Shown in pieces: positions 1 through 38,173 of a DNA stretch of 38,173 nucleotides (positions within the stretch are counted from its first letter, which is position 1; the number at the start of each line of letters is the position of its first letter). Made by a program: the position numbers and the translations under genes. The stretch is from Nostoc sp. FACHB-152. GTDB lineage: Bacteria > Cyanobacteriota > Cyanobacteriia > Cyanobacteriales > Nostocaceae. Location of the stretch: NCBI RefSeq assembly GCF_014697475.1, contig NZ_JACJRV010000071.1:1-38173 (forward strand), given 5' to 3'. Under the pieces are notes generated by a model. That model did not search any database. It saw nothing but the letters and a program-made list of their open reading frames with translations, and had not been told where the DNA came from.

Positions 1-9
1 CCGCGTCGG

Positions 10-100
10 AGCGAAAAGTTGAGCCAGTGCGTTGGACGGGTTCCCCGGCATAAAGCAACTGGCGTTGCGCGTCCGGGTTTCCCGGCGCAAAACTTTTCAA
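10..100. repeat. GC-rich imperfect palindrome, probably an interspersed repeat
   Basis: The outer arms GAAAAGTT (about 12-19) and AACTTTTC (about 91-98) are inverted. Inside, two related GC-rich stretches of the type GTTGGACGGGTTCCCCGG and GCGCGTCCGGGTTTCCCGG follow one another. The composition is far more GC-rich than the flanking DNA. This resembles the short palindromic repeats scattered in Nostoc genomes. No coding potential is apparent. Confidence 0.5.
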
Positions 101-104
101 GACA

Positions 105-241
105 GAGGGGTTGGGGAGAGGTTCATCGAACTCACGTTAATATAGTAATTTAAATACGAGAAATTAAGCTTTTTAAACCTCTCCGCGCTTCGCGGAGAGG
201 TTTAGAGAGGGGTTTTTGATAATTTGTCGAACTCACGTTAA
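105..241. repeat. MITE-like element, copy A (rearranged)
   Basis: The motif TCGAACTCACGTTAA occurs at 126-140 and again at 227-241. The stretch 105-139 is the reverse complement of the left end of copy B (11097-11251), while 160-239 matches the right half of copy B in direct orientation. This copy therefore has its left part inverted. It contains a strong hairpin around 176-202 (CCTCTCCGCG/CGCGGAGAGG). No transposase gene is present. Confidence 0.6.
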
Positions 242-395
242 AAAAATACTTTTCGGATCAGAAATTTATTCATACAGACACGCAAAGGTGCAGAAACCCA
301 GGAAAGAAGTAGTGTTCTTCCTTGCTTTTCTGCACCTCTGCTTCCTCAACGAATAAATTCCTTATCCGAAAGGTATTGTCTACTATATGTCAATC

Positions 396-722
396 TCAAC
401 AATCAAAAATGTCGTCAATGTCAAGATCAATGTCTAGGTGTTTTAGTTTACTCCCTAGTTTTTGTTTGATTTTGGCGCGTATTTTCTCGACTTTTTCTAA
501 AGCTTCCTTCTTAGCTTTAGCTGTTTTTGCTGAATCACCCTTAGAAAATTCGACCTTTATTACTGAGCCGCCTGTTTTAGTTACGCTAACATGGCTGCTA
601 ACGACACTCTTACCACTCGTAGAAGAAGAAGTAGAAGTCACACTCACACCACCACCGGAGAGATTTACTTCTTCTATGTCATCCAAGCCTATAAACACAG
701 AGTTTTTTTGATTGCTTTCCAT
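396..722 (-). CDS. small secreted protein with double-glycine-type leader (peptide A)
   Basis: This 108-residue protein has the N-terminus VFIGLDDIEEVNLSGGG (residues 9-25), a leader of the double-glycine type normally cut after GG by C39-peptidase ABC exporters. The predicted mature part is Ser/Thr/Val-rich (25-60), then a Lys-rich helical stretch (65-95), and ends in an Asp-rich tail (DIDLDIDDIF). Peptide B at 1166-1462 shares the leader pattern but not the mature sequence, the usual picture for paralogous bacteriocin-like or signalling substrates. The start is supported by AAGGTG seven bases upstream of ATG. An HlyD-type adaptor lies 1.6 kb away. Seen: leader similarity and context. Inferred: export by a C39 ABC transporter, which is not in this window. 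The mature function is unknown. Confidence 0.65.
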   Translation of the reverse strand: MESNQKNSVFIGLDDIEEVNLSGGGVSVTSTSSSTSGKSVVSSHVSVTKTGGSVIKVEFSKGDSAKTAKAKKEALEKVEKIRAKIKQKLGSKLKHLDIDLDIDDIFDC

Positions 723-1165
723 GATATCACCTTAACCTAATTTGCTAATTCTCAATCAGTACTCAATGTTGCCGAGTTCTCAAAAATTCGCCTTCAACAT
801 CTTGACTGCGCTACTCAATAAAGAGCAGCATTATTAGAGAAATAAAGCTGTCAGACCTTATGAACTGCTGTTGTTAACACACTGCCATAAGTTTTTTGAC
901 TTTGCTTGAATAAAAGGTAGATGGGTACGAACAAACGTATGGTACGACAACCTAAATAAAGACAAGCTAAATGGCTGGTAGGATTGAGTCAATTAGCAAT
1001 TATTTCTCACGTAAAAGTAACTCAACCTGCGTCAACAGGCTAATCATTTCAGACGCAATTATCTTTATCAAAATGCAGTTAGTCGGAATTTTTACGTTTA
1101 TTAAATTACCCTTCTACTAATTATACTAAATCTTCTAAGTTTGTGGACTAATTATACTAAATCTT
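723..1165. other. intergenic region with a 22-bp direct repeat
   Basis: No gene is apparent. A 22-bp sequence beginning ACTAATTATACTAAATC is present twice, at 1116-1137 and 1147-1168 (31-bp offset). The second copy covers the stop codon of peptide B. Minus-strand promoter elements for peptide A probably lie here (a CTGACA hexamer near 850), but I could not place a convincing -10 element. Confidence 0.5.
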
Positions 1166-1462
1166 CTATGTTGGTGAACCTACTTCCAATCTTACTAGGC
1201 TATTTTTTCCTATCAAATCTTTAACGTTATAGGTGCCGTCATTTTTTTCAGGTATTATTTTAACATTGCTGTCTTTGGCTATGATTGTTTTCCCTGTTGG
1301 GACAACATATGTTCCATTTCGTTTATAAAAAATAGCACTCTTAGTAGCTAATTTATCTAGTGCTGCTTCTTTAGCGTCAGATGTAGAAGGGTTTGTACTG
1401 CCGCCACCAGAAATATTGGCTTCTTCGTCAGGCCTTAATGCAATGAAAAATGTGCTTTGCAT
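1166..1462 (-). CDS. small secreted protein with double-glycine-type leader (peptide B)
   Basis: This 98-residue protein begins with FFIALRPDEEANISGGG (residues 5-21), closely matching the leader of peptide A: FI, a small residue, L, four variable residues, E-E-x-N, L/I-S-G-G-G. The remainder is predicted to be beta-rich, with alternating hydrophobic stretches such as TYVVPTGKTIIAKDSNVKII and a C-terminal RLEVGSPT. The mature part is unrelated to that of peptide A. A sigma-70-like promoter (CTGACA, 16 bp, TATAAT) lies at 1563-1590, giving an untranslated leader of about 90 bases. The ribosome binding site is weak (GAGATT). It is probably a precursor peptide exported with leader removal. The mature role is unknown. 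Confidence 0.62.
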   Translation of the reverse strand: MQSTFFIALRPDEEANISGGGSTNPSTSDAKEAALDKLATKSAIFYKRNGTYVVPTGKTIIAKDSNVKIIPEKNDGTYNVKDLIGKNSLVRLEVGSPT

Positions 1463-1562
1463 AATCTCAGAAATCTCATTAGTAATGGGGAACTGACAGA
1501 GGCACTACTTAAAACTGATAGAAAAATGGTATATTCAATAACATTTTTGTGCCACTGCTCTG

Positions 1563-1590
1563 ATTATAAGATTTTTGATATTTATGTCAG
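1563..1590 (-). promoter_or_regulatory. sigma-70-type promoter of peptide B
   Basis: Read on the minus strand, CTGACA is followed after 16 bases by TATAAT. This gives one mismatch to the -35 consensus, a perfect -10 and near-ideal spacing. Transcription would begin near 1555, about 90 bases before the ATG at 1462. Confidence 0.5.
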
Positions 1591-2296
1591 CACATATGCA
1601 ACATTTTTTTTTAAGAAATATTGACTATAATCGTACAAATAAGTACATATTTGGCAGTATTAACCCAAGTATAAAACTATAAAAGCTTGGCTAAAAAAGC
1701 TTCTGCCATTTAATTAAAAATAAGCTTTATCTGATAAATTTATACTTTATGGTGTTAATTCTGTGTTTGCTATACAGAGCAATATAATACAATATATGTT
1801 AACAGCATGAATAAACAGCAACATACTTTATTAAAGTGATTTACCTCTATTTTGGAGAAAAGGTTATTCGGTTTATACAGACTATTTTTAAGTAAATATC
1901 AAGCAAGTAAATTACAGTATTAAAGTATCCATAATGACAAAAGTACTATGTATAAAATAACTTATTACTTTGATTGAATTTATACAATCAATATTTTATC
2001 TATGATAAATTGTACTGATGCTAGTATAATTTGAGCTTAAAACGATAAAGTAATCTGATCCTTAACAGATTGTAGTATTACTTATTTAAATCAGATAGAT
2101 GTAATAAACCTAACTAAATGATAACTTATTATGTATATAGCTATAAAATTATTAAATACTATAGTATTGAAATATATTTTATCTATATAAAAAATATCTA
2201 CCTATAGATAGAGGTTAAATTTTTATTGTTTTATTCACTATATCCAAATCATTTTTTGCTACATTATTTGCACAATCAAAATATTTTGTAACTTTT
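1591..2296. other. long AT-rich intergenic region
   Basis: About 700 bases of very AT-rich DNA separate the divergent peptide B and HlyD genes. I see no reading frame with a ribosome binding site, no tRNA and no clear repeat. It probably carries the HlyD promoter, but no convincing -35/-10 pair stands out from the AT-rich background. Confidence 0.5.
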
Positions 2297-3631
2297 ATGT
2301 TTATAGACCCCCAACCTGATTTTCTCCGCATAGTTGAGAACGATGAATATCTGCCACCAATCGGTATATGGACAAGACTAGGAGGGATATTTTTAGTTGG
2401 TACTGTGTGTACAGCCTTCGGCTTTTCTAGTGTCATTAAATACAATGTGACAGTGGACGCTAATGCTACTGTCCGTCCTACAGGAGAAATACGGTTAGTG
2501 CAAGCAGCAGCCGAGGGAACGGTTACAAGCATCAAGGTAAAAGAAAATCAGGTGGTGAAAAAGGGAGATGAAATTGCACTAATCGAAAAATCTGAATTGC
2601 AAAGTAAAAAAAGCCAGATTATCGGTAATATTCGGCAAAATCAATTGCAACGATCGCAAATCAATGCACAGTTAAAAGCATTGGAGGCTCAAATTGCTGC
2701 TGAGTCTAATGCGACGCAGCGAGCGATTATGTCTGCACAAGCTGAACTAAGTGGTAGCGAACGAGACTATCGAGACAAGCAAATTACAACTCAAGCAGAA
2801 GTGGCAGAAGTAGAAGCCTCTGTAGAGTTAGCGAAAGAGGAATTAAAGCGATATCAGCAGCTAGCAGATACAGGAGCGATCGCAACTTTACAAATTAAAG
2901 AGAAAGAACAAGCTTTTAAAGCAGCACAAGCAAGATTAGAACGCACTAAAGCTGCGCTTAACCCTCTTAATTCAACTGTGGAGATCGCACAACAACGCAT
3001 TGCCCAAGAACGAGCTAAAGGGGAGTCTACCCTGGCTACATTGAACAGAGAAAAACAACAGCTGATTTCACGTCAAGTAGAAATTCAAAATCAAATTAGC
3101 AACGCGCAAGAAGAGTTAAAACAAACCTTCACACAACTGCAAAGAACTGTAATTCGGTCTTCCGAGACAGGTACTATCCTCAAACTAGAATTAAGAAATA
3201 CTGGACAGCTTGTGCGGATTGGTGACGCGATCGCTCAGATTGCTCCTAGTGCTGCGCCTCTGGTAATTAAAGGTCGTGTTGCGGCTGCTGATATTAGCAA
3301 AGTACAGATATGTAAAGCAGCCAAAGTATCAGAATGTACAGAAGGCAAAGTAGTAATGCGGCTTTCTGCCTATCCTTATCCTGATTATGGCATTCTCAAA
3401 GGTGCGGTTAGAGCAATAAGTGCCGATGCTATTACACCTCAAAATAACGGTAGCATTCAAACATTGCCTTACTATGAGGTGACAATTCAACCAGAAAAAC
3501 TTAATTTGACCAAAAATGGTAAACCCTATCCGATTCAAGCAGGTATGGAAGTGACAGCTGAAATCATTTCCAAAGAAGAAACACTACTAACATTTATTTT
3601 GAGAAAAGCCAGATTACTTACAGATGTGTAG
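2297..3631 (+). CDS. HlyD-family secretion adaptor (membrane fusion protein)
   Basis: This 444-residue periplasmic adaptor would link an inner-membrane ABC exporter to an outer-membrane channel of the TolC type. Residues 1-26 are cytoplasmic, and 27-47 form one membrane segment (GIFLVGTVCTAFGF). A biotinyl-lipoyl-like half-motif follows at 65-98 (VQAAAEGTVTSIKVKENQVV). A long Gln/Glu/Ala-rich alpha-helical hairpin covers about 100-285, the second lipoyl half lies at 286-315 (RSSETGTILKLELRNTGQLV), and a beta-barrel region extends to the C-terminus. This is the usual HlyD order and length. No ABC ATPase gene is adjacent. The two double-glycine leader peptides upstream suggest it serves a C39-type exporter. 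The family call is firm; the substrate is inferred. Confidence 0.88.
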   Translation: MFIDPQPDFLRIVENDEYLPPIGIWTRLGGIFLVGTVCTAFGFSSVIKYNVTVDANATVRPTGEIRLVQAAAEGTVTSIKVKENQVVKKGDEIALIEKSELQSKKSQIIGNIRQNQLQRSQINAQLKALEAQIAAESNATQRAIMSAQAELSGSERDYRDKQITTQAEVAEVEASVELAKEELKRYQQLADTGAIATLQIKEKEQAFKAAQARLERTKAALNPLNSTVEIAQQRIAQERAKGESTLATLNREKQQLISRQVEIQNQISNAQEELKQTFTQLQRTVIRSSETGTILKLELRNTGQLVRIGDAIAQIAPSAAPLVIKGRVAAADISKVQICKAAKVSECTEGKVVMRLSAYPYPDYGILKGAVRAISADAITPQNNGSIQTLPYYEVTIQPEKLNLTKNGKPYPIQAGMEVTAEIISKEETLLTFILRKARLLTDV

Positions 3632-3682
3632 GCTAATTGATCAGGCTAGAGTGCATAGTTTGTGAAAACAAGATTAAAGATC

Positions 3683-3713
3683 TAGCTATTTTAGTTTCAC
3701 CTAAAGATAGCTA
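3683..3713. terminator. stem-loop downstream of the HlyD gene
   Basis: Near-complementary arms TAGCTATTTTAG and CTAAAGATAGCTA flank a 6-base loop about 50 bases after the HlyD stop codon. The T-run is poor, so this may be an inefficient terminator or an mRNA 3'-end stabiliser. Confidence 0.4.
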
Positions 3714-3981
3714 ATTTCAAATTAATTAAATAAAGCTTGATTATTAGACAATAAGAATTAAATAAGTATGGTCGTTATACAGGCGATCACACTCAGTTAT
3801 ATCAAGGTGAATAATAGCGTCTAATACAACATTTACATCCGTCAAAAGCTGCATAAGTCATTTATGTCTCCGGTAGGGTTAAACTCCAAAGCTTGATTTA
3901 TAACATTTTGTGAGTGAGAGACAAAAAATTGTCCTCCGTAATTATCATCACAAACATTCATCAAGCGATCAGAGATATTTT

Positions 3982-4440
3982 ATGACTTACGCAACCGACG
4001 AAAGCACAAAACAAGCTGTAGAACAGTTTCGCCAATTTGATGTTGATACTAAGTTAGCCTTACTGTGGTTTGGCTATCTAGATATCAAAGAAGACATACT
4101 CCCTGCACAAAACGAACCTGCTGAAGAAACTACTGGTCAAGCTGTTTACGATCACATTCAAGCTTTACCACAAGAACAACAGCTACAAGCGCAACGTGAT
4201 CTCGTTAGCCGCGCAAACAGCGATATTAGCCGGGCTTATAGTGCTTTACACTCTAGCGGTAAATTGAATGTATGGTTACGCCTAGCACAGGGTATTGAAG
4301 GTCAACAGATTATTACCGTACCTTCTGACTATGAATTGCCTCAAGAAACACAAGATTTTGTAGAAAATGTTGAAAACTTTGATTTAGAACAGCGCATTGA
4401 TTTTATGCGTAGTATCGTGCAAGAAATGGGCGCGCAGTAA
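3982..4440 (+). CDS. helical carotenoid protein (orange carotenoid protein N-terminal domain homologue)
   Basis: From the ATG at 3982 (MTYATDEST) this is a 152-residue single-domain protein matching the N-terminal all-helical domain of the orange carotenoid protein (OCP). The segment LALLWFGYLDI matches the OCP ALIWFAYLE region containing Tyr44. The Trp in KLNVWLRL aligns with Trp110, and the Arg in FMRSIVQEMG aligns with Arg155. The C-terminal NTF2-like sensor domain is absent, which defines the helical carotenoid proteins (HCP) of cyanobacteria. These bind a carotenoid and quench singlet oxygen or, in one clade, phycobilisomes. A GTG 24 codons upstream (3910) keeps the frame open but has no ribosome binding site and adds non-homologous sequence. 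The HCP clade cannot be assigned by eye. Confidence 0.82.
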   Translation: MTYATDESTKQAVEQFRQFDVDTKLALLWFGYLDIKEDILPAQNEPAEETTGQAVYDHIQALPQEQQLQAQRDLVSRANSDISRAYSALHSSGKLNVWLRLAQGIEGQQIITVPSDYELPQETQDFVENVENFDLEQRIDFMRSIVQEMGAQ

Positions 4441-4448
4441 TTAGAGTA

Positions 4449-4471
4449 GAGACGTAGCATTGCTACGTCTC
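4449..4471. repeat. perfect 10-bp-arm palindrome between convergent genes
   Basis: GAGACGTAGC and its reverse complement GCTACGTCTC flank a 3-base loop, between the convergent carotenoid-protein and HD-hydrolase genes. This palindrome type is widely repeated in Nostoc genomes. It may act as a bidirectional 3'-end structure, although no T-run follows. Confidence 0.6.
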
Positions 4472-4487
4472 CTACATTGATATCGAC

Positions 4488-5132
4488 CTATTTCAGCAAA
4501 AGATTTTTAATTTCTCGTTTAATATTATCTCTAGCAGCTGGTTCTGCAAATTCAAACATCAAAGGCGTAAAATAAATACGCTGACGCTGCAAAAATTTAT
4601 TTAAAACTAGATTACGACCTTGAATATAATCTGCATCGGATAACCATGCATATTCTTGACGAATAGCATTAGCATATTCTTGATACTGCACTAAATTAGC
4701 AGCTAAGATTGCTAAATCTGCATCTAATAAAACTTGGCTATCATCATCATCAGCCGCTTGGTGGTGTTTGGTATGAAGAATCAGACGGGTGACTGTAGCG
4801 ATCGCATCTTGTGGCAAACTTAAATTACTCAGCAACTCACAAGCATAAGCTGCACTTTTTTCTTCATTATCTTGGGCTTGAGGGTCATACACCACATCAT
4901 GAAGCCAAGCCGCAAGTTGAACAGCCGCTAAATTTTGCGTATAGATTTGCAGAATGTCTATTGTGCTGAGAACGTAATTAATATGTTGCAGTGTGTGGTA
5001 AGAGCGATGAGGACTAGAGTAAGCTGTGACTAACTGTGTAAATGCTTCTTCAGCAGCTAATTTGTCAACATCAAAGGTTTGGAGAGTAGTTTGCCACTGA
5101 CACAATAATCTATCTGTATTGACTGGTTGCAT
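4488..5132 (-). CDS. HD-domain metal-dependent phosphohydrolase-like protein
   Basis: This 214-residue protein (ATG at 5132, MQPVNTDR) has the HD-superfamily metal ligands in order: YHTLQHI near residue 46, WLHDVVYD near 76-83, LHTKHHQ near 120, and LDADLAILA near 137. The pattern matches the predicted metal-dependent HD hydrolases of COG4339, whose substrate is undefined. Related HD proteins are nucleotidases or phosphodiesterases. A GTG three codons earlier (5141) could also serve as start, but neither has a strong ribosome binding site. It is convergent with the carotenoid-protein gene and divergent from the mmsA gene. No signal peptide or membrane segment is present. Confidence 0.75.
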   Translation of the reverse strand: MQPVNTDRLLCQWQTTLQTFDVDKLAAEEAFTQLVTAYSSPHRSYHTLQHINYVLSTIDILQIYTQNLAAVQLAAWLHDVVYDPQAQDNEEKSAAYACELLSNLSLPQDAIATVTRLILHTKHHQAADDDDSQVLLDADLAILAANLVQYQEYANAIRQEYAWLSDADYIQGRNLVLNKFLQRQRIYFTPLMFEFAEPAARDNIKREIKNLLLK

Positions 5133-5216
5133 AAGTATCACGCGAAGGCGCGGAGAGTATAAGGAGAGTTTAAAAGACTAAGATAATATTGCTGCATCTA
5201 CATTCTACTGATCCTC

Positions 5217-6695
5217 ATGAATGCTATTTCTAGCTTACCTAACTACATTAATGGCCAGTGGTTAACATCTAACGCTACAGAATATTTAGATGTGATTAAC
5301 CCAGCGACAGCCGAAATACTGGCGCGTGTGCCTTTATCACCAGCATCAGAAGTGAATCAAGCAACCCAAGCAGCAGCTGAGGCTTTTGTAAGTTGGCGAC
5401 GCACTCCCGCCACAGAACGGGTGCAGTATTTATTTAAACTGAAGAATCTGCTAGAAGAACATTTTGAAGATTTGGCGCGTACTATTACTCAAGAATGTGG
5501 CAAGACTTTAGCTGAGTCTAAAGGTGAGATGCGCCGCGCAATTGAGAATGTGGAAATTGCTTGTGGTATCCCGATGATGATGCAGGGAAGCAACCTAGAA
5601 GATATTGCTAAAGGTATTGATGAAATGATGATTCGTCAACCTTTGGGAGTAGCGGCGGTGATTTGTCCGTTTAATTTTCCGGGGATGATTCCATTTTGGT
5701 TTTTACCTTATGCGATCGCCACTGGCAATACCTACATTGTTAAGCCTTCCGAAAAAGTGCCACTGACGATGCAAAAAATCTTTCAATTAATCGAAAAGAC
5801 TGACATACCACAAGGAGTAGTTAACTTAGTCAACGGTACAAAAGCTGCTGTAGATGCAATTTTAGACCATCCCCAGATTCGAGCGATTAGTTTTGTTGGT
5901 TCTACACCCGTAGCGAAATATATATACAGTCGAGGTGCAGCCAACGGTAAACGGATGCAATGTCAAGGCGGTGCGAAAAATCCGATTATTGTCTTGCCAG
6001 ATGCAGATATCGAAATGACAACCAAAATCGCGGCTGATAGTGCTTTTGGCTGTGCGGGACAACGCTGTTTAGCCGCTTCCATTGCCGTTACAGTCGGGGA
6101 AGCAAAGCAAACATTTACCGAAGCCATAGCCGAAACAGCAACAAAGCGCGTAGTGGGCAATGGTTTAGACCAAGGTGTAGAGATGGGGCCTGTAATCACC
6201 ACTCAAAGTAAAACAAGAATCGAAGAATTAATTCAACAAGGTGCAGAAGAAGGTGCAAGACTCTTAGTTGATGGGCGAAATCCCGAAATTACTGGTTATC
6301 AACAAGGAAACTTTATCCGTCCGACTATTTTACAAAACGTCAACCCTGCTGGGGAAATTGCCCGCACAGAAATATTTGGCCCAGTGTTGAGCTTGATTCA
6401 TGTAGATAGTATTGATCAGGCGATCGCCTTAGTCAATAGCGGTCAATATGGCAACATGGCTTGTTTATTTACCAACAGTGGTGCAGCCGCGCGTAAATTC
6501 CGCTACGAAGCCGAAGCCGGTAACATTGGCATTAATATTGGTGTGGCTGCACCGATGGCATTCTTCCCCTTTAGCGGTTGGAAAGACAGCTTCTTCGGTG
6601 ATTTGCACGGACAAGGTAATCATGCAGTCGAATTCTTCACCCAAACCAAAGTGGTTGTAGAACGCTGGCCGAGTAATTGGTCACGTCAATTTTAA
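5217..6695 (+). CDS. mmsA: CoA-acylating methylmalonate-semialdehyde dehydrogenase
   Basis: This 492-residue aldehyde dehydrogenase superfamily enzyme would oxidise methylmalonate or malonate semialdehyde with NAD and CoA to propionyl- or acetyl-CoA in valine or inositol breakdown. Visible motifs are the cofactor region [20 protein letters not shown] (150-169), VKPSEKVP (175-182), [12 protein letters not shown] (226-237) and the catalytic cysteine region FGCAGQRC with Cys284. The usual ALDH general-base Glu motif is replaced by CQGGAKNP, as in the MmsA/IolA family. The signature [18 protein letters not shown] lies near the C-terminus. Length is typical. The gene stands alone, without mmsB or iol neighbours, so its pathway partners must be elsewhere. 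Confidence 0.93.
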
Positions 6696-6716
6696 GACCA
6701 ATACTCTGCGTTTACC

Positions 6717-7013
6717 TCAGCCTTGCTCCGCGTTAAACCCATCACACCAATATGCCGAACCATCACGTTCTCTATTAATTAATCTCCTTTCAAATAATTC
6801 TCGCCGCAACATCGCCGCATCACCAAAAGTGTGATGTTGATTTAATATTGCATTCACCTGTTTTTCGGTATAAATTACACCAACCTCAAACTTCATTGCT
6901 AAATATTCCAACACCAACCTTTGAAACTTGCCCTTATTGCGCTTTGAAGGCCATTCTTTCACACGGCCTTGTTCATCAAGATAATTTTGCAGATCAACAG
7001 AGTAATTCGTCAT
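6717..7013 (-). CDS. DUF2087-domain protein
   Basis: This 98-residue protein has the DUF2087 pattern: a basic WPSKRNKGKFQRLVLEYLA segment, then YTEKQVNAILNQHHTFGDAA (48-67), LRRELFERRLI and a terminal RDGSAYWCDGF. In other bacteria this domain is found alone or fused to DNA-binding regulators; its biochemical role is not established. No membrane or signal segment is present. The gene converges with mmsA at 21 bases. The start ATG at 7013 is preceded by a weak GGA. Confidence 0.75.
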   Translation of the reverse strand: MTNYSVDLQNYLDEQGRVKEWPSKRNKGKFQRLVLEYLAMKFEVGVIYTEKQVNAILNQHHTFGDAAMLRRELFERRLINRERDGSAYWCDGFNAEQG

Positions 7014-7221
7014 GATTCCAATAAATAGGCGATCGCATACTACCGCATCTGCCCTTCAGCAGCCACCAATGAATCTTTCTGGAGACATTTGCTAATAATA
7101 CAACCACAGTTAGATTTGATTTAACATCTTCTGTATGTAAATTGCTGATCATTAATGGCACTTCACCCAAACGAATGCGTCACCATTAATCATCATCAGC
7201 CGCCAACACTAACAGGAAAAC

Positions 7222-7599
7222 ATGAAACAAGCAATAATTGCCGCTTCACTTGGTTTTTTCACATTATTTGCTCCTAACCAAGCATCTGCTCAACTAATAC
7301 CGCAACCTTGGGTTTCTGTTGGGAGCAACGAGGGTGATATCACCTATGCTGTAGGAGCAAGAGCTTTTAGTTTAGGTGTTGAAGTTGGAAATGGCCCTGA
7401 TGGTGCTACTGGAGTAGATGTTTTGAAATTTGTCAACTTACCTGTTATTTCACCTTATGTAGGATTAGGGTTATATTCTGAAGATAAAGGTGTTGCCTTT
7501 TCCGGTGGTGTTCAGGTAGGTGCAACTAAAAATGTTTTTGTTGGAGCCGGTTATAATTCTGTGCGCGGATTTAACGGTCAAGTGGGTATCAGATTCTAA
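7222..7599 (+). CDS. small exported protein, probable beta-rich outer-membrane or periplasmic protein
   Basis: This 125-residue protein starts with a clear signal peptide (MKQAIIAASLGFFTLFAPNQ, cleavage after ASA near residue 23). The rest is rich in Gly, Val and aromatic residues with alternating hydrophobic stretches (YAVGARAFSLGVEVGNG, ISPYVGLGLYS, FVGAGYNSVRGFNGQVGIRF). It ends in a C-terminal Phe, as many outer-membrane beta-barrel proteins do. The predicted strands are too few for a large barrel, so it may be a small barrel or an oligomer. The ribosome binding site AGGAAA precedes the ATG. No specific family is recognised. Confidence 0.7.
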   Translation: MKQAIIAASLGFFTLFAPNQASAQLIPQPWVSVGSNEGDITYAVGARAFSLGVEVGNGPDGATGVDVLKFVNLPVISPYVGLGLYSEDKGVAFSGGVQVGATKNVFVGAGYNSVRGFNGQVGIRF

Positions 7600-7651
7600 C
7601 TTTAATTTTTAGGATTTTTTATTTGATTTGTAAAAATTTAGTGTGATTTAT

Positions 7652-7684
7652 ATCCCCGACTTCTTCAAGAAGTCGGGGATTTTA
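7652..7684. terminator. 14-bp perfect hairpin with T-run between convergent genes
   Basis: ATCCCCGACTTCTT and its exact reverse complement are separated by one base and followed by TTTT on the plus strand. It lies between the convergent small exported protein and dienelactone hydrolase genes and should act as a terminator at least on the plus strand. The same palindrome is common in Nostoc intergenic DNA. Confidence 0.75.
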
Positions 7685-7707
7685 AAAGCTATTAATCGCG
7701 CCTGAGT

Positions 7708-8496
7708 TTATTTACGAAAAATTTCTACAAAAAATTGCCGCATATCTTGCCAAGAACGTTGGTCAGCAATGGGATTATATAATGCTCCTTTTAACTGACC
7801 TTTGTTTTCTGGGTTAGTAAAGCCATGTACTGCACCACCATAAGAAATTAATTGCCAGTCTACATTGGCTTGACGCATTTCGTTTTCAAATGCTTGGACT
7901 TGTTCTGGTGGTACAAATGGATCATTAGCACCCTGCAATACTAATACTTTGGCTTTGATATTTTTGGCATCGTTAGGGTTTGGTGTATCGAGGTTGCCGT
8001 GAAAACTGACTACTCCGGCAATGTTGGCACCACTACGAGCTAGTTCTAATACTGTACCACCGCCAAAACAATAACCGATCGCCGCAATCCGGTTAACATC
8101 AGTTAGGGAATTTGATTGTAATGCTTTTAACCCAGCTAAGGCGCGATCGCGCAACAATTGACGGTTTTGGCGATAAAATGTGGCTAGTTTACCTGCCTCT
8201 TCATTATTCTTTGGTCTGACACCTTTGCCATAAATATCGGCAGCAAACGCAACATAACCGAGTTTTGCTAACTGTTCTGTGCGTTGTTTGGCATAAGACT
8301 GCAAGCCATTCCATTCATGTACCACCAACACGCCAGGACGCTTACCTTTAATACCATCATCGTATGCTAAATAACCTTGTAAAACTGTATTTCCTTGTTT
8401 ATACTCAACATTCTTTGTTTGAATTGCTGCCCATGTTTGTGTAGCAGCTAATAATACAGTTACAGGTGTAATCAAAGCACAAAGCAGTAATTTCAT
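7708..8496 (-). CDS. exported dienelactone hydrolase family protein
   Basis: This 262-residue alpha/beta hydrolase has a signal peptide at residues 1-24 (ends TWAA). The dienelactone-hydrolase catalytic set is complete: Glu61 in VVHEWNG, nucleophile Cys143 in GYCFGGG, Asp192 in GANDPFVPP and His224 in AVHGFTNP. The Cys nucleophile separates this family from Ser esterases. In cyanobacteria such periplasmic members have no proven substrate; hydrolysis of a lactone or ester is the likely activity. The gene stands alone. The start has only a weak ribosome binding site, but the signal peptide begins exactly there. Confidence 0.87.
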   Translation of the reverse strand: MKLLLCALITPVTVLLAATQTWAAIQTKNVEYKQGNTVLQGYLAYDDGIKGKRPGVLVVHEWNGLQSYAKQRTEQLAKLGYVAFAADIYGKGVRPKNNEEAGKLATFYRQNRQLLRDRALAGLKALQSNSLTDVNRIAAIGYCFGGGTVLELARSGANIAGVVSFHGNLDTPNPNDAKNIKAKVLVLQGANDPFVPPEQVQAFENEMRQANVDWQLISYGGAVHGFTNPENKGQLKGALYNPIADQRSWQDMRQFFVEIFRK

Positions 8497-8874
8497 TAGC
8501 GGACACCCAGTATTAATAGTAATCTGGGATGATTATGCCTGGAAACGTGGGAAAACAAAACTATCTCAATAAAAGCAAAAGCCAACCAGGCTAAAATCTC
8601 TTTACTCCTAGCTTGAATCCCCAGAGAATTAAAACTGGTCATCTCGGATGTGAAAGTTAGACTCCTGGTTGAGAAAGCCAGCGTTCGGTCGCCAGACTCC
8701 CTCAAGGTCAATTTTACAGATCAGGGTGATAAATTACTTGGCGGTAAATACATCCAAGGCAAGCTAATGAGTAAAGTTCCAAACCTGCTGTTTACTGAAT
8801 TATTTCAAATAATTCCTTAACTTTGTGCTGTAAACCCTTCATACTAATGAAGGGTTTTAACATCTTACAAAGTT
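8497..8874. other. intergenic region with two palindromes
   Basis: No gene is supported. There is an AT-rich palindrome at 8797-8815 (GAATTATTT/AAATAATTC) and a hairpin at 8832-8857 (AAACCCTTCAT/ATGAAGGGTTT, 4-base loop). The latter follows the FHA gene on the minus strand. The T-run is on the plus-strand side, so it is at best a weak terminator for the FHA gene. Confidence 0.5.
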
Positions 8875-9699
8875 TCAATTAAACTGAAAGATAAATGTTA
8901 CCAAGTCACCTTTGCCGAGGCTGATGCGATCGCCTGGGCGGAGGCGGTGTCTGTTTCCTGGTAATAATGGCAAGTTATTAATGTAAGTGCCATTAGAACT
9001 TCCAACATCTTCCACATAATAAGCATCTCCCTCAACACGAATGTCTGCGTGTATGCGAGAGACAATTTCCGAATTACTAAACCCTGAAACATCAATATCG
9101 GGGGGAATACGGTCATTAGGTTTACCGATGTGAATTACCGATAGACTTTGAGGTAATTCAATTTCGCGATCGCTTTGAATATGAACTAACCGCGCTGTTA
9201 CTTGCTGTAATTGTGTTCTCGCAACGGCTGGAGTTGCTAGTGGTGGTGGTGCTGGTTCTGGCTCTGGCTCTGGTGCTGGTTCTGGTGCGGCTACTGGTTC
9301 AGGAGGTGGGGTAGGAATGACAGCTTCAGCCGCAACAGTTGGCGGTGGTGATGGAGGTGCGCTTTCAATTACTACTGGAGGTGGTGCGGCGACGGCTGTT
9401 GGTGGTATTGGTGCAGCCTGTTGTTGATTAATACCCAAAGCGTCTGGTTGTAGCAAGTCTAACATTGGGTCTGGTGTAACTAACGGCTGTGCTTGTACAG
9501 GCATTTCAGGGGCAACTGTGGCAGCTGGTGCAGCAGCAGAGTGCAGATTAAAACCACATTGTCCGCAGAAAGCAGCATCAGCCTGCACAGTCGCTCCACA
9601 ATTGGGGCAGTTACTAGTCGCTGGTAAAGGCGTATAGCAGGCTTCACACTGGACTGCGCCATTAGGATTGGGATGATTGCAATTCGGACAGACGATCAT
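8875..9699 (-). CDS. double zinc-ribbon protein with C-terminal FHA domain
   Basis: This 274-residue protein has two CxxC...CxxC zinc ribbons (Cys4, 7, 18, 21 and Cys31, 34, 45, 48). A long Pro/Ala/Glu-rich linker follows (about 60-165, including a run of PEP repeats), then a forkhead-associated domain at about 190-272. FHA features seen are VIHIGKPNDR, SRIHADIRVE (Ser-Arg-x-His), and VGSSNGTYIN (the Ser-Ser-Asn-Gly-Thr signature). FHA domains bind phosphothreonine, so this is probably an adaptor in Ser/Thr kinase signalling. No kinase gene is adjacent. The start MIVCPNC is fixed by the first zinc ribbon. Confidence 0.9.
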   Translation of the reverse strand: MIVCPNCNHPNPNGAVQCEACYTPLPATSNCPNCGATVQADAAFCGQCGFNLHSAAAPAATVAPEMPVQAQPLVTPDPMLDLLQPDALGINQQQAAPIPPTAVAAPPPVVIESAPPSPPPTVAAEAVIPTPPPEPVAAPEPAPEPEPEPAPPPLATPAVARTQLQQVTARLVHIQSDREIELPQSLSVIHIGKPNDRIPPDIDVSGFSNSEIVSRIHADIRVEGDAYYVEDVGSSNGTYINNLPLLPGNRHRLRPGDRISLGKGDLVTFIFQFN

Positions 9700-9964
9700 T
9701 GATTTAAGCCTTTGTTGAAGATCAGCGTAAGATTTACTGGCAAGCAGAGGTATAGCAGGGAATAGGTAACAAGTGACAGGGGGACAGAGTTAAGAGTCGT
9801 TTAGTGTCTAAGGTTTGTTACCTACCGATGTCCTAACTAGCTAGGCTATGGCTATAACTTGTAGATGCTTCTGCTTCCACTAATCAGCAGTTGGGCAAGG
9901 AGACAACCTAGCTTTCGATTTTAACAACTACTTTTGTGGATAGCTGCTAGAAAGAAAAAAGGCT
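9700..9964. other. intergenic region without recognised elements
   Basis: About 265 bases upstream of the FHA gene. It contains degenerate short GGTAACA/GTGACAGG-type repeats near 9755-9785, typical of repeat-rich cyanobacterial spacers. It should hold the FHA promoter, but none is clear. Confidence 0.4.
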
Positions 9965-10007
9965 GAAGTATTAAGTATAAAGGATGGAATTTTATACTTC
10001 ATACTTC
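9952..10007 (-). terminator. intrinsic terminator of the pgl gene
   Basis: GAAGTATTAAGTATAA at 9965-9980 pairs with TTATACTTCATACTTC at 9992-10007 (15 of 16). On the minus strand it is followed by CAGCCTTTTTTC. The stem begins within the last bases of pgl. Confidence 0.6.
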
Positions 10008-10728
10008 AAACTTCACCCTTTGCTCCGGCGGCCGAGTCTAGTAGCCACCAAAGTTCTCCTTGAGGCCGAATTAAGCGAGATGGGTAGGAGAAGTCATCTG
10101 CTTCTGGTGCAAAAACTTTGGCTAACGCTGGTCGTTTATTAGCACCAGCAACCACAAAAATAACGCTGCGAGCAGCGTTGATGAATGGGTAGGTAAAGGT
10201 GATGCGAGGGTTCCCGTCTTTGTTACCCACAGTAATTAAGCGATCGCTTACTTTTAGTGCTTCTGTGTGGGGAAACAATGATGCAGTATGGGCATCATCA
10301 CCCATGCCGAGCAATATGACATCTAAAGCCGGAAACGCACCGGGAGCAGCATGAAAGAACTCTCGCAAATGCTGTTCATGTTTAGCGGCAGATACGGCTG
10401 GATCGCCATCTAAAGTAGGCACGGCATGAATGTTAGCGGCTGGGATATTCACGCGATCTAGCCATGCACGCCGCGCCATCAGTTCGTTGCTATCGGGATG
10501 ATCTGGGGGAACGTAGCGTTCATCGCCCCAGAAAACATGAATTTTATCCCAAGGCAAATTTTTTGTAGCGATCGCTTCATATAAAGGTTTAGGTGTACTA
10601 CCACCGGATAAAGCAATAGTAAATTGCCCCCGTTGTGCAATGGCAGTTTCCAACTTAGATAAGATTAACGAGAGCGATCGCGCCACCAAGGCTGACTGAT
10701 CTGATAGAATTTCTACCGTTTTGTTCAT
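10006..10728 (-). CDS. pgl: 6-phosphogluconolactonase
   Basis: This 240-residue enzyme of the oxidative pentose phosphate pathway hydrolyses 6-phosphogluconolactone to 6-phosphogluconate. Family motifs are FTIALSGGSTPKPLYEA (37-53), the FWGDERYVP block near 66-74, the LLGMGDDAHTASLFP block near 139-153 and the basic GNKDGNPRITFTYPFIN region. Length is typical of bacterial Pgl (DevB type). In cyanobacteria this pathway supplies NADPH in the dark and in heterocysts. The neighbouring genes are unrelated, so it is probably monocistronic. Confidence 0.93.
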   Translation of the reverse strand: MNKTVEILSDQSALVARSLSLILSKLETAIAQRGQFTIALSGGSTPKPLYEAIATKNLPWDKIHVFWGDERYVPPDHPDSNELMARRAWLDRVNIPAANIHAVPTLDGDPAVSAAKHEQHLREFFHAAPGAFPALDVILLGMGDDAHTASLFPHTEALKVSDRLITVGNKDGNPRITFTYPFINAARSVIFVVAGANKRPALAKVFAPEADDFSYPSRLIRPQGELWWLLDSAAGAKGEV

Positions 10729-11096
10729 GGCTTTATCTTTACATTGCCTGCTTCCAGCAATACGATACCGAACTTCTTACAAACCATCCTTTGAACTTCT
10801 GAAACTTTTAACATCTTGAAATCATCTCGCCGTTTACCCTTGCGGTTTAAAGGGAGATCCATCAACCTCAAGATTCATGTTTCTGTTTCCTTCCCTTTCG
10901 GATTTTACCAACTGCTTTTTAAACGGAAGTTCTCTACAAGCAAAAAAGCAAGGCGGAAGCACAGGGAGGCGGGGGAGCAGGGGAGAGGTTTGAAGTTATT
11001 ACCGACCATTCAAATTGTGCAACTTGAATGCACATCAGCTTATCAAATAAGAAAAAGCCCACTTACGTGAGCTAATCAATCTGGAGGTAGTAATTC
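10729..11096. other. intergenic region, no supported gene
   Basis: An 84-codon frame on the plus strand (10816-11070) is open but very basic, has no ribosome binding site and matches nothing recognisable. I treat it as chance. The pgl promoter should lie at the left end. Confidence 0.5.
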
Positions 11097-11251
11097 AACG
11101 TGAGTTCGATGAACCTCTCCCCAACCCCTCTCCGTCTCGGAGAGGGGCTTTAATATCTTGGTTAGGAACAAAAAATTAAGCTTTCTAAGCCTCTCCCTGC
11201 TTCGGGGAGAGGTTTGGAGAGGGGTTCTTTATCATCGGTCGAACTCACGTT
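11097..11251. mobile_element. MITE-like element, copy B (intact)
   Basis: A 155-bp element bounded by perfect 13-bp terminal inverted repeats, AACGTGAGTTCGA and TCGAACTCACGTT, and flanked on both sides by AATTC, a possible 5-bp target duplication. Internally it has two strong hairpins: CCTCTCC/GGAGAGG near 11136-11155, and CCTCTCCCTGCTTCGGGGAGAGG near 11190-11214. It has no coding capacity. Rearranged or degenerate relatives lie at 105-241 and 14144-14242. Confidence 0.7.
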
Positions 11252-11292
11252 AATTCAAGCGATGCCTACGGCGGGCTGCGCCAACACATTTT

Positions 11293-12876
11293 TTACGAAA
11301 TCTGTTGCGCTCCGGCTCGGCCATTTTCCACAATAAACGAAGCCAGATTGTTAATCGTCGCTGAGAATCTGTCAGTAGTTGTAGAAACGGTGCGGTAGTC
11401 ACTTTGCCAAACATTGGGTTTAATTTGGCAACGAACATAGCCGCGTACATCGCCGTTAAAAAATTTGATGTGGGGGTTTTCTGACAAGTTCGCCTGGACG
11501 CTGCTAGCCCAAGGGCAAAGCGAACTGATTGATGTCCCGGCAAATTCTGTTGCTACAGTTTTCGAGTTTGGGTCATCAAAGTTTTTCTTAATGTCTTGCA
11601 CGCAGAAAGAGTGCCAGTCACCTGTAATAATCACTGGATTTTTAGGACGGCGACTGTCGATAAAGTCGATAATTCTTTGCCGTGCAGCAGGATAACCATC
11701 CCACTGATCCATATTGAATGCTTTTTCATATCCAGGTTGATAATCCACCTGACCAAACCAAATTTGTTGAGCAATCACATTCCAACGGGTGGGAGATTCT
11801 TCTAATCCTTGCAATAGCCACCGTTCTTGCGGAGTACCCGTCATTGTCAGTAATGGATTTTTACGGTCTGGACAATCGGGTGCTGATGGGAAGGTTTGTA
11901 AGCAGGGTTGGTCTGAGCGATATTGGCGAGTGTCAAGTACATTGAAACTAGCAAGTTTGCCAAAGGTGAACTGTCGATATAACTTCAGTTCGTCCCAATT
12001 TCTGCTTGGTTTAACTCGGATGGGCATATGCTCGTAATATGCCTGAAAAGCTACTCGACGGCGAAGCCGAAATTGTTCCGGAGTCTGTATATCTGGATCT
12101 TCAGGTACAAAACCTGCCCAGTTGTTATCTACTTCGTGGTCATCCCAAGTCACAATCCAAGGGAATGCACCATGAGCCGCTTGTAAGTCGGGGTCTGTTT
12201 TGTATAATGCATGGCGGTTACGATAGTCTTCTAAAGTAATAATTTCTGGACTATTGTGCTGCCGTACTCTGGTGGTATTAATTCCACCTTCATATATATA
12301 GTCACCTAAGTGAACCACAAAGTTCAGGTCTTCCCCAGCCATAAATTTGTAAGCTGTGTAGAAGCCGCTTTGATACTCTTGGCAAGACGCAAAGGCAAAG
12401 TTCAGTTGGTTAACGTTTGCGTACTTGGCGGGTGCTGTGCGAGTCCGTCCAATGGGGCTAATTTCATTCCCGACTTTAAATTGATACCAGTAATAGCGGT
12501 CAGGTTCTAAGCCGGAAACATCAACGTGAACAGAGTGTCCTAAGTCGGGGGATGCAACTGTTACTCCCCGTCGCAGTACCTGTCTCATAGATGGGTCAGT
12601 AGCTACTTGCCATCTCACCTGGATGTTTTGTTGCGGCATTCCACCACCTCTGATGGGGTCAGGAGCTAACCGCGTCCATAAAATCACACTGTCTGGTAGC
12701 GGATCGCCGGATGCTACACCAAGGGTAAATGGATAGCCAGAAAAGCTTGGTTGAGCAATTACCCGGTCTGAAAATTGGCTGGCAATCGCAAATCCTGCTA
12801 AACCTCCAGCACCAATTAACAAGTTTCTCCGCTTCAGTTTTACTGACAGCAAACTTTCAACATTTAAATTGTTCAT
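11293..12876 (-). CDS. phoD: PhoD-family alkaline phosphatase/phosphodiesterase, Tat-exported
   Basis: This 527-residue protein carries a twin-arginine signal (LKRRNLLIGAGGLAGFAIAS, residues 14-33) and the PhoD metallophosphatase fold. An N-terminal beta domain (FTLGVASGDPLPDSVILWTR) is followed by the metal-site motifs FAFASCQEY, VVHLGDYIYEG, TWDDHEVDNNW and IITGDWHSF. PhoD enzymes need Ca and Fe, cleave phosphomonoesters and diesters outside the cytoplasm, and release phosphate during starvation. The start has a strong GAGGGGAG ribosome binding site. Five Pho-box half-sites lie about 200 bases upstream (13076-13127), so phosphate control through PhoB (SphR) is likely. A MITE-like element lies 40 bases past the stop codon. 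Confidence 0.94.
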   Translation of the reverse strand: MNNLNVESLLSVKLKRRNLLIGAGGLAGFAIASQFSDRVIAQPSFSGYPFTLGVASGDPLPDSVILWTRLAPDPIRGGGMPQQNIQVRWQVATDPSMRQVLRRGVTVASPDLGHSVHVDVSGLEPDRYYWYQFKVGNEISPIGRTRTAPAKYANVNQLNFAFASCQEYQSGFYTAYKFMAGEDLNFVVHLGDYIYEGGINTTRVRQHNSPEIITLEDYRNRHALYKTDPDLQAAHGAFPWIVTWDDHEVDNNWAGFVPEDPDIQTPEQFRLRRRVAFQAYYEHMPIRVKPSRNWDELKLYRQFTFGKLASFNVLDTRQYRSDQPCLQTFPSAPDCPDRKNPLLTMTGTPQERWLLQGLEESPTRWNVIAQQIWFGQVDYQPGYEKAFNMDQWDGYPAARQRIIDFIDSRRPKNPVIITGDWHSFCVQDIKKNFDDPNSKTVATEFAGTSISSLCPWASSVQANLSENPHIKFFNGDVRGYVRCQIKPNVWQSDYRTVSTTTDRFSATINNLASFIVENGRAGAQQIS

Positions 12877-13075
12877 AGCTCCCCTCTCAAAATTTGGTAA
12901 ACCTTAGAAGAGGAGGAATACTGATACATATTTAAATTGCAGATGTAGCCATTACTCTTGCAATTTTAAAAGTGCTTTTTCGAGATGACTTACAAACTGC
13001 TAGCACCTAAATACTGTTAAAAATATTCCTCCACTCCTCAGGTTTTATCCGCGCTGGAGAAAAGCTATTGGTTGA

Positions 13076-13127
13076 AAGTTAACAGTTAGTCAAGCGATAT
13101 TCAATTTTCGGTTAAATTTAAGTTAAT
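13076..13127 (-). promoter_or_regulatory. Pho box: five 8-bp half-sites at 11-bp spacing
   Basis: On the minus strand, reading toward phoD, five octamers lie exactly 11 bp apart: ATTAACTT, TTTAACCG, ATTGAATA, CTTGACTA, GTTAACTT. They fit the cyanobacterial Pho box pattern PyTTAAPyPy(T/A) with 3-bp spacers. They sit about 200 bp upstream of the phoD start codon and downstream of the glycosyltransferase gene. Confidence 0.7.
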
Positions 13128-13143
13128 TGTCTAATTTAACTTT

Positions 13144-14025
13144 TTATCTATAATAAAACTCAAAATTCTTTAAAGTAACAATTCGCAAACGCAACAAATA
13201 GAAAAAATATAAAATCTGTTTCCGAATTTTAATTATTAATTTTTTCATTAGAGAATGTTGAGGATATTCCAGCTTTCTCTGCTGTTCAAAATATATTTTC
13301 ATATCTTGCATATTCGATTGTCCCTTTTTTACCCTGATTAATTCTGTTCTATCTTTAAAGAAATTAATCCCATCCATTGCACACCATCTTACAGGTAAAC
13401 CTGCTTGCGCTGCGGCTATACCGATGGCATTACCTTCGCCCTCATACACTCCATTTAACTCATAATAGGCAGCAATAGTATCCCATTGCTTGAGGAATTC
13501 AATTTCTTTACCTTCATCTTTGGTGACTGCAAATAAGTACTCATAGACAAAGTTGACATTGGAACTATCTAACTCTAAATTCAACTTTTTAGCTAGATTT
13601 TTAGTAACTTTAAATTCTTTGAGCAGCTTGCTATCTGAGCCTCCTGAAAAAACTTTTGCATATTTATTAGACATCATCTCACACCCTCTAGCATTGATGC
13701 CGGGCGTTGTAATCCACTCCATATCGTGGGTAACCGGAGCCAAGATTCGCATATCTGCATCCAGAAATATACAGGAATCAAATAAAGACAAACCCTTGGC
13801 GATCGCAAATCTTTTATCGTGATATAACTTAACGCTTTGCTGTTGATGTTTAAAAGCTAAAACATTAGGCTGTTTACTAAAATCTCTAGGTTCATCAGTT
13901 AAAACAATAAAAGTAGTTTCTGACGAGTATTTTTCTAAATCTTTAGCTAATAATAGGGCAAGATTACGATAGTTCTTTCCAAATGCTAAGGTGCAGAAGC
14001 AGAATCTAGCAGGTTGTAATTTCAT
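13144..14025 (-). CDS. glycosyltransferase-like protein (GT-A fold, DxD motif)
   Basis: This 293-residue protein looks like a GT-A nucleotide-sugar transferase. The N-terminal beta strand FCFCTLAFGKNYRNLALLLA is followed by TTFIVLTDEP and the metal-binding DAD at 89-91 in SCIFLDADMRIL. Further features are YEYLFAV near 165, and GEGNAIGIAAAQAG, which resembles the acceptor-side motif of such enzymes. The C-terminus is basic and aromatic (about 255-293) and could associate with the membrane surface. Donor and acceptor are unknown. The start is supported by AAGGG upstream. It ends only a few bases before the Pho box of phoD, but nothing shows the two are co-regulated. Confidence 0.7.
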   Translation of the reverse strand: MKLQPARFCFCTLAFGKNYRNLALLLAKDLEKYSSETTFIVLTDEPRDFSKQPNVLAFKHQQQSVKLYHDKRFAIAKGLSLFDSCIFLDADMRILAPVTHDMEWITTPGINARGCEMMSNKYAKVFSGGSDSKLLKEFKVTKNLAKKLNLELDSSNVNFVYEYLFAVTKDEGKEIEFLKQWDTIAAYYELNGVYEGEGNAIGIAAAQAGLPVRWCAMDGINFFKDRTELIRVKKGQSNMQDMKIYFEQQRKLEYPQHSLMKKLIIKIRKQILYFFYLLRLRIVTLKNFEFYYR

Positions 14026-14143
14026 ATTTGTTGCCCTTCAGTATTTACACTGAAGTTTAATCCAAACAGAGGTGGAAATTCTTGAAGTTTTTGTAAAAAA
14101 TACTGGCACTGCTCATATCATGTTCAGTAAAATACCTAGGATG

Positions 14144-14242
14144 AACGTGAGTTCGACAGATTTAAAAAAACCCACTTCCATTTAATTTATCTATATGCTT
14201 CGGAAAGGGGTTGGGAAGATAAGATGTTCATCGAATTCACTT
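14144..14242. repeat. MITE-like element, copy C (degenerate, inverted)
   Basis: The left end AACGTGAGTTCGA is perfect; the right end TCGAATTCACTT is degenerate. Relative to copy B (11097-11251) it is inverted and shortened. AGGAT occurs one base outside each end, a possible target duplication. Confidence 0.55.
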
Positions 14243-14305
14243 CAGGATTAAAGCCTTATCATTAAGGCCGTAGGGCCGTAGGGGAGGCAGTGCCTTAGGC
14301 GGATT

Positions 14306-14331
14306 TTCCGACTTGTACCGCTAAATCGGAA
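14306..14331. repeat. TTCCGA/TCGGAA stem-loop within GC-rich repeat DNA
   Basis: This stem lies in a GC-rich stretch (14266-14335) that also has a direct duplication of GGCCGTA. It resembles interspersed repeats of Nostoc and has no coding content. Confidence 0.4.
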
Positions 14332-14369
14332 GCTAACCGTATCAAGTTTTTAGTGAAATGATATGAGAA

Positions 14370-14411
14370 AAATAACAAGAAACCTGACTCCTTTGGGCAA
14401 TCAGGCTTTTA
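14370..14411 (-). terminator. terminator of the small membrane protein gene
   Basis: On the minus strand CCTGA pairs with TCAGG across a GC-containing loop, followed by a T-rich tail (TTTCTTGTTATTTTT), about 30 bases past the stop codon at 14443. Confidence 0.5.
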
Positions 14412-14442
14412 AAATGCATTTTTTAATAAAGTTCTTGACTAT

Positions 14443-14817
14443 CTAAGACCAGGAATCTAAATCTAAAGATTGCATTCCTTTGTTTTTGGCAAAATCTAGC
14501 ATACTGCCCAACTGCAACCATACAAGCAAGCAAGTTAAAAGGCTGAGTGGCAAACCAACACCCAAAGCCATGAAAGTAGGAAACCCAAATATTGCTAACC
14601 CTGAGTAAAGGAACAAGGTAACACCGAGAGTTATACCTAAAAAGGGTACTAATAATTGTCTAGTAAAAGAACGTGATTCAGCTATTTCTGCACTATTTTT
14701 TGACCATTTTCGTACAATAACTTTCAGTGTGCCAGATAAACCAAAGCCAGAAGTTACGGCTATAAATAAACCAACAGCTAAGAGAAAATAAGGCGGTTGT
14801 TCAGGAAAATAGTACAT
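14443..14817 (-). CDS. small conserved membrane protein of unknown function
   Basis: This 124-residue protein has three predicted membrane segments: FLLAVGLFIAVTSGFGLSG (11-29), LLVPFLGITLGVTLFLYSGL (55-74) and FMALGVGLPLSLLTCLLVWL (81-100). Between the first two is a positively charged loop (IVRKWSKNSAEIAESRSF), and it ends in an acidic tail. A strong AGGAG precedes the ATG, so it is expressed. It reads in the same direction as the ABC1 kinase gene upstream but is about 200 bases away. No family is recognised. Confidence 0.7.
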   Translation of the reverse strand: MYYFPEQPPYFLLAVGLFIAVTSGFGLSGTLKVIVRKWSKNSAEIAESRSFTRQLLVPFLGITLGVTLFLYSGLAIFGFPTFMALGVGLPLSLLTCLLVWLQLGSMLDFAKNKGMQSLDLDSWS

Positions 14818-15021
14818 GAAAACTCCTATGATATTAAAGGTAAAATTTTATAGTAGGTGACAGGTAATAGGTGATAAGTGATAAACCTCTAAGGCTTTTG
14901 CTGGCTAAGTTTTATCATCTAGCAATTCCTAACTACTCTGACTATTTCCATAACAGCAAAGCGGAAAAATTCAGGGGATAGGAAGCAAAAATGCTCCTGA
15001 CTTTCACCCTGAATTTTGTTC

Positions 15022-16797
15022 TTAGCGTCCAATTCCGGATGCGGAATTACCAAAATTAACAAGGGTAGTAGCTTTTGGGACGATCGCAGCTACGCTTTCG
15101 CGGGATAAATTTGTTAAAAAACCGATCGCTACATCTAATAAACGATTAGGCTTAATATCATCTTTGACTAAATCCCACAACCGTTGTACTTCTTCGGTAT
15201 GCAGACGGTCATCTTCTGTGAGTGCTAACACTAACTGTCGCCGCAGGAATTTACCTTCTTCTGACAGTAAATATTGAAAACCCATTTGGGCTGTAGGCAG
15301 TACATCAAAGTTACCATCGGTACGGGCGATCGCAATTAAATCTTCCAATCGCTGCCACTGGAATTTACCATCTTTAAATAGTACATTCAGCAACCGTCGC
15401 CGTAATTGCGGAGATTCTCCAGTAAGTAATCTCCGTGCAATATATGGATAACCCACCTCAACAATTTTGAAATTGGGGTTAAGGCTGAGGGCAATACCTT
15501 CTTGTGTCACCAAAGAACGAATAATTAAGGCAAACTTGGCAGGAACCCGGAAGGGGTATTCATACATCAATTCCGAGAATTCATCGGTAATTGTTTTGAA
15601 GTTAAAATCTTGAACATTCTTACCAATAGCGTTGCCTAATACTGCTTCTAATGCTGGCACAATCGGGCAAATATTCGTGTCTGGTGTTAAAAAACCCAAA
15701 TTCACGAAATCCGTGGCTAAGTCAAGATAGTCTTTGTTGACCAGATGGACTAACGCATCTACCAAATTTTCTTTTGTGATTTCTTCTAACTGATCCATCA
15801 TACCGAAGTCGATGTAAGCCATTCGACCATCGGGCATGGCAAATAAATTACCTGGATGGGGGTCAGCGTGAAAGAAACCAAATTCTAGAAGTTGGCGTAA
15901 ACCCGAAGTTACCCCTATCTGAATAATTACCTCTGGATCTAACCCAGCTGCACGAATACTTTGAGTATCTGTCAGCTTGAAGCCGTTTATCCATTCCAGA
16001 GTCAAAACATGATTACTCGTGTAACGCCAGTAAATAGCCGGGACTTTCACCTGCGGGTCGTTACGGAAATTGTTAGCAAATTTTTCCGCGTTGCGACCTT
16101 CGTTAATGTAATCTATTTCTTCAAATAACTTAGTGCCGAACTCGTCCACAATTAAAGTCAAATCATGACCGAGATTGAGGGGCAACCAAGGTGCAAGCCA
16201 ACCCGCTGCCCACCGCATTAAATAAAGGTCAAGGGTGAGAGTTGGGCGTAAGTTGGGACGTTGGACTTTTACTGCTACTTCTTCACCGCTAATCAAACGA
16301 CCACGGTAAACTTGTCCCAAACTGGCCGCCGCCACAGGGTTTGGTGTTAATTCGCTGTAAACGTCTGATATCGCACACTCAAGTTCTTTTTCGATAATTG
16401 CATAAGCGATCGCATTATCGAAAGGTGGTAGTTGGTCTTGTAATTTCACCAACTCTTCCAAGAAATCTTTGCGAATTAAGTCAGGTCTGGTAGACAAGGC
16501 TTGACCAACTTTAATGAAGGTAGGGCCTAGCCTAGTGAGCAGTTGACGCAACTGGGTAGCTCGTTTACCTTTGTTCTGCTCGACTTGATTTTGCCATTCG
16601 TCCCATTTCAGACTTAAAATGAATCTAGCAAAAGACCAGATAATTCTCAGCAAGCGTCCCCATGCCAACCAGGGGCGGTAACGATAGTGACGAGCGATCG
16701 CTTCTGGATTGTATCGCTTTAGCTGAGCAGGTTGATACTCACCCACGCTTTTGTTTGCCTCTTCAACTGAGAAATCTACACTGTTGTTTTTTTGCAT
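15022..16797 (-). CDS. ABC1/UbiB (AarF) atypical kinase-like protein
   Basis: This 591-residue protein (ATG at 16797, MQKNNSVD) shows the ABC1 family hallmarks: the KxGQ motif FIKVGQALSTRPDL, the Ala-rich loop AAASLGQVYRG replacing the Gly-rich loop, the catalytic Lys in VAVKVQRP, the HADPHPGN catalytic loop and DFG in YIDFGMMDQ. Members regulate or support quinone and tocopherol biosynthesis at membranes; cyanobacteria carry several paralogues. A TTG four codons upstream keeps the frame open but is a less likely start. Length is typical for cyanobacterial and plastid members. Which paralogue it is, and its lipid target, cannot be told here. Confidence 0.9.
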   Translation of the reverse strand: MQKNNSVDFSVEEANKSVGEYQPAQLKRYNPEAIARHYRYRPWLAWGRLLRIIWSFARFILSLKWDEWQNQVEQNKGKRATQLRQLLTRLGPTFIKVGQALSTRPDLIRKDFLEELVKLQDQLPPFDNAIAYAIIEKELECAISDVYSELTPNPVAAASLGQVYRGRLISGEEVAVKVQRPNLRPTLTLDLYLMRWAAGWLAPWLPLNLGHDLTLIVDEFGTKLFEEIDYINEGRNAEKFANNFRNDPQVKVPAIYWRYTSNHVLTLEWINGFKLTDTQSIRAAGLDPEVIIQIGVTSGLRQLLEFGFFHADPHPGNLFAMPDGRMAYIDFGMMDQLEEITKENLVDALVHLVNKDYLDLATDFVNLGFLTPDTNICPIVPALEAVLGNAIGKNVQDFNFKTITDEFSELMYEYPFRVPAKFALIIRSLVTQEGIALSLNPNFKIVEVGYPYIARRLLTGESPQLRRRLLNVLFKDGKFQWQRLEDLIAIARTDGNFDVLPTAQMGFQYLLSEEGKFLRRQLVLALTEDDRLHTEEVQRLWDLVKDDIKPNRLLDVAIGFLTNLSRESVAAIVPKATTLVNFGNSASGIGR

Positions 16798-17086
16798 CCG
16801 AAAATGCAAGCTAATTGCTTGTTGAGGATAACTGTAGTTTTTTATAAAAACTATTAAAATTTAGCTTTTTTAAATAGACACACGGCTATAAAAGGCTACC
16901 GTACTGCCTAGATTTTTTATCTTTTCCTTAATTATACTTTATAAAAGTACAAAAAATCTCCGCAAATCGGGCAGAAACAAATTGGCAATAGTTAAAGATT
17001 TGTTAAGGAGACTTTTCTCCAGCGATACTTGATGCATGATACAGCACTTGTAATTTCAGTGCCTATCTAAAAACTGAGATGACCGG
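16798..17086. other. AT-rich promoter region of the ABC1 kinase gene
   Basis: No gene is seen. The stretch is AT-rich near the kinase start and should hold its promoter. No binding motif was recognised. Confidence 0.4.
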
Positions 17087-17169
17087 GTTTCGACTTCGCT
17101 CAACCCTCTTCTAGTCAGCTTATAGAGCATTGAGCGACTTGCCTTGAGCGTAGTCGAGGGGAGTCGAAA
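17087..17169. repeat. imperfect inverted repeat of the TTTCGACT...AGTCGAAA type
   Basis: TTTCGACTTCGCTCAA (17088-17103) is mirrored by TTGAGCGTAGTCGAGGGGAG plus TCGAAA (17144-17169), with an extra segment on one side. The sequence type recurs in Nostoc genomes. It lies 50 bases downstream of the toxin gene and could also end its transcript. Confidence 0.5.
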
Positions 17170-17216
17170 TGCGTCTTCTAAATAATTGTGTCCACCTACT
17201 TAATAGTTCGTACTGC

Positions 17217-17483
17217 TCAATAAACCTCGTCATGGCTACCAATATCTACAAGCACAGCTTTTCCATCTTCTGTAAAGTAGAACAGTACTCTTTCATCGTA
17301 ATCTACGCTAAAACTCCAGAATTCCTGGAGCTTGCCCGATAGTTTGTGCGTTTTTAAGCTTGGATCAAATGGATCTACAGTGAACTGTTCCAGTCTTTGC
17401 CAAAACTTTGCTTCTAAATCTACGTTGCCTTTGATGCGCTTTTTAAAAGCACGTTTGAATGGAGAACTGAAACTAACTTCCAC
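17217..17483 (-). CDS. RelE/YafQ-type toxin, putative mRNA interferase
   Basis: This 88-residue basic protein has the RelE/YafQ layout: an N-terminal FKRAFKKRIKGN helix, then HKLSGKLQEFWSFSVDYDERVLFYF with the conserved core strands, and the terminal IGSHDEVY block typical of YafQ-like toxins. Such toxins cut mRNA in the ribosomal A site. It starts two bases after the stop codon of the gene at 17486-17725, in the usual antitoxin-toxin order, so the two form an operon. The catalytic His/Asp near the C-terminus and the Arg/Lys residues are present, so it looks intact. Confidence 0.85.
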   Translation of the reverse strand: MEVSFSSPFKRAFKKRIKGNVDLEAKFWQRLEQFTVDPFDPSLKTHKLSGKLQEFWSFSVDYDERVLFYFTEDGKAVLVDIGSHDEVY

Positions 17484-17485
17484 GA

Positions 17486-17725
17486 TTACTCCTCTATCAG
17501 TTGTCTCAGATCCTCGATGTTGGAGGAAAACTTCAGTTCACCTTTCTGCTGTTCAATTTTTGCTAACTGAAAGTTATCGTATATCTCTTCACGGCGCTCT
17601 TCAGGAAGGTATTGCTGCAACAAAAGTTGAAGTTCACGCTTCTCATCTACTGAGAGACTTTTGATTACTTCGACCAGATCACTAAAAATCATCGGCTGCA
17701 AGACTTCATTGTACTCATCCATCAT
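17486..17725 (-). CDS. antitoxin partner of the RelE/YafQ-type toxin
   Basis: This 79-residue acidic protein lies directly upstream of the toxin, with a 2-base gap. Its N-terminal part (VLQPMIFSDLVEVIKSLSVDEK) is predicted to be helical. The C-terminal half is Gln/Glu-rich with an exposed tail (SSNIEDLRQLIEE), as expected for a segment that wraps the toxin. No classical ribbon-helix-helix or AbrB motif is certain. Two consecutive ATG codons mark the start, with a weak ribosome binding site. Such antitoxins usually repress their own operon, but no operator palindrome is obvious in the 130 bases upstream. Confidence 0.75.
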   Translation of the reverse strand: MMDEYNEVLQPMIFSDLVEVIKSLSVDEKRELQLLLQQYLPEERREEIYDNFQLAKIEQQKGELKFSSNIEDLRQLIEE

Positions 17726-17767
17726 TCTAGCTAACGAGGAACAAAGCTCTCAATATTAAAAAGGTGG

Positions 17768-17785
17768 GTGACATTTTATTTACAC
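17768..17785. repeat. left copy of GTGACATTTTATT repeat
   Basis: GTGACATTTTATTTACAC, matching 16 of 18 bases of the sequence at 18481-18498. The two copies bracket the unrecognised gene at 17858-18412. Confidence 0.5.
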
Positions 17786-17857
17786 AGTCTACAAGATTTT
17801 GCGATCGCTCATGGTCATTTCATTTAAGTACGTTGCAAGATAGCCTATCAAGTTGGA

Positions 17858-18412
17858 TCAAATCTTGAAGTGGATTGCAGCTAATTCATCGTCATTCCCA
17901 CCTTGCTTTTTTAAAGTATTCCAAATTACCGAAAAGTTGTGTAACTCGGAAGCACCTTGCCTAATCCAATATTTAGGAGAATTGACCGATATCTCTACTA
18001 ATGAGTTTTCATTCCAAAATCTGAGTAAATAAACTTCAATTTCATTGCCAACAGTCGGATAAGTCTTGAACTTAAATTCGTTGTACCATTTCTTGGCGCA
18101 GAACAATAATTCTTGAGGCAAATTACCTGTAATCCAAGTATCCCATTCGCCACCTGCATCGTGAAGATAATCATAATGTTGATCAATCGCTTTTCCTTCC
18201 TGACTTAGTATGACAACCATCTTTTCATATTTAAAATAGCCATCATTGAAGAGTGAAAAGCTATGCTTATAAGACTTACTCCTAAATACTGCTTGAATAG
18301 CAAGGAAACCAATGCAGTTTTGACAAATTCCGTCGTATCTATCCGTACTTGGGTAAAGAGTTATTTTGGGCCTACAGTATATGCAACAATAGGCTGATTC
18401 TAAGTTGTTCAT
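17858..18412 (-). CDS. unrecognised protein with paired CxxC zinc-binding motifs
   Basis: This 184-residue protein starts at the ATG at 18412, chosen because GAGG lies eight bases upstream. Longer starts would run into the palindrome at 18477-18500. Near the N-terminus Cys10-x2-Cys13 and Cys30-x2-Cys33 (CIYC, CQNC) form a probable zinc finger. The rest mixes aromatic and charged residues (YDYLHDAGGEWDTWITGNL, KKWYNEFKFKTYP, VYLLRFWNENSLVEISVNSP) and ends WNTLKKQGGNDDELAAIHFKI-like. No membrane segment is present. I do not recognise the family. It sits between near-identical short repeats and next to a toxin-antitoxin pair, which suggests an accessory gene. Confidence 0.6.
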   Translation of the reverse strand: MNNLESAYCCIYCRPKITLYPSTDRYDGICQNCIGFLAIQAVFRSKSYKHSFSLFNDGYFKYEKMVVILSQEGKAIDQHYDYLHDAGGEWDTWITGNLPQELLFCAKKWYNEFKFKTYPTVGNEIEVYLLRFWNENSLVEISVNSPKYWIRQGASELHNFSVIWNTLKKQGGNDDELAAIHFKI

Positions 18413-18476
18413 ATGGTGCCTCAAAACTGTCAACCAAGCAGTACATAACAGACAGAATTTTTCCATGTGCAAAGAT

Positions 18477-18500
18477 GTGCGTGACATTTTATTCACGCAC
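18477..18500. repeat. palindrome GTGCGTGA-N8-TCACGCAC
   Basis: Perfect 8-bp arms with an 8-base loop (CATTTTAT), upstream of the unrecognised zinc-finger gene. Part of it matches the repeat at 17768-17785. It could be an operator or the right edge of an inserted segment. Confidence 0.55.
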
Positions 18501-18537
18501 GCTACTGAAATAACAAGCCTAAATTAGTGCATTAACA

Positions 18538-21135
18538 CTATGAATCCGATTTTTTAGACTTCGCCTCCAAATCTTCTAAGCGACTTTTAAGTTCTTGGTT
18601 TTGTTGTTTGATTTGGTCGAGTTCCTCGCGCAATTGCCGCAAGGCAGTTTCCGGGCCGATATGCTTTTGGACATTGGCAATTTCTTCGTCAGCATAGCGA
18701 CGCACTCGCCCATCGGGCGTTTGGTCGGAAAGTGCGCGCAAAATCCCAATCGCTTTCGGTGTCTCCATTTGTCCCAAGGAGGCGACTACCGCCATTTGAG
18801 TTAAGAAGAAAGTTTCTTTGGCAAGTTCTGCTAATCTGTCTAAAATCCGTTCCAGGTTTACAGGCGTTTGACCAACGGAAATCTTACCTAAAGCCCGGAT
18901 AGCTGGTAAACGTAATGCTTGTGGAATCCCCAGTTTTGTGTATTCCAAGAGTAGATTTAAAGCTGCTTCTGAGGTTTTGAGTTCTGCTAAACCACCAACC
19001 GCCCCAGCGCGGACTACTTCATTCCAACCTGCTTTTTCTTCTAAAACAGATTTTAGTAGCTTGATAGCTTTATCTTCCTTGGGCTTTTCGTCTAGATTAG
19101 CAGCTGCGATCGCGCCAATTGCACGGGCGGCGGCGGCTTCTACATAATAACTGCGATCGCCTTCCTGCACTACTTCTTTCACAGCCTTATAACTATCATG
19201 GGTTTTGATTGTTGCTAATGCTGTGACTACAGCACGGCGCACATAAGGATTTTTATCTTTTAATCCAGCGATTAACCCATCAAAAGCCTGATCTAACTTG
19301 ACTTCTGCCAGATGTTTTGCTACTTCTACCCGCACACCCCAAAATGGTTCGTTTTTCAGTGACTTTGATAGGGCTTTGGTAGCTTCCAAACCACCTTTTT
19401 TCGCCAAAGCTGCGGCTGCATAAATCCGCGAAAGGGGGTCAGGGTCAAATTCTAACTGTGCTTTTAACTCAGGTACAGGATATTCCAAAGCTACAGTTTT
19501 CAGGAAATGATTACCGACATCAAAACTAATAAAATCAGGTTTGGCTGACAGTGGAAAGTAGAAACTTTGTTCGTGTTCATGCACTCGGACGGTAAAAGTT
19601 GTTAGCTTTGCAGGTTCTCCTTTCTGTACATGACCGAATCCGATGGGAATTTTTAGGTCAAATAAATCTTTACTACTGTTTTTATCAGCTTGGGTTTGGG
19701 TAACTGTGACCTTTGCTAAATTAGCATCTCCATCCCAAGAGTAAGCCAGTTTAAAATCAGGATGACCGCCACGATAAACGTATTGGTCGAAGAGGAAAGC
19801 TAGATTTCGTCCTGTTGCTTTATCAACGGCGCGGAGTAAGTCTACTGTCTCAACTGTTTTATGGGCATTATCTTGGACAAATGTTTGAATAGCGTGCCAA
19901 AATAATTCCTCTCCCAATTCCGCCCGAATCATGTGATAAACACAAGATCCTTTTTCGTAGATGTGTCGGTCATAAAGTTCAATGGCTTCGCGGTAAACAT
20001 GAGTTACCATTGGTCGGCGATAGCGGCTGCTATCTTCGCTTAAGTAACTACGCGCCTCTATTAAGCGATAGTATGCGGCTTCTTCTGCACTGTATTCATG
20101 TTCTGTCCACATGACTTCTGAATAAGAAGCCATACCTTCTTTAATCCAAGCATGAGACCAATGCTTAATTACCAACAAATCGCCAAACCATTGGTGCGCC
20201 AGTTCGTGAACGACTAAACTTTCGGTGTTGCGGTTATCTAAAGCGGCGCGTTCATCCAAAAGACAACGGTCTGTTAATAAGGTGGTGGAAGTATTTTCCA
20301 TCCCCCCAAAGATGAAGTCATCAACGCAAACTTGGGCATATTTAGGAAAAGGGTATGGATAACCATACTTTTCACTCAGAAATTCAACCATACGGGGAGT
20401 TTTGCCCATACTGCGTTTAGCATCTGCTTCCCGGCCTTTTTCTACGTAGTAAGTGACTGGTTTACCTTTCCACTCATCACGAATTTCGGCAAAGTCGCCA
20501 ACAGCCAGAGTCATCAAGTAGGTGGGATGAACTTGCTGCTGTGACCAATGATAGATTTTGTAGTCTCCTGCGTCAGAGGTGTCAATTAATTCACCGTTAG
20601 AAATTGCCACTAGAGACTTAGGAACCCGGACGCGAATTTCGGAAGTAGATAGTTGACCGGGATAATCAAAGCAGGGGAACCAAAAACGGGAGTCTTCGTC
20701 TTCACCTTGAGTCCAGACTTGAGTTGGCTTGTGAGGATAGGGTTTGTCTGGTTGGATAAAGTAGATACCACGTTGGGGTTTTTCGGCTGAGTATGCGATC
20801 GCAATCAATATTTTTTTGCCAAGTTCGGTTGGTTGCGAAAGCTGAATCGAAAGCTGTTCGCCGTCGTAGTCAAATTTTTGTGCTACCTCATCCACTTGCA
20901 CAGACTGGATATTTAAGTTGACTGCATCCAGCGTCAAACGCTCAATTCCACTGCGGACTGGCAAAAGACGAATACTACAACTGCCTTGATAACTTTGATT
21001 AGGGATATCTAAACTCAGATCAAGAAAAATATGCTCTACCTGACCAGGGCGATCGGGGTTATAGTGTGGTCTGGCTCCTGGTAGCTCAAAAGATTTGTGT
21101 CCGTTATTTTCTGTATCAAAATAATAATTCGACAT
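18538..21135 (-). CDS. pepN: M1-family aminopeptidase with C-terminal HEAT repeats
   Basis: This 865-residue zinc aminopeptidase has the exopeptidase motif FGGMEN at 276-281, the zinc site HELAHQWFGDL starting at His310, and Glu333 in WIKEGMASYSE. It would remove N-terminal residues from peptides in the cytoplasm. After the catalytic and beta-sandwich domains (to about 555), the C-terminal part is a series of HEAT-like helical repeats, with motifs such as DPLSRIYAAAALAKKGG, VRVEVAKHLAEV, NPYVRRAVVTALATI and VRAGAVGGLAEL. It ends in a coiled coil (about 828-860, LRQLREELDQIKQQNQELKS). This architecture is common in cyanobacterial M1 peptidases. The HEAT part may bind partners. Confidence 0.92.
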   Translation of the reverse strand: MSNYYFDTENNGHKSFELPGARPHYNPDRPGQVEHIFLDLSLDIPNQSYQGSCSIRLLPVRSGIERLTLDAVNLNIQSVQVDEVAQKFDYDGEQLSIQLSQPTELGKKILIAIAYSAEKPQRGIYFIQPDKPYPHKPTQVWTQGEDEDSRFWFPCFDYPGQLSTSEIRVRVPKSLVAISNGELIDTSDAGDYKIYHWSQQQVHPTYLMTLAVGDFAEIRDEWKGKPVTYYVEKGREADAKRSMGKTPRMVEFLSEKYGYPYPFPKYAQVCVDDFIFGGMENTSTTLLTDRCLLDERAALDNRNTESLVVHELAHQWFGDLLVIKHWSHAWIKEGMASYSEVMWTEHEYSAEEAAYYRLIEARSYLSEDSSRYRRPMVTHVYREAIELYDRHIYEKGSCVYHMIRAELGEELFWHAIQTFVQDNAHKTVETVDLLRAVDKATGRNLAFLFDQYVYRGGHPDFKLAYSWDGDANLAKVTVTQTQADKNSSKDLFDLKIPIGFGHVQKGEPAKLTTFTVRVHEHEQSFYFPLSAKPDFISFDVGNHFLKTVALEYPVPELKAQLEFDPDPLSRIYAAAALAKKGGLEATKALSKSLKNEPFWGVRVEVAKHLAEVKLDQAFDGLIAGLKDKNPYVRRAVVTALATIKTHDSYKAVKEVVQEGDRSYYVEAAAARAIGAIAAANLDEKPKEDKAIKLLKSVLEEKAGWNEVVRAGAVGGLAELKTSEAALNLLLEYTKLGIPQALRLPAIRALGKISVGQTPVNLERILDRLAELAKETFFLTQMAVVASLGQMETPKAIGILRALSDQTPDGRVRRYADEEIANVQKHIGPETALRQLREELDQIKQQNQELKSRLEDLEAKSKKSDS

Positions 21136-21369
21136 TGATGCTGACTGGCCTTTTAATCCTAAAAAGTCTAACTAGATGTATGAAATTACCGCTATTTAGT
21201 TGGGTGTTCAAATCTAAATAGCAGATAGGTAATATGCAATCTTTGCAATATTTGAAAGATTATAATTAATCTTTCTCTCGCGGATGTGGATATTTTTGCC
21301 TTTGATAAATTTTCATTGAGTACAAATACTCGTAAATTTTTTCATAGCTTAGAATAGCTTGGCTCATTC

Positions 21370-21455
21370 CAACAAGACCCCTTGCGAGATGAATCACAAA
21401 TCCTTTACGGATTTAGCTCTCATCTTATTGAAGTATTTTTTTGGGGTTCTTGTTG
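21370..21455. ncRNA. candidate structured element: long nested hairpin
   Basis: CAACAAGACCCC (21370-21381) pairs with GGGGTTCTTGTTG (21443-21455). Inside, AGATGA pairs with TCATCT, and AAATCC with GGATTT around a 5-base loop. The nested stems cover 86 bases in the spacer between the divergent pepN and DUF3352 genes. It could be a small RNA, a 5'-leader structure of the DUF3352 mRNA or a palindromic repeat. No T-run supports a terminator. Confidence 0.35.
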
Positions 21456-21591
21456 CTGCTTGTATGTATATTTACTAATTTTAACAGTGAAACCCTGAAG
21501 AAATAGTGAAATTTTTGAATAATTCCGAGAACTCAACAATGACGTTTTTACTAACCTTGGTAAAAATTTGAGAAAAATTAGGACGATCACA

Positions 21592-23289
21592 ATGTTTCAA
21601 AGTAAGTCAAAATTTTTGCTGCCTGCCATTGGTGCATTTGTAGCAGTTGTAGGAGGTGTAGCAGTCTATACATATCTGTTTAAAGGCCCATCCGGAGATA
21701 GCTCAGGTGCTTTAGGTAGTGCTAAGTTAGTTCCAGCCTCAGCACTGATGGCTACCTATGTAACCACCGACCCCCAAGCTTGGGCAAAATTACAACAATT
21801 TGGTACTCCTGAAGCCCAGAAGTTATTAACAAAAAGCCTAGAAAGCTTTAATAAAGATTTATTTAAAGGCAGTGATATTTCTTACGAAAAAGATATCAAG
21901 CCTTGGGTTGGTGGGGTCATGATTGCAGTGTTACCACCAAATCCAACCAAACCTGCTCAGTTAAATATTGGTGTACCTGGTAATAAAGAAATAACTCCTG
22001 CAATTAAGTCGCAACAAGAGGCGAACATTTTAATGGTGGTAGGGATCAAAGATAAACTAACTGCTTTGAATTTTGCTAACAGATTAAAAAGTCAAAAAGG
22101 AGTGAAAAGTCAGGATATTGATTATAAAGGTGAAAAAATAACAGAAACTATAGAAGAAGGTAAACAAACATATAGTGTAGTTATTAATAACAGCTATTTA
22201 TTATTAGCTCCTGAGAAGCAATCTGTAGAAAAAGCAATTGATACTTATAAAGGTCAGCCTTCTTTTGCTACTAAAGAAGGTGCTAGTGATATTTTGCCTA
22301 AAGCGATAAATTTGCAAAACACACTTGCTCAAATTTATGTACCAGACTACGCAAATATGGTACAGCAACTAGCAGCAGCCAGCCCGCAAGCAAGACAATT
22401 ACCTCCACAAAGTTTGTCACAGTTGAAACAAGTAAAATCAATGGTGGCTGGTGTTGGTGTTGATGACCAGGGAGTTAGGGTAAAAGCGATCGCCAATTTA
22501 GATCCGCAACTGAACAAATTTCAGTATCAAAATACGCCAGCTAAAATATTGACGCAATTTCCCAGCGATACCTTTGCCTTAATTAGCGGTAACGGAATTA
22601 GCCGTGGCTGGCAAACATTTGTAGAACAGGCCAAAGAGTATCCCGAATTTCAACAAGGGCTGCAACAGGTACGCGGCCAGATGAAATTCGTTGATCTTGA
22701 CTTAGATAAAGATATTTTTGGCTGGATGGATGGAGAATTTGGCTTGGCTGCGATTCCATCTAATCAAGGCGTGTTAGCAAGTGTAGGTTTTGGCGGTGCT
22801 TTTATATTTGATACCAGCGATCGCAAAACCGCAGAAGCCACCTTCACCAAACTTGATAATCTTGCCAAAGCCCAGAGAATCAACATTGCTACCAGAAATA
22901 TTGGTGGTAAAGATGTCACTGAATGGCAGATACCCCAACAAGGTGCATTATTGTCTCACGGTTGGTTAGATCAAGATACCGTCTTTTTAGCAGTTGGCGG
23001 CCCCGTTGGTGATGCAGTAGTGGCTTCTAACGGCCAAACTTTAGATAAAAGCGACACCTTTAAAACTGTTACAGGTTCATTGCAACAGCCTAACGGTGGC
23101 TATTTTTATTTAGATATGGACAAAACAGTCACTCTAGTTAACCGTTTTGCTAGCCAAGGTAGACCAATTCCACCTGAGACTAGTGCCATCTTGAGTTCGA
23201 TTCGCGGTTTTGCTGCAACTGCTACTAGTCCCGATAAATCAACCAGTCAACTCGAAATTTTATTGGCTTTAAAACCGAGTCAGAAATAG
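21592..23289 (+). CDS. DUF3352 family protein, membrane-anchored
   Basis: From the ATG at 21592 (MFQSKSKF), with AGGA nine bases upstream, this is a 565-residue protein. Residues 8-28 form a single membrane segment (LLPAIGAFVAVVGGVAVYTY), followed by a large extracytoplasmic part. The order of motifs, ALMATYVTTDPQAWAKLQQFGT near the start, DISYEKDIKPWVGG, and repeated blocks such as FQSDTFALISG and FGWMDGEFGLA, fits DUF3352, a cyanobacterial family of unknown function. A TTG eight codons earlier also keeps the frame open. It is divergent from pepN, with a 450-base spacer holding a nested hairpin. Confidence 0.8.
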   Translation: MFQSKSKFLLPAIGAFVAVVGGVAVYTYLFKGPSGDSSGALGSAKLVPASALMATYVTTDPQAWAKLQQFGTPEAQKLLTKSLESFNKDLFKGSDISYEKDIKPWVGGVMIAVLPPNPTKPAQLNIGVPGNKEITPAIKSQQEANILMVVGIKDKLTALNFANRLKSQKGVKSQDIDYKGEKITETIEEGKQTYSVVINNSYLLLAPEKQSVEKAIDTYKGQPSFATKEGASDILPKAINLQNTLAQIYVPDYANMVQQLAAASPQARQLPPQSLSQLKQVKSMVAGVGVDDQGVRVKAIANLDPQLNKFQYQNTPAKILTQFPSDTFALISGNGISRGWQTFVEQAKEYPEFQQGLQQVRGQMKFVDLDLDKDIFGWMDGEFGLAAIPSNQGVLASVGFGGAFIFDTSDRKTAEATFTKLDNLAKAQRINIATRNIGGKDVTEWQIPQQGALLSHGWLDQDTVFLAVGGPVGDAVVASNGQTLDKSDTFKTVTGSLQQPNGGYFYLDMDKTVTLVNRFASQGRPIPPETSAILSSIRGFAATATSPDKSTSQLEILLALKPSQK

Positions 23290-23367
23290 AGAGTCAGAAT
23301 AGGGAAAGAGTTTTCTAATACTCTTTCTCTAATAATAAATGTGCGATCGCATACGTATAACTATTTA

Positions 23368-25932
23368 CTAAACACTACATTGGCTGAGTAGAACTTCTAG
23401 GTCATTTTGTACTTTCTCAAGTTCTTGACGCTTGTGAAAAATTAACTGTTTTTCAGCTTCACGTTGTTCTAGAGTTGCTTCGTGAGCTTTTTCTTGCTGT
23501 TCTAGGAGGTTTTCATAGAGTGCGATCGCTTGCTCAATTATTTTACTTGCTGATTCAATACGGTTATTTAAAACTGTAGTAATTATTTCTTTTAACTTTT
23601 TATCAAATTCATCCCTTGATTCGTTCAATTTTTTAAAACCTATATCACAAACTTTCAGTTTTATTTGGTTTCTTACTCCATCTAGGTCTAGCATTCCTAA
23701 CCCCAATGAACCAGCGATCGCAGCAGCAACACTAGCAACAACAACTGCTATAAATCCAATTCCTGTGAATACTACTAAGCCAGCTGCTAAAGCACCACCT
23801 ATTCCTAGCCCTCCGCCTATGCTTCCCAACCCCATAAAATCATCTTTAATTCCTGTAATAGAAAGATTTATTCGTTCACTAAAACTTGTGTTAACTTGTT
23901 GATCTAAACGTTTAAAATCGCCTTGAATTGCGTCCAGTTCATAAGCCACTTTTGCATCTAAATAACTAAAAACTGTTTTGAATATTTTATCTTTTAGGAT
24001 TTGATTCGCCCAGTCATCTATTTCTTTTGATAAATCCCTGATAAACTGATTAGTATAATCCTTAATCAATTTGTCTCGGCTAAAAACTGGATTATGTTCT
24101 GAATACCAAGATTTACTTTTGTTAGCCATTTTATTGTCTAACTCTTTACGCCAATCATCGCTATATTTAGTAGCTTTATCATAAACTAGCTCTGTAAGAT
24201 TAGATACCAACATACGTATTTTTATATCTCTCCCGCTTGCTTCTCCTATCCTTTCTAAAATATCCTGCTTTTCTGAATCAGAGAGTTTAATTTTTCCATC
24301 TAAAGTCTTTTCAGCTTGAGATAGGCTATCTACAAATTTTTGAATTATTCTATTAACTTGATTGGCAGAATGTTTAATTTTTACTCTGCCACTTTCAAGT
24401 GTTAGAAATTCCTCAAGAGACTGAGTAAAATTCTGGAAGCTTTGCAAATACTCATTTTCTGATCCCTGTAATATTGCATCCAGTGTGGCTTGAGCTGAAA
24501 TTAAGTGAACGCGGTTGTGACCTGTAACTATAGGATTTTCACCCAGTACAAACCTTTCAATTCTCTGTTTTACTTGTTCACGTCCTTTGTCGCTACGTAC
24601 TAAATCTATAAAGTTTCCTACTACAAAAAGATTATTAGCAGGTTCATTTTCTTGACCATCATTTAGTTGAGTTTTTATATCTAAAAGTAAGTCACGTTCT
24701 CCTTGAGTGAAAGAACGTGAAGCATTAGTTAGGAAAATAGCTGCATCAGTATCCTTGAGCAATCTTTGTGTAATTGCAGTACGGTCGGGGTGTTCGTTTA
24801 AGCCTGGAGAATCTATGATTTCTACGCCACTACTACATAACTCTAAACCAGGATGCTCAAAAACAATTTCTGCTATTTCTGAATGTCCGAGTTCATCACT
24901 TAGACAACCTATTGCTGCATCCTCTGAAATTGTCGCCTTCAGTTGATACTGATCACAAGAAATTTCTTCTTGTCGTCCATCTTTATAACGACAAATTACT
25001 CGTTTTTGAGTTCCGTATTTTAAGACTGTTACTGTACCACTACAAGGAATTTCTCTTACAGGTTGTATTTCTTCACCTAGTAAAGTGTTTAATAGAGTTG
25101 ATTTGCCTTGGCTAAATTCACCTATAACGGCTAACCTAAACTGGTGAGACTGCAATTTTTGAGATACTTCACTGGCTTCCTCTATCAGAGTTTGAGGTAG
25201 AAACTCTTGCTTTTGGCATTCCTCAATTATTTGTAATATTTGATAAAAATAATTATTTAATTGCTGATGATAGCTTTGAAGACTTTTTAATTTTTTGTAA
25301 TTTATATTTTGAGGCTGTTTAGTAGTTTTGTGTTCTGGTTTAACAGGTAAAATCTTCAGAATATTGCCGGCTTCTTTGACAAATATAGTATCTAGATTTT
25401 GGAAACGAGAGGGGTTAAGTAAAAAACTTACTTCATTAACAGCAGTAATTTCTACATCCGTGTTATGAGTAAATACAGATTCTACAACTACTAAATGTTG
25501 CGGATTAATATCTAGTTTTTGAGCAAATATTTGTAAATACTTTTTCTCGCGTGAGTCCATTTCACCATCTACTGTTGATATTTCATATCCAAAACTAATT
25601 AATAGCAGTCTTTCTGAGTTTGACAGTGGAGACGCTATGGTTAATAAATCATTTATTTGTTGATGAACTTGATGCTCCTTGATCCCCTTAATCATCAAAT
25701 GTGTTACTCGACGCAAATCACTTTCTGGTAAGCTAAATCGATACAAAATTGCCAGTAACCTCTGCTTTTCTGACTCTGCAACTGTGCCATCTACAAATAT
25801 TACTCCCAGCAGCACTGTTACTAAATTGGCTAAAAATATCAAAAGTGGTGTGATATCTTTTTGACTCAGATTTTGCCCCGTAATGCGCAACATTAATTCA
25901 ACAGTCTGAGCGTCAACCCGTGAAGTATCCAT
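23368..25932 (-). CDS. dynamin-like GTPase with N-terminal TerB-like domain
   Basis: This is an 854-residue protein. Residues 30-155 carry two helical repeats with the TerB-type metal motif, FVDGTVAESEK (47-57) and TVDGEMDSREK (120-130). A dynamin-family GTPase domain follows: G1 GEFSQGKST at 271-279, G2 Thr in CSGTVTVLKYG, G3 DSPGLNE at 374-380 and a G4-like GNFIDLV near 439-445. A helical stalk (about 500-695) leads to a glycine-rich hydrophobic segment (701-748, GGALAAGLVVFTGIGFIAVV), the expected membrane-inserting paddle. A C-terminal coiled coil covers about 800-850. Bacterial dynamins remodel or repair membranes; TerB domains occur in stress and tellurite-resistance contexts. The fusion is unusual. 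It is divergently transcribed from the gene at 26076, with a 143-base spacer. Confidence 0.85.
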   Translation of the reverse strand: MDTSRVDAQTVELMLRITGQNLSQKDITPLLIFLANLVTVLLGVIFVDGTVAESEKQRLLAILYRFSLPESDLRRVTHLMIKGIKEHQVHQQINDLLTIASPLSNSERLLLISFGYEISTVDGEMDSREKKYLQIFAQKLDINPQHLVVVESVFTHNTDVEITAVNEVSFLLNPSRFQNLDTIFVKEAGNILKILPVKPEHKTTKQPQNINYKKLKSLQSYHQQLNNYFYQILQIIEECQKQEFLPQTLIEEASEVSQKLQSHQFRLAVIGEFSQGKSTLLNTLLGEEIQPVREIPCSGTVTVLKYGTQKRVICRYKDGRQEEISCDQYQLKATISEDAAIGCLSDELGHSEIAEIVFEHPGLELCSSGVEIIDSPGLNEHPDRTAITQRLLKDTDAAIFLTNASRSFTQGERDLLLDIKTQLNDGQENEPANNLFVVGNFIDLVRSDKGREQVKQRIERFVLGENPIVTGHNRVHLISAQATLDAILQGSENEYLQSFQNFTQSLEEFLTLESGRVKIKHSANQVNRIIQKFVDSLSQAEKTLDGKIKLSDSEKQDILERIGEASGRDIKIRMLVSNLTELVYDKATKYSDDWRKELDNKMANKSKSWYSEHNPVFSRDKLIKDYTNQFIRDLSKEIDDWANQILKDKIFKTVFSYLDAKVAYELDAIQGDFKRLDQQVNTSFSERINLSITGIKDDFMGLGSIGGGLGIGGALAAGLVVFTGIGFIAVVVASVAAAIAGSLGLGMLDLDGVRNQIKLKVCDIGFKKLNESRDEFDKKLKEIITTVLNNRIESASKIIEQAIALYENLLEQQEKAHEATLEQREAEKQLIFHKRQELEKVQNDLEVLLSQCSV

Positions 25933-26075
25933 ATAGATTTTGAATCAATAGAGTTTTACGGGTTTAGTATGCCCATGTTGAGAAAAAATTTACCTATTTA
26001 CCGAATAAATACGGTTATTTTCTCGAATCAAAACCCGTTAGGCTCAGACAAATTAGCTTTTAACTATGCAAATAT

Positions 26076-27383
26076 ATGCAGTTCCAATTTGCTCCTCTAA
26101 TTCAAGCTGGTATTGAAAGTGGTAAATATCTACCAGTCTTTAGTAATGGCATACCAATAGCTATGGCTAGAGATGTAGCTACAGGACAGTTTGTAGCTCA
26201 TGCGATTGGTGCAGTAGCTAACAACAGCCCTTTATCACCCTTGGTGTTTGCTCCTAATTTGCTGATGAGTGGGGCGCAAATGTATCAAACTCATAGAGGC
26301 TTTACTGCTGTACTGAATAATCTGCAAACTATACAAAATAGCTTGGGAGTGCTGCAAGCCACAACAGCTTTAATTGGTGTGGGAACAGTTGCAGGTGTAG
26401 CGTTAAGCGCAGTTAATCTACATCAGACACTCAAGCTGAGAAAAGAAGTAGAGCAAATGCGGCTGGAGGTCAAAAATGGTTTTATTGACTTGAAACAAGC
26501 TTTAAAAGACCAAGGAGTAGAAATTAGGCAATTAATTGAGCAAGTAGCCCAAGATATCAAATTTGAGCAACATCGTACTGTTTTAATTCGAGCGTATGGG
26601 CTATTTATTCAAGCTATGAACCGCTTTCGTACAGCGATGCAATTACAGGATATTAGCCGAAGAAACGCTGAGATTGATGGTGTAAAGGGAATGTTATTTG
26701 AGGCTTTAGCAGATTATACTAATCCTCATCTATTGTCAGAAACTTGTGCAGCTGGACAACTTCGCAGGCTGGAATGTTCTTGGGCAATTGAACAGGCGAT
26801 TGTTGTTACCTATCAAGTCCAAAATGAAATGTCAGCCGTTAGCGACAGACTTGGCAATCTTCAAAATACCATCCGTGAAAACGCTTGCATGATTATTGAT
26901 TCATGCGACTCATCTGATGAACTTGATTTTCTTTTCCCGGAAATCAGCCGTATTCGTCACCATGATTTAGCAGTTGTCGAAACATGGCACAATCAAGTTG
27001 ACTGGATGCGATCGCTCCCTGAATCAGAACTGAAACTCTTAAATAGTGCTGATTTCGCAACTTCAGAATCTAGCATCCCGGACACCAACCAAACCACAAC
27101 CGTTTTAGCACCACCAGAACAACTTGCATACGAAAATTTAAGCGAAAAATCTCATTTCTACTCTTTACGTGACCAGCTAATATTTATGTTTAAGCCAGCA
27201 CTACGTAAAGAGTATGAAGCCTACGTCAGCCAACAAGCTGGTATTGCTGGTTATAGAACATTAGTTCCTAAAAATCTACAGCAAGCATCTGACTTAACGG
27301 TTGCAAACCTTTATTACTACTTCCAAAGTCGAGATAAGTCTGCAACCGAGCAAGTGCAAACAGTACAAGCTATAGCGGTATAG
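26076..27383 (+). CDS. unrecognised protein with hydrophobic hairpin and coiled coil, divergent partner of the dynamin gene
   Basis: I do not recognise this 435-residue protein. The N-terminal region (1-60) has a compact motif (GKYLPVFSNGIPIAMARDVATG). Residues 75-115 include a hydrophobic Ala/Gly/Val segment (ATTALIGVGTVAGVALSAVN) that could insert in a membrane. Residues 116-165 are a charged coiled coil (LRKEVEQMRLEVKNGFIDL). The remainder is mostly helical, with an acidic linker near 335. This layout recalls helical pore-forming or membrane-sensing proteins, but that is shape only. It shares a 143-base divergent promoter region with the dynamin-like gene, which suggests a functional pair. 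The ATG overlaps another ATG in a different frame, and no clear ribosome binding site is seen. Confidence 0.6.
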   Translation: MQFQFAPLIQAGIESGKYLPVFSNGIPIAMARDVATGQFVAHAIGAVANNSPLSPLVFAPNLLMSGAQMYQTHRGFTAVLNNLQTIQNSLGVLQATTALIGVGTVAGVALSAVNLHQTLKLRKEVEQMRLEVKNGFIDLKQALKDQGVEIRQLIEQVAQDIKFEQHRTVLIRAYGLFIQAMNRFRTAMQLQDISRRNAEIDGVKGMLFEALADYTNPHLLSETCAAGQLRRLECSWAIEQAIVVTYQVQNEMSAVSDRLGNLQNTIRENACMIIDSCDSSDELDFLFPEISRIRHHDLAVVETWHNQVDWMRSLPESELKLLNSADFATSESSIPDTNQTTTVLAPPEQLAYENLSEKSHFYSLRDQLIFMFKPALRKEYEAYVSQQAGIAGYRTLVPKNLQQASDLTVANLYYYFQSRDKSATEQVQTVQAIAV

Positions 27384-27481
27384 CGTGAAAACTCAATCTT
27401 TACGCAACTTAATCTATTTCTAGACTCGCTTGTAGGAGTTATGTCATAAGTTAAAAAAGGCTATTAAATGCAAACTAACTT

Positions 27482-28402
27482 ATGACTGCTGCTGTACAAA
27501 CCTCTCCTAACCTAGCTGTCAACTTGGTAAATGGCATTTTGGCAATCAAGCCTTTAGCTAACCTCGCCAAGCACCAAGCCCGCCAAATGATGATTAAACG
27601 CGCTGAGAGAATTGGCGTACCTTGGACGAAAGAAGTAGAGAAATTACAAGAGCGTGATTGGTCAGAGGATTTAGCTGCAATTCAAAATCCTCAAATTTCT
27701 TACCCAGATTATTATCACCATGAATTCCACGCTTACGAAGACGGAAATCTCGGTTGGAAACCAGCTTTTGAGTTAGAAGTTGCGGCTCGTACTGTTCATG
27801 CAGGAATTTGGCAGGATACTGGAGCTAACGGAGATGCTCAACTGCGCCAAAGTTATCACGAAATACTCAAAGCACAACTCCCCAATTCGCCCCAAGATAT
27901 TTTAGACTTAGCCTGTGGTGTAGGTTTGAGTACGTTTTCCTTACAGGAAGTTTATCCCCAAGCTAAAATCACAGGCTTAGATTTATCGCCTTACTTCTTA
28001 GCTGTTGCTAACTACCGCGCCCAACAGCGACAAGCAAATATAGATTGGGTTCATGCCGCAGCTGAATCGACAGGGCTACCAGATGCCTCATTTGATTTAG
28101 TTTCCACATTTTTGCTTTGTCATGAATTGCCCCAAGTTCCCACCCGCCAGATTTTTGCAGAAGCAAGGCGGTTGTTGCGTCCTGGTGGTCACTTAACAAT
28201 CATGGATATGAATCCCCAATCTGAAATTTACAAAAAAATGCCGCCCTACATCTTAACGCTGCTCAAAAGTACCGAACCATATTTAGATGAGTATTTTGCT
28301 TTGGATATTGAGCAAGCATTAGTAGAAGCTGGCTTCCAAACTCCTACTATCACTAGCAATACCCCTCGTCACCGAACTGTCATCGCACAGGTGCGTGGCT
28401 AA
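27482..28402 (+). CDS. class I SAM-dependent methyltransferase
   Basis: This 306-residue enzyme has an N-terminal helical extension of about 125 residues with YPDYYHHEFHAYEDGNLGW. A Rossmann methyltransferase domain follows: motif I ILDLACGVGLST (140-151), acidic loop ITGLDLSP (164-171), motif II region ASFDLVSTFLLCHELPQ, and RRLLRPGGHLTIMDMNP. Such enzymes transfer methyl groups from SAM to small molecules or lipids. The acceptor is unknown. It overlaps the following PrsW-type gene by 8 bases, so the two are translated from one transcript and may be functionally coupled. Confidence 0.85.
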   Translation: MTAAVQTSPNLAVNLVNGILAIKPLANLAKHQARQMMIKRAERIGVPWTKEVEKLQERDWSEDLAAIQNPQISYPDYYHHEFHAYEDGNLGWKPAFELEVAARTVHAGIWQDTGANGDAQLRQSYHEILKAQLPNSPQDILDLACGVGLSTFSLQEVYPQAKITGLDLSPYFLAVANYRAQQRQANIDWVHAAAESTGLPDASFDLVSTFLLCHELPQVPTRQIFAEARRLLRPGGHLTIMDMNPQSEIYKKMPPYILTLLKSTEPYLDEYFALDIEQALVEAGFQTPTITSNTPRHRTVIAQVRG

Positions 28403-29357
28403 TTTAGCTTTACTGCTGTGGGCAGTAATTCCACCACTGCTGTTTTTGGGCTATTACTATCGCCGGATTGCATTTGCTCCGTCTTACTTACGTTTGCTAT
28501 TGTTCTTTGCTGCTGGGGCAATATCTGGTGTTGTTGCCCTCAGCCTAGAATTAGGTTTTGAAACTGTAGCTAACTCCTTCGTCGGCTGGCAACTTCTGGG
28601 GCGATCGCTTTTTGGTGTAGCTTTAAGACAATTGGTAGAAATCGGCCCAATTGAAGAAGGCTGTAAGTTAGCAGCCGTAATTATTCCCGCAATCTATCTG
28701 CAACGCCGATATCAATTACGCGCCAGTACTATTTTTTTGTTTACTGTTGCTGTTGCTTTAGGTTTTACAGCCGAAGAAAACTGGATTTACTTTTACCGTG
28801 GCACAGCATCAATTTTTGACCGAAGTATTGGTACGCCAGTCCATGCCATGTTTTCCGCACCTTGGGGTTACGTTCTAGGGAGTTATTTTTCTAAAAACAG
28901 GAGAACCCTTACTCTCCATTCACTTTCAATTCCCAAAGCCTTGTTAAACTCTGTTACTTGCCATGCTTTGGTGAATGTTCTCTCTATTGCTTGGCGTTAT
29001 CCGATACCTCTCAAATTCCTCAGTTATGGTTTGTTTCCTTTCTTGTTGTGGATGTTTTGGCGGCTGGAACAATTACTGCGAACAGTACAAGGTCAACCTC
29101 CAATTAATTTAATTTCTGGTTTTACCCCACAACATCGTTATTGGCAAAGAGGGTTAGTAATATTTGCTTTAATTGTCGGTGGTAACTCTATCTTTGGGTG
29201 GTTACTTTTAGCCAGAATTATTAGTCCTTTACGTATATCACAGCTTTTATATCCAAATATTTTGCAGTTTATATTCAGTCGCTTTTTACTAAATCTATTG
29301 TTTGCCCTTGTAGCGTGGCTAATTTACTTATATTTGCTCAATTCTACTTACCGTTAG
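28395..29357 (+). CDS. PrsW-type intramembrane glutamic protease
   Basis: This 320-residue protein has about eight membrane segments. The PrsW/CPBP-like active-site motifs are present: Glu87-Glu88 in PIEEGCKLAAV, Glu127-Glu128 in GFTAEENWIYF, His150 in TPVHAMFSAPWG and His190 in TCHALVNVLSI. PrsW in Bacillus cleaves an anti-sigma factor within the membrane; in cyanobacteria the substrate is unknown. The start is GTG at 28395, inside the end of the methyltransferase gene (8-base overlap), which indicates translational coupling. The C-terminal third has three further hydrophobic helices (FLSYGLFPFLLWMFW, GLVIFALIVGGNSIFGWLL, FLLNLLFALVAWLIYLYLL). Confidence 0.85.
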   Translation: MANLALLLWAVIPPLLFLGYYYRRIAFAPSYLRLLLFFAAGAISGVVALSLELGFETVANSFVGWQLLGRSLFGVALRQLVEIGPIEEGCKLAAVIIPAIYLQRRYQLRASTIFLFTVAVALGFTAEENWIYFYRGTASIFDRSIGTPVHAMFSAPWGYVLGSYFSKNRRTLTLHSLSIPKALLNSVTCHALVNVLSIAWRYPIPLKFLSYGLFPFLLWMFWRLEQLLRTVQGQPPINLISGFTPQHRYWQRGLVIFALIVGGNSIFGWLLLARIISPLRISQLLYPNILQFIFSRFLLNLLFALVAWLIYLYLLNSTYR

Positions 29358-29541
29358 TAAATTTTTAAAGCAGTTGTTAAAAACTGGCACTTCCTCGTTT
29401 GCGCCTACCCTACGGAAACGACTAAAGGCGAATGCGCGAAACAAAATCAATACCCTACCACAATACCCAACGTAGAAACTTTGCTGACACTTCCACCTCA
29501 AAGCCTAGCCTTTCAACCTCAGCACTCGAAGTTTCGCCCTC

Positions 29542-29806
29542 GGAACCCCAACCTTCGAGTAAAAAACCTGAAACTTCGTCCTCAAAACTCGAAAGATTGA
29601 CTTCGGAACTCCAACTTTCGAGTAAAAAACCTGAAACTTCGCCCTCAGAACTCGAAAGATTGACTTCGGAACTCCAACCTTCGAGTAAAAAACCTGAAAC
29701 TTCACCCTCAGAACTCGAAGTTTCACCTTCGGAACTCCAACCTTCGAGTAAAAAACCTAAAACTTCACCCTCAGAACTCGAAAGATTGACTTCGGAACTC
29801 GGTTGA
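29542..29806. repeat. 63-bp tandem repeat, four full units plus partial
   Basis: Units begin at 29542, 29605, 29668, 29731 and 29794, exactly 63 bp apart, and differ at a few positions. Because 63 is a multiple of three, frames stay open on both strands. The plus frame from 29432 gives a Ser/Pro/Lys-rich 21-residue repeat (core SSKKPETSPSELERL). The minus frame from 29847 gives a repeat with GFLLEGWSSEV. Neither frame has a ribosome binding site or a recognisable domain, so coding status is uncertain. A gene for a low-complexity repeat protein is possible on either strand. Confidence 0.85.
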
Positions 29807-29904
29807 CCAAATAATTTACTTGGATTATTACAAAAAACTGTAAACACGCTATCAGTCTTTGTTGGGTTTCGCTGTCGCTCAACCCAACCTTATACTAATT
29901 TCTT

Positions 29905-30777
29905 CTACACTTTTGCTAACACTGGTTGTTGTTGTGCTGTGTTGCTAGTATTTTCTTCTACATCAGTGCAGTAGATTTCGCAGGAGTTATTAGGACTTTC
30001 AATGAGTTTAACTTTGTAAAGCTTGGCTCCTAAGTTTTGGATAGGCGATCGCAGTAAATTACTAATATATAGTGCGATATTTTCCGCAGTTGGTACAACT
30101 TCCGCAAAATAAGGCACATCCTTATTTAAAAATGTGTGATCAAATGGTTCTACCACATAATCTTCTATCACTTGATGCAACGCACCTAAATCAATAATCA
30201 TCCCTGTGCGCTGATCAATTTCTCCTTTCACAGTCACTTCTAGATGATAGTTGTGTCCGTGGCCATTAGTACGCGCACACTTACCATAAATCTCAGTATT
30301 ATCTTCAAGGCTGAGATTAGGATGTGCCAGCCTATGGGCTGCGCTAAAGTGAGTGCTAATAGAGAGGTAGGCTTCCATTGAGTTTCCCATATAATCTGCC
30401 CAAAGTTCAGGATGTTCAAATAACTGTACGCGGACTATAGGCAAGTAGGGTGCTAACCTTTGCCAGATAACCCGTGCAATATTTTCTGTGGTAGGTAGAG
30501 TTTCTTGAAATTCTGCCCAGACATCATTGAGATAAGAAAAATCTAGTTGGCTTGTAACTTCACGTTTAATTACGTGTTTGACATCAGACAAATTCAGCAC
30601 CATGCCATACTCATCTAGTTCCCCAGCCAGAGAAATAAATAAAACATAGTTGTGTCCGTGTCCGGGGAATTTTGAGCCAGCACCAAATTTCTCAAAATTC
30701 TCAGCTTCACTCAGTTCGGGTAACCAATAGCGATGACTAGCCGAGAATTGAGCGCGGCGATTTACGATACATTGCAT
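29905..30777 (-). CDS. fused tandem 6-pyruvoyl-tetrahydropterin synthase/QueD-like protein
   Basis: This 290-residue protein contains two PTPS/QueD-type domains. Domain 1 (1-130) has zinc ligands His15 in FSASHRYW and His40/His42 in GHGHNY, but GAGSKFP where the catalytic Cys should be. Domain 2 (135-270) has His148 in FSAAHRL, Cys167 in YGKCARTNGHGHNY, and His173/His175, so it looks fully active. The family makes pterins or the 7-deazaguanine precursor carboxy-tetrahydropterin from dihydroneopterin triphosphate. The fusion with one domain lacking Cys suggests a structural or altered-specificity half. Usual single-domain members have about 120-150 residues. A pterin dehydratase gene lies 6.5 kb away but is not linked. 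Confidence 0.87.
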   Translation of the reverse strand: MQCIVNRRAQFSASHRYWLPELSEAENFEKFGAGSKFPGHGHNYVLFISLAGELDEYGMVLNLSDVKHVIKREVTSQLDFSYLNDVWAEFQETLPTTENIARVIWQRLAPYLPIVRVQLFEHPELWADYMGNSMEAYLSISTHFSAAHRLAHPNLSLEDNTEIYGKCARTNGHGHNYHLEVTVKGEIDQRTGMIIDLGALHQVIEDYVVEPFDHTFLNKDVPYFAEVVPTAENIALYISNLLRSPIQNLGAKLYKVKLIESPNNSCEIYCTDVEENTSNTAQQQPVLAKV

Positions 30778-30908
30778 GAGTACACTGGGAAAAAATTTTA
30801 AACTTTCTTAATCTTTCACTCTTTTCAGGATAAACTAATTTCTTCCTCTGTGGCGATGGGAATAATATTCATGTCCATTAAATAAATATCAGACTGCTAA
30901 TTTCTTAT

Positions 30909-31235
30909 ATGGCTGAAATTACAGACAACAACGAAGCTCTAAACCGTAGTGAATCACTCATCAAAGAAATATTGAAGGTTGTGGATTTAATTCCAAGCTT
31001 TTTACCACAGAAAAGCGACTTGCAGGGAAAATTGGATAATTTACGTTCTGTTATACAAGGGCTACGTCCAGCAAGAATTATGTATTCGGCCGTTCTAAAT
31101 CTGGTAAATCATCCCTAATTAAGTTTCGGTAGTATACTATCTGCAAGTGCTGGAGCAATTGCTACACAAGGATTAGGAGATGCTGCGATCGCATATTTTC
31201 TGCCACAGCCGCAAGTAAAGAATGCAGCCTCTTGA
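30909..31235 (+). pseudogene. frameshifted, truncated GTPase remnant
   Basis: The frame from 30909 (MAEITDNNEALN...) reads normally to LRPARIM, then needs a +1 shift near 31082. In the shifted frame the P-loop GRSKSGKSSLI appears at about 31089-31121. It is followed by a stop, and after a deletion the sequence continues as ASAGAIATQGLGDAAIAYF to a TGA at 31233-31235. These pieces are the start and the C-terminal tail of a membrane-associated GTPase of the Era-like/DUF697 type, with the middle (Switch II, G4) missing. It cannot make a functional GTPase. Confidence 0.75.
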
Positions 31236-31311
31236 ATTAAAATTTTGACTATTGCTTCTGTCTTAAAATGATGGCAGAAGCCTTATAAATCTAAACTTGC
31301 ATCTTACTTTT

Positions 31312-31584
31312 ATGTCTTACCCTAAACTCAGTGGTGAAGAAATTACCAAACGTGGTAGAGAACTCTATGAAAACAGTATCCGATCACAAGTGGAATTAAC
31401 ACAGAACATTGGCAAGATTATTTCAATAAATGTAGAAACAGGTGAATATGAAATCGGTGATGATTTAATCATTACCAGTCGCAAATTACAATCTAAACAA
31501 GCTGATGCGCCAATTTGGGCAGGACGTATTGGTTATAACGCGGTCTATGCGGTTGGTGGTACATTGATCAGGACGGCATGGTGA
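31312..31584 (+). CDS. small protein upstream of and overlapping the retropepsin-like gene
   Basis: This 90-residue protein starts at the ATG at 31312 (MSYPKLSGEEITKRG). A TTG five codons upstream is a less likely start. The N-terminal half is helical and charged (ITKRGRELYENSIRSQVEL). The C-terminal half is strand-rich (GKIISINVETGEYEIGDDL), ending with hydrophobic WAGRIGYNAVYAVGG. It overlaps the following aspartic-protease-like gene by 7 bases. The same two-gene arrangement recurs in cyanobacterial genomes from memory, and the layout recalls toxin-antitoxin pairs. The function is unknown. Confidence 0.65.
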   Translation: MSYPKLSGEEITKRGRELYENSIRSQVELTQNIGKIISINVETGEYEIGDDLIITSRKLQSKQADAPIWAGRIGYNAVYAVGGTLIRTAW

Positions 31585-31949
31585 TACATGGAACCGTTGT
31601 TGGGTTACAAGCGCGAATTAATTTAATTATTTGTCTTTCTCAAAGTTCAAACATAGAAATTGAATGTGTTGTTGATACTGGTTTTGAAGGTTATTTGACT
31701 TTGCCATCCGCAGTTATTAATAAGCTTGGTTTGCCTTACTTAGCTCGCATCGACGCAAATCTTGCAGATAATTCAAGTGTTCCTGTTAACGTTCATCTAG
31801 TCACTATTCTTTGGAATGGTATAGAGCGCGATGTTGCTGTGTTAGTAATGGGTAGTCGTCCTATCATTGGAACTGCGCTACTTGAAGATTGCCATCTCAG
31901 TATAGATTTTTATGATGGTGGTACGGTTCTGGTTGATGATATTTTGTAA
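31578..31949 (+). CDS. retropepsin-like (clan AA) aspartic protease domain protein
   Basis: This 123-residue protein has one copy of the clan AA active-site motif: Asp33-Thr-Gly in VVDTGFEGYLTLP. A flap-like region follows, and the second hydrophobic-hydrophobic-Gly motif appears as IIGTALLEDC. A single motif per chain means it must dimerise, as retroviral proteases do. There is no signal peptide. Its ATG lies inside the stop region of the preceding gene, giving translational coupling. Substrate and role are unknown. Confidence 0.75.
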   Translation: MVIHGTVVGLQARINLIICLSQSSNIEIECVVDTGFEGYLTLPSAVINKLGLPYLARIDANLADNSSVPVNVHLVTILWNGIERDVAVLVMGSRPIIGTALLEDCHLSIDFYDGGTVLVDDIL

Positions 31950-31979
31950 TGTTGAGCAAATTCTAAATTTTAAGGCTAA

Positions 31980-32323
31980 TTAATTTTCTTCCATTACTGT
32001 TGATGATTTTGCCAACTGTTCTCTTACCCATTGCCGCACATGACGAATTAAACTTGTTTCGCCCATCATTAAACTTAATTCTAAAAACTGCATCAGCACA
32101 GTAGCATCAAACATTGGCAACGCTAACGATACCTTACAAGGTTGATACTCTTCATTAACCAAACCGCAAATAGTCAACATCTCACGATCAAAACGCCATA
32201 CTTCTGGTACTTTCAACGCTGGATAAATCCTCATGCGATTCATTGAACTTGAATGCCTTGAAGTATGGTTATATTTGTAGGTGTTTCAGCTAAAGTTGTG
32301 CTAGAAGCGATCGCAGTATTCAT
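31980..32323 (-). pseudogene. truncated Uma2/DUF820 family gene
   Basis: A strong AAAGGAG and an ATG at 32323 open a frame (MNTAIASSTTLAETP...ILQGI) typical of the Uma2 N-terminus, ending at a TGA near 32240. One frame over, an ATG at 32243 continues as MNRMRIYPALKVPEVWRFD, the C-terminal part of the same family (residues INKxRIYxxLxVPEVWRYD). The middle, with the PD-(D/E)xK core, is deleted, so nuclease activity is lost. Uma2 proteins are predicted restriction-like nucleases that are very abundant in cyanobacteria. Confidence 0.75.
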
Positions 32324-32377
32324 ACTTTTCTCCTTTAGCTAGAAATATCAAATTATTTGAGATATTAACTGATTGTT

Positions 32378-33070
32378 TTACTGCTTAACTGAATCTTGCG
32401 CCTCATAATGTAATCTCGTCGCTATGCGAAACATTTCTTGTCCCGTATGCAAATAGCGATCGTCATAGCTAAGTGGAAAGTATGCAAATTCTTCAATACC
32501 ATCTGCTACTTGATTGAGGCTGTAGTAGAGATGAGCCGCAGTTCTCGCTAAACTAGGAGGATTAGGCAGTGAACGAAAGATAAATTGAGCTTGTTTAATC
32601 TCGTCTCGACAAATAGCTAAATATTCTTGAAATTCTTCCAACAATTGATCGTCAAAGGGATCGGCGGCTAGTTCTTCAATTTGCTCTTCTAGAGAATCAA
32701 GAATTTCACCAAGTATGTGATTGACTGGTTGATAGATTAACCGTAGCCATTCCTCGACTTGTTCATCAACATTTTTACCTGATTTTCGAGTGGCTTGATA
32801 ATGTTTTTGAGCGGCGGCGGCGCGTTGTTGACGATTTTGAGCTTCATCTTGGAGTTTTTGATCATAATCTAGGCGACTTTGACTGTCACCTAAGACTTCA
32901 TAAGCAGCATTAATGCGGATAATTTTATCTTTATCTGCTGTTTCTTGATTGCTGTCAGGATGAAATAATTTAACCAAGCGGCGATAAGCTTGTTTAATCT
33001 CCGCTTGGCTGGCATCAGGATTAATTTTCAGAGTTTGGTAGTGGTTATCAGTCTGCTTGGAGTCAACCAT
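32378..33070 (-). CDS. DnaJ-domain protein
   Basis: This 230-residue protein has an N-terminal J-domain (residues 9-73) with the HPD tripeptide at 37-39 (KLFHPDSNQE) and the AAYEVLGD helix IV region. A basic/Gln-rich stretch follows (about 75-100). The C-terminal part is a helical, acidic domain with no Gly/Phe-rich or zinc-finger part, so it is a type III J-protein that would recruit DnaK to a specific client. It starts 14 bases after cysK on the same strand and is probably co-transcribed with it. Confidence 0.88.
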   Translation of the reverse strand: MVDSKQTDNHYQTLKINPDASQAEIKQAYRRLVKLFHPDSNQETADKDKIIRINAAYEVLGDSQSRLDYDQKLQDEAQNRQQRAAAAQKHYQATRKSGKNVDEQVEEWLRLIYQPVNHILGEILDSLEEQIEELAADPFDDQLLEEFQEYLAICRDEIKQAQFIFRSLPNPPSLARTAAHLYYSLNQVADGIEEFAYFPLSYDDRYLHTGQEMFRIATRLHYEAQDSVKQ

Positions 33071-33084
33071 TAGTCTAATTGATG

Positions 33085-34047
33085 TTAGCTGACGCTGGTG
33101 ACTATCTTTGCTTCCAGGTCTTGGAATAACGGTGTACTTAAATACCTTTCTCCAAAACTGGGCTGAATCATCACAATTAAGCGTCCTTCGTTTTCTGGGC
33201 GTTGAGCGAGGCTAATGGCAGCACATAAAGCTGCGCCGCTGGAAATTCCAGATAATAGTCCTTCTTCTCTGGCTAACCGCCGACTATAAGCGATCGCATC
33301 TTCATCGTTGACGGTAATCACTTCATCAATGAACTTCATTTTCAGCACTTGGGGAATAAATCCCGCGCCTATCCCTTGGATTTTGTGCGCTCCTGGTTTT
33401 CCCCCAGATAAAACTGGACTATTAGCCGGCTCAACAGCGATCGCTTTAAAGCTCGGTTTGCGTGCTTTAATTACCTCTGCTACACCAGTGATCGTACCAC
33501 CTGTACCCACACCAGCGACAATCATATCTACCTGACCATCAGTATCTTCCCAAATTTCCTCGGCTGTAGTTTCCCGATGTATTTTGGCATTCGCCGGATT
33601 ACGAAACTGCTGCAACATATAGGAGTAGGGTGTACTATTAACTATTTCCTGAGCGCGTCGAATTGCGCCACCCATCCCTTCAATTCCGGGTGTAAGTTCT
33701 AATTCTGCCCCATAAGCCCGCAACATTGCCCGACGTTCTCCACTCATGGTGTCCGGCATCGTCAAAATTAAGCGATAACCCTTGGCTGCCGCTACCATTG
33801 CTAAGGCAATTCCAGTATTACCAGAAGTTGGTTCTACTAAAACTGTCTTTCCCGGAGAAATCAACCCCTCCTCTTCCGCCGCATTAATCATGCTAATCCC
33901 AATCCGGTCTTTAACTGATGCCGAGGGGTTCATACTTTCCAGTTTCACCACTATTTGTGCTAAACATCCCTCTTGCTGAGGAATGCGATTTAGTTGCACT
34001 AGCGGTGTACGGCCAACCAGTTCTGTAATATTACGAGCAATCCGCAT
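33085..34047 (-). CDS. cysK: cysteine synthase A
   Basis: This 320-residue PLP enzyme makes cysteine from O-acetylserine and sulfide. Motifs are the PLP Lys in [15 protein letters not shown] (about residue 46), the TSGNTG substrate/phosphate loop (74-79), [15 protein letters not shown] binding the cofactor phosphate, and SSGAA near the C-terminus. The start at 34047 is preferred over the ATG at 34053, because AAAGGA lies eight bases before the former and only two before the latter. It lies downstream of an Rrf2-type regulator and upstream of the dnaJ-domain gene on the same strand. Confidence 0.93.
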
Positions 34048-34053
34048 AATCAT

Positions 34054-34284
34054 ATTCCTTTGTTATCAGTCAATAGTCCATAGTTAAGAATAGGGTGTAG
34101 GAAAGACGGCATTGGTTGGGGCGTATGTTTCCTCCAGATGGTGCAATCGTCTTGAAAAGACGGGGCGGATGTTTCCCTAGGGTTGTTGGGGCTGTCTCTT
34201 CCCCTACCCCCCAAACCCCGCCCCAACGGGGCTTGGTCAAGAGTAAGCATAAAACACAAATGACCAATGACTAATGACTATTGA
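34054..34284. repeat. repeat-rich spacer between the Rrf2 gene and cysK
   Basis: It contains two related copies of GGGGCG(T/G)ATGTTTCC (34120-34136 and 34163-34178), a GC palindrome CCCCGCCCCAACGGGG near 34216-34231, and AATGACT-type heptameric short tandem repeats at about 34260-34287. No gene is supported. Such heptamers are the short tandemly repeated sequences (STRR) of Nostocales. Confidence 0.6.
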
Positions 34285-34722
34285 CTAAATGTAGTACATG
34301 ATATCTAACTGTTTTCGGGCATCTCTTTTTTCACAAAGATCCTGAAGCGTATAGTTTTGCAAAACAGAATTTGCAGCTTGACGTGCTTCTTGCCAAATTT
34401 CATCGACAACGGCACTGTCTACACTTTTGAGGCTGGCAGTTTCTTCGCTTACCTTTACATCTAAACCTTCCAAGCATTCTAAAACTTCATATATTGTAAT
34501 TTTCCACGGTTCCCGTGAGAGAAGATAGCCACCTTTAGAACCACGTTGGCTTTTGATGATCCCTCCACGTCTCAAAGTTGCCAACAGCTGTTCTAAATAG
34601 CGATCGGGTATACTTTGTTGAGCAGCGATTTGCCGAATTTGCATTGGTTCGCCATTGTCATAGTGAGTTGCCATTTCTATTAACGCAAGAATTGCGTACT
34701 CTGATTTACACGATAGTTCCAC
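34285..34722 (-). CDS. Rrf2-family transcriptional regulator, probable cysteine/sulfur regulator
   Basis: This 145-residue winged-helix regulator begins MELSCKSEYAILALIEMATH and has the recognition helix region RYLEQLLATLRRGGIIKSQRGSKGG (residues 42-66), the classical Rrf2 signature. The three-Cys iron-sulfur cluster set of IscR is absent: only isolated Cys residues remain, in LSCKS, LECLE and LCEK. This places it nearer CymR-type regulators that control cysteine synthesis. The next gene downstream on the same strand is cysK, which supports a role in sulfur metabolism. Regulation of cysK by this protein is inferred. Confidence 0.87.
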   Translation of the reverse strand: MELSCKSEYAILALIEMATHYDNGEPMQIRQIAAQQSIPDRYLEQLLATLRRGGIIKSQRGSKGGYLLSREPWKITIYEVLECLEGLDVKVSEETASLKSVDSAVVDEIWQEARQAANSVLQNYTLQDLCEKRDARKQLDIMYYI

Positions 34723-34949
34723 AGGCGGTAATTAAAAATAAAGGCTAAAGGATTTTTTTGGTACAGATGTTTTCGTAAACGCGTAGCGGGGAAACACCAC
34801 TGTCGTGTCACCCGTTAGCAAGCCTTCTCTCAAGGAGAGATGCTATATGAACGAATGTTAGAGGTTGCCACAGGCTAGGTTAGGCTAAAGGCTTACTTAT
34901 ATTAGTATACTCCGGTTAACTACTGGGGTTTGTTGATTGTTACTAATAA

Positions 34950-34980
34950 AGACAAAAAACCCCGCCTTTGGGCGGGGTTC
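34950..34980 (-). terminator. intrinsic terminator of the porin gene
   Basis: AACCCCGCC and GGCGGGGTT flank a 4-base loop at 34959-34979. On the minus strand it is followed by TTTTTTGTC, about 40 bases after the porin stop codon. A textbook intrinsic terminator. Confidence 0.9.
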
Positions 34981-35016
34981 AATTTAATTAAAAGTTATGT
35001 AAAGTCTTTCCAGGTT

Positions 35017-36768
35017 CTAGAATGTGAAGGTTGTGCGGAGAGTACCGATAATCGCATCATCGTTGTCGCTGTTTTGACCAGGAGAGGTCAACCAGATAAC
35101 ACCAGGAGTGATGGAAATATTATCAGACACGCGATACTTGTAGAAACCTTCGATTTGGTATGGTACGTCTCCACCGTTTCTGCCAGTAAAACCTGGACGG
35201 TTAAGTGCATAAGGAACTGCACCAGCGAAAATACCCAATACGTTACCTTGTTTACCAAAATCAGGTAAAGCTACACCAGCACCGTAAGACCAAGCTTCAA
35301 AATCATTGCCAGCACCTGTGGGAGTGACATCATGGTATGATACAAAGCCGCTAATTGACAATTTGTCGCTGGGTCTGAATGCAGCCGATATACCGTAAGA
35401 ATTACTGGAAGATGAGGTATCGAGTCTATTAGCTGCTTCAGTACCTACTAAAGCAACGTTATTCCCATTGAAACCACCTGCATCAAATAAGGAACTGCCT
35501 GCACCATTGTATCCATGAACATAGGTTGCAGCTAACGCTACGCGATCGCCAATACCAAAGTTCAATTGTCCTAAAGCAGCGTAGTTACCGTTGAACAGAC
35601 CTGAACCATCACTCGGAGTGTTAGCTTCCGATGACAAGTAACCTACAGTAATAGAGCTTGGTTTAATAATACTGCCGCCTTGACCAAAAGGTATGTTCAA
35701 AGCTATACCAGCACCACCACCAATCCGATAAATCGGGTTTTCTGACGAGAAGGTAGATAACGCGCCATTACCACCGTCAGTTTTGTCAAAGAAGTAAGGG
35801 TTGTTAACAGCAGTGTAATGACTGTGTTGTCCACCAGCAGCAGCTAAGTAAACTTGAGCTGGGCCGATGGGGGCTTCGTAAGTTAACCTGTCTATCTTGA
35901 CATTGTTAGTAGTTGAGCCACCATTAGCTTGGAAAGTTTGTAAACCTTCCCCGCTAAAACCACCGTTGATACCAGTACCAGTAGAGTCTTGGATGCTAAA
36001 GGGAGTGGTGTTACTAGCAGTCAGACGGGTAGTTAATACGTCTCTACCGGTGAAGCTGGTTTGCAAGCCTAAACGTACTCTGTCTTGGAATACGGTGTTG
36101 TTAGCATCACCTGTGTTGTCGCCAAACGCATCAGTTACTGCGAAAATTGCTTCACCGACTAATTTGGTGGTAGTAGAGAATTGGTTAGCTTCCAATTCAG
36201 CAGTGCGTGCTTCTAAAGCATCGACGCGACCACGCAAGGTTGCCAATTCAGCAGAGAATTCTTCTTGTAAACGCTGTAGGGTTGCTAAATCTTGCTTAGT
36301 TACCAAGTCAGCGGTCGCTGTAGCAATCAATTCGTTTACGCGATCTAAACAGGCGTTTAAACCAGCAGCGAATTCGTAACGGGTCAGAGCGCGGTTACCG
36401 CGATAAGTACCATTGGGATAACCAGCAATACATCCATATCGCTCAACCAAGGACTGCAATGCTTGGAATGCCCAGTCAGTAGGTTGTACGTCAGAGAACT
36501 GCGAAACCGATGTTACTTGACCTTGAGTAGCGTTGGTTTTGCCTTCGTTGCTGTAACGGTTAACTTGGTCTAAAACTTGAGTGTCGTTGTTAGCAGGGGC
36601 TGCTTGTGCCAAGATATCTGGCTGTACAACTTCTGCTGCAACAGTTTTTTCTGTTACTGAAACTTCAGTGGTTGCATTGGGAGCGGCCATTGCTGTTGCT
36701 GAAACGAGTAGGCTTGCTCCTAAGACTGCTGGGCTAACCACGAGTGATTTCCACAAGAGATTAGACAT
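35017..36768 (-). CDS. SLH-domain OprB-type outer membrane porin
   Basis: This 583-residue porin starts at the ATG at 36768 (MSNLLWKSLVV), chosen for the AGGAG nine bases upstream and the immediately following signal peptide (to about residue 28, AMAA). An SLH domain (about 90-150, FSDVQPTDWAFQALQSLVER, LTRYEFAAGLNACL) binds peptidoglycan-linked polymer. A coiled coil (about 155-200, LATLRGRVDALEARTAELEA) spans the periplasm, and an OprB-type beta barrel ends in the aromatic residue F of LRTTFTF. This is the main cyanobacterial porin type (Som family), which passes ions and small solutes. From memory, Anabaena 7120 has a similar porin close to a pterin dehydratase and psbD, matching this gene order. 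Confidence 0.92.
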   Translation of the reverse strand: MSNLLWKSLVVSPAVLGASLLVSATAMAAPNATTEVSVTEKTVAAEVVQPDILAQAAPANNDTQVLDQVNRYSNEGKTNATQGQVTSVSQFSDVQPTDWAFQALQSLVERYGCIAGYPNGTYRGNRALTRYEFAAGLNACLDRVNELIATATADLVTKQDLATLQRLQEEFSAELATLRGRVDALEARTAELEANQFSTTTKLVGEAIFAVTDAFGDNTGDANNTVFQDRVRLGLQTSFTGRDVLTTRLTASNTTPFSIQDSTGTGINGGFSGEGLQTFQANGGSTTNNVKIDRLTYEAPIGPAQVYLAAAGGQHSHYTAVNNPYFFDKTDGGNGALSTFSSENPIYRIGGGAGIALNIPFGQGGSIIKPSSITVGYLSSEANTPSDGSGLFNGNYAALGQLNFGIGDRVALAATYVHGYNGAGSSLFDAGGFNGNNVALVGTEAANRLDTSSSSNSYGISAAFRPSDKLSISGFVSYHDVTPTGAGNDFEAWSYGAGVALPDFGKQGNVLGIFAGAVPYALNRPGFTGRNGGDVPYQIEGFYKYRVSDNISITPGVIWLTSPGQNSDNDDAIIGTLRTTFTF

Positions 36769-37119
36769 TTTTACTTTTCTCCTCACACCTTGTATAGAGA
36801 ATTGTTTTCGTAGCACTTACTCTCAAACATACGACATCTTGTTGAAATCTTGTAATGAGGTATGGTGCAACTAATACAATTTTAGTTTTCGCAAAGCTAA
36901 TATCTAATTAACTTAGTGTTAAAAATGATGTAATTAACTTATGCAAAAAACATAGCTTCATAGCTTATTATTATAGAGCAATAACACAACATAACAACGT
37001 AATTGCGATCGGCTGTTAAACTGTCACATCACAACCTCAGTCTAGCCAGGACAAGAGTAGGGTTGAGAGTATTTATAATTTCCTACTTAGCACTATTCAT
37101 TGCAATCTGCCCCAGAATT
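36769..37119. other. porin upstream region with a possible promoter
   Basis: No gene is present. On the minus strand TTGTTA (36992-36997) and TATAAT (36970-36975) are 16 bases apart and would give a roughly 200-base porin leader. The leader is AT-rich, without a clear stable structure. A long leader is plausible for a highly expressed porin. Confidence 0.4.
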
Positions 37120-37401
37120 TCAACTAATTTGAGAAATTACGGCTGCTAGGTCAAAATCATTTTGGGTTAAACCACCAGCATCGTGAGTTGTAAGGGTAAT
37201 TGTGACTTTGTTATAAGAAATTTCTATATCTGGATGATGACCAGCGGATTCAGCAGGTTCTACCAACTTATTAACAAATTCAATTGCTGCAACAAAATCT
37301 TTAAACTTACGAGTGGTTTGCAACTTGTTGCCTTCAACAGCCCACCCTGACAGAGTATTCGTCCGTTCTTGAATTTCTGCGTCAGTCAGTAGTTGTGTCA
37401 T
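37120..37401 (-). CDS. phhB: pterin-4a-carbinolamine dehydratase
   Basis: From the ATG at 37401 (MTQLLTDAEIQE) this is a 93-residue protein, the usual length. Codons further upstream stay open to 37545 but add non-family sequence. Conserved features are the central FKDFVAAIEFVNKL helix, the catalytic AGHHPDIEISYNKVTITLTTH block and the C-terminal GLTQNDFDLA. The enzyme dehydrates 4a-hydroxytetrahydropterin to recycle the pterin cofactor. In cyanobacteria, which lack a clear phenylalanine hydroxylase partner, its role is unsettled; it may support molybdopterin or other pterin chemistry. It stands between the porin and psbD on the same strand. Confidence 0.9.
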   Translation of the reverse strand: MTQLLTDAEIQERTNTLSGWAVEGNKLQTTRKFKDFVAAIEFVNKLVEPAESAGHHPDIEISYNKVTITLTTHDAGGLTQNDFDLAAVISQIS

Positions 37402-37623
37402 ACCACAAAATCCCGATTTATATTTTTTTGAGTAATCTAAAATATTTGAGTTAAAACAACTAGGCTCTATTTTTTGTAAGTTAGTCTCTATGATGAAAAG
37501 TTTTGCACTGCTGAAGTCAAAGCTTTTTGGAATGAACTTCATCACGTCAACAAGCTACTATATATATTTATGCAATAAGCCCGCTGTTAAAAGCTCAAGG
37601 TAGATTTAATTCTAATTATTATA

Positions 37624-37674
37624 CAAAAAACTATCCGCTCTGATGTTAGATCAGTTGATCTAATATCAGAGCGG
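37624..37674 (-). terminator. strong intrinsic terminator of the structured RNA
   Basis: On the minus strand a 19-bp nearly perfect stem (CCGCTCTGAT...ATCAGAGCGG) with a 2-base apparent loop is followed by TAGTTTTTTG. It ends the transcript that includes the short reading frame at 37778-37849. Confidence 0.85.
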
Positions 37675-37680
37675 TCTAGC

Positions 37681-37826
37681 GGGTCTTCAGGTTGCAACCA
37701 GACTGCCGGGAGGAACTCCCAGCTTTGCCTAGCTAATTGAGATAACTATAGTTTCTCAATTTAACTAAGGCTAACTTTTAGAGAACAGCCCCGGCGCGCA
37801 GCCGGCTAACTGCAACCTGATGACCC
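37681..37826 (-). ncRNA. multi-branched structured RNA (four-way-junction-like), candidate attenuator or regulatory RNA
   Basis: Minus-strand 5' arm 37826-37811 (GGGTCATCAGGTTGCA) pairs with 3' arm 37696-37681 (TGCAACCTGAAGACCC), 15 of 16 positions. The 114 enclosed bases form three separate hairpins: 37807-37787 (CCGGC/GCCGG core), 37771-37727 (GCCTTAG...ATTGAGA with TCTCAAT...CTAGGC) and 37723-37705 (GCTGGGAG/CTCCCGGC, 3-base loop). A terminator follows at 37674-37624. The 5' arm lies inside the 23-codon frame. The structure is read directly from base complementarity; its function is inferred and it matches no RNA family I know. Confidence 0.6.
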
Positions 37827-37849
37827 ATGCGTTTACTACTTTCTATCAT
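37778..37849 (-). CDS. 23-residue leader-like peptide behind a perfect Shine-Dalgarno sequence
   Basis: The ATG at 37849 is preceded, with 8 bases spacing, by AAGGAGGTGAT (37854-37864), fully complementary to the 16S rRNA tail. The peptide begins MIESSKRMGH and ends VSRLRAGAVL; it is basic and not hydrophobic. A second in-frame ATG lies two codons upstream (37855). Codons 9-13 coincide with the 5' arm of the long-range stem at 37811-37826, so a translating ribosome would open that stem. This suggests a regulatory leader peptide or a dual-function RNA. It is too short to judge by homology. Confidence 0.5.
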   Translation of the reverse strand: MIESSKRMGHQVAVSRLRAGAVL

Positions 37850-37894
37850 GGGCATCACCTCCTTGTTGCCTAAGCGGTCTTAGTTTCAAAAAGG

Positions 37895-37910
37895 CAGAGT
37901 AATTACTCTG
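37895..37910. promoter_or_regulatory. perfect 16-bp palindrome upstream of the leader frame
   Basis: CAGAGTAATTACTCTG is perfectly symmetric. On the minus strand it lies within AAAGCCCAGAG...CTCTGCCTTTTTG, so it may be an operator or a terminator-like hairpin in front of the small reading frame. Confidence 0.5.
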
Positions 37911-37960
37911 GGCTTTAACCTTCAATCAATATAACATATGAATTCTAGAAATGAAATGTA

Positions 37961-37992
37961 AATAAAAAATCCTCCACTCAAAAGCGGAGGAT
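37961..37992 (-). terminator. intrinsic terminator of psbD
   Basis: ATCCTCCGCTTTTGAGTGGAGGAT on the minus strand pairs through ATCCTCC/GGAGGAT and continues as TTTTTTATTT, 50 bases after the psbD stop codon. Confidence 0.85.
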
Positions 37993-38041
37993 GGATCAAA
38001 GATGGGGGAATGATGAATCTTAAATTACGAATTCACCAAGT

Positions 38042-38173
<132 letters not shown>

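Follow-up and report, generated by a model that had tools for sequence, protein, structure and literature searches.

Organization of the locus

The window (the whole stretch of DNA analysed, 38,173 nt, from Nostoc sp. FACHB-152) contains on its minus strand a predicted stand-alone RNA gene at about 37936-37625 (Table 1). It is preceded by the C-terminal part of psbD, a 43-aa piece for which Pfam gave no match, and is followed on the same strand by genes for a pterin-4a-carbinolamine dehydratase, an SLH/OprB porin, an Rrf2 regulator and a PLP-dependent enzyme, in this order. The RNA, the pterin dehydratase, the porin, the Rrf2 gene and a cysteine-synthase-like gene (33085-37401) form a one-strand set that recurs in many of the fetched loci.

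Table 1. Features of the RNA gene and of its surroundings in the window
Feature	Position	Strand	Evidence or detail
psbD (D2) C-terminus, upstream neighbour, outside the RNA	38042..38173	-	E 6.6e-24
Terminator-like hairpin between psbD and the RNA gene	37969..37992	-	
Extended -10 promoter TGTTATATT	37928..37936	-	consensus TGTGtTATatT, 90 aligned family sequences
Palindrome CAGAGTAATTACTCTG	37895..37910	-	16 nt; 6-bp stem in the fold
Shine-Dalgarno AAGGAGGTGAT	37854..37864	-	full-length 11-mer
23-codon ORF and stop MIESSKRMGHQVAVSRLRAGAVL	37778..37849	-	ATG at 37849, TAA ending at 37778
P1 5' arm, last base of codon 8 through codon 13	37811..37826	-	covariation
P1b 5' arm CCGGCU	37800..37805	-	covariation
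4-nt bulge with codon 18 (stop in six divergent relatives)	37796..37799	-	
P2 5' arm GCCGGGG, codons 19, 20 and first base of 21	37789..37795	-	covariation
P2b 5' arm CUCU, end of ORF	37780..37783	-	covariation
P2b 3' arm GGAG	37716..37719	-	covariation
P2 3' arm UCCCGGC	37705..37711	-	covariation
P1b 3' arm AGUCUGG	37698..37704	-	covariation
P1 3' arm	37681..37696	-	covariation
Terminator hairpin CUAGACCGCUC...GAGCGGAUAG and U run	37625..37679	-	complementary arms; compensated pair
Pterin-4a-carbinolamine dehydratase, downstream neighbour, outside the RNA	37120..37401	-	PF01329
SLH/OprB porin, second downstream neighbour, outside the RNA	35017..36768	-	PF04966 and PF00395

The main elements of the original prediction, namely a 23-codon frame with a perfect Shine-Dalgarno sequence, a long-range stem and a strong terminator, were all recovered, and the minus-strand element is real. 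Transcription is expected to start near position 37921, downstream of an extended -10 promoter (in the consensus, capitals mark at least 90% and small letters at least 60% agreement; 30 rows of the alignment are displayed). Just past this position lies the palindrome, probably a 5' hairpin, for which a length of 16 bp had been proposed; it is present at 37910-37895, but 16 nt is its total length and a stem of six base pairs is formed. The palindrome was seen in most of the 30 displayed family rows and was not evident in many other lineages.

The Shine-Dalgarno 11-mer occurs four times in the genome of the strain, and the copy in the RNA gene is the only one with an ATG within 15 bases downstream. 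One of the four resembles what we take to be the 3' end of 16S rRNA, on the opposite strand. The sequence GGAGGTGATG is invariant in the alignment A1 described below, the members of which were selected by a pattern containing it. A second in-frame ATG (ATG CCC ATG, 37847-37855) overlaps the Shine-Dalgarno sequence, so that a 25-residue product is also possible. This upstream ATG is found in 190 of 190 pattern-selected loci by construction of the pattern, and in L230 and L243 (family f28) a GTG takes its place. The motifs CCCAUG and CAUGGG around the start codon (37852-37824), of which CCCA/UGGG are nearly invariant, could form a hairpin competing with the first bases of P1.

The window gave no family match at gathering score with Rfam 15, and the nine Rfam hits with E<=10 in 37560-38020 were all under their gathering scores. 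Neither ARAGORN nor Rfam gave a tRNA or tmRNA match.

Distribution of the RNA gene

Conservation in related genomes, on which the original prediction had staked its case, was extensive. With a 301-nt query, blastn gave matches in 136 of the 145 family genomes and in 279 of 388 class genomes, mostly one per genome; in distant genomes, two matches frequently appear to be fragments of a single copy. The covariance model R1, built from 60 sequences, matched 276 of the 388 class genomes (at least 90% completeness, strict filters), with one match per genome and two exceptions among the matches listed. On 32 hand-picked divergent or negative genomes, 27 matched R1 at E 5.6e-9 or better; three others, with matches at E 0.24-0.54, were left uncounted, and two had no match. 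In a phylum-wide draw under strict filters R1 matched 95 of 292 genomes, and the single match outside the class (G638) was weak (E 4.8e-4). An exact-pattern scan of named genomes yielded at least 115 loci, and the 80 loci listed were all cyanobacterial by title. No homolog was matched in plasmid and phage records, and the exact pattern had no match in viral contigs.

Among the 20 unmatched class genomes listed (92 further ones are unmatched), 11 belong to families f16 and f31 and nine to f1, f6, f8, f17 and f30. The unmatched f16 genomes measure 1.7-2.6 Mb, and a different f31 genus does match (G218). Family f28, with one-contig genomes of 4.7 Mb, carries the RNA. In two genomes of genus g14, within the family of the window (G013 and G062), the RNA was found by neither blastn nor the covariance model, possibly reflecting a lineage-specific loss. 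Several draft contigs, those of L002, L004, L005, L012 and L015 among them, end ~300 bases upstream of the RNA, perhaps due to duplication of psbD breaking the assemblies.

Conserved secondary structure

The RNA region folds far better than its shuffled versions (z -8.61; 0 of 200 as good). The long-range stem between 37826-37811 and 37696-37681 is 94% complementary (15 of 16 positions), in agreement with the predicted 16-bp stem whose 5' arm lies in the ORF; the placement of codons 9-13 in this stem held in substance, the arm starting one base earlier. Covariation indicates that the conserved fold continues from this stem as one long irregular helix, P1-P1b-P2-P2b.

In alignment A1 (60 of 64 sequences, with L092, L117, L121 and L110 left out; 9 of 73 failed the tail pattern), standard pairs occupied 94.8% of the cells of P1, P1b, P2 and P2b. 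Covariation was the other point on which the prediction had been staked: changes on both sides occurred in 16 pairs of the helix and in 122 cells. Shuffles gave 30.1 such cells, with 0 of 500 reaching the observed count, and no slid control exceeded 17. In alignment A2, comprising 83 sequences including divergent families, 253 two-sided changes were counted against 55.4 in shuffles and at most 41 in slid controls; as A2 was fitted to the covariance model, this count calls for caution. P2 links codons 19-21 to the 3' UUCCGGCAG, and its third pair in A1 is C-G in 53 sequences, U-A in 6, U-G in 1 and unpaired in 0. As read from the sequence of L236 (CCUAGGAU/AUCCUAG), P2 is rewritten on both sides even past the stop codon.

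The covarying fold lies 1.8 kcal/mol above the minimum in the 214-nt core of the window sequence, and the P2 fold is at most 0.5 kcal/mol from the minimum in 42 of 60 sequences. The three hairpins originally proposed within the stem belong to the minimum-energy fold of this single sequence (four hairpins there); the covarying fold has P1b, P2 and P2b instead. Two of the minimum-energy hairpins were considered as conserved elements and rejected, their signals being weak, not zero. Hairpin A (CCGGC-UGCGC-GCCGG) was paired in 96.3% of cells compared to 95.6% in shuffles, with three two-sided cells (shuffle mean 0.7; 10 of 500 as high); these fell in a single pair, the 3' base of which is also used by P2. 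Hairpin C (GCUGGGAG-UUC-CUCCCGGC) was paired in 65.8% of cells, with three two-sided cells in three pairs (3 of 500 shuffles as high by pairs, 29 of 500 by cells), and slid versions equalled this count. Sequestration of the Shine-Dalgarno sequence by a 5' pyrimidine tract, apparent in the window sequence, was rejected as a general feature: over 64 sequences the pairing of GGAGG was 0.611 compared to 0.682 with shuffled leaders, i.e., it was less paired.

The terminator consists of two 19-nt arms (37674-37656 and 37653-37635) of 95% complementarity followed by a U run. Its pair next to CCGC/GCGG is U-A in 47, C-G in 14, U-G in 1 and G-C in 1 of 63 sequences. An internal loop, CUA-[G/C]A-CCGC with GCGG-A-UAG (37679-37631), is kept in 63 of 65 non-redundant sequences picked for a GCGGAT[A/G]G tail and drawn from the 179 of 190 loci with a recognisable tail. 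Since plain terminators need no such loop, it may bind something. In the Pseudanabaena loci, L069 and L148, reading of the sequences revealed unrelated hairpins in place of the conserved terminator.

Retention of the reading frame

The ORF has 22-24 codons in the 190 loci selected by the ATG-containing pattern. Under a looser rule, requiring GGAGG and a start codon, it has 22-26 codons in 231 and 17 codons in 4 of 235 loci (not deduplicated), and every start proved to be ATG. Twenty of 255 loci did not fit the start-to-motif pattern; 14 were read individually, and the other six were weak hits (L249-L251) or loci from the Shine-Dalgarno pattern (L252-L254). The distance from the ATG to the CUG motif is 45, 48 or 51 nt, i.e., in one frame, in 233 of the 235 loci, and 47 nt in two (L240 and L241, family f43), where the ORFs still have 24 and 23 codons. 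Both distinct indels within the ORF are multiples of three, compared to 30 of 104 beyond it. The stop codon is TAA in 156, TAG in 78 and TGA in 1 of the 235 loci.

The pattern of variation differs along the ORF. In codons 9-23 the third positions are the most variable (0.64 bits compared to 0.39 and 0.57), and AGAVL at the C-terminus is not easily disentangled from P2. Codons 2-8 lie outside the helix, and there the third positions are the least variable (0.53 compared to 0.80 and 0.70 bits); where the fold does not interfere, the signature usually left by selection on a protein is thus missing. As judged from these comparisons, the reading frame is held and the N-terminal peptide sequence is held loosely, and the peptide itself may not matter. 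Pfam and NCBIfam gave no match for the peptide, and its sequence strings were not found in the literature searched. No entry in the available part of the list of small Synechocystis ORFs in PMC5126843 (shortest 26 aa) was equated with the ORF.

Divergent loci carry variants of both the frame and the fold. In L223, L225, L227, L236, L237 and L244 (families f40, f26 and f42), a UAG or UGA replaces codon 18, leaving 17 codons. In all six relatives, from three families, this stop falls exactly at the 4-nt bulge between P1b and P2. On A2 these loci form 27/30, 26/30, 28/31, 25/27, 20/28 and 27/31 helix pairs, respectively. The f37 loci L245-L248 are weak R1 matches (E 3.2e-12 to 5.6e-9, three of the four over 56-67 nt), and in none of them does the P2 3' motif or the usual tail appear within 300 bases. 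A stretch complementary to the P1 arm is still present downstream in L245 and L247 (4 of 200 and 0 of 200 shuffles as good); L246 and L248 have no P1 partner (146 of 200 and 116 of 200 as good). Their ORFs measure 23 (L245), 28 (L246, GTG start), 23 (L247) and 23 codons (L248). The ORF and the fold thus look like partly separable modules. The separation is clean only in L246 and L248, as L237 forms just 20 of 28 pairs and a P1-like complement is retained in L245 and L247.

These observations bear on two rival explanations. The first, that the RNA is purely non-coding and the ORF a by-product of conserved bases, would account for the very high base conservation within the ORF and for the absence of a third-position excess in codons 2-8. 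We regard it as very improbable, as the indels in the ORF preserve the frame (these are few), the f43 loci have a full ORF with the motif off by one, and L246 and L248 have ORFs without the fold. The second, that the transcript is a structured mRNA only, with the micropeptide as its product and the helix merely tuning translation or protecting the message, is a real possibility that we nevertheless consider on balance doubtful. The very strong ribosome-binding site, the retention of the frame and the ORFs of L246 and L248, which persist without P1 partner, P2 motif and tail, speak for it; the compensatory change that keeps P2 past the stop codon in 17-codon lineages, and again the lack of third-position excess in codons 2-8, are at odds with it.

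Genomic context and cis-regulation

The neighbours of the RNA gene were counted in 173 unique loci out of 190, a Nostocales-rich set picked by a pattern requiring GGTGATG.CCATG or like; neighbours assigned by ORF clusters are mechanical ORFs. psbD lies upstream in 39 of the 99 loci with enough sequence (38 by ORF clusters), so the RNA is not a psbD element. The other upstream neighbours are presumably nadC-, cobB- and clcA-like genes and others, and in Pseudanabaena the downstream gene is one we take to be ychF. By tblastn, the porin was found downstream in 56, the pterin dehydratase in 47 and neither in 21 of 85 loci; counting by ORF clusters gave 55, 43 and 22. Among mechanical ORFs of at least 90 aa, the first one is co-directional in 73 and on the opposite strand in 12 of the 85; nine of these 12 have neither porin nor dehydratase and three have one of them further on.

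Such a context could suit regulation in cis, with the RNA serving the pterin dehydratase-porin genes as a leader or attenuator in which passage of the ribosome alters read-through of the terminator. The same-strand porin and dehydratase, the mostly co-directional first ORF, and the leader-like ORF within a long stem ahead of a terminator all fit this explanation, and a slight signal was obtained for the start of the pterin dehydratase gene in an RNA duplex test (mean z -0.61 +/- 0.24, n 23). It is nonetheless quite improbable in our judgement. The constant co-directional downstream target that a cis attenuator needs was not found across the 85 loci, given the 21 with neither gene and the 12 with an opposite-strand first ORF, even if three of the latter have porin or dehydratase further on. 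Moreover, unrelated hairpins replace the terminator in several loci, and no antiterminator pairing was recognised on reading of the sequences. For the start of the porin gene the duplex test gave no signal (mean z -0.10 +/- 0.18, n 29), and base pairing there was rejected.

No known riboswitch aptamer was found at the Rfam threshold, and the downstream gene is variable. Because 21 of 85 loci have neither downstream gene, an obligate attenuator or riboswitch appears unlikely; a local role still has room, since the porin and the dehydratase are present in 56 and 47 of the 85. Thus, of the three interpretations originally offered, an independent dual-function small RNA fits best, while an attenuator, or a riboswitch for the pterin dehydratase gene, is unsupported as a general role.

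A proposed dual-function RNA

Comparative analysis of the sequences establishes promoter-like and ribosome-binding-like signals, retention of the frame, covariation of the helix and the lack of a fixed neighbour. The bulge stop in three families, together with the persistence of ORFs where the helix is partly or wholly lost, suggests two functions. The reading we prefer, to which we give an even chance, is that of an independent, nearly always single-copy gene for a dual-function RNA that can be either translated or folded, but not both at once. Acting as an mRNA, the transcript would give rise to a micropeptide of about 23 residues, with translation starting from its very strong ribosome-binding site. 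In its folded form it would adopt the long irregular P1-P1b-P2-P2b helix, with a variable apical arm at the tip and its own terminator following. Because codons 8-23 form the 5' arm of the helix, the two states should exclude each other: a ribosome on these codons would have to melt P1, P1b and P2. The RNA would therefore switch between a coding and a folded state, the latter probably trans-acting or protein-binding.

In a further, tentative and fairly unlikely reading, the RNA would be a translation-gated switch: selection would act on the translation of about 17-23 codons as such, and not on the peptide. Ribosome entry at the full-length Shine-Dalgarno sequence would open an ancient helix, and the folded state would report translational activity and act elsewhere in the cell. 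If so, the bulge stop at codon 18 and the loosely held N-terminal peptide would follow.

Since the RNA is kept nearly always in single copy in 276 of 388 class genomes, deep families included, it should do something basic. The natural variants, i.e., the 17-codon ORF with the helix and the ORF without P2 and sometimes without P1, are ready mutants separating peptide from RNA function.

Relation to known systems

The RNA had been proposed as undescribed, which is very probably wrong. It is very probably the Nostoc homolog of ncl0160, an identification made from the description of that RNA and not from its published alignment. ncl0160, first seen in Synechocystis 6803, was found from the transcription start sites of Nostoc sp. 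PCC 7120 (Brenes-Alvarez et al., 2016; PMC4734099). According to the passages of that paper available to us, it has 83 homologs with a conserved peptide of 23-25 aa and a possible ribosome-binding site always upstream; their stop codons are TAA in 47, TAG in 34 and TGA in 2, the marine Prochlorococcus/Synechococcus lineage was excluded, and the alignment and the predicted secondary structure of the Nostoc homolog are given in Figures S1 and S2.

The two RNAs thus agree in being widely conserved cyanobacterial sRNAs with a short peptide, a ribosome-binding site and the stop codon order TAA > TAG > TGA. In the present set, 231 of 235 loci, chosen with an ATG and GGAGG, have an ORF of about this size (22-26 codons), and most of the class genomes examined (276 of 388) carry the RNA. 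The transcript and its predicted peptide are therefore very probably already in print, and if the identity holds, the start-site data in the passages of PMC4734099 show the transcript. The 17-codon variants and an analysis of neighbours are absent from these passages. In the literature searched, the name ncl0160 was found in PMC4734099 alone. No stated function for the RNA was recognised in that literature, which consisted mostly of listings and the openings of abstracts, and the passages it offered contained neither 17-codon variants nor ORFs without P2.

Among RNAs with a coding and a regulatory part, RNAIII of Staphylococcus aureus likewise carries a short ORF within a highly folded regulatory RNA; in the cyanobacterial RNA, the ORF doubles as an arm of the conserved helix. 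SgrS, SR1 and other dual-function sRNAs are also small transcripts with an ORF and a candidate regulatory part, but in the cyanobacterial RNA the ORF and the helix overlap. With the leader-peptide attenuators trpL and tnaC it shares a short ORF with codons pairing to downstream RNA ahead of a terminator; it differs from them in lacking a constant downstream gene and a recognised antiterminator, and in having an exchangeable terminator.
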